NCBI RefSeq assembly: GCF_014656295.1
Contig: NZ_BNCD01000008.1
Location: 62,001-126,000, forward strand
Length of the DNA stretch: 64,000 nucleotides
Reading direction: 5' to 3'
Source of the DNA: Streptomyces sulfonofaciens
GTDB lineage: Bacteria; Actinomycetota; Actinomycetes; Streptomycetales; Streptomycetaceae
Positions 1-64,000 of this stretch are shown here, one piece after another (position 1 is the first letter of the stretch; each line of letters opens with the position of its first letter). The notes beneath the pieces were generated by a model that worked only from the letters and a program-made list of their open reading frames with translations, had not been told where the DNA came from and made no database searches. The translations under genes were made by a program, and so were the position numbers.

Positions 1-400
1 CGGTGGTCATCACCCGCGCCCACGGTGCCACGCCGGTGAGCAGGTGCGAGAGCAGGAACCCCAGCACCATCAGCAGCGCCACGCACAGCACCGTGAAGAC
101 CACCGTGCGCACCAGCACGGCCCGGAAGTCGGGGTCCCCGAAGACCTCGGTGAAGTTGCCGAGGCCGACGAAGTCCGCCTGGCCGGTGAAGAGCGAGCGC
201 GGGCCGAAGTCCTGGGTGGACAGCACCAGCAGCCGCACCAGGGGGTAGCCCTGGATCAGCAGCAGTGCCACCACCGCCGGGGCGATCATGGCCCAGGGCA
301 GCAGCCGTTGCCGGGAGGGCCGGGCCCGCCTCCCGGGCGGCCCCGGCCGGGGCCGGGGGGCCGCCGGTCGGGCCGTGCTCCGCTTGTCAGTCATTGCCAT
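1..400 (-). CDS. Carbohydrate ABC transporter permease, MalF-like (partial, runs off window)
   Basis: Amino-terminal 133 codons of an inner-membrane sugar permease of the binding-protein-dependent class. A basic, Pro/Arg-rich cytoplasmic tail of about 30 residues is followed by a first membrane helix (LLPWAMIAPAVVALLLIQGY), then the usual external segment with VGLGNFTEVF and a second helix (TVVFTVLCVALLMVLGF). This is the standard MalF/UgpA-type start. Two in-frame ATGs lie at 400 and 394 with no strong Shine-Dalgarno, so either may be used. It begins 18 bp after the stop of the binding protein and is third in a ROK-SBP-permease operon. The rest, and any second permease, lie outside the window. 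Function is inferred from family and context; the transported sugar cannot be told. Confidence 0.88.
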   Translation of the reverse strand, partial: MAMTDKRSTARPAAPRPRPGPPGRRARPSRQRLLPWAMIAPAVVALLLIQGYPLVRLLVLSTQDFGPRSLFTGQADFVGLGNFTEVFGDPDFRAVLVRTVVFTVLCVALLMVLGFLLSHLLTGVAPWARVMTT

Positions 401-418
401 GGATGGCCCCAGGAACTA

Positions 419-1720
419 CTAGTCGCCGAGTGAGTTGAAGGCTTTGGTGGCGTGCTTGTCGTAGGCCGCGGAAGCCGTGGCGATGTCGGCGCCGCCCGCG
501 ATCTTCGAGAAGAACTGCTCGTTGTAGCGCTCGGTCTCCAGCGTGGCCTCGCCCGGGCTGTTGGGCAGCGGCTGGCTGATCTTGCTGGCCTCGGAGGCGA
601 CGGTCAGTTGCTCGGGCACGCCGGGCGGGGTGAAGGCCGGCGAGATCGGCAGCAGGTTGAGCTTCTTGGCCATGCTCTGCTGGAAGTCCTTGCCGGCGAT
701 GATCCGCAGCCAGTCGGTGGCGGCCTTCTTGTCCGGGCTGTTCGCGGCGACGCCGATGGTGGATCCGGAGACGATCACCGGCATGGTTCTGTCCGCGGTG
801 TAGCCCGGCAGCGCGAAGAACCCGATCCGGTCCTTGAGCCCCGGGTTCTTCTCCAGGACGGTGGCCGGCTCCCATGCCTTGACGTACTCCATCGCGGCCT
901 TGCCGTCCGCGAAGAGCTGGTCCTGGTCGGGGCTGTCGGTGTTGACGCCCACCGACGACTTGGTGGAGCAGGTGTTCTGGAAGGTGCGCCACGCCTTGAG
1001 TCCGGCCTGGTTCGCGGGCGAACTCATCTCGGCCCGCCACTTGCCGCCCTTCTCGGTGGCGACGGTGCCGCCCTTGGCGAAGGCGAAGGGTATGCCGTTG
1101 AACCAGTACTGGCCCGGCATGTAGAAGCCGGAGAAGTTGGCCGTGCCGCTGTTGGCCTTGGCCAGGGTGCCGCAGTCCCGCTGAAGCTCGCCGATGGTCT
1201 TCGGCAACTGCTTGATGCCCGCGTCCGCGAACATCTTCTTGTTGTACATGACGACCTTGGTGCCGCCGTAGAGCGGCACGGCGTACAGCTTGCCGTCGTA
1301 GGTGGAGGGCCCCGAAAGCCCGCTGAGCCAGCCGGCCGAGCCCTCGAAGGACTTCTTGGCGGCGGTCAGGTCGGCCAGGCCGCCCGAGTAGGTCTGCAGC
1401 GGGGTCTGGGTGTTGCCCATCTCGACGATGTCCGGCGGGTTGCTGGTCGCCAGCGCGGTGGTGATCTTGGTGGCCACCCCGTCCCACTGCTGGACCTGGA
1501 CGTCCACCTTCATGCCCGGGTACTTCTTGCCGTACTTCTTGGCGAACTCGGCGTTGACGTCCTTGATGAGGGGGCTGTCGCCGGGGCCGCCCGTCATCAT
1601 CCAGACCGTCAGCTTGTTGTCGGAGTCCGCCTTGTCGCCGCCGCTGCCTCCGCAGCCGGTCAGCGCGAGCGCCATGACCGGCAGTGCCGCGATGGCATAC
1701 CGCCACCGTGCTGTGTGCAT
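419..1720 (-). CDS. Extracellular solute-binding lipoprotein for sugar ABC transporter (family 1)
   Basis: 433-residue sugar-binding lipoprotein, anchored on the outside of the membrane and delivering sugar to the adjacent permease. The N-terminus MHTARWRYAIAALPVMAL leads into the lipobox ALTGC, the expected diacylglycerol-modified Cys. The mature protein shows family-1 SBP features: WMMTGGPGDSP at the first strand, DIVEMGNTQT around residue 100, YAVPLYGGTKVVMYNKKMF in the middle, and a C-terminal helix-rich lobe. The ATG at 1720 has a good AAGGTGAG Shine-Dalgarno overlapping the stop of the upstream ROK gene (5 bp gap), so the two are translationally close. An upstream in-frame ATG (1783) would bury the signal peptide and is rejected. 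Substrate unknown; family assignment secure. Confidence 0.93.
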   Translation of the reverse strand: MHTARWRYAIAALPVMALALTGCGGSGGDKADSDNKLTVWMMTGGPGDSPLIKDVNAEFAKKYGKKYPGMKVDVQVQQWDGVATKITTALATSNPPDIVEMGNTQTPLQTYSGGLADLTAAKKSFEGSAGWLSGLSGPSTYDGKLYAVPLYGGTKVVMYNKKMFADAGIKQLPKTIGELQRDCGTLAKANSGTANFSGFYMPGQYWFNGIPFAFAKGGTVATEKGGKWRAEMSSPANQAGLKAWRTFQNTCSTKSSVGVNTDSPDQDQLFADGKAAMEYVKAWEPATVLEKNPGLKDRIGFFALPGYTADRTMPVIVSGSTIGVAANSPDKKAATDWLRIIAGKDFQQSMAKKLNLLPISPAFTPPGVPEQLTVASEASKISQPLPNSPGEATLETERYNEQFFSKIAGGADIATASAAYDKHATKAFNSLGD

Positions 1721-1725
1721 CGTTC

Positions 1726-2967
1726 TCACCTTGTGGACCTTTCCGCCTGCTGGCCGTTGAGCGTCGTGCTGGTTGTGGGGCATGTGGCGAGCCGCTCGAT
1801 GACGAGGTCGCGGTCGACCTCGATGGCGGCCCGGTGGGTTGCGCTGACGCCGAGGGCGTCGTAGAGCCGGCCTAGCGAGGAGGCCATCGCGCCGAGCAGG
1901 CCCGCGGAGTCGCCGAGGTCGGACTTCCTGACGACGCTGTGCACCCCGACGGTCTGCGCGACCTGTTCGCTGATCTCGGACAGCCGCCCGGTGGCGAACG
2001 ACTCGGAGAAGCCGCCGGTGAGGACGACGGTGCCGGGCTCGTAGGCGAGCGCCACGATCGTCACCAGGTGGGTGAGCGCGTCGTGGACCTCTTCGAGCAG
2101 CGGCCCGTACCGCTCGGGATCCAGGAAGAGCGCCTGGGCCTTGGGCACCTCCACGCCCTTGCTGCGGGCGTACGCCACCAGGTCGGCGCCGGAGAGCAGG
2201 TCGCGCAGCCGCTGCCCGCGCCCCGGCAGCGGCAGCCGGCCGAACTCGCCGAGCAGCCCGGTGCGCCCGACCAGCACCTGGCCGTCCAGGGAGACGGCGG
2301 TACCGAGGCCGGTGCCCATGGCGAGCAGCACCGCGGTCTGCTGGTCGGGAAGCGCCCCGTACCGCAACTCGCCGACCAGGGCGAGGTTGGAGTCGTTGCC
2401 GACGACCGTGGGGACCCCGAGCAGTTCGGAGATGGTCTCTATGAACTCGGTGCCCTTGATCTGACCGAGGTTGTGGGAGTTGACGACGGTGCTGCCGTCG
2501 CCGGTCACCACGCCGGGCAGGCCGATGGTGACGGTGTGCAGGGGGATGCCGTCGCCGTGCTCGGCGACCAGGTCGCGGACCCGTCCGACCACCCAGGCGG
2601 CCAGTTCGGCGGCCGTGGAGTCGCGCGGGGTGGCGTCCCGGCTCCTGATCAGGGCCCGCCCCAGCGCGTCCGCCACCACGACCCGGCAGTTGGTGCCGCC
2701 CAGGTCGATGCCGCAGACGAGGGCGGAGCTGCCGTTGAAGCCGACGGACGTGGACTGTCGCCCGGGGCCTTCGCGCAGCCGCCGACCGGCCTCACGCACC
2801 AGGTCGTCGGCCATCAGGTCGTCGACGATGCGGAACACGGTCGCCCGGCTGAGGCCCGTGTCGGCGATCAGTTGCTGGCGGTCCATCTCGGCGCCGGACA
2901 GCAGTGCCGACAGGACGGCACTGCGGTTGGACGCACGGGGGAGCGGGGAAGACGCGTTACTGGGCAC
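1726..2967 (-). CDS. ROK-family transcriptional regulator
   Basis: 413-residue sugar-responsive repressor of the NagC/XylR type heading the operon with the binding protein and permease. An N-terminal winged helix-turn-helix (about residues 15-65, NRSAVLSALLSG then GLSRATVFRIVDDL) is followed by a ROK sugar-kinase fold with the phosphate motif CGIDLGGTNCRVVVAD and the second motif LLAMGTGLGTAVSLDG. The usual ROK zinc motif (CxCGxxGC) is absent: where it should sit the sequence reads FGRLPLPGRGQRLRDLL. The GTG at 2967 is chosen because GAGAGGA lies just upstream; the longer open frame adds an unrelated Pro/His-rich stretch. It probably controls its own operon; the AT-rich CCAATTAATC just upstream is the only obvious operator-like DNA. 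Confidence 0.92.
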   Translation of the reverse strand: MPSNASSPLPRASNRSAVLSALLSGAEMDRQQLIADTGLSRATVFRIVDDLMADDLVREAGRRLREGPGRQSTSVGFNGSSALVCGIDLGGTNCRVVVADALGRALIRSRDATPRDSTAAELAAWVVGRVRDLVAEHGDGIPLHTVTIGLPGVVTGDGSTVVNSHNLGQIKGTEFIETISELLGVPTVVGNDSNLALVGELRYGALPDQQTAVLLAMGTGLGTAVSLDGQVLVGRTGLLGEFGRLPLPGRGQRLRDLLSGADLVAYARSKGVEVPKAQALFLDPERYGPLLEEVHDALTHLVTIVALAYEPGTVVLTGGFSESFATGRLSEISEQVAQTVGVHSVVRKSDLGDSAGLLGAMASSLGRLYDALGVSATHRAAIEVDRDLVIERLATCPTTSTTLNGQQAERSTR

Positions 2968-3166
2968 AATTCCTCTCACGTTGAGATTAATTGGTGGAGC
3001 CACACTGTAGTCACGTCCCGGCGCGTGAAACCAGTCCGGTGGGTTACGTTCCGGTAAAAGCGTGTGCGTCCGGGGGCAGGTGTGTTCCACGGTGCGCGCC
3101 CCACCCTTTCGGGTGATCTGCCCCGCGGTGGTGGCCAAGGCCGGGGGTGCGGCCTACCGTGACGCT

Positions 3167-4783
3167 GTGGACGTCCCCTCGAACAGCGCGCCGGCACCAC
3201 GGGTCATCGTCGTCGGCGCGGGGTTCGGCGGTGTCGCCGCCGCGGCCGAGCTGCTGCGGCACGGCTTCGAGGACGTCACCCTCCTCGAAGCGGCCGCGGA
3301 ACTCGGCGGCACCTGGCAGCACAACCGCTACCCGGGAGCCGCGTGCGACGTCCCCAGCCACCTGTACTCGTACTCGTTCGCCCAACGCGCCGAATGGTCC
3401 CGGGTGTTCTCGCCGGGCGCCGAGATCCTGGAGTACCTGCGCGGCACCGCGGCCGCGCTCGGCGTCGCGCGCCGCGTCGTCACCGGTACCCAGGTGACCG
3501 CCTGCGCCTGGGACGACACCACCCGCCGGTGGACGGTGCACAGCCGGGGCCCTGACGGCCGCGAGGAGCGCCGTACCGCCGACGCGCTCGTGGTCGCCAC
3601 CGGCCAGCTCAACCACCCCGCGCTGCCCCGTACACAGGGGCGTTCCACCTTCGCCGGCCACAGCTTCCACTCGGCCCGCTGGGACCACGGCTACGACGTG
3701 CGCGGCAAACGCGTGGCCGTGCTCGGCACCGGCGCGAGCGCCGCCCAGTTCGTCCCCGAGCTGGCCGCCCAGGTGCAGAGCCTGGTGGTCTTCCAGCGCA
3801 CGCCGAACTGGTTCCTGCCGCGCCGCACCGGTCCCTACCCCGCCCCCGGGCGCTGGCTGCTCAGGCATGTGCCGTTCGCCCGCCGGCTGTGGCGCAGCAC
3901 CGTCTTCCACGCCCTCGAAGTGCTCACGCTCGCCATCCGCCACCCGCGGACGCTGGGGCGTCTCGCGCAGTTGGTCTCCGGGGCCTTCATGCGCCGGCAG
4001 TTACCCGACCGCGAGGTGCGCCGCAAGGTGTGGCCCGACTACCCGTTCGGCTGCAAGCGGGTGCTGCTCAGCTCCGACTTCCTGCCGGCCCTCCAGCGGC
4101 CGAACGTCCGGCTGGTGACGGAGCCCGTGGTGCGCATCACCCCCGGGGGACCCGAGACGGCGGACGGCCGCAGGTACGAGGTCGACTGCATCGTCTACGG
4201 CACCGGATTCAGGACGAACACGTTCATGTTCCCCATGGACGTCACCGGAGCCGGCGGCCGCTCCCTGAAGGACGAGTGGGCCGAGGGCGGCGGCGGCCCC
4301 GCGGCCCACCTCGGGATCACCGTGTCCGGTTTCCCCTCGATGTTCCTGATGTACGGTCCGGGTACCAACACCTCGGGCGGCTCGATCATCTTCTTCCTGG
4401 AGGCCCAGGCCAGGTACGTGCGCAAGGCCCTCCAGTGGACCCGCCGGCAGGGCGCCGCGGCGCTCGACGTACGGCCCGAGGTGCAGGAGGCCGGCCGGCG
4501 CGCGCTCCAGGCGCGGTTCGCCGGGACGGCCTGGGCGCAGTGCGCCTCCTGGTACCGCACGGCAGACGGCCGGCACATCGCCAACTGGCCCGGCTACATG
4601 CGGGAGTACGCCCGCCGCACCGGCCGGCTCGACCCCGATGAGTACGTGCTGATCCCCCGGCCCGACTCCGCGACCGCCGCGGCCGCCGCGCCGGGCCCTT
4701 GCGGGCCGGGGCCGGGCACGGAGCGCGCCGGGCGGCCGGTGGGGGAGCGGCCGGGTGCGGAAGGGGCCGCGGACCGGGCCTGA
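3167..4783 (+). CDS. FAD/NADPH-dependent monooxygenase, Baeyer-Villiger type
   Basis: 538-residue flavoprotein that likely inserts oxygen next to a ketone or hydroxylates a small substrate using NADPH. It has the FAD Rossmann motif VIVVGAGFGGVAA near the start, the family segment NRYPGAACDVPSHLYSYSF, the Baeyer-Villiger fingerprint FAGHSFHSARWD (pattern FxGxxxHxxxWD), then the NADPH Rossmann motif VAVLGTGASA and a late VYGTGFRTNTF motif. The GTG at 3167 is preceded by TACCGT six bases upstream, which fits a leaderless transcript; the longer frame back to 3062 adds sequence unlike the family. Leu-279 is encoded by TTA (4001-4003), a rare codon read by the bldA tRNA in Streptomyces. It converges with the exported oxidase gene at 4865. 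Substrate unknown. Confidence 0.9.
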   Translation: MDVPSNSAPAPRVIVVGAGFGGVAAAAELLRHGFEDVTLLEAAAELGGTWQHNRYPGAACDVPSHLYSYSFAQRAEWSRVFSPGAEILEYLRGTAAALGVARRVVTGTQVTACAWDDTTRRWTVHSRGPDGREERRTADALVVATGQLNHPALPRTQGRSTFAGHSFHSARWDHGYDVRGKRVAVLGTGASAAQFVPELAAQVQSLVVFQRTPNWFLPRRTGPYPAPGRWLLRHVPFARRLWRSTVFHALEVLTLAIRHPRTLGRLAQLVSGAFMRRQLPDREVRRKVWPDYPFGCKRVLLSSDFLPALQRPNVRLVTEPVVRITPGGPETADGRRYEVDCIVYGTGFRTNTFMFPMDVTGAGGRSLKDEWAEGGGGPAAHLGITVSGFPSMFLMYGPGTNTSGGSIIFFLEAQARYVRKALQWTRRQGAAALDVRPEVQEAGRRALQARFAGTAWAQCASWYRTADGRHIANWPGYMREYARRTGRLDPDEYVLIPRPDSATAAAAAPGPCGPGPGTERAGRPVGERPGAEGAADRA

Positions 4784-4789
4784 GCCCGG
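4774..4789. terminator. Hairpin at the end of the monooxygenase gene
   Basis: CCGGGC, loop CTGA, GCCCGG: a 6-bp GC stem whose loop contains the monooxygenase stop codon. No U-tract follows, as is common in actinobacteria. It lies between two convergent genes and could act on the plus-strand transcript. Moderate to low confidence. Confidence 0.45.
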
Positions 4790-4864
4790 CCCGCGCACCG
4801 GTCCGGCGGGCCCGCCGCCGTCAGCGGAACCTGCCGGGGAACGGACGCCCGCGGGCCGGTCCTG

Positions 4865-6898
4865 TCAGCCCCGGCCGTGCACCTCCAGCGCCGCGCGGAC
4901 CGCCGATTCGAGCGCTCCCTCGATCCATGCGGGCTTGAGGGAGGTGTGGTCGCCGGCGAAGTGCAGCGGGCCCTCGGGGGTGGGGATGTCGGGGAAGATC
5001 TCCGTGTGCTGGCCGGGCAGGAGCACGGAGGCCTCGCCGTAGGCGTACGGGTCGCGCAGCCAGCTCTGGGTCCTTCCCACCCCGGTGTAGAACACCTCGA
5101 TGCGCTGGCCGTAGACCTGCTCCAGACCGCGCAGCGCGTGCGGGTAGCGGGCGTCGTCGTCCAGGCAGTCCCAGCGCACCGCGTCGTCCGCCCAACTGTA
5201 GGAGGCCAGGACCACTCCGCCCGCACTGCCCCGGACGGGGTGCGAGGGGTGGTACATGAAGCGGTTGGAGTTGTCGCTGACGGAGCCGCCGCCGAAGACG
5301 TGCACCGCCTCCGGCTGGTTGCGGCCGGCCCACCTGGTCGCGGCGTAGTGCGCCCGCTGCGCCTCGCCGATGTGGCCGGCGGGCACCGACCGGTGGGCGC
5401 CGAGCAGCGTGCCGTCGTCCGGGGTCCTGCCCAGCCGGTAGTCGTCGTACAGGCCCGGGTCGACGGTGGCCAGCTCGCGCTTCCAGTCCGCCTCGGTGAA
5501 CTCCCACCAGCGGCGGCTGAACTCCAGCAACACCTTGGTGGCCGCGTCGTAGTGCAGCTCGATCAGGGCCCGGCGCTTGGGGTAGGACGGCGGCGGGGTG
5601 ATCTGCACCTGGCGCAGACCGGAGAAGGGCACCGTGACGATCGCGAGGTCCGCGGTGAACTGCTCGCGCACCACCGGGCCGTCCCGCCCCTCGGAGACCG
5701 TGTCGACCCAGACGTGCGGCCCGCCCTCGGAGACGTGCGTGGCGTCGCGGTGGCCCCGGCGGTCCGGGTCGCTCGCGTCCAGGTACTCGATGCGGGTGAC
5801 CCGCCGGTCGAAGCGCACGTCTTCGCGCACCCGCTCCAGCAGGGCGTCGGCGAAGGTGGCGGTGCCGCCCGCCAGCTCGTAGAAGGCGGTGTCCGGGCTG
5901 ATCAGGGTCGCGCCGAGGAAGTTGTGCAGGAAGGAGAGCGGCAACCGGGAGGTGAGGTTCTTGACGGTGCCGATCAGGTCGACGGTGCGCTCGTCGAGCC
6001 CGGCGTGCTCGGTGAGGAAGCGGAACATCGAGTGGTCGCCGAACTTCTCGATGATCCGGGTCCAGCCCTCCAGTGCCTCGGCCGGGGGCTTGTTCCTCCG
6101 CTTGCCGTCCGGGCCGACCGTGCTGACCTCGTCGCGGATCGGGTCGAGGACGCCGTCGAGGATCGCCCCCGCCGGCACGTCCAGGTACTTGTCGGGGACA
6201 CCGAAGGAGCGGTTCACGGCACGCGGGGACTTCGCGTAGTCGGCGCTGCGGATGAGCCTGCCGTTCGCCTGGATCCAGGCACGGTCGGTGCGCCGGCCCC
6301 GGCCGTCCTCCGCGACCAGCAGGAACGGCCGCTTCTGGAGGCCGAACTGCTCGATCAGGGCCATCACCAGCGGATGGCTCCCGGGCAGCCGCATCGCGCC
6401 CGCCTCCGCGTACTGGTGCGGGTCGGCGAAGGGCCGTGCGGCCTGTTCGTGGCCGCCCGCGCGGAACGTCTTGATCCGGCCGCCCGCGCGGTTGCCGTTG
6501 GCCTCCAGGACCGTCACCCGGTGCCCGGCCTGCTTCAGCAGGTGTGCGGCGAGCATGCCGGACGGTCCCGCGCCGATGACGAGGACGCGCTTGGCGCCGG
6601 AGCCCGAGCGGGGCAGACCCTCCTTGAGCACCCGCAGGTACTCGGGCGTGAGCACCTTCTCGTGCTCGTCCATGACCAGGACGGCACGCGCCACGGCCCG
6701 GCTGCGCGCCCGTTCGGCGGCGGGCGTGCCGCGCTGCCCGGGGACGGAGGGAACACGGGCGGGCTCAGCGGGCGCTGCGGCCGCCGCCGGGCCGGTCAGC
6801 AGGCTCGCTCCGGTGAGGGCGGCGGCGGAGGCGGAGAAGGCGGAGAAGGCGCGCCGGTCGATGCTGCTGGACCCCGTAGGGGCCTGAGGATTCGTCAC
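4865..6898 (-). CDS. Tat-exported flavin monoamine / L-amino-acid oxidase
   Basis: 677-residue flavoprotein predicted to oxidise an L-amino acid or amine outside the cell, giving an oxo product, ammonia and peroxide. A twin-arginine leader ([20 protein letters not shown]) is followed by AAAAPAEP, then the FAD motif [20 protein letters not shown] and [11 protein letters not shown], a helical insertion, [12 protein letters not shown], and a C-terminal FAD motif with [21 protein letters not shown]. Length and layout match the exported L-amino-acid oxidases of Streptomyces (glutamate oxidase type, about 700 residues), but I cannot assign the substrate. GTG start at 6898; no Shine-Dalgarno is seen and a perfect small palindrome sits directly upstream. 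It is monocistronic as far as visible. Confidence 0.9.
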
Positions 6899-6900
6899 AA

Positions 6901-6913
6901 TAACAATTTGTTA
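6901..6913. promoter_or_regulatory. Palindrome abutting the oxidase start
   Basis: TAACAA-T-TTGTTA, a perfect 6-1-6 inverted repeat that begins 3 bp from the GTG start of the oxidase. It is strikingly AT-rich in this GC-rich DNA and replaces the usual ribosome binding site, so it may be an operator or an RNA control element. Confidence 0.5.
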
Positions 6914-7238
6914 GCACCATAGGACCGTGCGTCATACGGCTCGCCCGCGTTGCCCCGCCTTCGGATGAACGGGCGTACCGGAGTTGACGGCCGGCTCCCG
7001 CGGGCTGCCCCGCCCCTCGCCTCCCACGTGAACCACGAGTGGCCTTCGGGGTGTGTCGTCGCCCCAACTGGCCTTTGACGCACCGCTGTTGACGATCCGG
7101 CGCGCGTGGAAGGCGCCTCGCGTCGCGCGTATTGACGTCATTCGATCGCGAGGACTTTCATCGAGGCAGGCCGCTCACTCGCGGCGCACGGCACAGCACC
7201 CCCTGCATTCTGCGGCGGCTTTACGAGAGGAAGTCGAA

Positions 7239-7994
7239 GTGCGCAGATTCACCTGTGTCAATGTCATGTCCATGCTTGGAATTCTGCTGGCCACCCTGGT
7301 GGGCGCGGTCTTCGCGCTGCCGGGCACCGCGGCGGTCGCCGCGGTGCCCGGTGAGTCGAACGGCGGGGTCCGCATCATGCCGCTCGGCGACTCCATCACC
7401 GACGGCTTCACCCCCTATCCCGGTGGCTACCGCGTCAACCTCTGGCAGCGGCTGGCCGCGGGCGGGTACCGCGTGGACTTCGTCGGATCGCTGACCAACG
7501 GCCCGGCGGCCCTCGGGGACCACGACCACGAGGGGCACTCGGGCTGGCGCATCGACCAGCTCGACGCCAACATCGTCAACTGGCTGAACGCCACCGACCC
7601 CCGCACCGTCCTGCTGCACATCGGCACCAACGACATCAACCAGAACTACGACGTCGCGCACGCCCCGGACCGGCTCTCGGCGCTGATCGACCACATCCTC
7701 GGCACCAAGCCGGGAGTCGAGCTCTTCGTCGCGCAGATCATCACCGAGCAGGGCGAACCGCACGCCTCGATGGTGAACACCTACAACGCCGCGATTGCCG
7801 GCGTCGTCCGGAGCAAGGGCTCCCACGTCCACCTCGTCGACATGCACTCCGCCCTGACGGCGGCGGACCTCGCCGACGGTGTGCACCCGTCCAAGGCGGG
7901 CTACGACAAGATGGCCCCCGTCTGGTACGACGCGCTGCGCTCCGTACCGGCCAGCCTGCGACCGCTGCGTGCGTCATCCGCGGCGAACGGTTAA
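7239..7994 (+). CDS. Secreted SGNH/GDSL-family hydrolase
   Basis: 251-residue secreted esterase/lipase of the SGNH fold. A signal peptide with a hydrophobic core (MLGILLATLVGAVFALPG) ends near AAVAAVPG. Block I is MPLGDSITDGF with nucleophile Ser-52; block III is LLHIGTNDINQ (oxyanion Asn); block V is LADGVHPSKAGYDKM, supplying the catalytic Asp and His. Short for the family, with no added binding module. GTG start at 7239 is chosen because GAGAGGAAG lies at the proper distance; upstream codons are outside the signal peptide. Likely acts on ester substituents of carbohydrate or lipid. No obvious operon partner. Substrate not determinable from sequence. Confidence 0.88.
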   Translation: MRRFTCVNVMSMLGILLATLVGAVFALPGTAAVAAVPGESNGGVRIMPLGDSITDGFTPYPGGYRVNLWQRLAAGGYRVDFVGSLTNGPAALGDHDHEGHSGWRIDQLDANIVNWLNATDPRTVLLHIGTNDINQNYDVAHAPDRLSALIDHILGTKPGVELFVAQIITEQGEPHASMVNTYNAAIAGVVRSKGSHVHLVDMHSALTAADLADGVHPSKAGYDKMAPVWYDALRSVPASLRPLRASSAANG

Positions 7995-8091
7995 GCCCCT
8001 CGCCTCGGCCCGCTCGGCCCGCGGCCGGTCCGCGCCCGCCCGCCGGGCCGGGCCGGCCGCTTTGGACGCGGGCCGTGCGGCGTGGGTCCGG

Positions 8092-8487
8092 CTAGTGCCG
8101 CAGATGGGGCCGGTGCAGGTTGAGGAAGGGGCGGCGCCTGGTCGTGTAGGACGTGCTGCCCTCCTCGTGCGGAGCACCGGTCTCCGGGAGGCGGCGAGCC
8201 ATCGCGTCCCGCTCGGCGGTCGCCTGCCGGGCGTGGCGGCGGTAGCCGAGCCGCTGTCCCCTGTGCCGCCGCATCAGCGAGGCACCGGCCATCATGATCC
8301 CCAGGCCGAGCCCGAAGAGCAGTGTCAGGCAGATGCCTCCCACGAACGCGCCCAGCGTGTTGATCGTGAAGGGCGTGTTGCCGAGCAGGGTCACCGTGTA
8401 GTCCGGTCCCCCGCCGGTGTTGAACGAGATCAGCAGCCCCGCGAAGGCGGCCGTACAGGCCGCCAGCAGGAGACCCAGCAAGAGCAT
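8092..8487 (-). CDS. Small two-helix membrane protein, unknown function
   Basis: 131 residues. Two hydrophobic segments are visible: MLLLGLLLAACTAAFAGLLI at the N-terminus and GAFVGGICLTLLFGLGLGIM at about 45-65. The tail is basic and Arg/His-rich (RRHRGQRLGYRRHARQ) and likely cytoplasmic. The start at 8487 has a very strong GAGGTGAGGAC Shine-Dalgarno, which supports a real gene. Streptomyces commonly carry such small membrane proteins of about this size; no catalytic motif is present. It stands alone between convergent and divergent neighbours. Confidence 0.7.
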   Translation of the reverse strand: MLLLGLLLAACTAAFAGLLISFNTGGGPDYTVTLLGNTPFTINTLGAFVGGICLTLLFGLGLGIMMAGASLMRRHRGQRLGYRRHARQATAERDAMARRLPETGAPHEEGSTSYTTRRRPFLNLHRPHLRH

Positions 8488-8946
8488 GTCCTCACCTCAT
8501 CATCCCGTGGTCGTACGCACACCGGGTTTCCCTCTGCGCTCACGATAAATCACCTCATAGCAGAAAAATGCCTCATCTCTGTGTGGGGGTGCAGGTGGGC
8601 GTGGGTGTGCGGGCGTGCGGGCGGGCGTGCGTCTGGGTGTGGGCGTAGGTGTGCGTGCGGGCGCGGGCGCGGGCGCGGGCGTGGGTGTGCGTGCGGGCGC
8701 GGGCGTGGAGGCGGGTGCGGGTGTGCAGACGGGTGCGGGTGCGGGTGCGGGTGCGGGTGTGCGGTGAGTGGGTGGTGCGTTGCGGGGCGCGTTCTGGGGG
8801 CGCCGGCAGGTCCCGGGACGCGCGATCCGGGCACCGGGCCCGGACTTGGGCGCTCCGGTCCCCGGGTGGTTACCCAACTGCCCCCGACGTGGCAGTGTTC
8901 GGACCGTGTCACGGCACGGGGGAACCACGGGGGAGGGTGACACGGC
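8488..8946. other. Gene-free stretch with G-rich low-complexity DNA
   Basis: Between the small membrane protein and the kinase gene. 8500-8580 is relatively AT-rich and should hold the minus-strand promoter. 8580-8770 is a strand-asymmetric G/T-rich repeat (listed separately). 8770-8946 leads into the kinase start with a GGGGGAGGGTGA ribosome binding site. No ORF with believable codon use is seen. Confidence 0.6.
8580..8770. repeat. G-rich degenerate hexamer repeat
   Basis: About 190 bp built from drifting copies of GTGCGG, GGCGTG and GGCGCG (for example four GGTGCG units in a row near 8735-8760). The plus strand is G/T-rich with repeated runs of three or more G, so it could form G-quadruplexes, and length change by slippage is likely. 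Confidence 0.75.
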
Positions 8947-11199
8947 ATGAACGGCTTGGGACTGCGTCCGCTCGGTGGCGACGACCCGCGGCAGCTCGGC
9001 GCGTACCGGCTGCTGCACCGGATCGCTTCGGGCGGCATGGGACGGGTCTATCTGGCGAGGTCGGCCCGGGACGGCTCGCTCGCCGCGGTCAAGACGCTGC
9101 TCGCCGAGGGAGCCGCCGGCGGGACCGACCGCCGCAGGTTCGCCCGCGAGGTGGCGCTGGCCCGGCGGATCGACAGCGCCCACACGGCCCGGGTGAGGGA
9201 GGCGGACCCGGACGCCGAGCCGCCCTGGATGGCCATCGAGTACATACCCGCGCCCGCGCTGTCCGAGCTGGTGCGCACTGCCGGACGGGTGCCGGGCTCC
9301 GCGGTCCGCTGGATCGCCGCGGGCACCGCGCAGGCGCTGGTGGCGCTGCACACTGAGGGCATCGTCCACCGGGACGTCAAACCTCAGAACGTCCTTCTTC
9401 CACTGGCCGGGCCCCGGCTCATCGACTTCGGCATCTCGCACGCCGCCGACATCACCCGGACGTCACTGACGCTGGGCACCATCGCCTTCACCTCGCCGGA
9501 GCAGGCCCGCGCGGAACCGTCCACCACGGCCTCCGACGTGTACTCGCTGGGCGCCACGCTCTTCCACCTCGCCGTCGGACGCCCGCCGTACGAGGACACC
9601 GGAGACACCATCCGGCTGCTCACCCGTGTCCAGCGCGCCGAACTGGACCTGACGGGCCTGCCCAAGGAACTGGCCGGGCTGATCCGCCCGTGCCTGGCCG
9701 CGGAGCCCGGCGACCGGCCGGCCCCCGGCGACGTCCTGCGGTCCTTCCTGGAGGAGCTGGACCGGATGCCCACCTCGCGCCGCGGTGAGCGCTGGCTGCC
9801 GCCGCGGTGGACGGCACTGATCCAGCAGTACGAGGCCCAGGGCCGCGCCCTGCTCGCCGGCACGGGAGCACCCGTTACGGGCGCATCCGGCGCTGATGCG
9901 CCTGGCGCGGTGGACCCCCGCACGGTCGACCAGCGGACCCGACGGGTGCCGCCGCCGTCCCCCACGCGCGTCTACACCGACGTCCGGCCGGTGGGCGGTG
10001 GCGCCGTCGCGGACGGCCCGCACCGCGGTGGGGAGACCGGCGACCGCGCGGCGGCGGAGGTCAGGCAGCGGCTGGCGAACGCGTTCGAGGCGGAACGGCG
10101 GCGGCGCGAGCGTGCGGGTCGGGAGGCGAGCGGGAAGGCGGCCACGCCGGGTGCGTCGGCCGGACCGGGTGCGGCGGGGCGGCGTGCACATGCCTCGTCG
10201 GCGCCGGGCGGCACCGCGGCGCCCGGGCCCCGGACCACCTCCGGCGCCAGGTCCGCGCCCGGTGCAAAGGCCGTGGGGGGCGCCAGGCCGGCGGCGGGCG
10301 CCGGGGCCGGGGCCGGGGCCGGGGCCGGTGCCGGCGGCGGGGCGGCGGGTGCTGCCGCACCGGGTGCGCAGGCGTCCGGGAAGGACTCCGGCAGCAGTGG
10401 CTGCTTCTGGCTGGTGGTCGCCGTCGTCGCGTTCACGGTCTTCGTCTGGCACCCGTGGACCGCCGACGACGGCGGGACCGGCTCGGCCGGCACCTCCGCG
10501 GGCGGCTCGTCCAGTGGGTCGTCCACCGGCTCGTCCGGTGGTTCGTCCACCGGCGGGACCGACTCCGGCGGCAGCTCCGGGGCGGGCGGGTCCGGTGACG
10601 GCGGCGGGAGCGGCGTCCTTACCGACGGCGCGTCCGGCGCGTCCGGTGACGAGCCGGGTCAGGGCGCCGCCACGCCGGCCACCGACCCCACCGAGGAGGC
10701 CTTCCAGCGGGTCCCGGCCGGTGCGTGCCTCCCGGTCTGGGACACCGGCTACGGCGGCGACACCACGGTCAGGTGGAGCTCTGCGACCCCACCGGACCCG
10801 GTGCCCTGCGGTGGCGGGTCCGCGCTGGTGCGGGTCACCGGTACCGGTGCCGTCTGCCCCACCGGGGCGGGCAAGGCGTCCTGGAGCTACCGGTCCGCGG
10901 TCACCGGCAGAACCACGAGGCTCTGCCTCAGCCGCGTCTACCACGTGGACTACTGCCTGCTCGGCGAGCAGTCGGGCAACAGCATCTCGCTGGGCTCGAT
11001 GACGGCCGTGGACTGCGAGCGGCAGAAGGTGCCCGTGCCCTACAACCAGATCATGCACATCACCGGCGTCTACCGGGCCCCTCCGGGCGGCGGCGCCGAC
11101 AACTGCAGGCGCTCCGCCGGCGACCGGACCCCCTACTGGTCGATGCGGGTGGACGACGGCAGAACCCTGCTGTGCACGACCGTTCACACCGGCCGCTGA
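8947..11199 (+). CDS. Membrane-anchored Ser/Thr protein kinase with extracellular Cys-rich domain
   Basis: 750-residue eukaryotic-type (Hanks) kinase. Catalytic domain about residues 18-275: glycine loop SGGMGRVYLA, Lys-49 in AAVK, catalytic Asp-143 in HRDVKPQN, DFG Asp-160, SPEQ activation-loop motif. A long Ala/Pro/Gly-rich juxtamembrane region (about 290-480) contains RRRRERA-type basic patches and Ala-Gly repeats. One membrane helix follows at about 487-506 (FWLVVAVVAFTVFVW). Outside is a Ser/Gly linker (about 515-565), then a domain of about 165 residues with eight Cys that could form four disulfides. That outer domain is not PASTA and I do not recognise it. ATG at 8947 has a good GGGAGGGTGA. 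It presumably senses an external signal and phosphorylates unknown targets. Confidence 0.9.
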   Translation: MNGLGLRPLGGDDPRQLGAYRLLHRIASGGMGRVYLARSARDGSLAAVKTLLAEGAAGGTDRRRFAREVALARRIDSAHTARVREADPDAEPPWMAIEYIPAPALSELVRTAGRVPGSAVRWIAAGTAQALVALHTEGIVHRDVKPQNVLLPLAGPRLIDFGISHAADITRTSLTLGTIAFTSPEQARAEPSTTASDVYSLGATLFHLAVGRPPYEDTGDTIRLLTRVQRAELDLTGLPKELAGLIRPCLAAEPGDRPAPGDVLRSFLEELDRMPTSRRGERWLPPRWTALIQQYEAQGRALLAGTGAPVTGASGADAPGAVDPRTVDQRTRRVPPPSPTRVYTDVRPVGGGAVADGPHRGGETGDRAAAEVRQRLANAFEAERRRRERAGREASGKAATPGASAGPGAAGRRAHASSAPGGTAAPGPRTTSGARSAPGAKAVGGARPAAGAGAGAGAGAGAGGGAAGAAAPGAQASGKDSGSSGCFWLVVAVVAFTVFVWHPWTADDGGTGSAGTSAGGSSSGSSTGSSGGSSTGGTDSGGSSGAGGSGDGGGSGVLTDGASGASGDEPGQGAATPATDPTEEAFQRVPAGACLPVWDTGYGGDTTVRWSSATPPDPVPCGGGSALVRVTGTGAVCPTGAGKASWSYRSAVTGRTTRLCLSRVYHVDYCLLGEQSGNSISLGSMTAVDCERQKVPVPYNQIMHITGVYRAPPGGGADNCRRSAGDRTPYWSMRVDDGRTLLCTTVHTGR

Positions 11200-11444
11200 C
11201 CCGCGGCCTGCTGGGCGACCGCCTCCAGGGGCGCGTCGGTGCCCAGGCGCCCGAAGACGTCCTCGGCGGCCGCCAGCAGCAGCTCGTAATGGCGCAGTGC
11301 ATCGGGCGCGCAGTCCACCGGCGCGCAGTCCATCGGCGCGCAGGGCTCGGCGGGTCCGGGCCGGGCGTTGGCCATGGCCGTACCGCAGCCAGGGAGCGGA
11401 CAAGGTGTCCATTTCTTCCTGGCAGCCGGAGGGAGTGTCCGCAT
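11184..11444 (-). pseudogene. Remnant of a TetR-family regulator (N-terminal part only)
   Basis: An 86-codon frame whose second half reads RHYELLLAAAEDVFGRLG then TDAPLEAVAQQA, the standard first helix and start of the helix-turn-helix of Streptomyces TetR regulators. Immediately afterwards, where GVG and the recognition helix should follow, the frame changes to AAGQRPV and stops, 16 bp inside the end of the kinase gene. The whole ligand domain is missing, so this is a truncated leftover. A 15-bp imperfect direct repeat (GGCGCGCAGTCCAYC, about three copies, 11307-11350) lies inside it and may mark the decay. The upstream palindrome at 11398-11410 could be its old operator. Confidence 0.6.
11398..11410. 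promoter_or_regulatory. Palindrome within/upstream of the TetR remnant
   Basis: GGACA-AGG-TGTCC, a perfect 5-3-5 inverted repeat, with a further TGTCCGC about 35 bp away matching GCGGACA in inverted orientation. Plausible old TetR operator. 11445-11650 beyond it holds no convincing gene. Confidence 0.35.
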
Positions 11445-11650
11445 GTTCGCGGCTGCGAACCGGGTACCGTGTCCGGTCGATGTGCGGTCCGCTCGGCGCC
11501 CGGGGCGCCGGCGCCGCGGTCCGCACGACCGATCCCGACGCCGCGGCCGCCGGCAGGGCGCTCGCCGCGGCCGAACCCGCCCGGACCGTCACCCGGCGCC
11601 TGGCCCGGACACCGGACCGGCGCCCCGCCGGCGCCCGACCGGCCGGGCGG

Positions 11651-12316
11651 TCAGGGCCGGCCGGCGAGTGCGTTGACCTCGGCGCTGGTGAGCAGGCGCG
11701 GTTCCCGGCCGTCCTGCCTGGCCAGCGCGAGCATGGCGCGGCCCAGCGCCTCGGTGGTGGTCGTGTGCCGCGGCATCAGCCGGCGCAGCACCGGGTAGAG
11801 CCACGACGTCGCGGCGTACATCAGGCGGTAGCTCCGGGTCCTGGACCGCGCCCCCCGCACGGGCCGGATGTAGCCGGGCCGTACGACGTGGGTGCGCAGG
11901 GGCAGCTCGTGCAGGGCGTCCTCGGTGGTGCCCTTGACCCTCGCCCACATCGTCCTGCTCGCACGGTCCGCGCCCTCGCCCGAGACGTAGACGAAGACCG
12001 GCGCCGGCCGCACCGGCAGCAGCGCCTCGGCGGCGGCGAGCGCGTAGTCGCGGGTGATGCGCGTGTACTCGGCCTCGGTGCGGCCGGCCGAGGAGGTGCC
12101 CAGGCAGAAGAAGCAGGCGCCGGTGCCCGCGAAGTCGTCCGCCAGCCCGGTCAGATCCGTGAAGTCGTCGTGCACGACCTCGCGGAGCTTGGGGTGGGTG
12201 AGGCCCAGCGGGCGGCGGACGACCGCGACGACCTCCGTCACGCCGGGGTTGTCGAGACAGGCCGCGAGGGCGCCGTGCCCGACCATGCCGCTCGCGCCGA
12301 AGAGGACCACCTTCAC
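11651..12316 (-). CDS. NAD(P)-binding, NmrA/epimerase-like short-chain protein
   Basis: 221-residue atypical short-chain dehydrogenase. It opens with KVVLFGASGMVGHGALAACL, a GxxGxxG nucleotide-binding motif at the very N-terminus, then VVAVVRRPLGL after strand two. Later it has FFCLGTSSAGRTEAEYTRIT and FVYVSGEGAD, followed by WARVKGTTEDAL, where a Lys replaces the usual YxxxK pair spacing, resembling the HTATIP2/NmrA-like subgroup. The GTG at 12316 is selected by a strong AAGGAGG nine bases upstream; the frame continues far upstream but overlaps the next gene antisense. Reaction unknown; could be a redox sensor rather than an enzyme. Confidence 0.82.
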   Translation of the reverse strand: MKVVLFGASGMVGHGALAACLDNPGVTEVVAVVRRPLGLTHPKLREVVHDDFTDLTGLADDFAGTGACFFCLGTSSAGRTEAEYTRITRDYALAAAEALLPVRPAPVFVYVSGEGADRASRTMWARVKGTTEDALHELPLRTHVVRPGYIRPVRGARSRTRSYRLMYAATSWLYPVLRRLMPRHTTTTEALGRAMLALARQDGREPRLLTSAEVNALAGRP

Positions 12317-12452
12317 CTGTACCGCCTCCTTGGGCGGGCCGCCGGCCCGCGCCGTCCGCACCCCGGCCGGGTGCCCACCGGACCGGAGACTTCTCCGGTT
12401 CGTGTCGACGGTACCGGAGGGCTCTCCGGTACGCCAACCGGGGCCGACCCGG

Positions 12453-12944
12453 TCAGAAGTGCGTCCGGATGCCGAACACCCGCCGCAGGTGGGCCATGTC
12501 CAGCCGGTCCCGGGCGGTGGGCTCGTACCCCTGATGGAAGTGGTCCTGCTGGGCGGCGGAGATGCAGGGGACGGCGGCCCCGCCGACGGTGCCGGCCGTG
12601 AAGCAGGCTGCGGGGTAGGCGAACGGGTGCTCCGGGTCGTGCGACGCCTGGAGTGCGGAACCGTCCGGGGCGAAGACCAAGGGGTGCAGGTCCAGTTGGC
12701 GGCCGTCGGGCGCGTCGAGGACGAAGCGGACCGGACGCAGGTCGAGGCTCTCGGTGAAACCGGCCGCGAAGAGCGCCGCAAGCACGGCGGGCTCCTGCTC
12801 CCCGCGGTGCAGCAGGTCCAGGTCGCAGTGCTCCCTTGTCTGCTCGCCCACCAGTGCGTCCACACCCCATCCGCCGGCGATCCAGACGTCGGTGCCCGCG
12901 TCGCGCAGCAGGCCCAGCACGGACACCACGTCCCGAGCGGTCAT
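12453..12944 (-). CDS. Nucleotidyltransferase-fold protein, aminoglycoside/lincosamide adenylyltransferase-like
   Basis: 163 residues. The motif WIAGGWGVDALVGEQ followed by HCDLDLLHRG is the GGxxxD...DxD signature of the minimal nucleotidyltransferase family that includes ANT(2'') and Lnu enzymes; both metal-binding acidic positions are present. RQLDLHPLVF supplies the third acidic position. The C-terminal part has HPFAYPAACFTAGTVGG and HFHQGY, as in that family. Many chromosomal members are of unknown role, so resistance should not be assumed. ATG at 12944, or GTG at 12947: TACCCT lies six bases before the GTG, suggesting a leaderless transcript. Confidence 0.8.
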   Translation of the reverse strand: MTARDVVSVLGLLRDAGTDVWIAGGWGVDALVGEQTREHCDLDLLHRGEQEPAVLAALFAAGFTESLDLRPVRFVLDAPDGRQLDLHPLVFAPDGSALQASHDPEHPFAYPAACFTAGTVGGAAVPCISAAQQDHFHQGYEPTARDRLDMAHLRRVFGIRTHF

Positions 12945-13010
12945 CACGCGGGGAGGGTAGCGGCGCGGGCGGTGGGGCGGCGAATGGTTTCCCGCGGTGC
13001 CCGGCACGAG

Positions 13011-13044
13011 CCGGGGCCCGTCCGGCGATTCGGACGGGCCCCGG
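13011..13044 (-). terminator. Strong hairpin downstream of the amidase gene
   Basis: Perfect 14-bp GC stem: CCGGGGCCCGTCCG, loop GCGATT, and its exact complement. It lies about 150 bp past the amidase stop, between it and the nucleotidyltransferase gene, and should end the minus-strand amidase transcript. Confidence 0.75.
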
Positions 13045-13193
13045 GCGGGAAGGGCGGCGCGGTCGGCCGCGAGGAGGCGCGAGGAGGGCCGGGAGCCGTC
13101 CCCGGCGCGAGCGGGCGGTCCCGGTCGGATCCGGTGGGCGGCCCCCCGCGCCCTCGGGCGGCGGTGCGGTACCCGCGGTCCACCGTGTGCGGT

Positions 13194-15101
13194 CTACCGG
13201 GTCACGGCGACGTCCGCCGAGTCGACCTGCGCGTAGCGGTGGTTGAACTGGATCGTGTAGTACGTCCTGGCGCCCTTCACCACGGTTCCGTCGGAGGCGA
13301 AGAAGTCGTCGGACGGCACGGCCGGCTGGTCGGCGACGTACGCCTGCCCTGCCGGGATGCGGTAGTTGGCCGCGGTCAGCGGCGCCTGCGTGGACGGCGC
13401 GTACCCGGTGGGGTACTCCGAGGCGTCCGGGTAGGCGGTGCCGTAGAGCGGGGCCGCGGTCCCGCCGGCGGCCCTGACGATGCGGACGCCGGGCGCGGGG
13501 ATCGTGTTGCTGCCGCCGGGATTGGGGATCCAGCCCTTCTGGCCGTCGAACCAGATCGCCGTCCAGTCGCCCTTCCGGTCGGCCACCACGAACTGCTGGC
13601 CGTCCTGGACGGTGTCGCTCCAGTCGTTGATCCGGTCCGTGCCCGCGGTGCCGTCCGGGTGCACGACCGTGTCGAGCAGCAGTGGCGCGTCGGCGCTCGG
13701 GGCGCTGCGCACGAAGAGGGAGTTGGAGGGTGCGGTCACCTTCGTGCACTCGGTGGTGGCGCCGGTCGGGTCGTCCTCGGGGCAGATGGTGTTGGTCTGC
13801 TCGTTGCCGCCGAAACCGGGGGCGATGGTCACCGCGGAGCCGACGCGGCCGAAGCCGTGCGGCCCGATATCGGTCGGCGCGCCCAGCAGGCGCATGAAAC
13901 GGGACCAGTCCCAGGCGGTGCCGGGGTCCCAGTGCTGCGCCGCGATCCCCTTGTCCGACGGCGCGGGCACGTCGTCGTGTCCGACGATGTGCTGGCGGTC
14001 GAGCGGGATGCCGTAGCGGGCGGCGAGGTAGCGCACCAGTTTGGCCGTCTGCTGGTAGGCGGCGTCCGTGTACCACTCGGCGCCGCGTGCCGAGTAGCCC
14101 TCGTGCTCGATCTGCACCGAGTGGAGGTTGCTCCAGTAGTTGCCGTCGCCGAACGCGATGTCCTTGTCCGCCACCATCTGCGTGATCGCGCCGTCGGACG
14201 CGCGCATCACGTACTGCGCGGAGGAGCCTCCGGGCGTCTGGAAGGTGGTGATGGTGTTGTCGTAGGACGTCTCCGTGGTGTGGAGGACGATCTCGGTGAT
14301 CTTGATGCCGTTGGCCGGGCGGTTGGACACCTGTCCGTTGGACGGGTCGGCCGGGACGAACCGGCAGTTCATGTCGGGCGGGCACTCGGCCTGCGGCGAG
14401 GCGGTGTCCGCCAGCTTGAGGCTGTCCACCTGGGCGTCGGCGGGCCGGGCCGCCGGGTCGGCGGACAGGTGCACGCTCTGGTCGCCGGTGACCTTCTGCC
14501 TGCCGCCGGATCTTATGGTCCCGAAGACGTCGTCGGCGAAGCCCGCGGCGGCCTTCTTGTCGGACATCTGGCTGTACCTGGCGACCGCGCCCGTCCAGTC
14601 GGACGGCCTGGTGCTGAGCTTGCCGTTCAGCTCCTTCTGGTACGCGGCCAGCAGCGCGGCGCCGCCGCGGATGTTGCTGGCGGTGTCGTGCCGCAGGTCG
14701 TCGGCGGATATCCCGGTGAGCTGCGCGGCCTTCTGCAGCGTGTGCGACTGGGGCCGGTTCGCCAGGGCCTGCACGTCCCCGCGGCCCGCGGCGCCCGCGT
14801 CACCGGTGGCCAGCATGTCCTTGGTGACGTCCGTCAGGTTCATCAGACCCCAGCCACCGCTGGTGCTGTAGCCCTTGTGCAGCCGCCAGCCGGACTCCTC
14901 GTGCGCCACTCCCAGCAGCACCGGCAGCGGCACCCGGTACTCGGTGGCGGCCAGCTCGAACTGCCGCTGGACGTCCGTCTGCTGCCCCTGGTCGTCGGTG
15001 GCCTGGGCCAGCTCGGGCAGGAACACGAAAGCCCCCGCCGCCACCGCCCCGCCCGCAACGGTCGCCGTAAGCCACCGCAGCGTTCTCTTGCGCCTGTGCA
15101 C
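13194..15101 (-). CDS. Secreted N-acetylmuramoyl-L-alanine amidase (PGRP/amidase_2)
   Basis: 635-residue exported peptidoglycan hydrolase. Signal peptide VHRRKRTLRWLTATVAGGAV then FVFLPELAQATDD. Residues about 45-190 form an all-helical region with VLLGVAHEESGWRLH and GWGLMNLTD, resembling a transglycosylase-like fold with its Glu. The amidase_2 domain follows (about 240-400): ITEIVLHTTETSYDN, VQIEHEGYSA, HIVGHDDVPAP and HWDPGTAWDW give the zinc His residues and surrounding motif. The C-terminal part (about 430-635) contains two SH3-like stretches (SNSLFVRSAPSADAPLLLDT and a later one with GQAYVAD) likely binding cell wall. GTG start at 15101 has GAAAGGGA upstream. Monocistronic, with a strong hairpin after it. 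Confidence 0.9.
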   Translation of the reverse strand: MHRRKRTLRWLTATVAGGAVAAGAFVFLPELAQATDDQGQQTDVQRQFELAATEYRVPLPVLLGVAHEESGWRLHKGYSTSGGWGLMNLTDVTKDMLATGDAGAAGRGDVQALANRPQSHTLQKAAQLTGISADDLRHDTASNIRGGAALLAAYQKELNGKLSTRPSDWTGAVARYSQMSDKKAAAGFADDVFGTIRSGGRQKVTGDQSVHLSADPAARPADAQVDSLKLADTASPQAECPPDMNCRFVPADPSNGQVSNRPANGIKITEIVLHTTETSYDNTITTFQTPGGSSAQYVMRASDGAITQMVADKDIAFGDGNYWSNLHSVQIEHEGYSARGAEWYTDAAYQQTAKLVRYLAARYGIPLDRQHIVGHDDVPAPSDKGIAAQHWDPGTAWDWSRFMRLLGAPTDIGPHGFGRVGSAVTIAPGFGGNEQTNTICPEDDPTGATTECTKVTAPSNSLFVRSAPSADAPLLLDTVVHPDGTAGTDRINDWSDTVQDGQQFVVADRKGDWTAIWFDGQKGWIPNPGGSNTIPAPGVRIVRAAGGTAAPLYGTAYPDASEYPTGYAPSTQAPLTAANYRIPAGQAYVADQPAVPSDDFFASDGTVVKGARTYYTIQFNHRYAQVDSADVAVTR

Positions 15102-15480
15102 TGGTTCCCTTTCACCGCAACTGCACGTCATGCGTTTCCGTCGTGGCGCGGGAGTCCCTCTTCGAAAGCACAACGGCCTTCACCCCGCCCGGCGCGGTAC
15201 GCACCATGGATTCCATCGCGTCAACAGGTACGCGCATGCGAATTGATATCAGACAGCCGGGGTCACAAAAGCGAAGACTCCATGGTGTCTACCGAACGAA
15301 TTGGTCACGGCGCGCCCGTTCCGTCCGGGATTGTGGGGCTGTTTCCGGCCAGACGGAGAGGCCGGCGCTGTGCGGCGGGGCGTGCTGGTCTCGTGCGGCG
15401 GGGCGTGTTGTCTCGTGCGGCGACGTCATGGAATCGCGGGGCGGAACGGGTCGCGGTCGTGCGGGCGGTACGGGGCGGAG
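15102..15480. other. Gene-free stretch between amidase and SDR genes
   Basis: Contains the amidase promoter region (15120-15300 is less GC-rich, with CGAACGAATTGG near 15293) and then decaying copies of the TCGTGCGG-type repeat found intact at 15481-15549. No credible ORF. Confidence 0.5.
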
Positions 15481-15549
15481 TCGTGCGGCGGTACGGGATG
15501 GACTCGTGCGGCGGTACGGGATGGACTCGTGCGGCGGTACGGGATGGAC
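15481..15549. repeat. Three perfect tandem copies of a 23-bp repeat
   Basis: Unit begins TCGTGCGGCGGTACGGGA and ends TGGAC; copies at 15481-15503, 15504-15526 and 15527-15549 are identical. Degenerate copies extend upstream to about 15390. It lies just past the 3' end of the SDR gene. Confidence 0.9.
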
Positions 15550-15572
15550 TCGCGCGAAGGGGCGGCAGAGCG

Positions 15573-16460
15573 TCAGGGGACGACGAGTTCCTCCTGCTCG
15601 GTGGGAGGTGTTCCGCCGTGCCAGGGCAGGACCTCACCGAAGCGGATCAGTTCGCCGTACCGCGCCGGGTCGACCTCGGGCGCGAGCACCACGTCGAGCA
15701 CGGGACCGGCCGCCTCGGACGGGGACTGCGCGCCGCCGTGGTCGCCGAACCACGGCCGGGACGCCCGGGTGTCGACCATGCCGGGGCAGACCGAGGCGAT
15801 CAGCGTGCCGGAGGCCAGGTCGCGCGCGCGGCGCTCGGCGGCCACCGCGCGGACCGCGGCCACCTGTGCCACCTTCGAGGGCACGTTCACCCACAGCGGC
15901 CAGCCCGCCTCCTGCGCCGTCCCCGCGTGGATGGCCCGCCGCCAGGACTCGACGGCCGACTCCACCTGGTTCAGGTCCGCGCCGTCGAACAGCGGGCGGA
16001 GCCGCGCGGGAAGGCGGCCCAGAGTGCCCAGCGAGCTGGCCACCACGATCAGCCGGCCGCCGGGGCGCAGCACCGGCCCGAACGACCGCAGCACCGCGTG
16101 CGTACCGCCGTTGGCCACGTCGATGAACTCGTCGGCCTGCTCGGCCTGCGAACGCTCCGGGACGAGCCCGGCGACGGCGTTGGAGACGACGATGTCCACC
16201 CCGCCGTACCGCTCCGCCAACTCGCCCGCGCACGCGGCCACCGCGCCTGCGTCGCCGACGTCGAGCACCCGGCCCGCCACCCGGCTGCGGGTGCCGGGTG
16301 CCTGCGCGACCTGACGGGCCGCGGTGTCGACACGACCGGCGTCGCGGCCGGTGAGCAGGACCAGGTCCGCGGGGCGGAGACGGGCGGCGAGCCCTTCGGC
16401 AAGGGCCCGCCCGAGTCCTTGGTTCGCCCCGGTGACCAGGGCGGTGCGTACAGCGCTCAT
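15573..16460 (-). CDS. SDR-family protein, carbonyl-reductase-like, lacking the catalytic Tyr
   Basis: 295 residues. The cofactor motif TALVTGANQGLGRALAEGL and RVLDVGDAGAV, then DIVVSNAVAGL, are typical classical short-chain dehydrogenase features. LIVVASSLGTLG gives the Ser region. Where YxxxK is expected the sequence is NVPSK (LWVNVPSKVAQVAAVRA): Lys is kept but Tyr is replaced by Asn. SVCPGMVDTRASRPWF follows as in carbonyl reductases. Either this is a binding/regulatory member or another residue serves as acid. ATG at 16460; the longer frame overlaps the divergent LysR promoter. It is transcribed away from the LysR gene, its likely regulator. Confidence 0.88.
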   Translation of the reverse strand: MSAVRTALVTGANQGLGRALAEGLAARLRPADLVLLTGRDAGRVDTAARQVAQAPGTRSRVAGRVLDVGDAGAVAACAGELAERYGGVDIVVSNAVAGLVPERSQAEQADEFIDVANGGTHAVLRSFGPVLRPGGRLIVVASSLGTLGRLPARLRPLFDGADLNQVESAVESWRRAIHAGTAQEAGWPLWVNVPSKVAQVAAVRAVAAERRARDLASGTLIASVCPGMVDTRASRPWFGDHGGAQSPSEAAGPVLDVVLAPEVDPARYGELIRFGEVLPWHGGTPPTEQEELVVP

Positions 16461-16503
16461 ACCGGCAACGGTAGGAACGGCCCGAGTATGCGTCCAACGA
16501 AAC

Positions 16504-16526
16504 TCACGCATATGTGCTATGCGTGA
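16504..16526. promoter_or_regulatory. Palindromic operator between SDR and LysR genes
   Basis: TCACGCAT, 7-bp spacer, ATGCGTGA: a perfect 8-bp inverted repeat ending six bases before the LysR ATG and 44 bp from the SDR start. The T-N11-A LysR-box style and divergent layout make it a likely LysR binding site controlling both genes. Confidence 0.65.
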
Positions 16527-16531
16527 ACGTC

Positions 16532-17455
16532 ATGGACTTCCGAGATGTCTCGCTGACCTCGCTCCGTGTCTTCCGCGCGGTCGCCGAGCAGGGCACCTTC
16601 ACCGCCGCGGCGGCCGAACTCGGCTACACCCAGTCGGCGGTCTCCCGGCAGATCGCCTCCATCGAGCGGGCGGCCGGCGCGGAACTGCTGGAACGGCGCC
16701 GCGACGGCGCCCGGGTGACCACCGCGGGACGGATCGTCCTCCAGCGGGCCACCACCGTGCTCGACGAGATCGACGCCGCCGCGCGCGAGCTGACCGGGCT
16801 GCCCGCCCGGGCCGGGACCGTACGGGTCGGCTGGTTCCCGATCGCGGGCGCCGTGCTGGGGCCGCGGGCGCTCACCGCACTGCGCCGCAGCGATCCCGCG
16901 CTGACCGTCGTCACCCGCGAGGCCGGCACCCCGGCGCTGGTCCGCGCCCTGCGGGCGGGCAGCCTGGACCTGGCGGTGCTCGCCCTCGCCCCGCCCTTCA
17001 GGCCGCCCGACGCCGAGTCACCGGCGCTCGTCCTGCGCACCCTCACCGAGCGCAGCCTCTGTGTCGCGGTGCCCGCAGCGGATCCGCTCGCCCGCGGCTC
17101 GTTCGTCGACGTCGCCGATCTGCGCGGGCGGCGCTGGATCGCCGGGTCCGCCACGGCCGGCGACGGCCTCATGGGGGTCTGGCCCGGTCTCGACGAGAAG
17201 CCCGAGATCGCCCACACGGCCCGCGACTGGCTGAGCAAGCTGCACCTCGTCGCCGCCGGCTGCGGCCTGACCACCGTGCCCGCGGTGCTCGCCACCGTAG
17301 CTCCGGCGGGCGTGCGGGTCCTGCCGGTGCGCGGCGGCCCCCGGGAGCAGCGCCGCGTGCTCCTCGCCCGGCTCCCGCAGCCGCTGCCCGAGGCCGCCGC
17401 CCGGGTCGCGGCGGCCCTGCACAGGGCGGCGCTCGACACGGACGTGGCGCTGTGA
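16532..17455 (+). CDS. LysR-family transcriptional regulator
   Basis: 307 residues. N-terminal winged helix-turn-helix: LTSLRVFRAVAEQGTFTAAA, then LGYTQSAVSRQIASIE, the classical LysR recognition helix, followed by the linker helix. The effector domain (about 90-300) starts RVGWFPIAGAVLGPRAL and has two Rossmann-like halves. The ATG at 16532 is preferred; GTGs at 16514 and 16523 are also in frame but lie in the palindrome. No clear Shine-Dalgarno is present, so translation may be leaderless. Divergent from the SDR gene, which is the obvious target. Effector unknown. Confidence 0.9.
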   Translation: MDFRDVSLTSLRVFRAVAEQGTFTAAAAELGYTQSAVSRQIASIERAAGAELLERRRDGARVTTAGRIVLQRATTVLDEIDAAARELTGLPARAGTVRVGWFPIAGAVLGPRALTALRRSDPALTVVTREAGTPALVRALRAGSLDLAVLALAPPFRPPDAESPALVLRTLTERSLCVAVPAADPLARGSFVDVADLRGRRWIAGSATAGDGLMGVWPGLDEKPEIAHTARDWLSKLHLVAAGCGLTTVPAVLATVAPAGVRVLPVRGGPREQRRVLLARLPQPLPEAAARVAAALHRAALDTDVAL

Positions 17456-17609
17456 CCGGGAGGGGCCGGCCGGTGGACGAGCGGCCCCGCGGTGGCCGGG
17501 CGGTCTCACCTGTGACCGGGTGATGTCGCCGGTGGCCGGGTGGCCGGGTGGCCGCCAGTGTCCCTGCCGGGCCGCGGGTGAAGCCCGGCTCGGCTCAGGG
17601 CGGCTCGGC

Positions 17610-18314
17610 TCAGGGCGGGGCGGGCGCCGGGCGGCCGGTCGTCGCGGCGCCGGCGGCGAGGGCGACGGCGGCCAGCAGGATCAGGGCGACGATCAGGACG
17701 GGCACCGTGCCCCGGTGGACCTGGAGTGCGCCCCCGGTGAGCGCACCGCAGACCAGCACGGTCACCGACACCGCCCGGCGCACCCGGGACGGCCCCGGCG
17801 GGTCGGCCACGAGACCCGTCAGGGTGCGGGTGAGGACCGTCGTCGTCAGGTCGGGCAGGCCGAGCCGGTGCACCATGGCGTTCTGCAGGCCCATGCCCAC
17901 CGCGAGCAGCACGATGAGCACGTACGACACCGTCCCCGCGGCGCCCGCGGCGAGCGCCCCGGCCACCAGGACGGCCTGCGCGGCGACGAGCGGGGCGAAC
18001 ATCCGCTCGGGCGTGCCGAACCGCGGCGCCCACCGCCCCGCGGCCAGCACCCCGGTCACGAAGCAGGCCACGGCCAGCAGCGAGGCCGACGCGGACAGTT
18101 CGGGCGCACCGGCCAGCGCGAACGCCAAAAAGACCATGTTGCCCGTCATGTTGGCGACGAAGACGTGGTCCAGACCGAGAAAGCTGACAGCGTCCACCAG
18201 CCCGCTCACGAAGGTGAGCACCACCAGCAGCGGGGGCAGCACGCCGTGGTGGTCGCGCCGGCCGGGGAAGAGCAGGGCCGCGGTCCGGTCGAGCAGGCCG
18301 AGGAGGAAGTCCAT
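17610..18314 (-). CDS. YoaK/DUF1275-family membrane protein
   Basis: 234-residue integral membrane protein with about six helices. The family start is visible: LLVVLTFVSGLVDAVSFLGL then HVFVANMTGNMVFLAFALAG (the conserved D-A-x-S and N-M-T-G-N signature), later VGMGLQNAMVHRLGLPDLTT and TRTLTGLVADP. Function of the family is unknown (transport is often suggested). Start is ATG at 18314 or GTG two codons earlier; the ribosome site is weak. Its last codons and stop lie in a 15-bp direct duplication (GGCTCGGCTCAGGGC, 17587-17616), so the C-terminus has probably been altered by slippage. Confidence 0.85.
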   Translation of the reverse strand: MDFLLGLLDRTAALLFPGRRDHHGVLPPLLVVLTFVSGLVDAVSFLGLDHVFVANMTGNMVFLAFALAGAPELSASASLLAVACFVTGVLAAGRWAPRFGTPERMFAPLVAAQAVLVAGALAAGAAGTVSYVLIVLLAVGMGLQNAMVHRLGLPDLTTTVLTRTLTGLVADPPGPSRVRRAVSVTVLVCGALTGGALQVHRGTVPVLIVALILLAAVALAAGAATTGRPAPAPP

Positions 18315-18599
18315 ACTCACTGTCTCGGCAGCCGGGCGGGGCACCGCGAGGACGGCGCACACCCGCCGTCCTGCCGGGGCGGCGGCACACCGCGGCAGGA
18401 CGGCAGGCGTCGCGACCTCGGCAACCGCCCGAGGCCACCCGCGCCCGTCCATGGCCACCCGCGGCCTCTCGCGCTCGCCCGCGGCCTTTCGCGCCCGCGG
18501 CCACCCGCAACCGCCCGCGGCCGGCCGGCGCCGACCCGGCGGCGGCCGTCGTGTGCTCACGCCCGCAGCGAACCGCTCTCCCGATGGCGGGTCCGCCCC

Positions 18600-18612
18600 T
18601 AGCGTTGCCGCC
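18600..18612 (+). promoter_or_regulatory. Leaderless -10 element for the methyltransferase gene
   Basis: TAGCGT followed by exactly seven bases and then ATG, the arrangement typical of leaderless actinobacterial transcripts. The 285 bp upstream (18315-18599) is low-complexity CCACCCGCGG-type sequence without a gene. Confidence 0.6.
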
Positions 18613-19287
18613 ATGGGATCCGTGACGACGGCGGCGTACGACGCGTACGCCGACTGGTACGAGGAGTTCATGTCCGCCGCCTCCGGCGACTACATCGCGC
18701 GCGTGCACACCGCGATCGAGGACCTGCTGGGCGCCGGCGAGGGCGTCTGCCTGGACGTCTGCTGCGGCACGGGCGCCCACGCGCCGGCGCTGGCCGCGTT
18801 GGGGTGGACGCCGGTGGGCGTGGACCTGTCGCGCGGTCAGCTTCGCCACGCGGTGCGGCGGCTGCCCGTGGCCGTCGCCGACGCCTCGGCCCTCCCGCTG
18901 GCCGACGCCTCGGTACCGGCCGCGGCCTGTGTGCTGGCGAGCACCGACGTCCCGGACTACGCAGCGGTGCTGCGGGAGACCGCCCGGGTGCTCCGCCCCG
19001 GCGGACGGTTCCTGCACCTGGGGGTGCACCCGTGCTTCGTCGGAGCCTTCGCCGACTGGAGCGACCGGCCGAGGATCGTGGTCGACGCGCGGTACTCCGA
19101 CCGCTCCCGCAGTTTCGACGCGTGGAGTCCGGCCGGTGTCCGGGCCAGGGTCGGCGCCTGGCACCTCCCGCTCGCGGACCTGCTCAACCACGCCGTTGCG
19201 GCAGGTCTGCGCCTGGTCCGCACCGTGGAGGCGGGCCCGGGCGGCGTGCCGGACCTGCTGGGGTTCCTCGCGGTGAAGGAGCGGTAG
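18613..19287 (+). CDS. Class I SAM-dependent methyltransferase
   Basis: 224 residues. AYDAYADWYEEFM at the start, motif I VCLDVCCGTGAHAPALAALG, acidic residue after strand two in VGVDLSRGQL, VAVADASALPLADASV (motif II), then ETARVLRPGGRFLHLG (motif III). These match the Methyltransf_11 family. Substrate unknown, most likely a small molecule. The start is fixed by the TAGCGT-N7-ATG leaderless arrangement and by similarity to family N-termini. Neighbours give no pathway clue: upstream gene is divergent, downstream gene is separated by 387 bp. Confidence 0.87.
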   Translation: MGSVTTAAYDAYADWYEEFMSAASGDYIARVHTAIEDLLGAGEGVCLDVCCGTGAHAPALAALGWTPVGVDLSRGQLRHAVRRLPVAVADASALPLADASVPAAACVLASTDVPDYAAVLRETARVLRPGGRFLHLGVHPCFVGAFADWSDRPRIVVDARYSDRSRSFDAWSPAGVRARVGAWHLPLADLLNHAVAAGLRLVRTVEAGPGGVPDLLGFLAVKER

Positions 19288-19674
19288 CGGGTCGGCGGCC
19301 CCGAACGGCTCGCCCCCGGGCCGTGGGCGCCCGTGCACGCGGCCGGGGGCGGCGGGTGGGCGCCCCGCTGGTGCCGGAACGCGGGCGCGTGTTCCGGGGT
19401 CGCCGGGAGGGCGGGCGTCTGGCCCCGGGGTCGCCGGGAGGGCGGGCGTTGATCCGGGGACGCGGGAACGGTGGGCGTCTGTCTGAGAACGCGGGCAAGG
19501 CATGTGTCCGAAACGCGGGCAAAAGGTGCAAGCCCTAGAATGGAGGCGCAGGGTCGGGAAGGTGGGGCAGGAGAGCCGCGCCGCTGACCGGCCCGTGTGA
19601 AGGCCGGGTGCAGCCGCGACGGCCGGGTGCGGCAGGGGACCGAGAAGGATCCGGGCCGCGAGGAAGGCGTCGGG
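19288..19674. other. Gene-free stretch with short direct repeats
   Basis: Contains two 22-bp copies built on GGTCGCCGGGAGGGCGGGCG (about 19398-19450) followed by three CGCGGGCAA/CGCGGGAAC-type copies. The distal part should hold the promoter of the RraA-like gene (CCTAGAATGG near 19535 is the best -10-like site). No coding signal seen. Confidence 0.5.
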
Positions 19675-20352
19675 ATGCGCGAGCGGAGCAGCGACCCGGT
19701 GGTGTCCGTCGAGGGACTCGGATGCGCCGACCTGGTGGATGCGATGGGCCGTTTCCACGGGCACCGGGCGCACATCCTCGACCTGGTCAGCCCCGCTCCG
19801 CGGCGGACCCTGTTCGGACCCGCCACCACGATCGCCTACCTCCCCTACCGCGACGACCGCACGGAGACGAACGCGCCGGGCTTCGCGGGCTGGTTCTACC
19901 GCGCGGTCGGCGACGCGCCGCGCGGGGCGGTGCTCGTCCTCTCCAGCGGCGGTCACCCGGACGCCTCGCACGGCGGCGCCACCAAGATGTCCCGCCTCCA
20001 GAACCACGGCCTGGCGGGCGTGCTCACGGACGGCAGGCTCCGCGACTTCGGCGAGCTGGCCGCCTACGACTTCTCGACGTGGTGCGCGGGCGAGGCCACC
20101 CGCTGGGGCGGCGACACCGTGACACCTGCCGCGGCGAACGTCCCCGTCGAGGTCGGCGGCGTCTGCGTCGTCCCGGGCGACTACGTCTACGCCGACAGCG
20201 CAGGAGCCGTCGTCATTCCGGCGCACAGCCTGTCCGACGTGGTGGCCGAGGCCCACCGGATGGCGGCCGAGGACCAGGACTATCTGACGCGGATCCGTGC
20301 CGAGGATCCCGCGGCCCTGCGCGCCGGGGAGCAGGGCGGCACAGAGCGGTGA
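19675..20352 (+). CDS. RraA-like / aldolase-type family protein
   Basis: 225 residues. The family fold is signalled by CADLVDAMGRF near the start, a Thr/Pro-rich middle, and the core GGATKMSRLQNHGLAGVLTD followed by GRLRDFGEL (pattern GGx..A..., D-G-x-x-R-D), where the Arg and Asp bind substrate and metal. Related proteins include RraA (RNase E inhibitor), HMG aldolase and oxaloacetate decarboxylase; in actinobacteria the exact role is usually unknown. C-terminal PGDYVYADSAGAVVIP is also conserved. ATG at 19675 is preceded by GAGGAAGG. Stands alone, converging with the DUF6510 gene. Confidence 0.85.
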   Translation: MRERSSDPVVSVEGLGCADLVDAMGRFHGHRAHILDLVSPAPRRTLFGPATTIAYLPYRDDRTETNAPGFAGWFYRAVGDAPRGAVLVLSSGGHPDASHGGATKMSRLQNHGLAGVLTDGRLRDFGELAAYDFSTWCAGEATRWGGDTVTPAAANVPVEVGGVCVVPGDYVYADSAGAVVIPAHSLSDVVAEAHRMAAEDQDYLTRIRAEDPAALRAGEQGGTER

Positions 20353-20358
20353 GCCCGG

Positions 20359-20853
20359 TCAGGCCCCCGGCCGGTCGCGCGTGAAGGAGAGGGCGACGGT
20401 TCCGCGGAGGTCCAGCCACAGCCGGTCGGGGGTGGGGACGAGGCGGAGGATGACGCGGTCGCAGTCGGGGCAGCGGCCGACGTAGCCGGGCGCGCGGGCG
20501 TACACGCGCAGCCGGGCGAGGGGCCAGTCGGTGCCGCAGCCGGTGCACCGGCCGACCGCGGTGGTCGGTTCGAGGGCCAGGATCTCCGACAGCGGACCGG
20601 CCAGCGCGTTGCCGTCCTCGTATTCGTACTCGTACTCGTACTCGTACTCGTATTCGTGCTCGTATGGGGCCGCCGGGTCCGTGGGCGGGTCTGCGGGCGG
20701 GTCTGCGGACGGGACCGGGTCCGTGGGCGGGTCTGCGGGTGGGGTCGGGGTCGCGTGGCGGGTCGAAGCCGCGTACGGGCGGCGGTGCGCGTCGTCCTGA
20801 CGGGCGTCTGCCCGGCGCGGCGGTGTGCCGGACGCGTCCTCTGGCTGCTGCAT
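20359..20853 (-). CDS. DUF6510-like zinc-ribbon protein with Glu-Tyr repeat insert
   Basis: 164 residues. The C-terminal 95 residues match a small actinobacterial family: DGNALAGPLSEILAL, VGRCTGCGTDWPLARLRVYA, GRCPDCDRVILRLV and WLDLRGTVALSF; the four Cys form two CxxC pairs of a zinc ribbon. Family members are often next to ferredoxin-reductase and sulfite-oxidase-like genes, as here. The N-terminal half is unusual: Pro/Asp repeats (TDPVPSADPPADPPTDP), then seven alternating Glu-Tyr pairs coded by a hexanucleotide repeat. Its ATG at 20853 overlaps the reductase ribosome context (TGACATG), so it is translationally coupled to the upstream reductase. Role unknown; may be an electron-transfer partner or assembly factor. 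Confidence 0.78.
   Translation of the reverse strand: MQQPEDASGTPPRRADARQDDAHRRPYAASTRHATPTPPADPPTDPVPSADPPADPPTDPAAPYEHEYEYEYEYEYEYEDGNALAGPLSEILALEPTTAVGRCTGCGTDWPLARLRVYARAPGYVGRCPDCDRVILRLVPTPDRLWLDLRGTVALSFTRDRPGA
20618..20665. repeat. In-frame hexanucleotide repeat (8 units)
   Basis: Eight tandem TCGTAY-type units on the plus strand (TCGTAT, four TCGTAC, TCGTAT, TCGTGC, TCGTAT), read on the minus strand as alternating Tyr/Glu codons. Gain or loss of units would keep the frame. Confidence 0.9.
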
Positions 20854-20854
20854 G

Positions 20855-21610
20855 TCATCCTCCACTGGGACCGAACCGCTCGGTGCGGATGCGTTCGGGA
20901 GCGTGGCCCAGGTCCACCAGCAGATCGGCGGCCGTCTCGACGAAGCCGGTGGGTCCGCAGACGTAGCACAGGGGGGCGGACCGCGGCGGCCACCCCGCCT
21001 CGGACAGGTCCCGCGCCGCCAGCCGTCCCGCCGGCCTGGGCCAGCCCGCCGGGGCGCCGCGGGTGTAGATGCACACGGTCTCAAGGCCCGGCTCGCTGCC
21101 GTCCAGTTCGGAGACGTACAGCCGGTCCTCGGGCGAGCGGACGGAGTACAGCAGCCTGAAGGGCGCTTTGCTGCCGGCCGCTCGGCGGGTGCGGACCATC
21201 GCCATGAGCGGCACCAGCCCCGAGCCGCCGGCGACCAGCAGCACCGGCTCGGTCTGCTCGGGCCGCCAGACGAACCAGCCGCCCACCGGCCCGCGCACCT
21301 CCACCAGGTCTCCGACGTCCAGGACGTCCGCGAGGTACGGCGACACCTCGCCGTCCCGGACACGCTGCACGGTCAGCTCGATGCGGTCGGCGTCAGGAGC
21401 CGACGCCAGGGAGTAGCTGCGCTGGGTGCTGTAGCCGTCCTCCGCCGTGAGGCGCACGTCGACGTGCTGGCCCGCCAGGTGCCCGGGCCAACCGGGAACG
21501 TCGAAGGCCAGGGTGTGCGCGAGGGCGGACTCGGCGCGGCGGCCGGTCAGCTCGGCGGGCCGCCAGCGCAGCCGTTCGCCTAGTCGCCCTGGTACCGCTG
21601 CTCGCGCCAT
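20855..21610 (-). CDS. Ferredoxin-NADP(H)-reductase-type flavoprotein
   Basis: 251-residue FAD/NAD(P)H oxidoreductase that should pass electrons to or from the neighbouring molybdo-enzyme. The FAD domain shows HVDVRLTAEDGYSTQRSYSL (RxYS motif) and ADVLDVGDLVEVRGPVGGWF; the NAD domain shows VLLVAGGSGLVPLMAMVR, LLYSVRSPEDRLYVSEL, and the C-terminal LCYVCGPTGFVETAADLL. ATG at 21610 has GGAG upstream and overlaps the sulfite-oxidase-like gene by 31 bp; its TGA is one base from the ATG of the DUF6510 gene. The three genes are clearly one operon. No iron-sulfur domain is fused. Confidence 0.9.
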   Translation of the reverse strand: MARAAVPGRLGERLRWRPAELTGRRAESALAHTLAFDVPGWPGHLAGQHVDVRLTAEDGYSTQRSYSLASAPDADRIELTVQRVRDGEVSPYLADVLDVGDLVEVRGPVGGWFVWRPEQTEPVLLVAGGSGLVPLMAMVRTRRAAGSKAPFRLLYSVRSPEDRLYVSELDGSEPGLETVCIYTRGAPAGWPRPAGRLAARDLSEAGWPPRSAPLCYVCGPTGFVETAADLLVDLGHAPERIRTERFGPSGG

Positions 21611-22179
21611 GGGTCTCCGTAGTCGTGGTATCCGGCGGTCTCCCAGAAGCCGCGCTCGTCCTCCGTGAGCAGTTGGATCTCGTGCACCCATTTGGCGGAC
21701 TTCCACAGGTACAGATGGGGGACCAGCAGCCTGGCCGGGCCGCCGTGCTCGGGGGCCAGGTCCGCGTCGTCATAGCGGTAGGCGATCCATGCCCGCCCGT
21801 CGAGGAGGTCCTCCAGGGGGAGGTTGGTGGTGTAGCCGCCGTAGGCGTGGACCAGCGCGAAGCGGGCGGACGTCGTCACGTCCCGCATCAGCACGTCCAG
21901 GGAGACGCCCTCCCACCGGGTGCCGAACTTGGACCACTTGGTGACGCAGTGCAGGTCCACGGTGGGCGTCTCGCTGGGCAAGGCCGTGAACCCCGCCCAG
22001 TCCCAACTGTGCTGCTCGCCGGTCTCGGTGCGGATCGTGAACTGCCACGCCTCGCGGTCGACGCGCGGCGTGGGCCCCGCCGACAGCACCGGGAAGTCGG
22101 TGGTCTCGTACTGGCCGGGGGGCAGTGTGTGGCGGGAGTCCCGGGCCCGCCCGCGGAACCCGCGCGAAATGATGACCAT
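21580..22179 (-). CDS. Sulfite-oxidase-like molybdopterin protein (YedY/SUOX-type)
   Basis: 199 residues of the oxidoreductase molybdopterin-binding domain. The molybdenum-ligating Cys is in DLHCVTKWSKFGTRWEGV, typical of the family; later segments ALVHAYGGYTTNLPLEDLL and EHGGPARLLVPHLYLWKSAK, WVHEIQL complete the fold. No Tat signal is visible, so the protein is probably cytoplasmic, unlike MsrP. First gene of an operon with a ferredoxin reductase and a zinc-ribbon protein, which suggests a self-contained NAD(P)H-linked molybdenum redox system. ATG at 22179 with a modest GAAGGGCGGC. Substrate (sulfite, sulfoxide or other) unknown. Confidence 0.9.
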   Translation of the reverse strand: MVIISRGFRGRARDSRHTLPPGQYETTDFPVLSAGPTPRVDREAWQFTIRTETGEQHSWDWAGFTALPSETPTVDLHCVTKWSKFGTRWEGVSLDVLMRDVTTSARFALVHAYGGYTTNLPLEDLLDGRAWIAYRYDDADLAPEHGGPARLLVPHLYLWKSAKWVHEIQLLTEDERGFWETAGYHDYGDPWREQRYQGD

Positions 22180-22855
22180 GCCGTGCAGCCGCCCTTCGAA
22201 GATATGTTATCCATTGTCCATCTTTGTCTGTCATGATGCAGGCTGTGCGCGCGACTGGGTGGTGGTCTCCGACTGGGTGGTTCGGGCGGTCCGGGTGGTC
22301 ACGACTGGGTGGTCCGGGTGGTCCCCGACTGGTGGTCCGGGGGGTTCGGGCGGTCTCGACTGAGTGGTGACCGGTGGTGCCGGTGCCGACCGGGCGGCCG
22401 GGGGTCGCGTCATTCGGGTGGTCGGGGGTCGCGCCGTTCGGGTGGTCGGGGTTCGCACCGTTCGGGTGGTCAGGGGGTCTCGGCCGTCAGGTCCGAGCCC
22501 ACAGGGAGGCGGTGGCCACCCGCCGACGGGTGGGGGAGGGGCGGTACGGGAACGTGTCGCTGCCGCCCCTCCCCTCCGCTGCTTGGGGCTGACGTAGCCG
22601 ATCCGGAGTGGTCAGGGCGGCATCGGCTCGTCCGGTGTTCGAGCACGAGCGCGATGGATGACGGGGGCCCGTTCGGCGTCGGGGACGTATCCGAGAGGTG
22701 AGGGGAAAGCCGGTTCGGCGTTCGAGGGCGAGCGGAGCGAACACGGCCGGTCCGGAGCGTGCGGACCGGCGAAGCGAACGCTCCGGTCGGATTTCTGAGC
22801 GTGCCACGGAACGGCGAGAGGGGGCCGGGGGCGCAGCCCCGGGGCCCGTGGACGC
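22180..22855. other. 676-bp gene-free stretch with GGTGGTC repeats
   Basis: 22195-22235 is AT-rich (GATATGTTATCC) and is the likely promoter of the molybdo-enzyme operon. 22250-22480 is made of GGTGGTC/GACTGGGTGG repeats, including three intact 24-bp copies. 22600-22855 has no convincing gene; a CCGGGG...CCCCGG hairpin near 22828-22845 may terminate the TetR transcript. Confidence 0.5.
22399..22470. repeat. Three tandem 24-bp repeats
   Basis: Units of 24 bp at 22399-22422, 22423-22446 and 22447-22470, each with GGGGTCGC near the start and TTCGGGTGGT at the end, differing at a few positions. Related GGTCCGGGTGGT copies precede them. Confidence 0.85.
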
Positions 22856-23506
22856 CTAACCGCGACGCGTCACCGGTGCCCGCCACATCCCCACGATCGC
22901 ATCGACCAGCCCGGTAGCGGTGTCATGCCAACTGGCCCGGGGAGTAGGAGTGCTCTCCGCCAACGCACGCTCCCGCTCCGCGCAGGTGTGCACGATCAAC
23001 TGCCGTGCCATGGCGCCGCGTTCCGACCGCACCTCGGCCGGCAGGTCGGGCATGCTCCCGTGCAGCCTCCGTACGATGCACCGCAGGGCGGGGGAGGCGA
23101 GCGACTCCTCGGTCATGATGTCGTGCAGCGCCGGATCGGTCATCACCTGGGCGCAGAACCGTGCGTACCAGGTGGGGCTGCCCAGGGCCGCCAGATGCTC
23201 GGTGACCGGGCGCACAAGGCAGCCCACCCAGTCGCGCATGTCGTTGGAGTCGCCCGCCTCGTCCAGTACTCGCACCCGCACCTGCTCGATGCGCCCGCCG
23301 TGCTTGCGTGCGATCGCCCGCACCAGGTCGGCCTTCGTGCCGAAGTGGTAGCCGACCGCGGCGTTGTTGCCCTGGCCGGCGGCCTCGCTGATCCTGCGGT
23401 TGGAGACCGCGTACACGCCCCGTTCGGCGAACAGCCGCTCCGCCGCCGTCAGGATCAGCTCTCGTGTGGCGCTGACCTGATCAGCCCGTACCGACTTGCC
23501 CGCCAT
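22856..23506 (-). CDS. TetR/AcrR-family transcriptional regulator
   Basis: 216 residues. N-terminal DNA-binding domain: TRELILTAAERLFAERGVYA, VSNRRISEAAGQGNNAAVGY, HFGTKADLVRAIARKH; the recognition helix is the NNAAVGYHFGTK type. The remaining all-helical domain (about 75-216) would bind a ligand, with a Trp/Phe-rich stretch (TWYARFCAQVMTDPALHD). ATG at 23506 is taken as start; an ATG four codons upstream (23518) is equally possible. It is divergent from a 14-helix drug exporter and most likely represses it. Ligand unknown. Confidence 0.9.
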   Translation of the reverse strand: MAGKSVRADQVSATRELILTAAERLFAERGVYAVSNRRISEAAGQGNNAAVGYHFGTKADLVRAIARKHGGRIEQVRVRVLDEAGDSNDMRDWVGCLVRPVTEHLAALGSPTWYARFCAQVMTDPALHDIMTEESLASPALRCIVRRLHGSMPDLPAEVRSERGAMARQLIVHTCAERERALAESTPTPRASWHDTATGLVDAIVGMWRAPVTRRG

Positions 23507-23709
23507 GGTCACCACCATAACCAGGCGCTACGGGCCCCTGGTGGAGACCCGTGCGCCACCCCGCCGCCCAGACGGCCCCCCTCGGCCACGCGCCCGGCGG
23601 CCACGCCCTCCTCGCCTGCCGGGCTCCCGGGCCACGCCGCCGTCATACGCGGGAGCTGACCGTTGCCGTACACGTGAACGAGCCGTCGACTAACCTGAGC
23701 CGAGCGACC

Positions 23710-23729
23710 TAAGTCAAGCGACTGATTTA
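23710..23729. promoter_or_regulatory. Possible TetR operator
   Basis: TAAGTCA, spacer AGCGAC, TGATTTA: an imperfect inverted repeat (6 of 7 positions) in the AT-richer part of the TetR-exporter intergenic region. Position fits a shared regulator site; not proven. Confidence 0.45.
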
Positions 23730-23766
23730 ATTGCGGCCGCCCGGACCACACCGGCGGCCCGATGCT

Positions 23767-23822
23767 GTCACGTCGTCACGTCGTCACGTCGTCACGTCGT
23801 CACGTCGTCACGCCGTCACGCC
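23767..23822. repeat. Seven tandem copies of an octamer
   Basis: Five perfect GTCACGTC units followed by two GTCACGCC units, without gaps. It lies between the possible TetR operator and the exporter gene, so copy number could change promoter spacing. Confidence 0.92.
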
Positions 23823-23961
23823 GCTGAGGTGTGGCAGATCGGGGCGCTGTTCGACGTCGTCATGGCGGCCCGCGCCGTCCTGCGTTGACACGCGCCCTCG
23901 CGTGTTGCCGCACTGCCGTACCCCCGCTCGCGCTCCACCAGCCCAGACGGAGGCCCCGACC

Positions 23962-25434
23962 ATGTCCGATGCCCTCGCGCGACCCGCCACCGGGTCGACC
24001 GCCGCACCACGGGCGAACCCCGTCGTGGTGGTGCTCGCCCTGGCAGGGATCGTGGTGTCGCTGATGCAGACACTGGTCATCCCACTGATTCCCGAACTCC
24101 CCTCCCTCCTGCACGCCTCCACCTCCGACACCACCTGGGCGGTGACCGCCACCCTGCTCGCGGGCGCCGTCTCCACACCGGTGATGGGGCGGCTCGGGGA
24201 CATGTACGGCAAGCGGCGCATGCTGCTGGTCAGCCTGGTCCTGCTGGTGGCGGGTTCCTCCGTCGCCGCGCTCAGCGGCTCCCTGGCGCCCATGGTGGTG
24301 GGACGGGCCCTGCAGGGCATGGCGGCCGGGGTGATCCCACTCGGCATCAGCATCATGCGCGATGAACTGCCGCCGGACCGGCTCGCCGCGGCGACCGCGC
24401 TGATGAGCGCCTCGCTCGGGGTGGGCGGCGCGCTCGGCCTGCCCGCGGCCGCGTTCCTGGCCGAACGCGCCGACTGGCACGTGCTGTTCTGGACCTCGGC
24501 CGCACTCGGTGCTGTCGTGACCGTGCTGGTGCTCCGACTGGTGCCGGAGTCCGCCGTGCGCACCGGCGGCCGTTTCGACCTGGTGGGCGCGGTGGGGCTG
24601 TCGGCCGCGCTGGTCTGCCTGCTACTGGCGATCTCCAAGGGCGGCGACTGGGGCTGGACCGACGGACGCACCGATGGTCTCTTCGGCGCCGCGGCGCTGG
24701 TGCTGGTGGTGTGGGGCTGGTGGGAACTGCGCGTCCCTCGGCCACTGGTGGACCTGCGCACCACGGCCCGCCGCCAGGTGCTGTTCACCAATCTCGCCTC
24801 GATGGTGTTCGGCTTCTCGATGTTCGCGATGGCGCTGCTGCTTCCACAACTGCTCCAGATGCCGAAGGCCACCGGGTACGGCCTCGGGCAGTCGATGCTG
24901 GCCGTCGGCCTGGTCATGGCGCCCAACGGCCTGGTGATGATGGCGATGGCACCGCTGTCCGCACGTCTCTCCCGCTCCCGCGGACCGAAGGTGACCCTGA
25001 TGGTCGGCGCGGTCGTCGTGGCCGCGGGGTACGGGCTCAACATCGTGCTGATGTCCGCCGTCTGGCAGCTCGTACTGGTCTCCAGCATCGTGGGCGCCGG
25101 CATCGGACTCGCCTACGGTGCCATGCCCGCGCTCGTCATGGCCGCCGTGCCCGTGTCCGAGACCGCTGCCGCCAACAGCCTCAACACGCTGATGCGGTCC
25201 ATCGGCACCTCCGTCTCCAGTGCGGTCGCCGGTGTCGTACTGGCCCAGATGGTCACCGCCTTCGGTCCTGCCGTCCTGCCCTCGCAGAACGCGTTCCGGG
25301 TGGTCATGGCCATCGGTGCCGGTGCCGCCCTGATCGCCCTCGGCTTCGCCTCGTTCCTCCCGGCCCGGCGCCCGCCCAGCACCGCGCCGACGGCACCCGC
25401 GTCGGCACGGACGTCGCCGGCCGTGCAGGGGTGA
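23962..25434 (+). CDS. MFS multidrug exporter, DHA2 (14-helix) family
   Basis: 490-residue proton-driven exporter. Fourteen hydrophobic segments are visible. Family motifs: MQTLVIPLIPELPSLL in helix 1 with the following loop, MGRLGDMYGKRRMLLVSLVL (motif A, GxxxDxxGxR/K-K-R), GRALQGMAAGVIPLGISIMR (motif B region) and GGALGLPAAAFLAE (motif C-like). C-terminal tail is Pro/Ala-rich. ATG at 23962 follows ACGGAGG; the longer upstream frame is not membrane-like. Divergent from a TetR regulator, the classic arrangement of an inducible efflux pair. Substrates unknown. Confidence 0.9.
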   Translation: MSDALARPATGSTAAPRANPVVVVLALAGIVVSLMQTLVIPLIPELPSLLHASTSDTTWAVTATLLAGAVSTPVMGRLGDMYGKRRMLLVSLVLLVAGSSVAALSGSLAPMVVGRALQGMAAGVIPLGISIMRDELPPDRLAAATALMSASLGVGGALGLPAAAFLAERADWHVLFWTSAALGAVVTVLVLRLVPESAVRTGGRFDLVGAVGLSAALVCLLLAISKGGDWGWTDGRTDGLFGAAALVLVVWGWWELRVPRPLVDLRTTARRQVLFTNLASMVFGFSMFAMALLLPQLLQMPKATGYGLGQSMLAVGLVMAPNGLVMMAMAPLSARLSRSRGPKVTLMVGAVVVAAGYGLNIVLMSAVWQLVLVSSIVGAGIGLAYGAMPALVMAAVPVSETAAANSLNTLMRSIGTSVSSAVAGVVLAQMVTAFGPAVLPSQNAFRVVMAIGAGAALIALGFASFLPARRPPSTAPTAPASARTSPAVQG

Positions 25435-25442
25435 GGCATTGG

Positions 25443-25464
25443 CGGCCCCGGCCGACCGGGGCCG
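25443..25464 (+). terminator. Hairpin after exporter gene
   Basis: CGGCCCCGG, loop CCGA, CCGGGGCCG: a perfect 9-bp stem starting nine bases past the exporter stop codon. Confidence 0.75.
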
Positions 25465-25930
25465 TCGAGGGCGCCCCGGCACGGTGGGGCCGCAGCGCTG
25501 CCCGACCCGGCGCCGCGCGACCCGCCACCGTCCCGCGCCGATCCGGTACCGCCACACACCGATCAGGCACTGCCTCATCGACCTGCCACTGCCCGCGCAC
25601 CGACCTGCCGCCGTCCCGCACCGACCCGCTACTGCCTCGCATCGACCAGCCACTGCACCGCACCAGCCCGCCGCCGCGTCCCGGGCCCAGCCCTACCCGG
25701 TCCAGCCCAATCCGGTCCAACCTGGTCCCACCCGGTCCAGTCCGGCCGTGCGCCGCCAGGGCCGTGCGCCGCCCGGCCGTGGCGGTACCGCGTGGGCGCC
25801 GCAGGGGTGTCGTACCGGCCGGCTCGGGCGCCGGGCGCAGCCCCCACCGGCCGCCCCCTACGTCTTCCGGCCATGATCCCAGCGTCTTCCGGCCGCGTGC
25901 CGTACGACCAGGGGGCCGTATGAACGGGCA
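25465..25930. other. Gene-free low-complexity stretch
   Basis: 465 bp of C-rich degenerate repeats: drifting CGCACCGACCTGCC-type units (25530-25670), then CCGGTCCAGCC-type units (25690-25745). No ribosome binding site or codon bias on either strand. Confidence 0.55.
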
Positions 25931-25935
25931 CCGCG

Positions 25936-25965
25936 TTGACATCCAGGGCCACACTCGTTCATATT
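25936..25965 (+). promoter_or_regulatory. Promoter of the leader ORF / ABC operon
   Basis: Consensus TTGACA (25936-25941), 18-bp spacer, CATATT (25960-25965), then six bases to an ATG. This places the transcription start at or next to the ATG of the short leader ORF. Confidence 0.65.
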
Positions 25966-25971
25966 TTCCGC

Positions 25972-26064
25972 ATGTTTGCCAGCCATGCTTCGCATCGCAC
26001 CGCCATTGAGCTCACGCTCATCGGCGTCTGCGCGCTGAGCGTGGCCGATATTCACTGTCGCTGA
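25972..26064 (+). CDS. Leaderless 30-residue leader peptide with two Cys
   Basis: A short ORF beginning at the predicted transcription start, six bases after the -10 element. It encodes 30 residues: a His/Ser-rich start (MFASHASHRTA), a hydrophobic middle (IELTLIGVCALSV) and the end ADIHCR, with Cys codons at positions 20 and 29. It sits alone in otherwise non-coding DNA, 313 bp before a peptide-type binding protein gene, and is followed after seven bases by a stem-loop. Leaderless, Cys-containing short ORFs ahead of sulfur-related genes act as cysteine-responsive attenuators in mycobacteria; that role here is inference. Being too small for standard gene callers it could easily be missed. Confidence 0.6.
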   Translation: MFASHASHRTAIELTLIGVCALSVADIHCR

Positions 26065-26071
26065 ACCGTTC

Positions 26072-26106
26072 CCCTCCGACGAGCGCGACGCTCTGCCACG
26101 GGAGGG
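26072..26106 (+). terminator. Possible attenuator stem-loop after the leader ORF
   Basis: Inner hairpin GAGCG-CGA-CGCTC (26081-26093) nested within CCCTCC (26072-26077) and GGAGGG (26101-26106). It begins seven bases after the leader stop codon. Whether it terminates or sequesters is unknown. The remaining 26107-26377 has no gene. Confidence 0.4.
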
Positions 26107-26377
26107 CTGCCCGCGGGCCGCGCCCGACCGGGGTGCACCTGCACCACGCCGTTCTCCGCAGCTCCCACCCTCCGCGCTCCCGGTGCCGCACCACCCCGTC
26201 CCGGCACCTCAGGGACCCTGGCCGCCGCGGCCCGTTCAGTACCGCCCGTACCGCCCGGCCCCGTGCCCGCACGGAGCCGAACCCCGGACCCGCGCCACAC
26301 GCGTCACCACGCCACAGCCGACCGCACCGAAACGGTTCCGTCCCGGATCCGATGGCCGACACCCCCGAGAGGCCCCC

Positions 26378-28090
26378 ATGCGTCATCCGTCCCGCACCAA
26401 CGCCCGCCGCGCCGCGGCCGCATCCGTCAGCCTGGCCCTTGCCACCGCAGCGGTCGCCTGTGCGGGACCGAAGGACAAGGACGAGGGCGCCAAGGGCACC
26501 CCGCACAAGGGCGGCACCCTCACCATCCTCAACACCGAGGCGCAGACCGACTTCGACCCGGCCCGGCTCTACACCTCCGGCGGCGGCAACGTGCCCTCCC
26601 TGGTCTTCCGGACCCTGACCACGCGCAACCGCGCCAACGGCGCCGCGGGCTCCAAGGTCGTGCCCGACCTCGCCACGGACCTCGGCACACCCAGCAAGAA
26701 CGCCACCGTCTGGACGTACACCCTGAAGAAGGGCATCAAGTACGAGGACGGTTCGCCCATCACCAGTGCCGACATCAAGTACGGCATCGAGCGGTCGTTC
26801 GCCGCGGAACTCTCCGGAGGGGCCCCGTACCTGCGTGACTGGCTCGTCGGCGGCGCCGGCTACCCCGGCCCCTACAAGGACAAGAAGGGGCTCGACTCGA
26901 TCGAGACGCCCGACGCGCGGACCATCGTCTTCCACCTGAACAAGCCCGAGGGCGAGTTCCCCTTCCTGGCCACCCAGACGCAGTTCACGCCGGTGCCCCG
27001 GAGCAAGGACGACGGCACCAAGTACGAGAACCACCCCCTCTCCTCCGGGCCGTACCGCGTCATCAGCAACGAGAACGATGGCGAGCACCTCGTACTGGAA
27101 CGCAACCGGTACTGGTCCGCCGCCAACGACACCCAGCGCAAGTCCTACCCGGACCGTATCGACGTCCGCTCCGGCCTCGACTCCGCCGTGATCAACCAGC
27201 GGCTTTCGGCCAGCCAGGGAACCGACGCCGCCGCCGTCACCACCGACACCAATCTCGGGCCCGCCGAACTCGCCAAGATCAGCGGTGACAAGAGCCTGGC
27301 CGCCCGGGTCGGGACCGGGCACTTCGGCTACACCAACTACCTCGCTTTCAATCCGAAGGTGAAGCCGTTCGACAACCCGAAGGTCCGCGAGGCCATCGCC
27401 TACGCGATCGACCGCTCCTCGGTCATCAACGCGGTCGGCGGCACCTCTCTCGCCGAGCCGGCCACCACCTTCCTGCCGAACCAGGAAGCCTTCGGCTACA
27501 CGCCCTACGACCCGTTCCCCGCGGGCAAGTCCGGGAACCCGAAGAAGGCCCGCGAGGTGCTGGCCGAGGCAGGCTACAAGCACGGCATCACGCTCACCCT
27601 CACTCACGCCAACCAGGACCCCGAGGCCGGCCCCGAGATCGCCACGGCCGTCCAGGACGCCCTGAAGAAGGCGGGCATCACCGTCAAGCTCAGGGGTCTG
27701 GAGATCAACCAGTACCGCGACGCCTACAAGGACGTGAAGGCCGAGCCCGGCTTCTTCCTCGCCCGCTGGGGCGCCGACTGGCCCTCCGGCGGCCCCTTCC
27801 TCGCCCCCATCTTCGACGGCCGCCAAGTCGTCAAGGACGGCGCCAACTTCAACCACGCCCAGCTCGACGATCCCGCCGTCAACAAGGAGATCGACGCGAT
27901 CAACAAGCTGACGGACCTGAACGCCGCCGCCAAGCGGTGGGGCGCACTCGACAAGCGCATCAGTGCACAGGCGCTGGACGTGCCGCTGTTCCACCCCGTC
28001 TACAAGCGGCTCTACGGCAAGGACGTCAAGAACATCGTGATCAGCAACTGGACCGGCGTCCTCGACGTCTCCCAGGTCGCGGTCAAGTAG
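26378..28090 (+). CDS. Family 5 ABC transporter substrate-binding lipoprotein (peptide-type)
   Basis: 570-residue lipoprotein binding peptides, opines or similar solutes on the outer face. Signal peptide MRHPSRTNARRAAAASVSLA then AAVAC gives the lipobox Cys. Family 5 features: KGGTLTILNTEAQTDFDPAR, VPDLATDLGTPSKNATVWTY, then YTLKKGIKYEDGSPITSADI, LSSGPYRVISNEN, and AIAYAIDRSSVINAVGG. ATG at 26378 has a GAGAGG upstream; the open frame extends upstream into leader DNA. First structural gene of a four-gene operon (SBP, two permeases, fused ATPase). If the upstream leader ORF is a Cys sensor, the solute may be a thiol-containing peptide; this is conjecture. Confidence 0.93.
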   Translation: MRHPSRTNARRAAAASVSLALATAAVACAGPKDKDEGAKGTPHKGGTLTILNTEAQTDFDPARLYTSGGGNVPSLVFRTLTTRNRANGAAGSKVVPDLATDLGTPSKNATVWTYTLKKGIKYEDGSPITSADIKYGIERSFAAELSGGAPYLRDWLVGGAGYPGPYKDKKGLDSIETPDARTIVFHLNKPEGEFPFLATQTQFTPVPRSKDDGTKYENHPLSSGPYRVISNENDGEHLVLERNRYWSAANDTQRKSYPDRIDVRSGLDSAVINQRLSASQGTDAAAVTTDTNLGPAELAKISGDKSLAARVGTGHFGYTNYLAFNPKVKPFDNPKVREAIAYAIDRSSVINAVGGTSLAEPATTFLPNQEAFGYTPYDPFPAGKSGNPKKAREVLAEAGYKHGITLTLTHANQDPEAGPEIATAVQDALKKAGITVKLRGLEINQYRDAYKDVKAEPGFFLARWGADWPSGGPFLAPIFDGRQVVKDGANFNHAQLDDPAVNKEIDAINKLTDLNAAAKRWGALDKRISAQALDVPLFHPVYKRLYGKDVKNIVISNWTGVLDVSQVAVK

Positions 28091-28112
28091 CGCGGTCGGG
28101 AAGGTCGACACC

Positions 28113-29105
28113 ATGAGTGAGGCCCTGCTGCCCACCGGACCGGTCGCGGATGAGCTACAGCCCCTTCCCGCCTCCGGCGGGCGCCAGTTCCTGCGTCGTC
28201 TGCGCTCCCAGCCGGCCACGCTGGTCGCCGCCGGGATCGTCGTCCTGCTCATCGTGGTCGCGCTCGCCGCGCCACTGCTCACCGCCCTGGAGGGCCAGGA
28301 CCCGACCACCTACCATCCGCATCTCGTCGACTCGGCCCGCGGCGGAGTGCCGGTCGGCCCGCTCGGCGGGATCAGCGCAGAACACTGGCTCGGCGTGGAA
28401 CCCCAGACGGGTCGGGACCTGTTCGCTCGCCTCGTCTACGGGGCCCGGGTCTCCCTGGGCGTCGCCTTCGCCGCCACCTTCGTGCAACTGGTGATCGGGC
28501 TTGCCGTCGGATTGGGCGCGGGACTGGGCAGCGGCTGGCTGGATCAGATCCTCAGCCGTATCACCGACATCATCATCGCCCTACCGCTCATGATCATGGC
28601 CCTCGCGGTGCTCGCCATCGTTCCTCCCAGCTTTCCCCGACCCGTGCTGGTCGCCGTCATCATCGGACTGATCGCCTGGGGTTCCACGGCGAAGATCGTG
28701 CGGGCGCACACCATCACCCTCAAGCAACTCGATCACGTCGCCGCCGCGCGGCTCAGCGGCTGGAACACCTGGCACATCGCCCGCCGTGAACTCCTGCCCG
28801 CCCTCGCCGCTCCCGTCATCACCTACGGAGCACTGCTGATCCCCCTGAACATCACGGTGGAGGCCGCTCTCTCCTTCCTCGGCGTCGGCGTCAAACCACC
28901 CACCCCGTCCTGGGGCCAGATGATCACTTCCGCCAATGTCTGGTACCAGGCCGCACCGCAGTACCTGCTCTTCCCCGCCGGGGCACTGTTCGTCACCGTG
29001 CTGTCGATGACCGTCTTCGGTGACGGGATACGCACCGCACTCGATCCGCGGGCCGCCTCCCGTCTGAGGATCGGCACGGGACGCAGGCGGGAGGCCAAGG
29101 CATGA
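28113..29105 (+). CDS. ABC transporter permease, DppC-like
   Basis: 330-residue inner-membrane permease. First helix about residues 38-58 (LVAAGIVVLLIVVALAAPLL), a long external loop with EHWLGVEPQTGRDLFARLVY (typical of DppC/OppC), then five helices. The ATPase-contact EAA loop is DHVAAARLSGWNTWHIARRE. The end LSFLGVGVKPPTPSWGQMI is diagnostic of this subfamily. GGGAAGG lies before the ATG, 22 bp after the binding protein. The next permease overlaps its stop by ATGA. Confidence 0.92.
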   Translation: MSEALLPTGPVADELQPLPASGGRQFLRRLRSQPATLVAAGIVVLLIVVALAAPLLTALEGQDPTTYHPHLVDSARGGVPVGPLGGISAEHWLGVEPQTGRDLFARLVYGARVSLGVAFAATFVQLVIGLAVGLGAGLGSGWLDQILSRITDIIIALPLMIMALAVLAIVPPSFPRPVLVAVIIGLIAWGSTAKIVRAHTITLKQLDHVAAARLSGWNTWHIARRELLPALAAPVITYGALLIPLNITVEAALSFLGVGVKPPTPSWGQMITSANVWYQAAPQYLLFPAGALFVTVLSMTVFGDGIRTALDPRAASRLRIGTGRRREAKA

Positions 29106-30154
29106 GTACACTCACCCTCCGCCGTCGCCCACTGGTGTTGCGCCGGCTGCCCGGCCTCCAGGGTCTCGGTGGATTCCTCCTACGCCGGATGGTCTCCGCC
29201 GTCGCCACCCTGCTGGCCATCACGGTGATCGTCTACGCGGTGTTCTACATCGTGCCCGGCAACGTCGCACAGATCACCTGCGGTGAGCGCTGCTCGCCGG
29301 CCCAGGTCCACCAGGTCGCCGCACAACTGCACCTGGACGACCCGGTGTACCAGCGCTACTGGGACTTCCTTCGCGGGATCGTCGCCGGCCGCTCCTTTTC
29401 CACCGGCACCTCGATCGAGCACTGCGCAGCCCCCTGCCTCGGACTGTCGTACCGGAGCGACCAGCAGGTCACCGAGCTGATCACCGCCAAACTCCCGGTC
29501 ACCGGGTCGCTCGCCCTGGGCTCCCTCGTGATCTACCTGCTCCTCGGCGTCGGTACCGGACTGCTCGCCGCCTGGCGGCGCGGCCGGGTCTCCGAGCGGC
29601 TGCTGACCGGTCTCACCCTCGCCGGCACCGCCACCCCCGTCTTCGTCATCGGCCTCCTGCTGATGATCGTTGTCTGCGGCCAGCTCCAGTGGCTGCCCTT
29701 TCCCCAGTACGTGCCCCTGACCGAGGACCCCGAGCAGTGGGCATGGAACCTGCTGCTGCCGTGGACCTCCCTCGCCCTGATCGAAGCGGCCAAGTACGCC
29801 CGGGTGACCCGTGCCGCGATCCTGGAGACACTGGCCGAGGACCATGTGCGCACCTTCCGCGCCTACGGCCTCTCCGAACGGTCGGTCCTCGGACGGCACG
29901 CACTGCGCGGCGCTCTCGCGCCCGTCATCGCGCTGGCCGCCAACGACTTCGGCTCCATGTTCGGCGGCGCCGTCCTCACCGAGACCCTCTTCGGACTGCC
30001 CGGTATCGGCCAGGCACTCGTGAGTGCGGTCAACGTCGCCGACCTTCCCGTGGTCGTCGGCATGGTGCTGGTCACCGGATTCTTCGTCGTGCTGGCCAAT
30101 CTCGTCGCCGATGTGCTGTACGCGGTGGCCGACCGGAGGGTGGTGCTCGTATGA
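29102..30154 (+). CDS. ABC transporter permease, DppB-like
   Basis: 350 residues, partner permease of DppC. First helix after residue 25 (MVSAVATLLAITVIVYAVFY), external loop CGERCSPAQVHQVAAQLHLD with DPVYQRYWDFLRGIVAG, as in DppB. The loop contains several Cys (CGERC, CAAPC), more than usual. EAA loop: EDHVRTFRAYGLSERSVLGR; end TETLFGLPGIGQALVSAV is characteristic. ATG overlaps the preceding stop (ATGA) and its own stop overlaps the ATPase start in the same way, so all three proteins are translationally coupled. Confidence 0.92.
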   Translation: MSTLTLRRRPLVLRRLPGLQGLGGFLLRRMVSAVATLLAITVIVYAVFYIVPGNVAQITCGERCSPAQVHQVAAQLHLDDPVYQRYWDFLRGIVAGRSFSTGTSIEHCAAPCLGLSYRSDQQVTELITAKLPVTGSLALGSLVIYLLLGVGTGLLAAWRRGRVSERLLTGLTLAGTATPVFVIGLLLMIVVCGQLQWLPFPQYVPLTEDPEQWAWNLLLPWTSLALIEAAKYARVTRAAILETLAEDHVRTFRAYGLSERSVLGRHALRGALAPVIALAANDFGSMFGGAVLTETLFGLPGIGQALVSAVNVADLPVVVGMVLVTGFFVVLANLVADVLYAVADRRVVLV

Positions 30155-31734
30155 GTCTCGTGGAGGTGCACGGACTGACCGTCGAGTACGACACCACACG
30201 TGCCGTGGACGACCTCTCCTTCTCCCTGAACAAGGGCGCCGCCCTCGGTCTCGTCGGGGAGTCCGGCTCCGGCAAGAGCACGGTGGCCGCCGCCCTGCTC
30301 GGCCTGCACCGAGGCACCGGGGCACGGGTCACAGGCTCTCTTCTGGTGGCCGGCACCGATGTGCAGCGGGCCACGGACGAGGAACTCCGGGGACTGCGCG
30401 GCGCACGGGCCGCGATGGTCTTCCAGGACCCGCTGTCGTCGTTGGACCCCTATTACGCGGTCGGTAACCAGATCGCCGAGGTGTACCGCAGGCACACCCG
30501 CGCCGGGCGCCGGGCCGCGCGTGAGCGCGCCCTCCAGGTGCTCGACCAGGTCGGCATTCCCGACGCCGCCCGCCGGGCACGTATGCGTCCCCACGAGTTC
30601 AGCGGCGGCATGCGCCAGCGCGCGCTGATCGCCATGGCCATGGCCTGCGAGCCTGAACTCCTCATCGCCGACGAGCCGACGACCGCGCTCGACGTCACCG
30701 TCCAGGCTCAGATCCTCGACCTGCTCCATTCGCTGCGCGAGGACACCGGCATGGGCCTCCTGCTCGTCACCCATGACGTCGGCGTCGCCGCGGAGAGCGT
30801 CGACGACGTCCTGGTGATGAGGAGCGGCCGTGCCGTCGAGCGCGGACCGATCAACACCGTGCTGCGCACACCGGCCGAGTCGTACACCCGCGAACTTCTC
30901 GGGGCCGTGCCCCGCGTGGACGCCCCCACCGCCCCAAGGGCCGCGATCACCGGCGACGCCCTCCTCACCGCCACGGGGCTGCGCCGTGACTTCGGCCGGG
31001 GACGACGTTCCGTCACCGCCGTCGACGGTGTGTCCCTCACCCTGCACAGGGGCGAGACCTTGGGCATCGTCGGCGAGAGCGGCAGCGGTAAGACCACTCT
31101 CGGGCGGATGCTCGTCGGGCTGCTGGGCCCGACCGCCGGCACCCTCGCGCACGGAGCGGAGCGGCCCCGCGTCCAGATGGTCTTCCAGGACCCGGTCGCC
31201 TCCCTCAACCCGAGGCGCAGCATCGGTGAGTCCATCGCCGACCCGCTGCGCGCCCAGGGAGAACGCGAGGGGGCACGGCTGCGTGCTCGCGTCGGCGACC
31301 TCCTCCAACGCGTCGGCCTCGATCCCGCGCACTACGACCGCTATCCGCACGAGTTCAGCGGTGGACAGCGCCAGCGGGTGGGCATTGCCCGTGCCCTCGC
31401 GCCCAGTCCCGACCTCATCGTCTGCGACGAACCGGTTTCCTCGCTCGATGTCACGACTCAGGCGCAGGTGATCGCGCTGCTGGCCGAGATCCAGCAAGAC
31501 CTCGGCCTCGCGCTGGTGTTCATCGCGCACGATCTCGCCGTGGTCCGACAGGTCAGCGACCGGGTCGCGGTGATGAAGGAGGGAAGTGTCGTCGAGTACG
31601 GCACGGTGGAGGAGGTGTACGGAGCGCCGCGCGATCCCTACACCCAGCGGCTCCTCGCCGCGGTGCCGACGCTCGATCCGGTCGTCGCGACGGAGCGGAG
31701 GACGGCTCGGCGTGCGCTGACCCCTACATGGTGA
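30151..31734 (+). CDS. Fused dual ABC ATPase (DppD-DppF type)
   Basis: 527-residue protein with two complete ABC domains in tandem that power the peptide-type importer. Domain 1 (about 1-255): Walker A GESGSGKSTVAAAL, signature FSGGMRQRALIAMAMA, Walker B LLIADEPTTALD. Domain 2 (about 270-520): Walker A GESGSGKTTLGRML, signature FSGGQRQRVGIARALA, Walker B LIVCDEPVSSLD. Most systems use two separate subunits; fusion is known in actinobacteria. ATG at 30151 overlaps the permease stop. No clear terminator follows; GGCAG-GGTCGG-CTGCC near 31743 is weak. Confidence 0.95.
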   Translation: MSLVEVHGLTVEYDTTRAVDDLSFSLNKGAALGLVGESGSGKSTVAAALLGLHRGTGARVTGSLLVAGTDVQRATDEELRGLRGARAAMVFQDPLSSLDPYYAVGNQIAEVYRRHTRAGRRAARERALQVLDQVGIPDAARRARMRPHEFSGGMRQRALIAMAMACEPELLIADEPTTALDVTVQAQILDLLHSLREDTGMGLLLVTHDVGVAAESVDDVLVMRSGRAVERGPINTVLRTPAESYTRELLGAVPRVDAPTAPRAAITGDALLTATGLRRDFGRGRRSVTAVDGVSLTLHRGETLGIVGESGSGKTTLGRMLVGLLGPTAGTLAHGAERPRVQMVFQDPVASLNPRRSIGESIADPLRAQGEREGARLRARVGDLLQRVGLDPAHYDRYPHEFSGGQRQRVGIARALAPSPDLIVCDEPVSSLDVTTQAQVIALLAEIQQDLGLALVFIAHDLAVVRQVSDRVAVMKEGSVVEYGTVEEVYGAPRDPYTQRLLAAVPTLDPVVATERRTARRALTPTW

Positions 31735-32202
31735 GCGGCGGGCAGGGTCGGCTGCCTGGGTCATGATTTCGCCTGCGCCTGCTGGGACGGTGGTGGGCGA
31801 GGTTGCGCCTCCGTATGCGGGGGGCAAGGTCCCGCCCTCGTACGCCGGGGTGGGAATCCGGAGGGTCCCGGCCCCGCCTCCTGCAAGGGCTGAATCCGGC
31901 GGACCATCCGGCCCCCGGGGACCTCTCGCAGGGGATGCCTGCCTGTCGATCAACAGGGCCGTGTGAGGGGGCGACGGTCCGGCACGGGTCGTCCCATCGG
32001 ACGCGTAGTCGGAGGCGTGGTCGGACGTGTAGCCGGAGGCGTGTACGTCGCGGCCGGCTTCGAGATCGGACGCGCGCCGGTCCGGCCGATCGGTGGCGGC
32101 CAGGGTCTCGTCGGACGAGGTGGGTTGCGCCACGGCTGCGATCGCTGTGAGGAGGGCGGCGGACAGCACGACGACTCGCCAGCTCCGGATGTGTCGGATC
32201 AT
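31735..32202 (-). CDS. Possible secreted protein with unclear 3' end
   Basis: Begins with a convincing signal peptide (MIRHIRSWRVVVLSAALLTA then IAAVAQPTSS) at 32202, directly preceded by TAGCGT and seven bases, a clear leaderless start. After about 35 residues the sequence becomes low-complexity (Asp/Ser/Tyr and Pro/Gly-rich). No stop appears before the frame runs antisense into the ATPase gene, so the 3' limit given is arbitrary; a frameshift, or a much shorter product in the real gene, is possible. Function unknown. It is divergent from the DedA gene and shares the palindromic region 32236-32318 with it. Confidence 0.4.
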
Positions 32203-32235
32203 GCCTGCGACGCTACGGCCCGGTCGGTTTCGCGG

Positions 32236-32318
32236 ACCATGAGGTTCACCGCACAAGTGAACTGCGGTTTTCCACACTGCGGTTCACCGCACCCCGGATG
32301 TGCGGTGAACCTCATGGT
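32236..32318. promoter_or_regulatory. Double-palindrome divergent operator (19-bp perfect inverted repeat)
   Basis: Two perfect 19-bp inverted arms, 32236-32254 (ACCATGAGGTTCACCGCAC) and its complement at 32300-32318, separated by 45 bp. Nested inside are GTTCAC-N7-GTGAAC (32244-32262) and GGTTCACCGCAC-N7-GTGCGGTGAACC (32281-32311). The arms lie around the -35 regions of the leaderless promoters of the minus-strand ORF (start 32202) and the DedA gene (start 32351). No target-site duplication flanks it, so a mobile element is unlikely. Probably the site of an unlinked regulator. Confidence 0.65.
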
Positions 32319-32350
32319 GCCGCTGCCTGCCCGCTCCTTACCTTTGCGGC

Positions 32351-33001
32351 ATGATCGAAGCGAGCAGCGAGGCGGAGCAGGCCGGGGGCGTCGTCGGCTG
32401 GGCCACGCACCTCATGGAGTCCCTCGGCGCACCCGGAGCCGGACTGGCCAACGGGGTCGACAGCGTGTTTCCGTTCGTGCCGGGCGAGGTGGTCCTGCCC
32501 GTCGCGGGCTTCACCGCGGGCCAGGGCCGTATGAGCGTCGCCGCCGCGATCTTCTGGGCCACGGTCGGTTCGGTCGTGGGCTCCCTGGTGGTGTACCACG
32601 CGGGCGCTCTGCTCGGACGTGAGCGCATGCGTTCCATAGCCGCGCGTATGCCACTGGTCAAGCCGCATGAGATCGACCGCGCGGAGGTCTGGTTCGCTCG
32701 GCATGGAGCCAAGACGGTCTTCATCGCTCGTATGGTGCCGGTGCTCCGCAGCCTGATATCCATGCCGGCGGGCATCGAGCGGATGCAGGTCCTCACCTTC
32801 GTCGGCTTCACCGCGCTGGGGAGCCTGATATGGAACACGGCCTTCGTTCTCGCGGGGTACTGGCTGCGCGGCAACTGGCGCCTGGTGGAGAAGTACGGCG
32901 GCCTCGCGTCCAAGGTGGTCGTGGGCCTTGTCCTGCTGGCCGTGGGCTACTTCGTCGTCTCACGACTGGGATCGTCCAAAGCACGGCACCGTGCCGGGTG
33001 A
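32351..33001 (+). CDS. DedA/VTT-family membrane protein
   Basis: 216 residues. Family motifs are present: FPFVPGEVVLPVAGFTAGQG (the conserved [FY]-x-P-x-E...G-G region with Glu), VGSVVGSLVVYHAGALLGRE, then RAEVWFARHGAKTVFIARMV and PVLRSLISMPAGIERM (the R-x-x-P...R-x...G...M pattern), with four or five membrane helices. DedA proteins support membrane homeostasis and some scramble lipids. ATG at 32351 is leaderless: TACCTT lies six bases upstream. The neighbouring palindrome implies tight regulation. Confidence 0.92.
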   Translation: MIEASSEAEQAGGVVGWATHLMESLGAPGAGLANGVDSVFPFVPGEVVLPVAGFTAGQGRMSVAAAIFWATVGSVVGSLVVYHAGALLGRERMRSIAARMPLVKPHEIDRAEVWFARHGAKTVFIARMVPVLRSLISMPAGIERMQVLTFVGFTALGSLIWNTAFVLAGYWLRGNWRLVEKYGGLASKVVVGLVLLAVGYFVVSRLGSSKARHRAG

Positions 33002-33067
33002 GTCTTCGAGACGGCCGGTCGGGCGCTGGGTGGCTGGGGGTGGTGGGCGCGGTGCTGTGATGGTCCC

Positions 33068-33130
33068 GTCAGCCGTCAGCCGTCAGCCGTCAGCCGTCAG
33101 CCGTCAGCCGTCAGCCGTCAGCCGTCAGCC
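33068..33130. repeat. Nine perfect tandem copies of the heptamer GTCAGCC
   Basis: Exact 7-bp units with no interruptions, followed by a degenerate GTCAGAG. Units not a multiple of three, in non-coding DNA about 65 bp past the DedA stop. Likely to vary in length between isolates. Confidence 0.95.
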
Positions 33131-33538
33131 GTCAGAGGGTTGCGGGTTGCGAGTTGAGAGGGGAGCGAGTAGTGGGCAGCGGGCGCGAGCCGTACCCGTT
33201 GTGCCGGCGCGGCCGGCAGCGGGCGCCCGATGCCGGTACAGGTGCAAGCGTCCGACTGGTGCACCGGTCGCCGGCACCGGTGTCAACCTGCGACCGGCAC
33301 CCGGGCACCCTGGTCGCCAACCTGTCCCAGGCTGCCCGGTCGGCAGGCAGACGTCAGGACAGACTGCTACCGACGAGTCCATCGAGATACTGCAGGACGA
33401 CGCCGGGGGAGCGCGCAGCCCGCTCTCCGGCGCGGATGCCGACACCGTCACATGGAAGATCGCCATCAACATCACGGTCTTCACCCGATTGACCATCGCA
33501 GCGCTGTCCGGTCTGACAAGACGCGGTCACGGAGCCCC
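33131..33538. other. Gene-free stretch, possibly decayed coding DNA
   Basis: No ribosome binding site or family match found. A plus-strand frame at about 33350-33560 reads like ordinary protein (SIEILQDDAG, VTWKIAINITVFTRL) but has no plausible start and ends antisense to the next gene; it may be a relic. CCGGCACCGGTGTCAACC-type repeats fill 33215-33330. Confidence 0.4.
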
Positions 33539-34099
33539 TCACGCCCCCGTGGTGGAGCCGGGCCGGACGATCATCAGGACCGTGACCGCGACCCACAGGA
33601 CATTGAAGACACCGGTGACCATGGCCAGTCGGCGGGCGGCACGCAGGCCGGAACCGGAATCGGAGCCAAGGGCGGAACCAGAATCATGTCGGGAGCCGGA
33701 GCCGGAGCCGGGGCCGAACTGGGATGCCGAGCCAGGACCAGGGCCATGTGCAAGCGCACTGTCCTTGGCGGAGGCCAACGCATCCTCCTGAGCAGGAAGG
33801 ATCAGAAGAACCAGGACGGCCGCGGCCGCGAAGGTCAGGACGATCGAGGCGATCAGCCAGGGGCTCGACAGGACGCCGAGACTGCTCGCCGTCCCGAACC
33901 CGAAGAGGAGAAGAGCGATGCCGACGGCCGCATAGACGCGACATATACGGTGCAGCACCCCGAGGGTCGCCAGGATCTCGCCACACGGCTCACCGTGGGC
34001 GCGGCGCAGGGCACCGGGAAACATGCTTGCAGCGACGGTGACAGGACCGACAGCCAGAACAGCGGCCAGGACATGCAGGGAGAGGAGGACTTTCGTCAT
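33539..34099 (-). CDS. Four-helix membrane protein, DUF2269-like
   Basis: 186 residues. Helices at MTKVLLSLHVLAAVLAVGPV (start), HRICRVYAAVGIALLLFGFG, SPWLIASIVLTFAAAAVLVL, and a C-terminal MVTGVFNVLWVAVTVLMIV. The pattern resembles small DUF2269-type integral membrane proteins of unknown role. Between helices 3 and 4 is an inserted Ser/Gly/Pro tract (GPGPGSASQFGPGSGSGS) coded by an imperfect GGCTCC/GGCTCG repeat and probably absent from relatives. ATG overlaps the preceding stop (ATGA), so it is translationally coupled to the gene upstream. Third gene of the DJ-1 operon. Confidence 0.7.
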   Translation of the reverse strand: MTKVLLSLHVLAAVLAVGPVTVAASMFPGALRRAHGEPCGEILATLGVLHRICRVYAAVGIALLLFGFGTASSLGVLSSPWLIASIVLTFAAAAVLVLLILPAQEDALASAKDSALAHGPGPGSASQFGPGSGSGSRHDSGSALGSDSGSGLRAARRLAMVTGVFNVLWVAVTVLMIVRPGSTTGA

Positions 34100-34482
34100 G
34101 ACCGCTCCACGGCGGCGGGCACGTACTGACGCCGGCCGATGACCCGGGAAGCAGGCAGCCGCCCGGCATGGGAGGTCCCGGTGAGGGTCTCGCCGTCGAC
34201 CGTCACGGCGAAGACCAGGTTCAGACGAAGGGGCTTGGTGATGGCCTGGTGCCAGGTCAGCAGGTCGCCGTCCAGCACGATGCCGGTGAGCGGGACCTTC
34301 TCGCCGGTACCACCAGCGGCAGCGGCGATACCGGCCGCGGTGGAAACACCGGTGGCCGTGGAGAGACCGGCGGTAGCGGCGGTACCGGTGATCCGGCCGT
34401 TTTCCCGGCGGAGTTCCAGTACGGCTTCGATACGACCGACGGGGGTGGAGATGGACAGGTCCCAGTTACCTTCGACGGACAT
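34096..34482 (-). CDS. Small conserved hypothetical protein (beta-rich)
   Basis: 128 residues. MSVEGNWDLSISTPVGRIEA, VLELRRENGRITGTA, then after an Ala/Thr-rich insertion (TATGVSTAAGIAAAAGG) VPLTGIVLDGDLLTWHQAI, LRLNLVFAVTVDGETLTGTS. The alternation of short beta strands and G-T-x-x-G repeats resembles lipocalin/START-like or DUF-type ligand-binding barrels. No signal peptide. Second gene in the DJ-1 operon; ATG at 34482 with GGAAGAG upstream. Function unknown. Confidence 0.68.
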   Translation of the reverse strand: MSVEGNWDLSISTPVGRIEAVLELRRENGRITGTAATAGLSTATGVSTAAGIAAAAGGTGEKVPLTGIVLDGDLLTWHQAITKPLRLNLVFAVTVDGETLTGTSHAGRLPASRVIGRRQYVPAAVERS

Positions 34483-34538
34483 ACGGAGGCTCTTCCTTAC
34501 AGTGCGGTACAGAGTGGGTGGACGGCTGCGGGTAGGAA

Positions 34539-35231
34539 TCACAGGGCGGCGGGGACGGGGCCCTGGTTCCGCCACACGGTGCCGCGACGCTCGTGGGCGA
34601 ACAGGTCCTCCACGGCCTGGGCGATACGCGGACCGAGCTCGCGCTCCAGCAGATAGAGGCCCAGGTCGAGCCCGGAGGTGACACCGGCGCCGGTGACCAG
34701 GTCGCCGTCGTCGACGATTCGGGCGCGTACGGCGTGGGCGCCGGTGGCGTCGAGCAGGTCCAGGCCCAGGTGGTGGGTGGTGGCGTAGCGGCCCTCCAGC
34801 AGTCCGGCCATGGCCAGGACCAGCGAGCCACCGCACACGGCGGTGACGGTCACCCGGGGGTTGGCCATCGCCGTCCTGAGCAGACCCGGCAACGCGGTGG
34901 TGAGGGTGCGCCCCAGCAGTACGGAGATGGACTCGTTCCGCCGCCACTCACCGGGGGCTCCGGCTGCCTGGTCCGGGGCCTCGCCGAGCTCGCCCACCCG
35001 CCCCGAGGCCCCCGGCAACAGGACCAGACCGGGTCGGTCCGCGTCCAGGGCCGAGGTGGCGCGCAAGGTCAGTCCCCCCGTTCCGCTGACCACCTCCCGC
35101 GGGCCCTCGGACGAGACGAGCTCGACGCTCATCGTTCCCGCACAGGCGTCGGCGCCGGCGCTCAGGACCTCGTAGGGCGCGATGACGTCGAGCGGGTCGA
35201 AGCCGTCGTAGAGGACGATCTGGGCATGCAT
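34539..35231 (-). CDS. DJ-1/PfpI-family protein
   Basis: 230 residues of the class I glutamine-amidotransferase-like fold. HAQIVLYDGFDPLDVIAPYE is the typical start with the conserved Glu; the nucleophile elbow is VTAVCGGSLVLAMAGLL with Cys-133, and HHLGLDLLDATGA follows. VVSGTGGLTLRATSALD and LVLLPGASGRVGE complete the core. Such proteins include isonitrile hydratases and stress or regulatory proteins. ATG at 35231 with AAGGA upstream. First gene of a three-gene operon, divergent from a GlxA-type regulator that uses the same fold as its sensor domain. Confidence 0.85.
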   Translation of the reverse strand: MHAQIVLYDGFDPLDVIAPYEVLSAGADACAGTMSVELVSSEGPREVVSGTGGLTLRATSALDADRPGLVLLPGASGRVGELGEAPDQAAGAPGEWRRNESISVLLGRTLTTALPGLLRTAMANPRVTVTAVCGGSLVLAMAGLLEGRYATTHHLGLDLLDATGAHAVRARIVDDGDLVTGAGVTSGLDLGLYLLERELGPRIAQAVEDLFAHERRGTVWRNQGPVPAAL

Positions 35232-35443
35232 AACGGGAGTCCTTGGAGAGGGGGATGGAGGCCGGGGCAGTGCCGGAGCGGTCATGACGTTAGCCGGGCA
35301 GGGCCGCGTACCCCAGTGGCGATAGTGACAGTCTTCAACGGGATACCGCCAAGCCGCTGCAAAGGCTTCTGACCTCGGTCTATCAAGGAGGACATGGCTC
35401 TCTGCCCTTCAAGTGTGGTGAGGCGGGCGGGTAGGTTCTGGAC

Positions 35444-36382
35444 ATGCACACAGTCGCCGTCCTCGCGCTCGACCGGGTGATTCCGTTCGACCTGTCCACC
35501 CCGATCGAGGTCTTCAACCGCACCCGGCTCCCCGACGGGCGTCCTGGCTACCAGATCCGGGTGTGTGCCGAGGAACGCGAGGTCGACGCCGGGGCGTTCA
35601 CGTTGCGCGCGCCCTGGGGACTGGAGGGGCTGAAGGGCGCGGACACCGTGATCGTGCCCGGCACGACCGACCCGGCAGAGCCCCCATCGCCCGCCGTCCG
35701 TGCGGCGTTGCGGGAGGCCGCGGACGGGGGCACCAGAATTGCGTCGATCTGTGTCGGCACCTTCCCGCTGGCGGCCTGCGGGCTCCTCGACGGACTGCGG
35801 GCCACCACCCACTGGATCGCCGCGGACCAGCTAGCCGCCGCGTATCCGGCGGTCGACGTCGACCCGGACGTGCTGTACGTCGACAGCGGCCAGATCCTCA
35901 CGTCGGCCGGTGCCTCGGCCGGCCTCGATCTGTGCCTGCACATGATCCGGCGCGACTACGGCTCGGCCGTGGCCGCGGACGCCGCCCGTCTTTCCGTGAT
36001 GCCGCTCGAACGCGAAGGAGGCCAGGCACAGTTCATCGTCCACGACCACACGCCCACGCCGATGGGATCAGTCCTCGAGCCGGTACTGACCTGGCTACGC
36101 GACAACCTGGAGTGCGATCTCACCCTCGACGACATCGCCGCGCACGCCGGGGTCAGCACCCGGACGTTGATCCGGCGTTTTCGCGAGCAGACCGGCACCA
36201 CGCCCCTCCAGTGGCTGCATCGGGCCCGCATCCGTCGGGCGCAGCACCTTCTGGAGACCACTCGTCACTCCGTGGAACGCATCGGTTCCCAGGTCGGATT
36301 CGGCTCACCCACGGCCTTCCGCGACCGATTCAAACGCGCCACCGGTGTGAGTCCGCATGCCTACCGTCGTGCTTTCAGCTAA
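35444..36382 (+). CDS. GlxA-family AraC-type transcriptional regulator with DJ-1-like sensor domain
   Basis: 312 residues. Residues 1-185 form a DJ-1/PfpI domain: VAVLALDRVIPFDLSTPIEV, TVIVPGTTDPAEPPSPAV, Cys-103 in SICVGTFPLAACGLLDG. Residues about 210-312 are the AraC DNA-binding domain: NLECDLTLDDIAAHAGVSTR, TLIRRFREQTGTTPLQWLHR, then SQVGFGSPTAFRDRFKRATG. ATG at 35444 follows TAGGTT by six bases (leaderless). Divergent from an operon starting with a DJ-1 protein, which it presumably activates. The sensor Cys may respond to aldehydes or oxidants. Confidence 0.92.
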   Translation: MHTVAVLALDRVIPFDLSTPIEVFNRTRLPDGRPGYQIRVCAEEREVDAGAFTLRAPWGLEGLKGADTVIVPGTTDPAEPPSPAVRAALREAADGGTRIASICVGTFPLAACGLLDGLRATTHWIAADQLAAAYPAVDVDPDVLYVDSGQILTSAGASAGLDLCLHMIRRDYGSAVAADAARLSVMPLEREGGQAQFIVHDHTPTPMGSVLEPVLTWLRDNLECDLTLDDIAAHAGVSTRTLIRRFREQTGTTPLQWLHRARIRRAQHLLETTRHSVERIGSQVGFGSPTAFRDRFKRATGVSPHAYRRAFS

Positions 36383-36483
36383 CGGGGGCAGGCCCTTCCG
36401 GCTGACGGGGCAGGCCGTCGCGAGCGGGCGACGACACAGGTCATCGGGACGGACCGAGGGGGACTCCCCGCCTTCCCGCCGCG

Positions 36484-37788
36484 CTACTGCCCGTCCCCAG
36501 GAGTCGTCGGTGCGGGCGCCGGTGCGGGTGTCGGCAGGGGTGTCGGCGGGGGCGTCGGCGCGGGTGGTGCGGCGGACCGCCGTAGGCCCGGGGTCAGGGT
36601 GGCCACCAGGGCGACGGCGCCCACGCACAGCAGGCCGCCGCTGACCAGGGCCGTGGTGCCCGATGTGGCGGTTGCGACGAGCCCCCCGCGCAGGTTGCCG
36701 AGATCGGGCCCGGCCTGGCCGACGATCTGCTCGGCGCCGGCGACCCGGCCGAGCAGTCCCACCGGGGTGTGGCCCTGGACGACGGTGCTCCGCGAGACCA
36801 CGCAGACGGTGTCGGCCGCGCCGGCCAGGACGAGGAAGGCCAGCCCCGTCCACGGCTCGGGCGCCATGCCGAACAGCGTGAGCGCCACGCCCCAGGAGGC
36901 GGATCCGACGAGCATGACCAGGCCCGGACGGGGGAGCCGAGTGTAGGTTCCGGACAGGACGGACGCGGTGACACCACCGGCCGCCATCGCGGTCAGGAAC
37001 AGCCCGAGCGTGCGAGGGTCGCCGCCGAACCGCTCCGCGTTGATCAGAGGGAACAGGCTGGTCGGCATCGACAGCACGGTGGCCGCCAGGTCCGTGAGCA
37101 GTGCTCCGCGGATCGCGGGTGTCCGGGCTACGAAGGCCAGGCCGTCCAGGACACCCCGTGGTCCCGGCCGGGCCGACCGGTCTCCGGGATCCATCCGCGG
37201 CAGGCCCCACGCACCGTGGCAGGCGGCCGCGAAGGTGAGCGCGTCGATCGCGTAGCAGCCGTTCACGCCGAGCCCGCCCACGGTCAGGCTGCCGAGGGCA
37301 GGGCCGGCCAACATGGCGCCCTGGAAGGCGAGCCGGTTGAGCGCGAGGCCCGCGGCCAGTCGGTGCGCCGGCAGGAGCCGGGGCACGAAGGTGCGCGAGG
37401 CGGGACCGCTGCCGGCGCCGAAGCAGGACCGCACGGCGACCAGCGCGAGGACGCCGACGGTCGGCAGACGGCCGAAGACCGCCTGCAGCGCGAGCAGGAG
37501 CGAGCACAGGGCCTGTCCGCAGGTGGTCACCAGGTAGAGCGCCCGGCGTTCCACACGGTCGGCGGCCGATCCGGCGAAGAGCCCGAGTACGACGAGCGGC
37601 AGCGCCTGGGCCAGTCCCACGGCGCCGGTCCACGTGGTGCTCCTCGTCGTCTGCCAGACCTGGAACATCACGGCGACGAGGGTCATCTGCCCGCCGAGCG
37701 CGGACAGCGCCTGGCCGGCCAGCAGCCGCCGGAACGGCGGCGACGACCTGAGCGGACTCACATCGAGCAGGGCCCGCCTCAGCACCAT
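36484..37788 (-). CDS. MFS transporter, 12-helix
   Basis: 434 residues. Opens SPPFRRLLAGQALSALGGQM (typical of the MMR/DHA3 group), with QTTRSTTWTGAVGLAQALPL and LGLFAGSAADRVERRALYLV (motif A: GxxxDRxxRR). Twelve hydrophobic segments follow. The C-terminus is Pro/Ala/Thr-rich (PAPTPPPTPLPTPAPAPAP) and probably unstructured. ATG at 37788 overlaps the end of the MarR gene by 10 bp, giving a MarR-exporter pair with translational coupling; the transporter likely exports the MarR ligand. Confidence 0.9.
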   Translation of the reverse strand: MVLRRALLDVSPLRSSPPFRRLLAGQALSALGGQMTLVAVMFQVWQTTRSTTWTGAVGLAQALPLVVLGLFAGSAADRVERRALYLVTTCGQALCSLLLALQAVFGRLPTVGVLALVAVRSCFGAGSGPASRTFVPRLLPAHRLAAGLALNRLAFQGAMLAGPALGSLTVGGLGVNGCYAIDALTFAAACHGAWGLPRMDPGDRSARPGPRGVLDGLAFVARTPAIRGALLTDLAATVLSMPTSLFPLINAERFGGDPRTLGLFLTAMAAGGVTASVLSGTYTRLPRPGLVMLVGSASWGVALTLFGMAPEPWTGLAFLVLAGAADTVCVVSRSTVVQGHTPVGLLGRVAGAEQIVGQAGPDLGNLRGGLVATATSGTTALVSGGLLCVGAVALVATLTPGLRRSAAPPAPTPPPTPLPTPAPAPAPTTPGDGQ

Positions 37789-38495
37789 GCCGGGTCCTGG
37801 GCCAGCTTCTCGGCTATCCGCTCGTGAAAGCTCCTGTGCTCCAGCGCTCGTTCGATGTCGGTGACGACCCGGCTGAGCGGGTAGGGGAGTTCGGCCTCCA
37901 GATCCTCCAGAGCGGCCTCGGTGGCCCTCCACTCCGCCGCCAGACGGTCCACGACGCCGCGGGCGCGGTCCGTCAGCGTCACCTTCTTGCTGCGTGCGTC
38001 GTCGCCCGCGACGGTCTCGACCCAGCCGGCCCTGCGCATCGCCGCGACCTTCTGACTGAGTGCCGAGTGGGTGCGGCCGACCGACTCGGCCAGTTCCGTG
38101 ATGGTCATCGGCCCGCGGTCGGCCAGCCGCAGCAGCTCCATCACATAGGTGGTCTTCAGCCCCTCGATCCGCCCCTCCGCGTAGACCCGTGCGATGTCCG
38201 CATCCATGGCGGCCTGGAGGTACCGCAATGGCCGCCAGAGGCTGTGCAGGGACGGATCCTGCCCACGCCCCCGCTCATGCGCCTCCCCCCGAGCCCGCCC
38301 GTACGTCCGCTCCTGAGCCCGCCCGTACGTCCGCTCATGCGCCTGCCCACGCGCCTGCTCATGTGCTTGCCGATGAGCCCGCTCACGCGCCTCCCCCGCC
38401 GCCTGTGCGGAAGTCTGCGCGGGGGCCCGCACCGGGGTCTGGGCGGGCCGCCCTGCGGGCTCCGGCGGTGGGTTCCGTGCGGGGTTCTTGGCCAT
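37779..38495 (-). CDS. MarR-family regulator with long repetitive N-terminal extension
   Basis: 238 residues. The MarR core is at about 95-235: YVMELLRLADRGPMTITELA, SVGRTHSALSQKVAAMRRAG, WVETVAGDDARSKKVTLTDR (winged helix with the D-x-R-S/K wing). Before it are about 75 residues of Ala/Arg/Glu/His repeats (EARERAHRQAHEQARGQ, HERTYGRAQERTYGR), coded by an imperfect 24-30-bp repeat. That extension is not typical. ATG at 38495 lies 12 bp from a 24-bp near-perfect palindrome, the likely autorepressor site. Operon with the MFS gene. Confidence 0.85.
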   Translation of the reverse strand: MAKNPARNPPPEPAGRPAQTPVRAPAQTSAQAAGEARERAHRQAHEQARGQAHERTYGRAQERTYGRARGEAHERGRGQDPSLHSLWRPLRYLQAAMDADIARVYAEGRIEGLKTTYVMELLRLADRGPMTITELAESVGRTHSALSQKVAAMRRAGWVETVAGDDARSKKVTLTDRARGVVDRLAAEWRATEAALEDLEAELPYPLSRVVTDIERALEHRSFHERIAEKLAQDPAWC

Positions 38496-38506
38496 GAGGA
38501 CATCGT

Positions 38507-38530
38507 AACAGCGCTTATATAAGCACTGTT
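38507..38530. promoter_or_regulatory. MarR operator (24-bp palindrome)
   Basis: AACAG-C-GCTTATATAAGC-A-CTGTT: 22 of 24 positions symmetrical, core GCTTATATAAGC perfect. It is AT-rich against the background and lies 12 bp before the MarR start, so binding would block the operon promoter. Confidence 0.75.
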
Positions 38531-38625
38531 GCAGTTCCTGGCGCGCGGTTCGCCGCAACCAGGTGCCACCCCGCCCACCCCGCCCCGGCGCAGCCGCCCC
38601 GGAACGCCTGTCCCGGCGCACCCGC

Positions 38626-40752
38626 CTACTCGTCCACCCTGACCAGGTGCAGCGAGGTGCTGGCCCAGTCCCCGCGCGGCAGATCGGGCGTGATGCCGTA
38701 CCCGGTCAGCACGGACGCGTGGTGCACCGTGCCGGTGCCGGTGTCCCGGTAGCGGGCGGCGGGGTCCAGGCCGGCGAGCCGCAGGACGGGGAGCGGTGTG
38801 CCGTGGCGCGGTGCACGCTGCCACACCAGCACGAACGCCTCCCGGCGGTCCCCGGTGGTGTACTGCACGGCGGTCGGTCCGTCGTCGCCGGGACCCCGCA
38901 ACCGGTGCTGGGTGCCGTGCTGCACGATGTGCCGGACCTCCTTGTACCGGGCCACCAGCTCGGCGCCCTCGGCGCGTTCCTCGGCCGTCCAGTGCGCGAG
39001 GTCGCCGCCGATCGCCAGCACCCCCGCCATCGCGACGTGGAAGCGGTAGCGCAGCGGCACGCAGCGGCCGGTGAGCTGGTTGGGCACGTCGGTCACCCAG
39101 GCCGTCATCGCCCGTGCCGGATAGACCTGGCTGAAGCCGTGCTGGATCGAGACCCGGTCCGCCGCGTCGGTGTTGTCGGACGGCCACGCCTGGTCGGTAC
39201 GGGAGAGGATGCCCAGGTCGACACGGCCGCCGCCGCCGCTGCACGTCTCGATCCGCAGCCCGTGGTGGTCTGCGCGCAACCGGTCGATGACGGCGTACAG
39301 GTTGTGCACGTACCGCGTCCACAGCACGTCCTGGCCCTCGGCGCGGTCGGGCCAGCCGGCCTCGCTGAAGGCGCGGTTCATGTCCCACTTGAGGAAGTCG
39401 ATGCCGTTGTCCGCGACCAGCCGGGTGAGCCAGCCGTAGGCCCACTCGGCGACGTCGTCGCGTGCGAAGTTGAGCACCAGTTGGTTGCGCAGCTCGGTCC
39501 GGGCGCGGTGGGGGAAGTGCAGGACCCAGTCCGGGTGCGCGCGGTACAGGTCGCTGTCCGGGTTGACCATCTCGGGCTCCACCCACAGGCCGAAGCGCAT
39601 GCCGAGCCGGTGCACCTCCTCGATCAGCGGGGTGAGCCCGTCGGGGAAGCCCTTGGCCGCCGGGGTCCAGTCGCCGAGGCCCGCCGTGTCGTCGCGGCGG
39701 GCGCCGAACCAGCCGTCGTCGACGACGTAGAGCTCGACGCCGAGCTCCGCCGCCTGCCCGGCGAGCGCCTTCTGCCCGCTCTCGCTGACGTCGAAGCCCG
39801 TGGCCTCCCACGAGTTGAACAGCACGGGCCGCAGCTCCTCGGGGTGCGGCAGCACATGGGCCAGGGTGTGGGCGTGCCAGGCCCGGCTCGCCGCGCCGAA
39901 TCCGCCGTCGGTGTAGAGGGCCGCGCAGCGCGGCGTGGTGTACTCCTCGCCGGGGCCGAGCGGCAGGGCCGTGCCGTCCTGTCCCGCGCCGCCGGTGAAC
40001 GCGGTCCGCCCGTCGGGGGTGCGCTGCACGGTGACGTGCCAACTGCCGCTCCAGGCCAGGGCCGCGCTCCACACCTCACCGCGGTCCTCGGTGGCGTCCC
40101 CGGCGTCCAGCATCACCCATGGGTTCGCGTGGTGGCTGGTGATGCCGCGCCGGCTGGTGAGCACGGTCTCGCCGTGCGGCACCGGCTCGCGGTGCAGCAG
40201 GCCCTCGGCCGACCAGCGGCCGGTGACGTGGCTGAGCCGGTAGTCGTCGCGCGGCGGCAGCGTCCAGGCGGCGGAGTCGGCGCGCAGCACGGTGAGCGGC
40301 TCCCGGGACGTGTTGCGCAGCACCGTCCAGCGCTCGATGACGTCGCTGTCGTCGTGGACGCGGTAGTGCAGGACGACCGTGAGCGGGTAGTGGCGGTCGC
40401 AAAACTCCAGGGCGAGTTCGGCCGTTCCGGGCGACGGTTCACCGGTGCTGTGGCCCACGGGCTGCCACTCGAAGGCGCGCGTGCCGTCGGCGAACTGCAC
40501 CCGCAGGGAGGGCGCCCCGTACCGGGTGCCGCCGTCGACGGGCAGTTCCTCACCGGCCGGCGGACGGCCCTCGAAGCTGCTGATCTCCCCGGCCGGCGGC
40601 GACACGAGCTCACCGGCCGCCGCGAGGGTCAGCCGGGGGCCCCACGCGAGGTGGCAAGGCGCTCCCGTGTCGTCGACCCGCAGCGCGTACGACGTGCGCG
40701 GGGTGGAGAGCAGCCAGACCCCACGGGCCGGGTCGAAGGAGATCGCAGACAT
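38626..40752 (-). CDS. Alpha-galactosidase, GH36
   Basis: 708-residue intracellular enzyme removing terminal alpha-D-galactose from oligosaccharides. N-terminal beta-sandwich (about 1-310), then a TIM barrel: FNSWEATGFDVSESGQ, VVDDGWFGARRDDTAGLGDW, FGLWVEPEMVNPDS, FLKWDMNRAF with nucleophile Asp-457, ETCSGGGGRVDLGILSRTD and WPSDNTDA with acid/base Asp-526. C-terminal beta domain ends with VLTGYGITPDLPRGDWAS. No signal peptide. ATG at 40752 has GAGGA upstream. Divergent from the ROK regulator and ABC importer, so it probably processes the sugar they import (raffinose/melibiose-type or galacto-oligosaccharides). Confidence 0.95.
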   Translation of the reverse strand: MSAISFDPARGVWLLSTPRTSYALRVDDTGAPCHLAWGPRLTLAAAGELVSPPAGEISSFEGRPPAGEELPVDGGTRYGAPSLRVQFADGTRAFEWQPVGHSTGEPSPGTAELALEFCDRHYPLTVVLHYRVHDDSDVIERWTVLRNTSREPLTVLRADSAAWTLPPRDDYRLSHVTGRWSAEGLLHREPVPHGETVLTSRRGITSHHANPWVMLDAGDATEDRGEVWSAALAWSGSWHVTVQRTPDGRTAFTGGAGQDGTALPLGPGEEYTTPRCAALYTDGGFGAASRAWHAHTLAHVLPHPEELRPVLFNSWEATGFDVSESGQKALAGQAAELGVELYVVDDGWFGARRDDTAGLGDWTPAAKGFPDGLTPLIEEVHRLGMRFGLWVEPEMVNPDSDLYRAHPDWVLHFPHRARTELRNQLVLNFARDDVAEWAYGWLTRLVADNGIDFLKWDMNRAFSEAGWPDRAEGQDVLWTRYVHNLYAVIDRLRADHHGLRIETCSGGGGRVDLGILSRTDQAWPSDNTDAADRVSIQHGFSQVYPARAMTAWVTDVPNQLTGRCVPLRYRFHVAMAGVLAIGGDLAHWTAEERAEGAELVARYKEVRHIVQHGTQHRLRGPGDDGPTAVQYTTGDRREAFVLVWQRAPRHGTPLPVLRLAGLDPAARYRDTGTGTVHHASVLTGYGITPDLPRGDWASTSLHLVRVDE

Positions 40753-40813
40753 TGATCCTCGCGTTCGGATAGCGCCACAGGAGCAGGGAGCAGCCAAGCG
40801 CTCCTTCGATCAC

Positions 40814-40902
40814 CTGTCAATACCACTACGAGATCTCACATTCATAGGTGAGCGGCATCCATATCAGGCTCTTCAAAAGGGCCTTGCTTCTTTCATTGAC
40901 AG
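40814..40902. promoter_or_regulatory. Divergent promoter region with inverted ATTGACAG sites
   Basis: CTGTCAAT (40814-40821) and its exact complement ATTGACAG (40895-40902) face each other in the GH36/ROK intergenic region; the right copy carries the -35 element of the ROK promoter. CTCAC-N8-GTGAG (40837-40854) lies between. Candidate operators of the ROK protein. Confidence 0.45.
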
Positions 40903-40924
40903 CAGAAAAGAACAACCTTATGTT
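40896..40924 (+). promoter_or_regulatory. Near-consensus sigma-70-type promoter for the ROK-ABC operon
   Basis: TTGACA, 17-bp spacer, TATGTT, then seven bases and an ATG at 40932. Unusually good match to consensus for this genome and a textbook leaderless layout. Confidence 0.8.
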
Positions 40925-40931
40925 TCCGGCC

Positions 40932-42107
40932 ATGCGTTCGACGCCTCCTCGTGAGGCGGCCCCGGCGACCACGCCGGCCGCTTCCCTCGTCTTCACCACT
41001 CTCCTCTCCCACGGCCCGCTCACCCGGGCCGAGATCGGGCGGCGGACCATGCTGTCCGCGGCCGCCGTCACCAAGGCGGTCCGTCCGCTGATGGAGGTCG
41101 GCTATCTGGTCGAGGGTGCGGACGACGGGGCGCGTCCCGCTCTCGGCCGGCCCGCCAACCCGGTCCGGGTGGATGCGGGCCGGGCGCTGTTCATCGGGAT
41201 CAAGGTGACGGGTGACGAGATCATCGCCGTCCTCGCCGACCTGTGCTGCCGCATCCGGGTCGCCCGGCACGTGCGGCTCACGGCCCGGGGGCCGCAGGCG
41301 GTGCTGCCGCGGATCACCGCGCTGGTGCAGGAACTCCTCACGGAGGCCGACGGGTTCGGCGTACGGGTGCGCGGGCTCGGCATCGCCGTCTCGGGGGACG
41401 TGGACCGCACGCGTGGCGTGGTCCGCTACTCGCCGTTCCTGGAGTGGCGCGACATCGCGCTCGCCGAGATCGTGGAGACGGCGACCGGGCTGCCGGTCAC
41501 GGTCGACAACGACGTACGCGCGCTCACGGTCGCCGAGCAGTGGTTCGGAGCGGGCGTCGGCCTCTCCCACTTCGCGCTGGTGACGGTGGGTGCCGGCATC
41601 GGCTGCGGCCTGGTGGTGCACGGACGGGTGGTGTCGGGTGCGCACGGCGTGGCCGGCGAGATCGGGCACCTGTCCATCGACCCGCTCGGCCCGCCCTGCC
41701 ACTGCGGCAACAACGGCTGCGTCGAGGCCATCGCGGCCGATCCCGCCATCCTGCGCGAGGTCCGCAAGGCGACCGGGAAGCCCGTGCACACCGCTGCCGA
41801 GGCGCTGGCGCTCGCGCATGAGGGGGACCCCGGCGTCCGCGACGTCTACGCACGGGCCGGCGAGGCCATCGGCAGGGCCATCGGTTCCGTGGTCAACGTC
41901 CTCGGCCCGGAGCGAGTGATCATCTCCGGCGAGGGTCTGGCCGCCTACGACCTGTTCGCCGAGGGCATCCGCGACGCCTTAGCGGCCTCCGCCTTCGGTG
42001 CCGCCGCGCAGTGCGACGTGATGACACGTCCGCTGCCCTTCGAGGAATGGGCGCGCGGGGCCGCGGCCACGGCGATCCAGTCCTTCATCGGATCAGACAC
42101 GTACTAG
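40932..42107 (+). CDS. ROK-family regulator of the galactoside importer
   Basis: 391 residues. Winged helix domain: ASLVFTTLLSHGPLTRAEIG, RRTMLSAAAVTKAVRPLMEV. ROK core: GIKVTGDEIIAVLADLCC, LVTVGAGIGCGLVVHGR, and the intact zinc motif GPPCHCGNNGCVEAIAADP, unlike the first ROK protein of this window. The start at 40932 is chosen because it lies seven bases from TATGTT; an ATG at 40920 overlaps the -10. A leucine codon near the C-terminus is TTA (41979-41981), so translation may depend on the bldA tRNA. First gene of an operon with the binding protein eight bases downstream. Confidence 0.93.
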   Translation: MRSTPPREAAPATTPAASLVFTTLLSHGPLTRAEIGRRTMLSAAAVTKAVRPLMEVGYLVEGADDGARPALGRPANPVRVDAGRALFIGIKVTGDEIIAVLADLCCRIRVARHVRLTARGPQAVLPRITALVQELLTEADGFGVRVRGLGIAVSGDVDRTRGVVRYSPFLEWRDIALAEIVETATGLPVTVDNDVRALTVAEQWFGAGVGLSHFALVTVGAGIGCGLVVHGRVVSGAHGVAGEIGHLSIDPLGPPCHCGNNGCVEAIAADPAILREVRKATGKPVHTAAEALALAHEGDPGVRDVYARAGEAIGRAIGSVVNVLGPERVIISGEGLAAYDLFAEGIRDALAASAFGAAAQCDVMTRPLPFEEWARGAAATAIQSFIGSDTY

Positions 42108-42115
42108 GAGTAGCG

Positions 42116-43429
42116 ATGACGCTGCAGAGCCGCACCCCCAGGACCCCCGCAGGTCCCAGTCGCAGGAAGGTGGTCCAGGGACTGCTGGGCGCCTCGGCCG
42201 CCGCCCTGGCCACGCCCGCCCTCGCCGCCTGCGGCTCGGGCGCGGCGGCCGACCCGAAGACGGTGACGTTCGGGTCGAACGGCGCGGACGCCACACCGAA
42301 GAAGGCCTACGCCGCCCTGACGGACGCCTTCCACAAGGCCGACAAGCTCACCGTCAAGACGAACACCGTCGACCACGACACGTTCCAGAAGAGCATCTCC
42401 ACCTATCTGCAGGGCACTCCGGACGACGTCTTCACCTGGTTCGCCGGCTACCGCATGCAGTACTTCGCCAAGAAGGGCCTCGCCGCACCCGTCGACGACG
42501 TCTGGGAGAAGATAGGCGGCGACTTCAGCGACGCAGCCAAGCAGCTCTCCAAGGGCGAGGACGGCAAGTACTACTTCGTCCCGCTCTACAACTACCCCTG
42601 GGCGGTCTTCTACCGGAAGAGCGTCTTCAAGAAGTACGGCTACGGGATCCCCGCGAACTGGAGCCAGTTCACCGCGCTCGCCAAGCAGATGAAGAAGGAC
42701 GGGCTCTCGCCGATCGCCTCCGGCTACGGCGGCGGCGACAGTTGGAGCATCCTCGGCGCCTTCGACTACCTGAACCTGCGCGCGAACGGCTACGACTTCC
42801 ACATGTCCCTGATGCGCGGGCAGGTCTCCTGGACCGACAAGCGGGCCGCGCGGACCATCGACCTGTGGCGCGAGCTGGCCCCGTACTACCAGAGCGGCGC
42901 GGCCGGCCGCTCCTGGCAGGACGCCGCGCAGTCGCTGCTCGACAAGAAGTCCGGCATGGCGGTCATCGGCCTCTTCCTCGGCCAGCAGGTCACCGACGAG
43001 TCCCTCCGCTCCGACATCGACTTCTTCCCGTTCCCGGAGATCGACTCCGCCTACGGCCAGGACACGGTCGAGGCGCCCACGGACGGCTTCATGCTCAGCC
43101 GCAAGCCCAAGAACGCCGACGGGGCAGCGAAGTTCCTGGAATTCCTCGGCAGCGCCAAGGCGGAGAACCTCTACATGGGCGTCGATCCGAGCAACGTCGC
43201 CGTCAACTCGGGCGCCGACACCAGCTCCTACAACGCCCTGCAGAAGAAGTCCGCCGAGCTCATCGCCGGCGCCAAGCACATCACCCAGTTCGCGGACCGC
43301 GACAGCGACCCCGGGTTCATCTCCACGGTGATCGAGCCGGGCTTCGCGGAGTGGCTGAACCACCCCGACGACGGATCGGCCCTGCTCAAGAAGATCGAGT
43401 CGCAGCGCTCGCACTTCTTCACGGCCTGA
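42116..43429 (+). CDS. Extracellular sugar-binding lipoprotein (family 1), Tat-type signal
   Basis: 437-residue binding protein of a sugar ABC importer. Leader PAGPSRRKVVQGLLGASAAA has twin arginines and ends in ALAACGSG, a lipobox. The mature protein has HDTFQKSISTYLQGTPDDVF, WFAGYRMQYFAKKGLAAPVD, YYFVPLYNYPWAVFYRKSVF and a C-terminal FAEWLNHPDDGSALLKKIES. AGGAG before the ATG overlaps the ROK stop codon. Followed by two permeases; the ATPase is missing from the locus. Likely binds galactosides or arabino/galacto-oligosaccharides given the surrounding glycosidases. Confidence 0.94.
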   Translation: MTLQSRTPRTPAGPSRRKVVQGLLGASAAALATPALAACGSGAAADPKTVTFGSNGADATPKKAYAALTDAFHKADKLTVKTNTVDHDTFQKSISTYLQGTPDDVFTWFAGYRMQYFAKKGLAAPVDDVWEKIGGDFSDAAKQLSKGEDGKYYFVPLYNYPWAVFYRKSVFKKYGYGIPANWSQFTALAKQMKKDGLSPIASGYGGGDSWSILGAFDYLNLRANGYDFHMSLMRGQVSWTDKRAARTIDLWRELAPYYQSGAAGRSWQDAAQSLLDKKSGMAVIGLFLGQQVTDESLRSDIDFFPFPEIDSAYGQDTVEAPTDGFMLSRKPKNADGAAKFLEFLGSAKAENLYMGVDPSNVAVNSGADTSSYNALQKKSAELIAGAKHITQFADRDSDPGFISTVIEPGFAEWLNHPDDGSALLKKIESQRSHFFTA

Positions 43430-43469
43430 CTCCCCGGCTCCACGGCCTGACTCCCCGGAGGGGTTCACC

Positions 43470-44423
43470 ATGTCCACCGTGCGTACCGCGTCCCGGTCGT
43501 CCTCGCGCGCACACCCCCGTCGCTCCCGGCAGCGCAGTCTCGGTCCTGGTGACCGCCTCTTCCTGACGGTCGTCGTCGGCATCCCGCTGCTCGCCCTGCT
43601 GGTCTTCGTGTGGCTGCCGGCGCTGGCCTCCATCGGCCTGTCCTTCACGAGCTGGGACGGCCTCACCCTGTCCGACATCCACTGGATCGGACTGGACAAC
43701 TACCATCAGATCTTCACCAACTACCCGCCGTTCTGGCCGGCCGTACGGCACAACGTGTTCTGGCTGCTGTTCACCGCGCTGCTGCCCACCCCGTTCGGCG
43801 TCTTCCTGGCCTACCAACTGGACCGCAAGATCCGCTTCACCCGGATCTACCAGACGGCGATCTTCATGCCGATGGTGCTCTCCCTGGCCGTCGTCGGCTT
43901 CATCTGGGAGATCATCTACAACCCCGACACGGGCCTGCTCGACGGTGTCATCTCCGCCGTCTCCTCGGGCCACCACATCGACTGGCTGGGCAACCCGGAC
44001 CTGAACCTGTGGGCCGTCCTGATCGCCTCCGGCTGGCGGCACACCGGCTACATCATGATCCTCTACCTGGCCGGCCTCAAGGGCTTCGACCCCGCCCTGA
44101 AGGAGGCCGCCGCGCTCGACGGCGCCAACGGGCGGCAGACGTTCCTCCGCGTGGTGCTGCCCGCCATGAAGCCGGTCAACATCATCATCCTGGTCGTCAC
44201 CGTCATGGAGTCGCTGCGCGCCTTCGACATCGTCTACGTGCTCGGCGGCGGCACCGGCAGCAAGCCCGGCATGGAGCTGTTGTCCCTGCTCATCAGCGAC
44301 AACATCATCGGCGAGTCCAGCCACATCGGATACGGCTCCGCCCTCGCGGTCATCCTGCTCCTCGTCTCCCTCGCCGCGATCGGGACCTTCCTCGTCCAGA
44401 CCTTCCGCAAGGAGGACCAGTGA
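43470..44423 (+). CDS. Sugar ABC transporter permease, MalF-like
   Basis: 317 residues, six membrane helices after a basic tail (RTASRSSSRAHPRRSRQRSL). LALLVFVWLPALASIGLSFT, WIGLDNYHQIFTNYPPFWPA, AIFMPMVLSLAVVGFIWEII are typical; the EAA loop is ALKEAAALDGANGRQTFLRV. GGAGGGG lies before the ATG. Its stop overlaps the GTG start of the next permease. Confidence 0.94.
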   Translation: MSTVRTASRSSSRAHPRRSRQRSLGPGDRLFLTVVVGIPLLALLVFVWLPALASIGLSFTSWDGLTLSDIHWIGLDNYHQIFTNYPPFWPAVRHNVFWLLFTALLPTPFGVFLAYQLDRKIRFTRIYQTAIFMPMVLSLAVVGFIWEIIYNPDTGLLDGVISAVSSGHHIDWLGNPDLNLWAVLIASGWRHTGYIMILYLAGLKGFDPALKEAAALDGANGRQTFLRVVLPAMKPVNIIILVVTVMESLRAFDIVYVLGGGTGSKPGMELLSLLISDNIIGESSHIGYGSALAVILLLVSLAAIGTFLVQTFRKEDQ

Positions 44424-45343
44424 CCGCGACCGCCACCCCGCCGGCCTCCCGGTCACGCACGCCGCTGGCCCCCGCCGCGGCCGCCCCGGGCGGGCCGCGA
44501 CGCCAGACCGGGCGCCACCTCATGCTCGGCGGCATCGCGCTGCTGTGGCTCGTCCCGCTGCTGTGGGCCGTCTACACCTCCCTGCGTCCCTACTCCGACA
44601 CCACCAGGCACGGCTACCTGTCCTGGCCGCGCAGCATCAGCCTGCAGAACTTCTCGGACGCGTGGAGCCAGTCCGGGATGCCGCACTTCTTCTGGAACTC
44701 GGTGCTCATCACCGTCCCCGCGGTGCTCGGCACGCTGCTGTTCGCGGCGGCGGTGGCGTTCTTCGTGTCGCGGTTCGACTTCCGCTGGAACGTCGCGCTG
44801 CTGATGCTCTTCACCGCGGGCAACCTGATCCCCGCCCAGGTGCTGATCACCCCGCTGTACCGGCTGTACCTGCTGCTTCCGCTGCCGGCGTGGATGAGCG
44901 ACTCGCTGCTGGTCTACAACTCGCTGTGGGGCATCGTCTTCATCCACATCGCCTACCAGTGCGGCTTCTGCACCTTCGTGCTCAGCAACTACATGAAGAC
45001 GATCCCCAAGGAGATCTCCGAGGCCGCCCTGGTCGACGGTGCGCCGGTGTGGCGCCAGTTCCTCCAGATCGTGCTGCCGCTGTGCCGGCCGGCGTTCGCG
45101 GCGCTCGCGACCCTGGAGTCCATCTGGATCTACAACGACTTCTTCTGGTCGCTCGTCCTGATCCAGACCGGCGACAAGCGTCCCATCACCTCGGCGCTGG
45201 CCAACCTCCAGGGCCAGTACTTCACCAACCCCAACCTGATCGCGGCAGGCGCCCTCATGACCGCGATCCCCACCCTGCTGGTCTACTTCGCGCTCCAGCG
45301 CCAGTTCATCAGCGGGCTCACCATCGGCTCGGGCAAGGGCTGA
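44420..45343 (+). CDS. Sugar ABC transporter permease, MalG-like
   Basis: 307 residues. N-terminal tail Ala/Pro-rich, then GGIALLWLVPLLWAVYTSLR (first helix), a periplasmic loop with SWPRSISLQNFSDAWSQSGM, and EISEAALVDGAPVWRQFLQI as the EAA loop. GTG at 44420 overlaps the previous stop (GTGA). Together with the MalF partner it forms the channel for the sugar bound by the 42116-43429 lipoprotein. No ATPase follows. Confidence 0.94.
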   Translation: MTATATPPASRSRTPLAPAAAAPGGPRRQTGRHLMLGGIALLWLVPLLWAVYTSLRPYSDTTRHGYLSWPRSISLQNFSDAWSQSGMPHFFWNSVLITVPAVLGTLLFAAAVAFFVSRFDFRWNVALLMLFTAGNLIPAQVLITPLYRLYLLLPLPAWMSDSLLVYNSLWGIVFIHIAYQCGFCTFVLSNYMKTIPKEISEAALVDGAPVWRQFLQIVLPLCRPAFAALATLESIWIYNDFFWSLVLIQTGDKRPITSALANLQGQYFTNPNLIAAGALMTAIPTLLVYFALQRQFISGLTIGSGKG

Positions 45344-45464
45344 GCCGCCGACCCGACGTCCCGACGGCCACCACGGCCGGTCGGCCCCCCGGCGTCCGGA
45401 ACGCACGTCCCTGCCCGGTTCCACCGCGCTGTCCCCCGCGATCCGACAACAGGAGGTCCGACCC

Positions 45465-47378
45465 ATGCGGTCACCCTCGTACCCGACGCCGCACGGCGCG
45501 CACACCCCTTCCGTGCGCCGTGCCATGAGAACCGTGGCGGTGCTGGCCACCGCCGCCGCCCTCGCCGCCGCGGCCCCCGCCGCAGGAGCCGCGGCCCAGG
45601 CCGGGGCCGCATCCCCGGCCGGAACCACTGCCTCCGCCACCACTGCCGCCGCCACCGCCTCCGCCGCCCCGGTGCGGGCCGCGAGCACCCCGGGCGCCTC
45701 CGGCATCGCTGCCAAGCCGTACATGGGCTGGTCCAGTTGGAGCATGCAGTCCTCCAAGTACCCGGGCCTCAACCCGGACGGTGACTACAGCTACCTCACC
45801 GAGGCGAACGTCCTGAAGCAGACCGACGCCCTGGCCGCCAAGCTCAAGCCGTACGGCTACGACTACGTCAACATCGACGCCGGCTGGTGGCGCGACAACA
45901 CCTGGAAGCCGGAGTTCGACCAGTACGCCCGGCAGACGCCTGACCCGGTCAGGTTCCCGCACGGGATGGCATCGGTCGCCGACCACATCCACGCCAAGGG
46001 GCTCAAGGCCGGCATCTACCTGCCCGTCGGCCTGGAGAAGGAGGGCTACGCCGACGGCAAGGCCCCCATCTGGCACGCCCCCGACTGCACCACCGCCGAC
46101 ATCGTCTATCCCGACCTGCGCACCACCAACGGCTGGGACAGCGCCTACAAGCTGGACTTCTCCCGTCCGTGCGCACAGAAGTACATCGACTCGCAGGCGC
46201 AGATGTTCGCCGACTGGGGCTATGACTTCCTGAAGCTGGACGGCGTGGGCCCCGGCTCGTTCAAGACCGGCGACAACTACGACAACGTGCCCGACGTCGC
46301 CGCCTGGCACCAGGCGATCGCCGCCACCGGGCGGCCGATCCACCTCGAACTGTCCTGGTCGCTCGACATCGGCCACGCCGCCGACTGGCAGAAGTACTCC
46401 AACGGCTGGCGCATCGACACCGACGTCGAGTGCTACTGCGACACCCTCGTCAGTTGGGAGAACTCGGTCAACGACCGGTGGAACGACGCACCGGCCTGGA
46501 GCCACGAGGCGGGCCCCGGAGGCTGGAACGACCTGGACGCGATCGACGTCGGCAACGGCGACATGGACGGCCTCACCAAGGCCGAGCGGCAGAGCTACCT
46601 GACCCTGTGGGCCATCAACAAGTCGCCCCTGTTCACCGGTGACGACATCACCCGGCTCGACGACTACGGCCTGTCCCTGCTCACCAACCGGGACGTCATC
46701 GCCGTCGACCAGAGCGACGCGCCCGTCGCACGCCCCGTCACACCCGTCGGCGACCAGCAGGTGTGGGCCACCGGGAACAGCGACGGCAGCTACACGGTCG
46801 CCCTGTTCAACCTCGGCTCCGCCCCGGCGTCCGTCACGGCCCACTGGGCGTCCCTCGGCTTCACCGGCAACGCCGCCGTGCGCGACCTGTGGAACAAGGA
46901 GAGCCTCGGCACCCACAAGGACCAGATCACCGAGGCACTGCCCGCGCACGGCTCGCGGCTGTTCACCGTCAGGCCCGGCGGTTCACCGCTGGCCACCACC
47001 ACCTACGAGGCCGAGGCGCCGGACAACACCCTGACCGGCAACGCGTCCGTCGCCACCTGCGACGCCTGCTCGGGGGGCAAGAAGGTCGGCAACCTCTACG
47101 TCGGCAGCAAGCTCGGTATCAACGACGTCCGGGTGAAGAAGGCCGGGATCTACACCGTGCGCGTCTCCTACGTCAGCGGTGACCCGCGCTCGGTGACCGT
47201 CTACTCGAACAGCGGCAACGGCACCAGCCTGCCCTTCCCCGCCACGGGCGACTGGGGCACCGCCGACACGGTCAGCGTCCAACTGGCCCTGAAGGCGGGC
47301 ACCAACACCATCACCTTCGACAGCGGCGACGGATACGCCCCGGACATCGACAAGATCGACGTTCCGCGGTCCGCCTGA
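45465..47378 (+). CDS. Secreted GH27 glycosidase with CBM35-like module
   Basis: 637 residues. Signal peptide with Ala-rich core (VAVLATAAALAAAAPAAGAA) and an Ala/Thr linker. GH27 barrel: PYMGWSSWSMQSSKYPGL, YDYVNIDAGWWRDN, FLKLDGVGPGSF with nucleophile Asp-259, GWRIDTDVECYCDTLVSWEN with the acid/base region, GGWNDLDAIDVGNGDMDGL. The C-terminal 130 residues (TTYEAEAPDNTLTGNAS to DIDKIDVP) are a carbohydrate-binding module of CBM35 type. In the DDxW motif of alpha-galactosidases the second Asp is Ala-139 here, so the substrate may not be ordinary galactose (beta-L-arabinopyranoside is one option). AGGAGG precedes the ATG. It follows the importer by 121 bp. Confidence 0.9.
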   Translation: MRSPSYPTPHGAHTPSVRRAMRTVAVLATAAALAAAAPAAGAAAQAGAASPAGTTASATTAAATASAAPVRAASTPGASGIAAKPYMGWSSWSMQSSKYPGLNPDGDYSYLTEANVLKQTDALAAKLKPYGYDYVNIDAGWWRDNTWKPEFDQYARQTPDPVRFPHGMASVADHIHAKGLKAGIYLPVGLEKEGYADGKAPIWHAPDCTTADIVYPDLRTTNGWDSAYKLDFSRPCAQKYIDSQAQMFADWGYDFLKLDGVGPGSFKTGDNYDNVPDVAAWHQAIAATGRPIHLELSWSLDIGHAADWQKYSNGWRIDTDVECYCDTLVSWENSVNDRWNDAPAWSHEAGPGGWNDLDAIDVGNGDMDGLTKAERQSYLTLWAINKSPLFTGDDITRLDDYGLSLLTNRDVIAVDQSDAPVARPVTPVGDQQVWATGNSDGSYTVALFNLGSAPASVTAHWASLGFTGNAAVRDLWNKESLGTHKDQITEALPAHGSRLFTVRPGGSPLATTTYEAEAPDNTLTGNASVATCDACSGGKKVGNLYVGSKLGINDVRVKKAGIYTVRVSYVSGDPRSVTVYSNSGNGTSLPFPATGDWGTADTVSVQLALKAGTNTITFDSGDGYAPDIDKIDVPRSA

Positions 47379-47384
47379 CGCGCC

Positions 47385-47417
47385 CGCGGGGCCCGGTGAC
47401 CCGATCCGGGCCCCGCG
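47385..47417 (+). terminator. Hairpin after the GH27 gene
   Basis: CGCGGGGCCCGG, 9-base loop, and exact complement: a perfect 12-bp stem seven bases after the stop codon. It would separate the GH27 transcript from the GH95 gene. Confidence 0.75.
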
Positions 47418-47557
47418 CCGCAGGCCGGCGACACCCCTCGACTTCCGCACCCCGGCGTCCCATCCGCCTACCGGTGCCCCTCCGACGAGCCGCGACGGCC
47501 CCTGCCGCCGCCGTCGGACCCGCACGTGCCATTCCCCCGGACATGGAGTGCACCACC

Positions 47558-49969
47558 GTGGACATCCAGCACACCGAAGCATCCGACGACCGCCCCAGCC
47601 GCAGAGGCTTCCTCAGCCTCGCCGCCGCCACCGGCGCGGCCGCGGCACTCGGCCTGCCCGCCTTCACTGCCTCGGCGGCCCCGCTGCGCCCCACCGCATC
47701 GCCCCTGCTGTCCGCCGCGGACGCCGCACGCAACCAGCTTTGGTGGCGGACGCCGGGCTCCGCGGACTCGATGATCCAGCAGGGCCTGCCGGTCGGCAAC
47801 GGCCGCCTCGGGGCACTGGCCGGCAACGACCCCGCCGGCGAACTGCTGATGATCAGCGATGCCACCCTGTGGACCGGCGGCGCCAACGACACGCTCCAGG
47901 ACGACGGCCAGTTCCCCTACGGCCGTGCGGACTTCGGCTCGCTCACGCTCCTCGCCCGGCTCACGGTCGAGATGGACGGCCACGACCTCGGCGCCGCCGA
48001 CGGCTACCGGCGCACCCTCGACCTCGCCCAGGGCCTGGTCACCGCCTCCTACCGGCTCGCCGGCACCACCTACCAGCGGCAGATCTTCGCCAGCCACCCC
48101 GACGACGCCATCGTCCTGCACTTCTCCCAGCAGGGCGGTGGTACCCACACGGGAACGATCCGGCTGGCCGGTACGCATGGCGAGACCACCACCGCGAGCG
48201 GCGCCGGGCCCTGCGTGTCGTTCGGCGCCTCCTTCGCGAACGGCCTCAAGTACGGCGCCGCCGTCACCGCCCGCAGCAGCACCGGCAAGGTCGCCGTCGA
48301 CGGCGCGTCGATCTCCTTCAGCGGCTGCGAGGACCTCACCGTCGTCGTCAGCGGCGGCACCGACTACGCGCCCGACGCGGCCGCCGGGTTCCGCGACCCG
48401 GCCCTCGACCCGGAGCGCCTGGCGAGGACCAAGGCACTGGCCGCCGCCGCCCACTCCGCCGACACCCTGCTGCACACCCACGTCGCCGACTTCCGTGCCC
48501 TCTCCGGGCGGTTGGACATCGACCTCGGCACGTCGTCGCCGGCCCAGCGCGCACTGGACACCTGGGAGCGGCTGCAGGCCCGCTACCGCGACGACGTCCC
48601 CGACCCGGAACTGGAGGCGGCCTACCTGCGGTTCGGCCGCTATCTGATGATCTCCGGATCGCGCGGCAGCCTGCCGATGGGCCTCCAGGGCCCCTGGCTG
48701 GACGGCAACGACCCGGACTGGATGGGCGACTACCACACGGACATCAACATCCAGATGAACTACTGGATGGCCGACCGCGCGGGCCTGTCCGACTGCTTCG
48801 ACGCCTTCGCGGACTACTGCCTGGCCCAACTGCCGTCGTGGACCGACATCACCCGGCGGCTGTTCAACACCTCGACCAACAGGTACCGCAACTCCAGCGG
48901 CAGGATCGCCGGCTGGACGGTCGCCATCTCCACCAACCCCTACGGCGGAGGCGGCTGGTGGTGGCACCCGGCCGGCAACGCCTGGCTCTGCCAGAGCCTG
49001 TTCGAGCACTACGAGTACACCCAGGACCGCGCCTACCTGGAGAAGATCCTTCCTCTGCTCGAAGGGGCCGTGGAGTTCTGGGAGGCCCGCCTCCTGACCA
49101 CGACCGTCACCGACGCGTCAGGAGCGGAGCGCGAGGTCCTGATCGCCGACAGCGACTGGTCGCCCGAGCAGGGCCCGCTCGACGCCAAGGGCATCACCTA
49201 CGCCCAGGAACTGGTGTGGAACCTCTTCGGCAACTACCACACCGCCACCGAGGTGCTCGGCAGGGACAGCGCCCACCGGGCGGCCGTCGACGCCCTGCGG
49301 GAACGCCTGTACCTGCCCGTGGTCAGCCCCAAGACCGGGTGGCTGGAGGAGTGGATGTCCCCGGACAACCTCGGTGAGACCACCCACCGGCACCTGTCCC
49401 CGCTCATCGGCCTCTTCCCCGGCGACAGGATCCGTCCGGACGACTCCACGCCGAAGGACATCCTCGACGGCGCCACGGCCCTGCTCACCGCACGCGGCAT
49501 GAACAGCTACGGATGGTCCAACGCCTGGCGCAGCCTGTGCTGGGCGCGCCTGAAGGACGCGGACAGGGCCTACCAGCTCGTCGTCACCAACCTGAAGCCG
49601 TGGGCGGGCGACGGCAACGGCACCGCGCTGAACCTCTTCGACATCTACCAGGTGGAGCCGGGCCGCGGCATCTTCCAGATCGACGCGAACTTCGGCACCC
49701 CGGCCGCCATCGTCGAGATGCTCCTCTACTCGCGGCCCGGACACGTGGAGCTGCTTCCCGCGCTGCCGGACGCGTGGGCGGCCTCGGGCTCCGTGTCGGG
49801 TGTGGGGGTGCGCGGCGGCTTCGTCGCCGACGTCCGATGGCGCGGCGGCAGGGTCACCGAGGCGACGTTCAGGAGCGTCGGCGGCCGGAGCACCACCGTC
49901 GTCGCCGGCGGCCGCACGAGGCACATCAGTCTCATGCCCGGCGAGTCCACCACGTTGCGCAACCTCTGA
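47558..49969 (+). CDS. Secreted GH95 glycosidase (alpha-L-fucosidase / alpha-L-galactosidase family)
   Basis: 803 residues. Twin-arginine leader DRPSRRGFLSLAAATGAAAA. N-terminal beta domain begins LWWRTPGSADSMIQQGLPVG, NGRLGALAGNDPAGELLMIS, TLWTGGAND, all characteristic. The (alpha/alpha)6 barrel has YHTDINIQMNYWMADRAGL (with the activating Asn residues), SDWSPEQGPLDAKGITYAQE (general-acid Glu region) and FQIDANFGTPAAIVEM (Asp). C-terminal VELLPALPDAW and GVGVRGGFVADVRW complete the family pattern. GTG at 47558 has GGAG nine bases upstream; an ATG at 47543 has none. Acts on terminal alpha-L-fucose or L-galactose, both found in plant cell wall side chains. Confidence 0.92.
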   Translation: MDIQHTEASDDRPSRRGFLSLAAATGAAAALGLPAFTASAAPLRPTASPLLSAADAARNQLWWRTPGSADSMIQQGLPVGNGRLGALAGNDPAGELLMISDATLWTGGANDTLQDDGQFPYGRADFGSLTLLARLTVEMDGHDLGAADGYRRTLDLAQGLVTASYRLAGTTYQRQIFASHPDDAIVLHFSQQGGGTHTGTIRLAGTHGETTTASGAGPCVSFGASFANGLKYGAAVTARSSTGKVAVDGASISFSGCEDLTVVVSGGTDYAPDAAAGFRDPALDPERLARTKALAAAAHSADTLLHTHVADFRALSGRLDIDLGTSSPAQRALDTWERLQARYRDDVPDPELEAAYLRFGRYLMISGSRGSLPMGLQGPWLDGNDPDWMGDYHTDINIQMNYWMADRAGLSDCFDAFADYCLAQLPSWTDITRRLFNTSTNRYRNSSGRIAGWTVAISTNPYGGGGWWWHPAGNAWLCQSLFEHYEYTQDRAYLEKILPLLEGAVEFWEARLLTTTVTDASGAEREVLIADSDWSPEQGPLDAKGITYAQELVWNLFGNYHTATEVLGRDSAHRAAVDALRERLYLPVVSPKTGWLEEWMSPDNLGETTHRHLSPLIGLFPGDRIRPDDSTPKDILDGATALLTARGMNSYGWSNAWRSLCWARLKDADRAYQLVVTNLKPWAGDGNGTALNLFDIYQVEPGRGIFQIDANFGTPAAIVEMLLYSRPGHVELLPALPDAWAASGSVSGVGVRGGFVADVRWRGGRVTEATFRSVGGRSTTVVAGGRTRHISLMPGESTTLRNL

Positions 49970-49987
49970 AGAGTGGAGAGATCGACG

Positions 49988-51295
49988 ATGTCCCACGAGA
50001 GAAGACACCCGGCGGCGAGGCGCCGGCCGGGCGGCGGAGCACTGCGGTTCCCGGCCCGCTTCCGGCTCGGCGTGCTGGCCGCGGCCGGCGCGCTCGCCGG
50101 CGTGGCGCTGGCGGCCGTGCCCCCGTCCACCGCGCACGCGGCCGACGGCACGGTGTCCGCAGCCCGCGGCACCCGGGTCAGCGCCTGGTCGCCCAGCATG
50201 ACCACCGCGGGACCCGCCTTCGCCGACCAGACCATCCGGATGGTGGCGCACAGCAGCGTCGCCGGCTCCGACATCCGCATCACCCTGTCGAACCGCTACA
50301 GCGACACCCCGCTCGACCTGGGCGCCGTGGACGTCGCCGTCCAGGAGGACGGGGGAGCGGCGAAGCGCGGCACCACCCGCAACGTCACCTTCGGCCACTC
50401 CCGCACGCTCACCATCCCGGCCGGCCAGGAGGCCGTCAGCGACACCTTGCCGATCTCGGTGGACGCCGGCGAGAACCTGCTCGTCAGCCTCTACGTGCCG
50501 GGCGCGACGGGCATGTCCACCTGGCACTCCGACGCGTTCGACACGACGTACATCGCCGCCGGCAACCACAGCGGCGACGACAGCGCGCAGGCCTTCGGGT
50601 CCACCACGACCTCGTGGTACTACCTGGCCGGTCTCGACGTGGTCTCACCGAGCGCCAGGGGCACCGTCGTCGCCTTCGGCGACTCGATCACGGACGGCTA
50701 CCACTCCTCCACCGGCACCTACACCCGCTGGCCGGACATCCTCGGCCGCCGGCTGGGCGCCGAGCCGGGCCCGCAGCGGCTGGGCGTGGTGGACGCCGGC
50801 ATCGGCGGCAACCGCGTCCTCACCGACGTGCCCAACCTGTGGCAGGGCGTCAGCGCCCTCAAGCGCTTCCGCCACGACGCCCTCGGCCAGCCGGGCGTCA
50901 AGGACGTCATCCTCTTCGAGGGCATCAACGACATCGGCAACAATGCGGGACCCGGCGGCGCGCCGCTCACCGCGCAGGACCTCGCCGACGGCTACCGCAC
51001 CCTGATCGACGAGGCCCACGCCGCCCACGTCCGCGTCATCGGCGCGACCCTGATGCCCGATGAGGGCAACGGCTACTTCACGCCCGCCGCGGAGGCGATC
51101 CGGACGAGCGTCAACCAGTGGATCCGCACCGGCGGCGCCTTCGACGGGGTCATCGACTTCGACCGCGTCATGCGCGACCCGGCGCACCCGTCCGCCCTCG
51201 ACCCCCGATACGACTCGGGGGACCACATCCACCCCGACGACGCGGGCATGGCGGCGATGGCCGACGCGATCGACCTGCGGCTGCTGCGCACCTGA
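49988..51295 (+). CDS. Secreted SGNH/GDSL esterase, two-domain
   Basis: 435 residues. Signal region FRLGVLAAAGALAGVALAAV then STAHAADGT. Residues about 55-220 are a beta-sandwich (IRMVAHSSVAGSDIRITLSN, YVPGATGMSTWHSDAF), and residues about 225-435 the SGNH hydrolase: VVAFGDSITDGYHSSTGTY (Ser-233), DAGIGGNRVL, VKDVILFEGINDIGNNAG, and SGDHIHPDDAGMAAM (catalytic Asp/His). ATG at 49988 with GGAGAGAT upstream, 19 bp after the GH95 stop, so the two are co-transcribed. It probably removes acetyl or other esters from the polysaccharide attacked by the cluster. Confidence 0.9.
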   Translation: MSHERRHPAARRRPGGGALRFPARFRLGVLAAAGALAGVALAAVPPSTAHAADGTVSAARGTRVSAWSPSMTTAGPAFADQTIRMVAHSSVAGSDIRITLSNRYSDTPLDLGAVDVAVQEDGGAAKRGTTRNVTFGHSRTLTIPAGQEAVSDTLPISVDAGENLLVSLYVPGATGMSTWHSDAFDTTYIAAGNHSGDDSAQAFGSTTTSWYYLAGLDVVSPSARGTVVAFGDSITDGYHSSTGTYTRWPDILGRRLGAEPGPQRLGVVDAGIGGNRVLTDVPNLWQGVSALKRFRHDALGQPGVKDVILFEGINDIGNNAGPGGAPLTAQDLADGYRTLIDEAHAAHVRVIGATLMPDEGNGYFTPAAEAIRTSVNQWIRTGGAFDGVIDFDRVMRDPAHPSALDPRYDSGDHIHPDDAGMAAMADAIDLRLLRT

Positions 51296-51318
51296 CGCAG
51301 CGGGCCGGGGTTCCTCGG

Positions 51319-51350
51319 CGGCGCCCCGCTCCGTCAGGATCGGGGCGCCG
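51319..51350 (+). terminator. Hairpin after the SGNH esterase gene
   Basis: 10-bp stem: CGGCGCCCCG, loop of 12, and CGGGGCGCCG. About 24 bp after the stop codon. GTGGGCGCG repeats follow to 51500; no gene to 51572. Confidence 0.65.
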
Positions 51351-51572
51351 TCCCGTCGGGGCGGGGGCGCCGCCTTCTGAACGGGGCCACGACCGCGCGG
51401 ATGTGGTCGAGCACACCCCAGCGGACGGCGGCCGGTGTTCGCCTTTCGCGTGGGCGCGTGGGCGCGTAGGTGCCCGGGTGTGGGCGCGTGGGCGCCGGCC
51501 CACCGCACCGTCACGTCCCCACCGCACCGTCATCGCGTCCCTGCCGTGCTGTCCCCGCCCCCTGCGGCGCCG

Positions 51573-52991
51573 TCACGCCCCCTGACGTGCCGTCAGGTCG
51601 TACGGGCGCGGGAAGGGCGCCGGTGCGTAGCGGATGTAGGCGGTCTCCGTCACGGCGCCGTGTTCACGGGCCGAGGCGTTCATACCGTGTGCGCTGGTGT
51701 CGCCCCAGTGCCCGGTGGCGACGCGCTCGTCGAGGGTGCGCACCGCCGTCAGGGCCTCGTCCTGCGTGAAGTTACAGTGCCCCGCCCGCTCCACGTACGT
51801 CTGGCGGAGCAGTGCCGAGGTGCCCGCCGCACGGGCGGTGTCCCGGTAGGCGTGCTCGTTCTGCACGGGGACCAGTCCGTCGTACACGGTGTGGACGTTC
51901 AACTGGGGCCTGGTCAGCGCGCCGGAGAAGGAGGCGGTCCTCGCCATGAAGTCCACGGCCGCGTCCTCGGCGTTCAGACGGGGTGCGGCGCCCAGCGCCG
52001 ACAGGTCCTCGGCGAGCGTGAGCCCGGCCGACCTGTACAGTCCCTCCGCCTCGTCCCGGTACGGCGAACGGGCCAGCATGGCCGCGTAGTCGACGCCCGA
52101 GTTCCAGGACACGGAGCCACCGGCGTGCGATTCCGCGTCCTGGCGCCACCGGGTGGTGGAGGGGATGAGCGTCTCGGAGACGACCGCGTACTGGTTCGCC
52201 TCGGTGGTCGCCCAGTCGCGCCGGCCCGGCCGCTGCTGGTCGGTCGCGTTGTAGCCGGCGACGCCGGCGAGCGCGGCCGCCAGGGCGATGCGCGCGCGGC
52301 CCGCCGGCGTCCTCTGCGCCCGCTCGGCCTCGGCGGTGAGCGCGTCGGCCGAGGCGTCGGCCTCGGCGCGGTCCCGGAACCCGGTGAGCCGGATGCCGCT
52401 GTCCGGCGCCAGCAGGGTGCGCAGGACGAACGACAGGTCGAGCTGGTTGTTCCAGCGCGCGACGCCGCCCGCTTCCGTGCCGCACATGGCCAGCGAGCCG
52501 TCGATCCGGTCGCCGTACTCCTCGGCGAGTCTGGTGGTGATCATGCCGCCGAGCGATTCTCCCCAGGCGAGGGCCCGTTCGGCGGGGCCGAAGACCTCCC
52601 CGAACTTCTCCAGTGTGGCGACCTGGTCGTCGACCGCCGTGTCGACCACCCACCCCGGCGACACGTAGGACGAGCCGATCAGGGCGTACCCCTCGTCGAG
52701 CAGTTGCTGTCGGGTGTCCCCCCACCCGGGTGCGTTCTTCGCCGGGTTGGGCTGGTCGTGGCCGGGCTCCACGGCGACCAGGCCGTGGCTGTAGAGGAGC
52801 ACCGTGCCGTTCCAGTGGGCGGGGACGTCCATGAGGTAGGTGGCGCCGTCCGGGAGGGTGCCGGTCACCTGGCGCGCGGCGGCCGTGTCCGCCGGGGCCG
52901 GCTGGGTGCCGCCCGTGGCGAGGGCCAGGAGGATCCCGGCTCCGAGGAGGGCGGAAAGGGCTGGACGGTGGCTGCGTCGTAATCCGGTCAT
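51573..52991 (-). CDS. Secreted alpha/beta hydrolase
   Basis: 472 residues. Signal peptide RRSHRPALSALLGAGILLAL then GTQPAPAD. Oxyanion region TVLLYSHGLV, nucleophile elbow ALAWGESLGGMITTRLAEEY (GxSxG), ending with VHTVYDGLVPVQNEHAYRDT (Asp region) and YVERAGHCNFTQDEALTAV (His). The long insertion between (about 185-330) is typical of secreted actinobacterial hydrolases of this type. GGAGG precedes the ATG. It converges with the SGNH gene. Could be an esterase acting on plant material; unproven. Confidence 0.87.
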   Translation of the reverse strand: MTGLRRSHRPALSALLGAGILLALATGGTQPAPADTAAARQVTGTLPDGATYLMDVPAHWNGTVLLYSHGLVAVEPGHDQPNPAKNAPGWGDTRQQLLDEGYALIGSSYVSPGWVVDTAVDDQVATLEKFGEVFGPAERALAWGESLGGMITTRLAEEYGDRIDGSLAMCGTEAGGVARWNNQLDLSFVLRTLLAPDSGIRLTGFRDRAEADASADALTAEAERAQRTPAGRARIALAAALAGVAGYNATDQQRPGRRDWATTEANQYAVVSETLIPSTTRWRQDAESHAGGSVSWNSGVDYAAMLARSPYRDEAEGLYRSAGLTLAEDLSALGAAPRLNAEDAAVDFMARTASFSGALTRPQLNVHTVYDGLVPVQNEHAYRDTARAAGTSALLRQTYVERAGHCNFTQDEALTAVRTLDERVATGHWGDTSAHGMNASAREHGAVTETAYIRYAPAPFPRPYDLTARQGA

Positions 52992-53468
52992 CGGGGCCTC
53001 CGCATCGCGTGTGCACGGATGGAGATCAGTGCCCGAAGGGGAAGAGGGCCGTGATGTGGCTCACTTTTCCCCTAACCGGACTCTTGGGCTTGTGAACGGA
53101 TGTGTGAGGATGCGGCGCGCATAACGAGACAGAGGCGCATGAGAAGCGCAGTGACGGTCATGCCCCCTTGTGAGCGCCCTCTTCACTCAGGCACCGCACG
53201 GCCCCCGCGTGAGGGTCCGGGGGAAGCCGAATATGGCCGGTGGAGGACCGCGTCCGCGGCGGTTCGGGGGCTGTTCGCGTGGCGGGGTGCGGGCAGACTC
53301 CGGGTGGGTCCGGCCCGGGTGCTGGGCAGACTTCGCCCGGGTTCGGCCCGGTTTCGGATCGGCCCGGTCACGATTCGGCCTCCGGCCTGCACCCCGGCGC
53401 ACCGGCGTGGAGCACGGCAGGCCATAGTGCCTCGCACCACACGGTTTGTCGGTTCATCAGGAGTGAAT
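52992..53468. other. Gene-free stretch
   Basis: The region near 53060-53130 (CACTTTTCCCC, ATAACGAGAC) is lower in GC and likely holds the hydrolase promoter. 53280-53390 has GGGCAGACT-x-CGGGTGGGTCCGGCCCGG-type imperfect repeats. No coding evidence except the DUF1304 start at the end. Confidence 0.5.
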
Positions 53469-53855
53469 GTGCTGGTCGTCGCCCTTGTCTTCGCGATACT
53501 CGCCGCTTTGACACACGTCTACATCTTCGTGCTGGAGTCCCTCCTGTGGACCGCGCCGAAGACCAGGGCGGTCTTCGGCACCTCGGAGGACGAGGCACGG
53601 GCCACCCGGCAGCTCGCGTTCAACCAGGGCTTCTACAACCTCTTCCTGGCCGTGCTGGTCGCACTCGGCGCGGTGGTCGCGCTCGCCGCCGACGACACCG
53701 TGGGCAGGACGCTCGTCGTCGCGGGCACCTCCTGCATGGTGCTCGCCGGCCTGGTCCTCGTCCTGAGCGACCGCACCAAACTCCGCTCCGCCCTGGTCCA
53801 GCTCGTCACCCCGGCCGTCGCCCTCGTGGCGCTCGGCGTCGATGCCCTGCACTGA
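53469..53855 (+). CDS. DUF1304-family membrane protein
   Basis: 128 residues, four helices. VLVVALVFAILAALTHVYIF, VLESLLWTAPKTRAVFGTSE (the family E-x-x-x-W...F-G signature), ATRQLAFNQGFYNLFLAVLV (N-Q-G-x-Y-N), and a Gly/Ala helix pair at the end. GTG at 53469 has AGGAG five bases upstream; a GTG at 53463 overlaps that ribosome site. Role unknown. Alone between gene-free DNA and an exporter. Repeats of CGGATGCTCGGCCG follow (53876-53940). Confidence 0.85.
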   Translation: MLVVALVFAILAALTHVYIFVLESLLWTAPKTRAVFGTSEDEARATRQLAFNQGFYNLFLAVLVALGAVVALAADDTVGRTLVVAGTSCMVLAGLVLVLSDRTKLRSALVQLVTPAVALVALGVDALH

Positions 53856-54059
53856 GCGGACGCCCTGCACTGAGCGGATGCTCGGCCGCGACCGGATGCT
53901 CGGCCGAGCCCGGACGGTCGGCAGCGCCCGGATGCTCCGCCGCGCCCGGACATGTGGTCGCGCCCGCGCGCGTGGTCGCGCGGTCCGGCCGCCGCCTGCC
54001 GTCCTCCGCCGCCTCTCGGCCGAGGGTCTGCGGCTGTTCGGTCCACGGCTCGCGGCCGC

Positions 54060-55550
54060 TCAGCCCGTGGCCCGCGGCCGTGCCGTCGCGGGCCCGTCCG
54101 TGCCCGTGTCCGAGGCGTCCCGTTCCGCCGGGGCCGGCGCGGAGGCCGAGTACGCCGCCGTGCCACCCGCCGTGCCACCCGCCGTACGGCTGCGCGCGAG
54201 CGGCACGCAGAGCAGCAGCGCCACCACCGCGGCGCCGCCGCAGGTGGCGAAGGCCGCGAGGTAGGAGCCGAGCGCCGGAAGTCCGGCGGGGGTGGTGAAA
54301 CTCGCGAAGTAGACGCCGACGACCGCGCTGCCCAGCGACTGGCCCACCGCGTACATCACGACAGAGAGGCCGAGCGCGATACCGGACTCCTCCGCCGGCA
54401 CCACGCTGAGCACGAGCAGTTGCGTGGCCGCCAGCGCGATGGCCAGCCCCATCGAGTCGGGTGCGAGGGAGACGAGTTCGGCGAGGGGCGTGGAGTGGCC
54501 GACGGCGTAGCCGGCGAATCCCACGATGATGAGGCAGAAGGAGATGGCCGCGGTCATCACGAGACCCCGCTGCCGCCCCCACCGCAGCACCAGGGTGCCG
54601 AGTGCAGGCCCCACCGCCTGCGGGACCGCGAACCAGGCGGTGGCGTGGCCGCTCCAGCCGAAGCCGAAGCCGGCCTGGAGGGGGGTCTGGGCGAGCCGGG
54701 TCACCGCGGAGAGCGAGCCGTAGATCCCGAAGGCCACCAGGAAGGTCATGGCGTACGGGATTCCGATGTGCGGCTGCACCAGGTAGCCCACCTTGATCAG
54801 CGGCACCTGCGCGGTGCGCTCGCGCAGCCACCACAGGCCGAACAGCACCGCGCCGCCCACCAGCAGCGACACGACCCCCGCCGAGCCCCAGCCCCAGGCC
54901 GAGCCCTCGCTCAGCCCGAGCAGCACCGCGACGAGCGCCAGGGTCAGCAGGCCGGCACCGGGGAGGTCGAGGCCGCCGGTGGCGCGCCGCGGTGAGTCGT
55001 GTACCAGCAGGGCGGTCGCCACCAGGCCGATGAGTGCGGCAACGGCACTGATGGCGAAGTACAGGTGCCAGGACCTGCCGACGAAGGAGCCGAGCAGCAG
55101 TCCGGCCGCGATGCCGAGACCGGTGCACACATGGATGGAGCTGATGGTGCCGTGCGCCCGCTTCGGCTCCAGGGTGTCGTTGGCGATGGCCACGGGCAGC
55201 GCGAGCATGGGGAGTTGGGCGCCGATCAGGACCCGGCCGAGCAGCACCAGCGGCAGGGTGGTCGCGAAGGTGTCGATGACGCAGCCGACCACGACCAGGC
55301 TCATGGCCAGCAGGATGACGGGCCGCTTGCCGATGAGGTCGCCGAGCCGGGTGAGCACGGCGAGGAAGACCGCACCCGACAGCAGTCCGGAGGTGAGGAT
55401 CCAGGACGTGCCGGCGGGCGAGGCGCCCAGCTCGGCACCGATCTCGGGCAGCAGGGGCAACAGGCCGACCTGCACCATCTGGAGGGCGAAGCCCAGGTAG
55501 GTCAGGGCCATGATGGCCGCGCGGCCGTTGCGGGGAGGACGGGAGGTCAC
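54060..55550 (-). CDS. MFS exporter, DHA2 (14-helix) family
   Basis: 496 residues. GFALQMVQVGLLPLLPEIGA, LTRLGDLIGKRPVILLAMSL (motif A), GLGIAAGLLLGSFVGRSW (motif C), and 14 hydrophobic segments. The C-terminal tail has GGTAGGTAAYSASAPAPAE. GTG at 55550 or TTG at 55559 are possible starts; no strong ribosome site. Divergent from a PadR regulator with a shared palindrome, so most likely an inducible efflux pump. Confidence 0.88.
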   Translation of the reverse strand: MTSRPPRNGRAAIMALTYLGFALQMVQVGLLPLLPEIGAELGASPAGTSWILTSGLLSGAVFLAVLTRLGDLIGKRPVILLAMSLVVVGCVIDTFATTLPLVLLGRVLIGAQLPMLALPVAIANDTLEPKRAHGTISSIHVCTGLGIAAGLLLGSFVGRSWHLYFAISAVAALIGLVATALLVHDSPRRATGGLDLPGAGLLTLALVAVLLGLSEGSAWGWGSAGVVSLLVGGAVLFGLWWLRERTAQVPLIKVGYLVQPHIGIPYAMTFLVAFGIYGSLSAVTRLAQTPLQAGFGFGWSGHATAWFAVPQAVGPALGTLVLRWGRQRGLVMTAAISFCLIIVGFAGYAVGHSTPLAELVSLAPDSMGLAIALAATQLLVLSVVPAEESGIALGLSVVMYAVGQSLGSAVVGVYFASFTTPAGLPALGSYLAAFATCGGAAVVALLLCVPLARSRTAGGTAGGTAAYSASAPAPAERDASDTGTDGPATARPRATG

Positions 55551-55611
55551 ACGCGTCAACCGATCGGACGAGGAGGGAGTACGGCGCGCGGTACGCTAGG
55601 CCGACCCAGAA

Positions 55612-55647
55612 ATGTATGTCAATGGTTACGTAACTGCTTACACACAT
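55612..55647. promoter_or_regulatory. PadR-type operator
   Basis: Core GTTACGTAAC (55625-55634, perfect) inside a larger dyad with outer ATGT/ACAT and TGT/ACA half-sites, the ATGT-N-ACAT style of PadR regulators. Between the exporter and PadR starts, in AT-richer DNA. Confidence 0.65.
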
Positions 55648-55820
55648 AGGCCGGGTGCGCGCTGACGGAGGACGGCGTGGGCGCGCCTGCGCAGGCGCTG
55701 CGGGAATCCGGTTGCGGGCGGGCCGACGCGCCACCGGCGGCGACCGGCAGGCGGCGGGCCGACGCGCGACCCGGCGGCACGTCAGATGAGCACGCCGAAC
55801 GAGAGACGAGAGGGGATCCG

Positions 55821-56435
55821 GTGTCCCTGTCCCACGCCCTGCTCGCCCTGCTCGACGCGGGTGAGATGACGGGATACGAACTGGCCAAGCAGTTCGACCA
55901 GTCCGCCGACCGGGTCTGGCATGCGACGCACCCGCAGATCTACACGGAGCTGCGCCGCCTGGAGAGCGCGGGCCTGGTCACCGCCCGCGAGCTGCCGCGC
56001 GGCCCGAAGGCCAAGGCGGTGAAGCGGGCGTACGCCCTGACCGAGGCGGGAAGTGCCGAACTCCTGCGCTGGGTGGCGGAGATCGAGCCGCCCCAGCGTG
56101 TCAGGGACGTGGCCTGTCTGAAGGCCACGTACTTCGAGTACGCCGACCCCGGCACCGTACGCCGCCAGTTCGAGTCGCACCGCGACCACTTCCGGGAGCA
56201 GCAGCAGCGCTGGGAGCGGCACGTGGAGCAACTGCGCACGCGCCGGACGGAGCTGCTGAGCCGCCGTCTGGCCGTCGCTCCGCAGGAGGACCACGAGACG
56301 ATCGTGGCCTACAAGGTGCACGCGTACCAGGGCCTCGTCGAGCGCGCCCGTACCGAGGTCGCCTGGGCGGAGCGCGGACTGGCGCTGGTCGATGAACTGG
56401 AGGCGCAGCGGCGGTCCCGCCGGGCGCCTCGCTAG
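55821..56435 (+). CDS. PadR-family transcriptional regulator
   Basis: 204 residues. LSHALLALLDAGEMTGYELA is the PadR start, then THPQIYTELRRLESAGLVTA with the winged helix, and AKAVKRAYALTEAGSAELLR. The C-terminal half is a helical dimerisation region with repeated Glu/Arg (EQQQRWERHVEQLRTRR). GTG at 55821 with GAGAGGGGATCCG upstream; the longer frame lacks a ribosome site. Probably represses the divergent exporter. The 270-bp upstream holds the operator and promoter. Confidence 0.9.
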   Translation: MSLSHALLALLDAGEMTGYELAKQFDQSADRVWHATHPQIYTELRRLESAGLVTARELPRGPKAKAVKRAYALTEAGSAELLRWVAEIEPPQRVRDVACLKATYFEYADPGTVRRQFESHRDHFREQQQRWERHVEQLRTRRTELLSRRLAVAPQEDHETIVAYKVHAYQGLVERARTEVAWAERGLALVDELEAQRRSRRAPR

Positions 56436-56636
56436 CCCGCGTCGCCCAGGTGGCCAGGTGACCCGGTCGCCCGGTCGCCCACGCCCGCCTCGCTCCGGGC
56501 GGCGCCGTCGGCCGAGGTGGTGCCCTGACTCACTCCCGGCCGCGCCGGGCGGCGGCACCGGGCCCTGGGACATCACCGGCACCGGCCCCGATCGGACGGT
56601 GCGGGGCGTACTCACCTCGCACACCGTGCACTGACC

Positions 56637-56684
56637 GCCGCCGCGCGGCGCCGGATCCGCCTGGCTCCGGATCCGCGCGGCGGC
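56637..56684. terminator. Bidirectional hairpin between PadR and xylanase
   Basis: 12-bp arms GCCGCCGCGCGG (56637-56648) and its complement (56673-56684), with an inner GGATCC pair. Convergent genes on both sides. 56436-56630 is GC-rich with no gene. Confidence 0.65.
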
Positions 56685-56734
56685 CGGTCCGCGCGGCGGC
56701 CACGGGCCGTCGCGCCACCCCCCCCAGTGCGGTG

Positions 56735-57418
56735 TCAGCTCACGGAGAGGTTGGAGTTTCCGCTGCTCTGGTATCCCTCGGTGGCGAGGATCATGTAGTA
56801 GCTGAAGCTGCCCAGGCTCATCCCGGCGCGGGACCAGGCGTCGAAGTGGTTGCCCGTGGTGATGGAGCCGCCCGTCCGCTTCGACTGCCGGACGCTCCAG
56901 AACTGCGGGAAGGTGCGCGTGCCTTCGACGGAGGGGGCGTTGTACCGCATCGTCTGGTAGATGTCGTACGTACCGCCGTCGCTGGAGACCGTGCCCTTGT
57001 ACGTTCCGGTGGGCCGGAAGGTGCCCCAGTTGTCGACGATGTAGTACTCCACGAGCGGGTTGGAGGTCCACCCGTACAGGGCCAGGTAGGCGTTGCCCGA
57101 CGGGTTGAAGCTGCCCGAGTAGTTCACGGTCCTGCGCCCGCCGTTGCCCCAGCCCTTGCCGGCGACGAAGTTCCCGACGTTGCTCCACTGGGTGCTGTAG
57201 CTGCCACCGGACTTCAGGGTCATGGAGACCGACCCGCCGCCATCGGTCCAGAACGAGTAGTAGTAGCCGTTGTTCGTGCCGGTCTGGTTCGTGTTGATGG
57301 TCGTGTCGGCGTGGGCGGTTCCCGGCAGCAGCACCGTGGAGGTCACCAGGGCCGCGGCGCCGGCGCCGATGAAACCCCTGCGACTGATCGGACGGGCGGG
57401 GGTGTCGTTCTCGTACAT
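56735..57418 (-). CDS. Secreted GH11 endo-1,4-beta-xylanase
   Basis: 227 residues. Twin-arginine leader [20 protein letters not shown] ending LPGTAHAD. Mature: [48 protein letters not shown] with nucleophile Glu-124, then [14 protein letters not shown] and [14 protein letters not shown] with acid/base Glu-214. The 90-residue spacing of the two Glu matches GH11. No binding module. GAGGAGGAAGC precedes the ATG at 57418. Probably the sole xylan-specific enzyme in the window. Confidence 0.96.
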
Positions 57419-57800
57419 GCTTCCTCCTCGTGAAGGCTGGCCGGAGGCCAGGCAGCGTGATACGACCCGGCGGAACTGCCGGAGAACAAGGTGGCGCTGA
57501 CCGCGCGTCGGCGTCCTGCGACGCAGCGGGGACGAGCCGGTCGTCGTGCGGTCGACGGGTGGAGACCAGGACGCGGCTCGTGGCCTGGCTCGACAGTGGT
57601 TGGGCTCCCGTCGATGCCGACAGTGTTGGTCCGGCTCCATGGGGTTGTCAACGGTTCCCGCAAGGATTGCGAGAGTGATATTCCGGTTCGGAATTCCTTC
57701 GTAATGCATTGACCCAGGTCACCGGCCTTCGCCTGCCGTTCAGCCTCGAGGGCGAGCGGTTTGGCCCCCGGATATGGGGAGAGATCGGAGCCAACGTTGT

Positions 57801-57811
57801 CGAAAGTTTCG
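57801..57811. promoter_or_regulatory. CGAAAGTTTCG palindrome
   Basis: A perfect 5-1-5 palindrome of the GAAA-N-TTTC type that recurs upstream of xylanase and other hydrolase genes in Streptomyces. It lies 383 bp from the xylanase start and 250 bp from the TetR start, so assignment to the xylanase is tentative. 57419-57800 otherwise holds only the xylanase promoter (TTGACA on the minus strand near 57645). Confidence 0.45.
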
Positions 57812-57834
57812 TATGCGTTCCCGATCAAGTTGCG

Positions 57835-57900
57835 GGCGAGGGGCGGGGGTGGGTGCGGGGTGGGGCGAGGGGCGGGGCGGAACCAGGGAAGGTGGGGGTG
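57835..57900. repeat. G-rich, quadruplex-prone tract
   Basis: Plus strand has at least six runs of three to five G with short spacers (GGGGCGGGGGTGGGTGCGG and on). Lies between the CGAAAGTTTCG palindrome and the TetR operators. No coding signal. Confidence 0.6.
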
Positions 57901-58010
57901 TGGACGCGGTGTCCCGGCCCCGCTCTCCAGCGAAGTGCCGGGATGGCGGGTTGCCGGGGCTCCGCGCTGCCGCCGGGCCGCCTCCGGTTCCGGCTGAAGG
58001 GGACGACAGG

Positions 58011-58054
58011 TAGACGACCGGTCTGTACCGTGAATAGTCGACCGGTCGTAGACT
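58011..58054 (+). promoter_or_regulatory. Twin operators and leaderless promoter of the TetR gene
   Basis: Direct repeats TAG[A/T]CGACCGGTC at 58011-58023 and 58035-58047, each with the palindromic core GACCGGTC, centres 24 bp apart. The second overlaps the -10 TAGACT (58049-58054), which lies seven bases before the ATG. Binding to both would shut off the gene. Confidence 0.7.
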
Positions 58055-58061
58055 GCACGGC

Positions 58062-58685
58062 ATGGGACGCACCAGTGACGGCAAGGAGAGGATCCTCGCG
58101 GCCGCACAGCGGCTGATCGAGCTGCGCGGTTACTCGGCCCTGGGAGTGGCCGAGATCTGCAAGGCCGCCGGTGTGCCGAAGGGGAGCTTCTACTACTTCT
58201 TCGATTCGAAGGAGACCCTGGCCCTTGCCGTCCTCGACGAGGAGTGGCACGCACAGCACCGCACCTGGGACGCGATCCTGGGCGGCGGCGACGGGCCCCT
58301 CCAGCGTCTGCGCCGGCTCTTCGAGGCGACCGAAGCCGCCCAGCGTGCCGGACAGCACTCCTGCGGCACCGTCGCCGGGTGCCTGTTCGGCAACCTCACG
58401 CTGGAGCTGAGCAACCGGACGGAGCTGATCCGCACCCGCCTGCAGGAGATCTTCGACGCTCAGGTGGCCATGGTCGAAGGGGTCGTGGACGAGGCGTGCG
58501 ATCGCGGCGACGCCACCGTGGCCGACAGCAACGAGGCGGCGCGTGCCGTGGTCGCCCAGCTCGAAGGCCAGCTCCTCTTCGCGAAGCTGTACAACGACAC
58601 CAGCCGTCTCGAAGCCATGTGGTCGAACTGCCTCGCGCTGCTCGGCGCCCGCGGGCCACGGCGGATCGCCGCCACCTCCTCCTAG
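58062..58685 (+). CDS. TetR/AcrR-family transcriptional regulator
   Basis: 207 residues. KERILAAAQRLIELRGYSAL, GVAEICKAAGVPKGSFYYFF, DSKETLALAVLDEEW: a standard TetR DNA-binding domain with the SFYYFFDSK recognition helix. The ligand domain is helical with two Cys in HSCGTVAGCLFGN that could sense redox or metals; this type is often seen in regulators of oxidoreductases (AcuR/NemR-like). Leaderless start after TAGACT-N7. No divergent partner is obvious; it may control distant genes. Confidence 0.9.
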   Translation: MGRTSDGKERILAAAQRLIELRGYSALGVAEICKAAGVPKGSFYYFFDSKETLALAVLDEEWHAQHRTWDAILGGGDGPLQRLRRLFEATEAAQRAGQHSCGTVAGCLFGNLTLELSNRTELIRTRLQEIFDAQVAMVEGVVDEACDRGDATVADSNEAARAVVAQLEGQLLFAKLYNDTSRLEAMWSNCLALLGARGPRRIAATSS

Positions 58686-59037
58686 TACTGCGAACACCGT
58701 TGCCGTGCCGGCCCCGCTGCCCACGACGGCCTCGCGCGCGTGGCCGTGCCGTGCGGACGCCGCGCGCGTGGCCGTGCTTCGGCCCGACCGGCTCCCCGAG
58801 CGGTCTCGACCGCGGACGCCGCGCGCCGTGCCGTGCAGACGCTCACGCCGAGCGCCGACCGGACCGCGGATGTCTGGTACAGACTTTTACGGAAACAGTG
58901 TCGCCGCTGGTCAGCGGGGGTGCAGCGGCGCCCGCCAGGCAGTCGTCCTCTTGACGCTGTGTTCCGGGGGCAGTTCACTCTCGCCGCGGCCCCACGGCCG
59001 CCCCTCCCACTACCGGGTACGAGAAGGGCAGCACCCC
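58686..59037. other. Gene-free stretch before the GH30 gene
   Basis: 58730-58860 contains near-duplicate GTGCCGTGCGGACGCCGCG blocks. GTCTG-GTA-CAGAC at 58872-58884 is a perfect small palindrome and TTTTACGGAAACAG follows, the most operator-like part. TTGACG at about 58952 may be the -35 of the GH30 gene. No ORF. Confidence 0.5.
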
Positions 59038-60918
59038 ATGGGTAGATCGAGTGGCCTCTTGCGCCGCTGCGCGAGATCCGCGCTGGTCGGTGTTCTCGGT
59101 GTCGCGGGCCTGACCCCGCTGGCCGCGGGCACCGCGCAGGCCGCGGGCGAACAAGTGCACATCGCCCTGACCACCACGGACGACGCGGGCGGACGGCACG
59201 TCACCCGTGGCCTCCAGGACCAGGCCCCCATCGCCTTCCAGGCCGGCAGCGGCGGTGGCGGGACGACCGTCAACGTCGACGAGAACACCAAGTACCAGGA
59301 GTTCAGCGGCGCCGGCGCGTCGTTCACGGACACCGCGGCGTGGCTGATGAACAGCAGCGGGGCGCTGTCCCAGGCCACCCGCACCGACGTCATGAACAAG
59401 CTGTTCTCACCCACCTCCGGCATCGGCGTGAGCTTTCTGCGCAACCCGATGGGCACCTCCGACCTGGCCCGGAACGACTACAGCTTCGACGACGTGCCGG
59501 CCGGCCAGACCGATCCCGGCCTCGCGAAGTTCAGCATCGCCCACGACCAGGCCGACGTACTGCCGCTGACCAGGCAGGCCAAGCAGCTCAACCCGGCCCT
59601 CAAGGTGATGGCGTCGCCGTGGACCGCGCCGCCGTGGATGAAGGACAACGACAGCTACGACCAGGGCTGGCTGGAGTCCCAGTACTACGGCGCCTACGCC
59701 CAGTACTTCGTGAAGTACATCCAGGCGTACCAGAGCGCCGGAGTGCCCATCGACTACGTCTCGGAGCAGAACGAGCCGACCTGCTGCTCCGGCTACCCGT
59801 CCATGCAGTGGAACGGCTCGGGCCTCGCCTACTTCGCCAAGAACAACCTGCTGCCGGCCCTGCACAGCGCGAACCTGAAGACCAAGGTCCTCGCCCTGGA
59901 CTGGAACCCCGACTCGTACGCGGGATACGCGCAGCCGACCGTGGACGACGCCGCGATCCGCAGCGACCCGAACTTCGGCGGTATCGCCTACCACGGCTAC
60001 ACCGGCCACATCGACACGCAGACGACGGTCCACAACCAGTACCCGGACATCCCGGCCTTCGACACGGAGCACTCCGGAGGCACCTGGATCGCGGACCAGC
60101 AGAAGGAGGACATGACCAACCTGGTCGACTACTTCCGCAACTGGGGCCAGAGCTGGGTCAAGTGGAGTCTCGCCGTCGACCAGAACATGGGTCCACACAA
60201 CGGTGGCTGCGGCACCTGCACCGGCCTGATCACCGTGCACAACGGCGACAGCCGCAGCGGCCAGGTGGACTACACCGTCGAGTACTACACCATGGGCCAC
60301 GTCACCAAGTTCGTGCGGCCGGGGGCCCGGCGCATCGCCTCGACCGCCTCCAGCGCCCTGCCGAACGTGGCGTGGCTAAACCCCGACGGGAGCAAGGCCC
60401 TCATCGCCTACAACCCGTCCGCATCGCCGCAGCAGCTCAAGGTCGTCTGGGGCGGCCAGTCGTTCGGCTACTCGCTGCCGGGCAAGACCTCCGCGACGTT
60501 CACCTGGGCGGGCACCCAGAGCGGTGGCTCCGACACGACGGGCACCCTGACGGGTCTCGGCGGCAAGTGCCTCGACGCCGCCGGCGGCTCGACGGCCAAC
60601 GGAACGGCCGCCCAGATCTACACCTGCAACGGTTCGACGGCCCAGCAGTGGACCCTGAAGGCCGACGGTTCGGTACAGGCGCTCGGCAAGTGCCTGGACG
60701 TCGCCGCGGCCTCGACCGCGGACGGGGCAAAGGTCCAGATGTACGACTGCAATGGCACGGGCGCCCAGCAGTGGCGTCTGGAGCCGGCCGGTGACCTGGT
60801 CAACGCCGGGGCCGACAAGTGTCTGGACGTGACGGGCATGTCGTCGGCCGACGGGACGAAGGTCCAGCTCTGGACCTGCACGGGCACGGCCAACCAGAAG
60901 TGGCAACTGCACACCTGA
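59038..60918 (+). CDS. Secreted GH30 glycosidase with ricin-type CBM13 (beta-1,6-galactanase-like)
   Basis: 626 residues. Signal peptide SALVGVLGVAGLTPLAAGTA then AQAAGEQ. Catalytic region (about 75-490): YQEFSGAGASFTDTAAWLM, LRNPMGTSDLARNDYSFDD, MASPWTAPPWMKDNDSYDQG, acid/base Glu-246 in SEQNEP, nucleophile Glu-344 in FDTEHSGGTW. A trefoil module (about 503-626) has three QxW repeats (AQQWTL, AQQWRL, NQKWQL) and GKCLD motifs. The layout matches Streptomyces endo-beta-1,6-galactanases of GH30 that attack type II arabinogalactan side chains; glucosylceramidase-type activity is the alternative. ATG at 59038 with GAGAAGGG. Confidence 0.93.
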   Translation: MGRSSGLLRRCARSALVGVLGVAGLTPLAAGTAQAAGEQVHIALTTTDDAGGRHVTRGLQDQAPIAFQAGSGGGGTTVNVDENTKYQEFSGAGASFTDTAAWLMNSSGALSQATRTDVMNKLFSPTSGIGVSFLRNPMGTSDLARNDYSFDDVPAGQTDPGLAKFSIAHDQADVLPLTRQAKQLNPALKVMASPWTAPPWMKDNDSYDQGWLESQYYGAYAQYFVKYIQAYQSAGVPIDYVSEQNEPTCCSGYPSMQWNGSGLAYFAKNNLLPALHSANLKTKVLALDWNPDSYAGYAQPTVDDAAIRSDPNFGGIAYHGYTGHIDTQTTVHNQYPDIPAFDTEHSGGTWIADQQKEDMTNLVDYFRNWGQSWVKWSLAVDQNMGPHNGGCGTCTGLITVHNGDSRSGQVDYTVEYYTMGHVTKFVRPGARRIASTASSALPNVAWLNPDGSKALIAYNPSASPQQLKVVWGGQSFGYSLPGKTSATFTWAGTQSGGSDTTGTLTGLGGKCLDAAGGSTANGTAAQIYTCNGSTAQQWTLKADGSVQALGKCLDVAAASTADGAKVQMYDCNGTGAQQWRLEPAGDLVNAGADKCLDVTGMSSADGTKVQLWTCTGTANQKWQLHT

Positions 60919-60930
60919 GTCAGGAGCAGG

Positions 60931-60978
60931 CCGGGGCCCCGTCCGACCGGCGTCCGCGAGGCCGGACGGGCGCCCCGG
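60931..60978 (+). terminator. Hairpin after the GH30 gene
   Basis: CCGGGGC and CCCGTCCG pair with CGGACGGG and GCCCCGG with one bulged base, a 15-bp interrupted stem starting 13 bases past the stop. Confidence 0.65.
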
Positions 60979-61193
60979 CGGGGGCCCCTGCCCACCGAGG
61001 ACGCCGAATGCCCGGTGTTGGTACACGCCCTCGAACAGTCGCGACACCACTGACCCGGTCCGGCATCAGTCCACGCGCGCGCCGCGCCGGACGCCCCGGC
61101 CGCCGGCGGCTCGAACCGCCACCGGTCACGGGGTTCTCGACACCCGGGCATCGAGTTCCTCGGACGGCTCCCACAGGCGTGCGGCGGTGTCGG

Positions 61194-61317
61194 GGCGATG
61201 GCGAACTCGTGCACTGCGTCGATCGACGGATCGTCGTCGGCGAGGCGTGGGGCGTCGGTCTCATCGCCGCCACCCTCGGCCCGTCCGGCTCCGGGAAGTC
61301 GGCCCTGCTGCCCTACC
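61194..61317 (+). pseudogene. Relic of an ABC transporter ATPase (Walker A region)
   Basis: In one frame the sequence reads GDGELVHCVD then a short spacer, VVGEAWGVGLIAATLGPSGS and GSGKSALL, close to the start of MacB/LolD-type ABC ATPases (GDGxVHALDGV...GEFVALMGPSGSGKSTLL). Downstream it turns into unrelated Arg-rich sequence with no signature or Walker B, and no ribosome site or start precedes it. It is therefore a decayed fragment between the GH30 and LacI genes. The remaining 60979-61408 holds nothing else recognisable. Confidence 0.55.
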
Positions 61318-61408
61318 CACGCGGCGAAGGGCGGCGATCCACGCGCACCGGCGGACGGGCTTCGTCCTCTGCGGGCCGGACACCACCGCGGACCGTACAC
61401 GCGGCGGT

Positions 61409-62428
61409 TCAGCTCGACTCGCGGACGACGAGGCGGCAGGGAACGGTGCGCACGCCTGGCTCCGGCTTGCCGCCGATGGCGTCCAGCAGCCGCAGCGCGG
61501 CCTGCCGGCCGACCTCGGCGAGGTTCATGTCGATCGTGGTCAGGGGCGGGCGGCAGGCCAGGGCCATGACATCCCAGTTGTCGTAGCCCACGACCGCCAC
61601 CCTGCCGGGGACATCCACGCCGTTCTCGCGCAGGCTGTCGGCGACGCCCCTGGCGATCTGGTCGTTGCCGCAGAAGAAGGCGTCCGTGTCCGGTGCGGCA
61701 CGCAGGACCGTCTCGGCGGCGCGGCGTCCCCACGTCTCGCTCCACTCGCCGAAGTGGACCCGGCCGGTGGAGAGCGCCAGCGAGGACTGTTCGAGCAGCT
61801 CGACGGTGTGCTGGGCGCGGTCGCGGGCGGCCGCGTGATGTGCCGGGCCGGTCACGTGCGCGATCCGGGTGCGGCCCGTCGCCAGCAGGTGATCGACTGC
61901 CAGTCGCGCTCCGCTGCGGTCGTCCGACACGACGGACATGTCGTCCGGATCGACGGACGGCGAGAGCGCGTAGACCGTGGGGATCGGCTCGATGCCCGTC
62001 AGGGGAGAGCGTGGGTCGGTGCGCCGGCCGGTCACGATGATGCCGTCCACCCGGCGGTCCATGAGATTGCGCAGATGGTGCTGCTCGCGGATGGCGTCGC
62101 CCCGGGTGTCGCACAGCAGCACGGAGATCTTCCCGGCGCCGAGCGCGTCCTCGGCGCCGAGCAGTACCGGAGTGCTGAAGCGGCCGATGCCGTCGGTCGT
62201 CATCAGCCCGACAGTCCAGCTACGGCCCGTATGCAGGCTTTGCGCATGCTGGTTGGGCCGGAAGTCGAGCGCTTCGACGGCGGCCAGGACCCGCTGCCGC
62301 GTCTCGGGCCGCATCCTGCCGCCGCCGTTCAGCGCTTTCGAGGCCGTCCCCACACTGACGCCGGCCAGCTTGGCGACATCGGCGAGCTTCGCCCGCCCGG
62401 CTTGGGGAAACCCTGGAACGGCGGCCAC
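61409..62428 (-). CDS. LacI-family transcriptional regulator
   Basis: 339 residues. DNA-binding domain: KLADVAKLAGVSVGTASKAL, NGGGRMRPETRQRVLAAVEA, LDFRPNQHAQSLHTG (hinge helix). Effector domain with the periplasmic-binding fold: VGLMTTDGIGRFSTPVLLGA, VDGIIVTGRR, VVSDDRSGARLAVDHLLATG, DAFFCGNDQIARGVADSL. GTG at 62428 has AAAAGG seven bases upstream (a TTG two codons earlier is possible). Divergent from the GH127 gene, whose promoter carries a LacI-type palindrome. Effector probably arabinose- or galactose-containing oligosaccharide. Confidence 0.92.
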   Translation of the reverse strand: MAAVPGFPQAGRAKLADVAKLAGVSVGTASKALNGGGRMRPETRQRVLAAVEALDFRPNQHAQSLHTGRSWTVGLMTTDGIGRFSTPVLLGAEDALGAGKISVLLCDTRGDAIREQHHLRNLMDRRVDGIIVTGRRTDPRSPLTGIEPIPTVYALSPSVDPDDMSVVSDDRSGARLAVDHLLATGRTRIAHVTGPAHHAAARDRAQHTVELLEQSSLALSTGRVHFGEWSETWGRRAAETVLRAAPDTDAFFCGNDQIARGVADSLRENGVDVPGRVAVVGYDNWDVMALACRPPLTTIDMNLAEVGRQAALRLLDAIGGKPEPGVRTVPCRLVVRESS

Positions 62429-62533
62429 GCGCAATCCTTTTCCTAGAAGACATCAGCTACGCCCATCGTCGCACCCATCCCGACCCGTGGCCAGTTCCCC
62501 GCAGCAGTCCGAAAAAACTTGCCGCATCCCCCC

Positions 62534-62582
62534 TTGACTCATGCTCGTGGGCTCCCTACGTTTCCGGCAGAAAATCGTTTTC
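62534..62582 (+). promoter_or_regulatory. GH127 promoter and LacI operator
   Basis: TTGACT (62534-62539), 17-bp spacer, TACGTT (62557-62562): a good promoter. Just after the predicted start of transcription lies GAAAA-TCG-TTTTC (62570-62582), a perfect inverted repeat with the central CG of LacI-family operators. LacI bound there would block initiation. Confidence 0.7.
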
Positions 62583-62688
62583 CCAAACGGGTCCGAGGAG
62601 CGGAGCACCGCTGGGCCGTTCCCGGGACGCACGGCATCCCCGTGCGCCGGGCTTCGCCCGTTTTCCCGCCTATCTTCTTCGGAGAGCC

Positions 62689-64000
62689 ATGCTCCGCCCA
62701 CGTTCCGCTGTGCCGTCCTCCACGTCTTTGGCCGCGCCTGAAGCGGGGCGCGTCCCCATGGGCCCGGTCCGCCTCGGTCCGGGCGCCAAGGCCGCGCTGG
62801 TCCCCGCCACCGTTCAGGTAGGCGCCGGCTTCTGGGGCACCCGGCGGAAGGTGAACGCGCACAGCTCCATCCCGCAGGGCCCCGGCCTGCTGGAGTCGGC
62901 GGGGAATCTGAACAACCTGCGGGTGGCCGCGGGCGCCGCCGAGGGCGCGTTCCAGGGCGCGTACCCGTTCGTGGACTCGGACGTCTACAAGTGGCTGGAG
63001 GCCGCCGCCTGGCAACTCGCCCAGGGGGCGCCCGGGGACGGCGGCCCGCTCGCGGCCGACGTGGAGCGGATCGTCTCCCTCGTCGCGGACGCGCAGCAGC
63101 CCGACGGCTACCTGAACACGTGGTTCCAGTTGCTCAAAGGGGGCGAGCGGTACAAGGACCTGCGCTGGGGCCACGAGTTGTACTGCGCCGGCCATCTGAT
63201 CCAGGCCGCGGTGGCCCACCACCGGGCCACCGGGCGCCGTCAACTGCTCGATGTGGCCGTCAGGTTCGCCGACCACATCGACAGCGTCTTCGGCCCCGCG
63301 GACAGCGGCAAGCCCCTCGACGGCGTCGACGGCCACCCCGAGGTGGAGACCGCTCTGGTGGAGCTGTACCGGGAGACCGGTGAGCGCCGCTACCTGAACC
63401 TCGCCGGCTACTTCGTCGACCGCTTCGGGCACGGCCTGCTCGGCGGCGAGGCGTACTGCCAGGACCGCGTCCCGCTGCGCGAGGCGACCGACGTGGAAGG
63501 GCACGCCGTACGCCAGTTGTACCTGCTGGCCGCCGCGACCGACCTGGCGACCGAGACCGGGGACGCGGGACTGCGCGCCGCGGCCGAACGGCTGTGGTCG
63601 GCGATGACCGCCACCAAGACGCACCTGACCGGCGGACTGGGCGCCCACCACGACGAGGAGGACTTCGGCGACCCGTACGAACTGCCCAACGAGCGTGCCT
63701 ACTGCGAAACCTGCGCCGCCGTCGCCTCCGTCCAGTGGAGCTGGCGCATGGCCCTGCTCACCGGCGAGGCCCGCTACTCCGACCTGATCGAGCGCACCCT
63801 CTACAACGGCTTCCTGGCCGGCGTCTCACTGGACGGCGAGCGCTGGCTGTACGTCAACCCGCTCCAGGTCCGCGACGGTCACACCGACACCGGCGGGGAC
63901 CAGTCGGCCCGCCGCACCCGCTGGTTCCGCTGCGCCTGCTGTCCGCCGAACGTGATGCGCCTGCTGGCCTCCCTGGCGCACTACCTCGCCGGCGGCGACG
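62689..64000 (+). CDS. GH127-family protein (beta-L-arabinofuranosidase type), partial, runs off window
   Basis: First 437 codons of an intracellular glycosidase. After a short Pro/Ser-rich start the (alpha/alpha)6 barrel begins AGFWGTRRKVNAHSSIPQGP, followed by YPFVDSDVYKWLEAAAWQLA, DAQQPDGYLNTWFQ, RWGHELYCAGHLIQAAVAHH and DGHPEVETALVELYRETGER. The zinc/catalytic set of the family is visible: NERAYCETCAAV (Glu and Cys) and FRCACCPPNVMRLL (Cys pair). No signal peptide. ATG at 62689 with GGAG four bases upstream. Divergent from LacI. It would hydrolyse beta-L-arabinofuranosides after uptake. The 3' end is outside the window. Confidence 0.9.
   Translation, partial: MLRPRSAVPSSTSLAAPEAGRVPMGPVRLGPGAKAALVPATVQVGAGFWGTRRKVNAHSSIPQGPGLLESAGNLNNLRVAAGAAEGAFQGAYPFVDSDVYKWLEAAAWQLAQGAPGDGGPLAADVERIVSLVADAQQPDGYLNTWFQLLKGGERYKDLRWGHELYCAGHLIQAAVAHHRATGRRQLLDVAVRFADHIDSVFGPADSGKPLDGVDGHPEVETALVELYRETGERRYLNLAGYFVDRFGHGLLGGEAYCQDRVPLREATDVEGHAVRQLYLLAAATDLATETGDAGLRAAAERLWSAMTATKTHLTGGLGAHHDEEDFGDPYELPNERAYCETCAAVASVQWSWRMALLTGEARYSDLIERTLYNGFLAGVSLDGERWLYVNPLQVRDGHTDTGGDQSARRTRWFRCACCPPNVMRLLASLAHYLAGGD

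Follow-up and report, generated by a model that had tools for sequence, protein, structure and literature searches.

Among the closest described counterparts of the leader considered here are the polycysteine leaderless short ORFs of mycobacteria, which Canestrari et al. are said to have described in 2020. In the available parts of the literature, the likeness lies in the apparently leaderless layout, in Cys codons placed just before the stop codon and in the sulfur genes found downstream, but the leader found in our window (the whole stretch of DNA that was analysed, 64 kb from Streptomyces sulfonofaciens) carries a single Cys codon at its end, which is also the only invariant one, and thus lacks a polycysteine run. 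For one uORF of the polycysteine type in M. smegmatis, ribosome occupancy has been reported in a forerunner study (PMC4633059, accessible part), and the papers citing the mycobacterial work, as far as their available text goes, report a ribosome waiting for Cys-tRNA as the principle of regulation.

Leader candidates of actinobacterial cys operons, known from a 2005 comparative study (PMC1262725), share with the window leader Cys codons near the stop and the lack of a terminator; in the available text of that study they come from Mycobacterium, P. acnes and B. longum, S. coelicolor and S. avermitilis are among the genomes compared, and no Streptomyces cys leader is named. Leaderless short leaders, several of them without a clear terminator, have also been listed in S. 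lividans TK24 (PMC8079986); the accessible part of the article gives eight, for Leu, Trp, Ala, Ile, Met and Thr, and calls none of them cysteine-dependent. In Rhodobacterales, uORFC-8-2, upstream of cysS, is likewise a uORF with Cys codons but, unlike the window leader, it is described in the excerpted text as having tandem Cys codons, a dominance of UGC and an intrinsic terminator (PMC8632094). Two further NCBIfam models, NF042934 (cis_reg_atten) and NF042936 (leader_Ms4527A), find sister leaders in the genome of the window itself, with sulfur genes behind several of them and UGU at one fixed Cys, but their peptide motif is of the HVDLxRxxSAxC type and differs from that of the window leader.

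The family to which the window leader belongs, NCBIfam NF042937 ('Ms4533A family Cys-rich leader peptide'), is itself known. What appears to be new here is its operon target, a peptide-type importer, and a rule on the codon used at its conserved Cys: our literature search found no paper on the leader of the importer or on the codon rule, either of which Canestrari et al. 2020 may contain.

The Leader ORF and the Importer Operon

The original prediction placed a near-consensus promoter six bases ahead of the ATG of a 30-codon ORF with Cys at positions 20 and 29. Promoter, six-base gap and ORF are all present (Table 1), and the product of the ORF, MFASHASHRTAIELTLIGVCALSVADIHCR*, ends in HCR. 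With up to two mismatches allowed, the promoter pattern has no other match in the 64 kb, where 0.14 matches were expected. The family-5 solute-binding protein encoded downstream has as its closest solved chain by sequence 2wok, the oligopeptide binding protein 2 of clavulanic acid biosynthesis (E 1.1e-81), and is followed by genes for two permeases and for a double ATPase (the protein used in the domain search for the latter carried three extra N-terminal residues).

Table 1. Positions of the leader, its signals and the importer genes in the window.
Feature	Position	Strand	Remarks
Promoter	25936..25965	+	-35 TTGACA, 18-nt spacer, -10 CATATT
Leaderless-type 30-codon leader ORF	25972..26064	+	NF042937 (Ms4533A family) match
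Cys20 codon (UGC)	26029..26031	+	Without conservation in relatives
UGU Cys codon 29, proposed sensor codon	26056..26058	+	Invariant in compared leaders
Nested stem-loop after leader stop	26072..26106	+	z +0.85 vs shuffles
Shine-Dalgarno-like GAGAGG before binding-protein gene	26367..26372	+	Sequence
Family-5 solute-binding protein gene (SBP_bac_5)	26378..28090	+	Pfam PF00496, E 1.1e-75
OppC/DppC-type permease gene	28113..29105	+	PF00528 + PF12911
OppB/DppB-type permease gene	29102..30154	+	PF00528 + PF19300
Double ATPase gene, both ABC domains in a single protein	30151..31734	+	Two ABC_tran stretches + oligo_HPY

The leader was compared with the best 80 of 273 loci retrieved by a search with the binding protein, all from Streptomyces or Kitasatospora, which gives 81 sequences once the window is added; a DNA search with the leader region in 61 genomes of the genus, which returned many short matches outside the leader too, served to collect loci only. 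In a pattern search, TTGACA followed after 17-19 nt by a -10-like hexamer that ends 5-7 nt before the leader ATG was recovered in 80 of the 81 sequences. None of them has GGAG, GAGG or AGGA just before the leader ATG, and every one has a Shine-Dalgarno (SD)-like motif before the binding-protein gene. As far as sequence can tell, the promoter spacing and the absence of an SD motif fit a leaderless transcript.

All of the best 80 of 273 loci have an ATG-started leader before the same family-5 binding-protein gene, with start-to-start distances of 250-389 nt (406 nt in the window), and in these comparisons leader and operon are the conserved unit. This spacing bears on another role that could be given to the ORF, that of a plain translational antenna which, coupled to the operon, feeds ribosomes to it without any sensing of cysteine. 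Such a role has been proposed for gene-proximal leaders, with a peak at 10-11 bp (PMC4833913, available text), but distances of 250-406 nt, together with a conservation of peptide and UGU codon that it leaves unexplained, make it very improbable here.

Further features of the neighbourhood were recorded. The DNA of the first codons of the binding-protein gene (ATGCGTCAACCGTCC) and of the bases preceding them is unusually conserved for a signal-peptide region (L032-L111). Upstream of the leader, relatives have a DUF3152 gene (a Pfam assignment confirmed for L079 alone, L079:4116-5651), whose end motif lies within 700 nt in 77 of the 81 sequences and is not found in the window, where an MFS transporter gene (23962-25434) precedes the leader. 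Farther upstream, a minus-strand gene of the window (21580-22179) encodes an oxidoreductase that has a molybdopterin-binding domain (PF00174).

Family Membership and Selection on the Leader

Against NF042937 the window leader scores 44.3 bits (cut-off 31, E 1.5e-11) over positions 1-30 of the 30 of the model, sharing the LALI..V..L.VADI.C core, and it is the only match above the cut-off in its own genome. Matches above the cut-off occur in 92 of 199 genomes of the same genus, in 72 of 151 genomes of a second family, here f3, and, at the level of the phylum, in 11 of 396 genomes, the centre genome being counted in these samples; none of 14 control genomes has one; 100 of the 199 same-genus genomes had no match at all at E 0.01. 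Going by the name of the model and by the neighbouring genes, f3 is presumably Mycobacteriaceae or a close family. Eight f3 genomes (G590, G606, G617, G634, G650, G665, G701 and G712) hold two matches each, which in seven of them lie about 1.5-1.8 kb apart on the same contig, as if a unit of leader and binding protein had been duplicated.

Among the 81 sequences the peptide is almost fixed from AIEL to the penultimate Cys. This penultimate codon, Cys29 in the window, is the only Cys invariant in all 81 leaders, so that only one of the two Cys positions originally put forward as the signal of the leader is borne out: Cys20 is peculiar to this strain (1 of 81), and 79 leaders have a Cys three codons later. 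The leader ends in CC in 17 of the 81.

The frame also shows conservation with synonymous changes. In the comparison of the window with the other 80 sequences pS is 0.42 and pN 0.12, and the two shifted frames give pS/pN of 0.13/0.15 and 0.05/0.29. Over a longer distance, between the 81 Streptomyces/Kitasatospora leaders and 35 from f3, pS is 0.64 and pN 0.26 for the 17 codons of the conserved core, ELALIxVxxLxVADIxC, which ends at the proposed sensor codon. Because synonymous change exceeds amino-acid change per site in this frame, the 30 codons are very probably translated, and the product very probably matters in itself, beyond its Cys codon alone; by these measures the frame is real and under purifying selection. 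Short ORFs abound in any such stretch, but an origin by chance is practically excluded for this one by the family match, by its presence in all of the best 80 of 273 loci and by the excess of pS over pN.

The conserved core raises the question of whether the peptide itself acts. A nascent chain of the TnaC type could, from the exit tunnel, set a pause at the UGU or at the stop codon, in which case the sensing of cysteine or of a sulfur metabolite would depend on the peptide as well as on the Cys codons. In favour of such an arrest peptide, ELALIxVxxLxVADIxC is kept between Streptomyces and f3 with synonymous change, though only one Cys is common to all leaders, and the 17-codon core ends exactly at the sensor codon; as in TnaC, conserved residues other than the regulatory one would lie near enough to the pause site to be in the exit tunnel. 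The conservation of the peptide could, however, serve another role, and the strict use of UGU described below points to decoding, so that we regard arrest by the peptide as a doubtful explanation.

The UGU Codon

The invariant Cys is encoded by UGU in all 116 NF042937 leaders compared (81/81 from Streptomyces/Kitasatospora and 35/35 from f3), a count of related sequences that, like the others given below, is inflated by kinship and does not represent independent events. The other Cys codons of the same 81 leaders are UGC in 102 cases and UGU in five, the binding-protein genes have 80 UGC and one UGU, and in long GC3-rich frames from the operon loci UGU makes up about 11% (841 UGC, 101 UGU). 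In f3 the contrast is weak, as UGU prevails there at the remaining Cys positions too (25/35).

The same preference is found in the sister leaders of the NF042934 and NF042936 models, in which the Cys nine residues past the HVDL Asp reads UGU in all 39 sequences scored of the 41 given, the other Cys codons of these frames being UGC in 54 cases and UGU in 17. This set comprises loci L187-L199 from the genome of the window and L202-L230 from a sample of the class, with L223 and L224 unscored, and it includes six own-genome matches below the cut-off (two of them to NF042936) and 29 class loci taken among the best-scoring; the scoring pattern required a Cys at the site, and leaders without it would go uncounted. 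One sister-type leader copy without a Cys at the UGU site is in fact present in another genome, G219.

UGU could be a mere by-product of RNA pairing. This is possible for the Streptomyces NF042937 leaders, the end of which can pair, but it is unlikely as a general cause, as in the sister family the base that follows UGU is not fixed. It is tempting, if still a minority view in our own estimate, to regard actinobacterial sulfur leaders as a class of UGU-programmed sensors, in which a rare UGU, read by wobble at one fixed Cys, would be enough to stall the ribosome thanks to the conserved nascent peptide upstream, across two leader motifs and unrelated operons, that of the importer among them. 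A single tRNA usually reads both Cys codons in bacteria. If this holds here, the competition between tRNA isoacceptors by which published theory explains the choice of regulatory codons (PMC1183508, available text) would not apply.

Genes Behind NF042937 and Sister Leaders

When loci were fetched by the leader model instead of the binding protein, then among those with DNA to inspect the same family-5 binding protein was present in 34 of 34 Streptomyces loci and a SubI-like one in none (this set includes the window and two matches below the cut-off), and in f3 a SubI-like sulfate-type binding protein followed in 35 of 35 loci and a family-5 protein in none. The f3 leaders also differ from the window leader, which precedes the peptide-type importer and ends in HCR, in that 28 of the 35 end in CC, CCR or CCCC. 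These comparisons suggest that one sensor peptide may have been put before two unrelated uptake systems.

The genome of the window contains, besides the leader studied here, six sister leaders above the cut-off of NF042934 and four weaker ones, and five below the cut-off of NF042936. For seven of 12 such loci a gene was identified within about 500 nt, and six of these genes belong clearly or likely to sulfur metabolism; for the remaining five no downstream gene was identified. A cysteine synthase and an OAH/OAS sulfhydrylase gene match their own models above the cut-off; the matches below it are alkanesulfonate-monooxygenase-like, NtaA/DmoA-type monooxygenase, mercaptopyruvate-sulfurtransferase-like and sulfite/nitrite-reductase-like genes and, as the seventh, a flavin-reductase-like gene. 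Furthermore, G219 carries an importer operon of this kind (binding protein 74% identical) whose NF042937 leader, at 25.6 bits, stays under the cut-off; some 2 kb away is a gene for an NtaA/DmoA-type monooxygenase, again with a Cys leader of its own (L231:5474-14362). Between the two, G219 has a 272-aa gene without a Pfam or NCBIfam match, located behind the sister-type leader that lacks the Cys of the UGU site.

Sulfur is the most likely signal, judging from the sulfate-type targets in f3, the sulfur genes behind the sister leaders and the neighbourhood in G219. The link between sulfur or cysteine supply and the importer, advanced in the original prediction, finds good support. The thiol peptide that was suggested there as a possible solute is a guess.

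RNA Structure and Transcription Termination

A nested stem-loop does follow the leader stop, as had been claimed, but it is no stabler than its shuffled versions, 162 of 200 of which fold at least as well (Table 1). The Rfam scan of the window returned nothing above the gathering score. Over the 43 nt after the stop, z is below -1 in 68 of the 81 sequences, with hairpins other than that of the window, which differs in sequence and whose own stretch has a z of -0.08.

These hairpins could be part of an RNA switch, in which the leader end, the post-stop hairpin and the SD region would form mutually exclusive helices. Besides the frequency of stable post-stop hairpins, several blocks complementary to the SD region are present, and in the window the accessibility of the SD rises from 0.27 to 0.58 when a ribosome covers the leader. 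However, values of 0.54-0.61 are obtained at all the other pause sites, so the effect is not specific for UGU, and equilibrium folding of the 81 sequences gives no general opening, the mean accessibility being 0.154 with a ribosome on the UGU and 0.178 without a ribosome. Consensus folding (RNAalifold, 81 reduced sequences) yields 32 pairs, of which one shows two-sided change, in two sequences. The apparent helix between leader and SD (mean fraction 0.33, window 0.59) was rejected, being no better than in synonymous recodings; this control covered 42 entries, made up of every second sequence and of L071, which was counted twice. With the window hairpin differing in sequence as well, a switch of this kind seems somewhat unlikely, if less so than the other alternatives.

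At 25400-26700 no intrinsic terminator-like site was found, which sets the locus apart from a classical transcription attenuator. The same absence, together with the length of the leader region, would suit a Rho-dependent attenuation, in which fast translation of the leader exposes a long untranslated stretch to Rho and a paused ribosome changes that exposure. Rho-dependent control was proposed for mycobacterial cys operons in the comparative study of 2005 (PMC1262725, accessible text), but the citing papers, in their available parts, present the regulation in mycobacteria as translational, and we consider Rho an unlikely basis of the regulation.

Proposed Mechanism

The reading that we favour, and hold to be likely from the comparisons above, is that a cysteine-responsive leader ORF controls the family-5 ABC importer operon with its four genes. 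At low levels of charged tRNA-Cys, the ribosome would pause while the UGU occupies its A site and the conserved segment ELALIxVxxLxVADIx lies in the exit tunnel, and the pause would raise the expression of the downstream genes; when cysteine is plentiful, the ribosome would run off and expression would stay low. The step from pause to expression might be the release of the ribosome-binding site of the binding-protein gene, as described for mycobacteria, or protection from Rho. In turn, an organic compound containing sulfur would be scavenged through the importer. The simplest reading is a ribosome that waits for Cys-tRNA at the UGU. Against it counts that a single Cys codon is conserved; in theory, few regulatory codons lower the sensitivity of attenuation (PMC1183508, available text).

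Of the amino-acid-responsive attenuator originally envisaged, what stands is a selected cysteine leader of the leaderless type, above the cut-off of a family named after a mycobacterial leader and tied to the importer operon in all of the best 80 of 273 loci; a terminator at 25400-26700 and, in the folding of the 81 sequences, a UGU-specific release of the SD were not found.

Implications

If the class of UGU-programmed sensors is real, the way in which UGU is decoded, by wobble or through a tRNA-Cys modification that depends on sulfur, would itself belong to the sulfur signal. These GC-rich genomes otherwise favour UGC, and a strict UGU at the sensor position makes a simple rule that can be tested directly. 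For Streptomyces, in which this peptide-type importer is common, the leader would offer a handle on its regulation: this leader 'says sulfur', and a shortage of sulfur in the cell probably turns the importer on.
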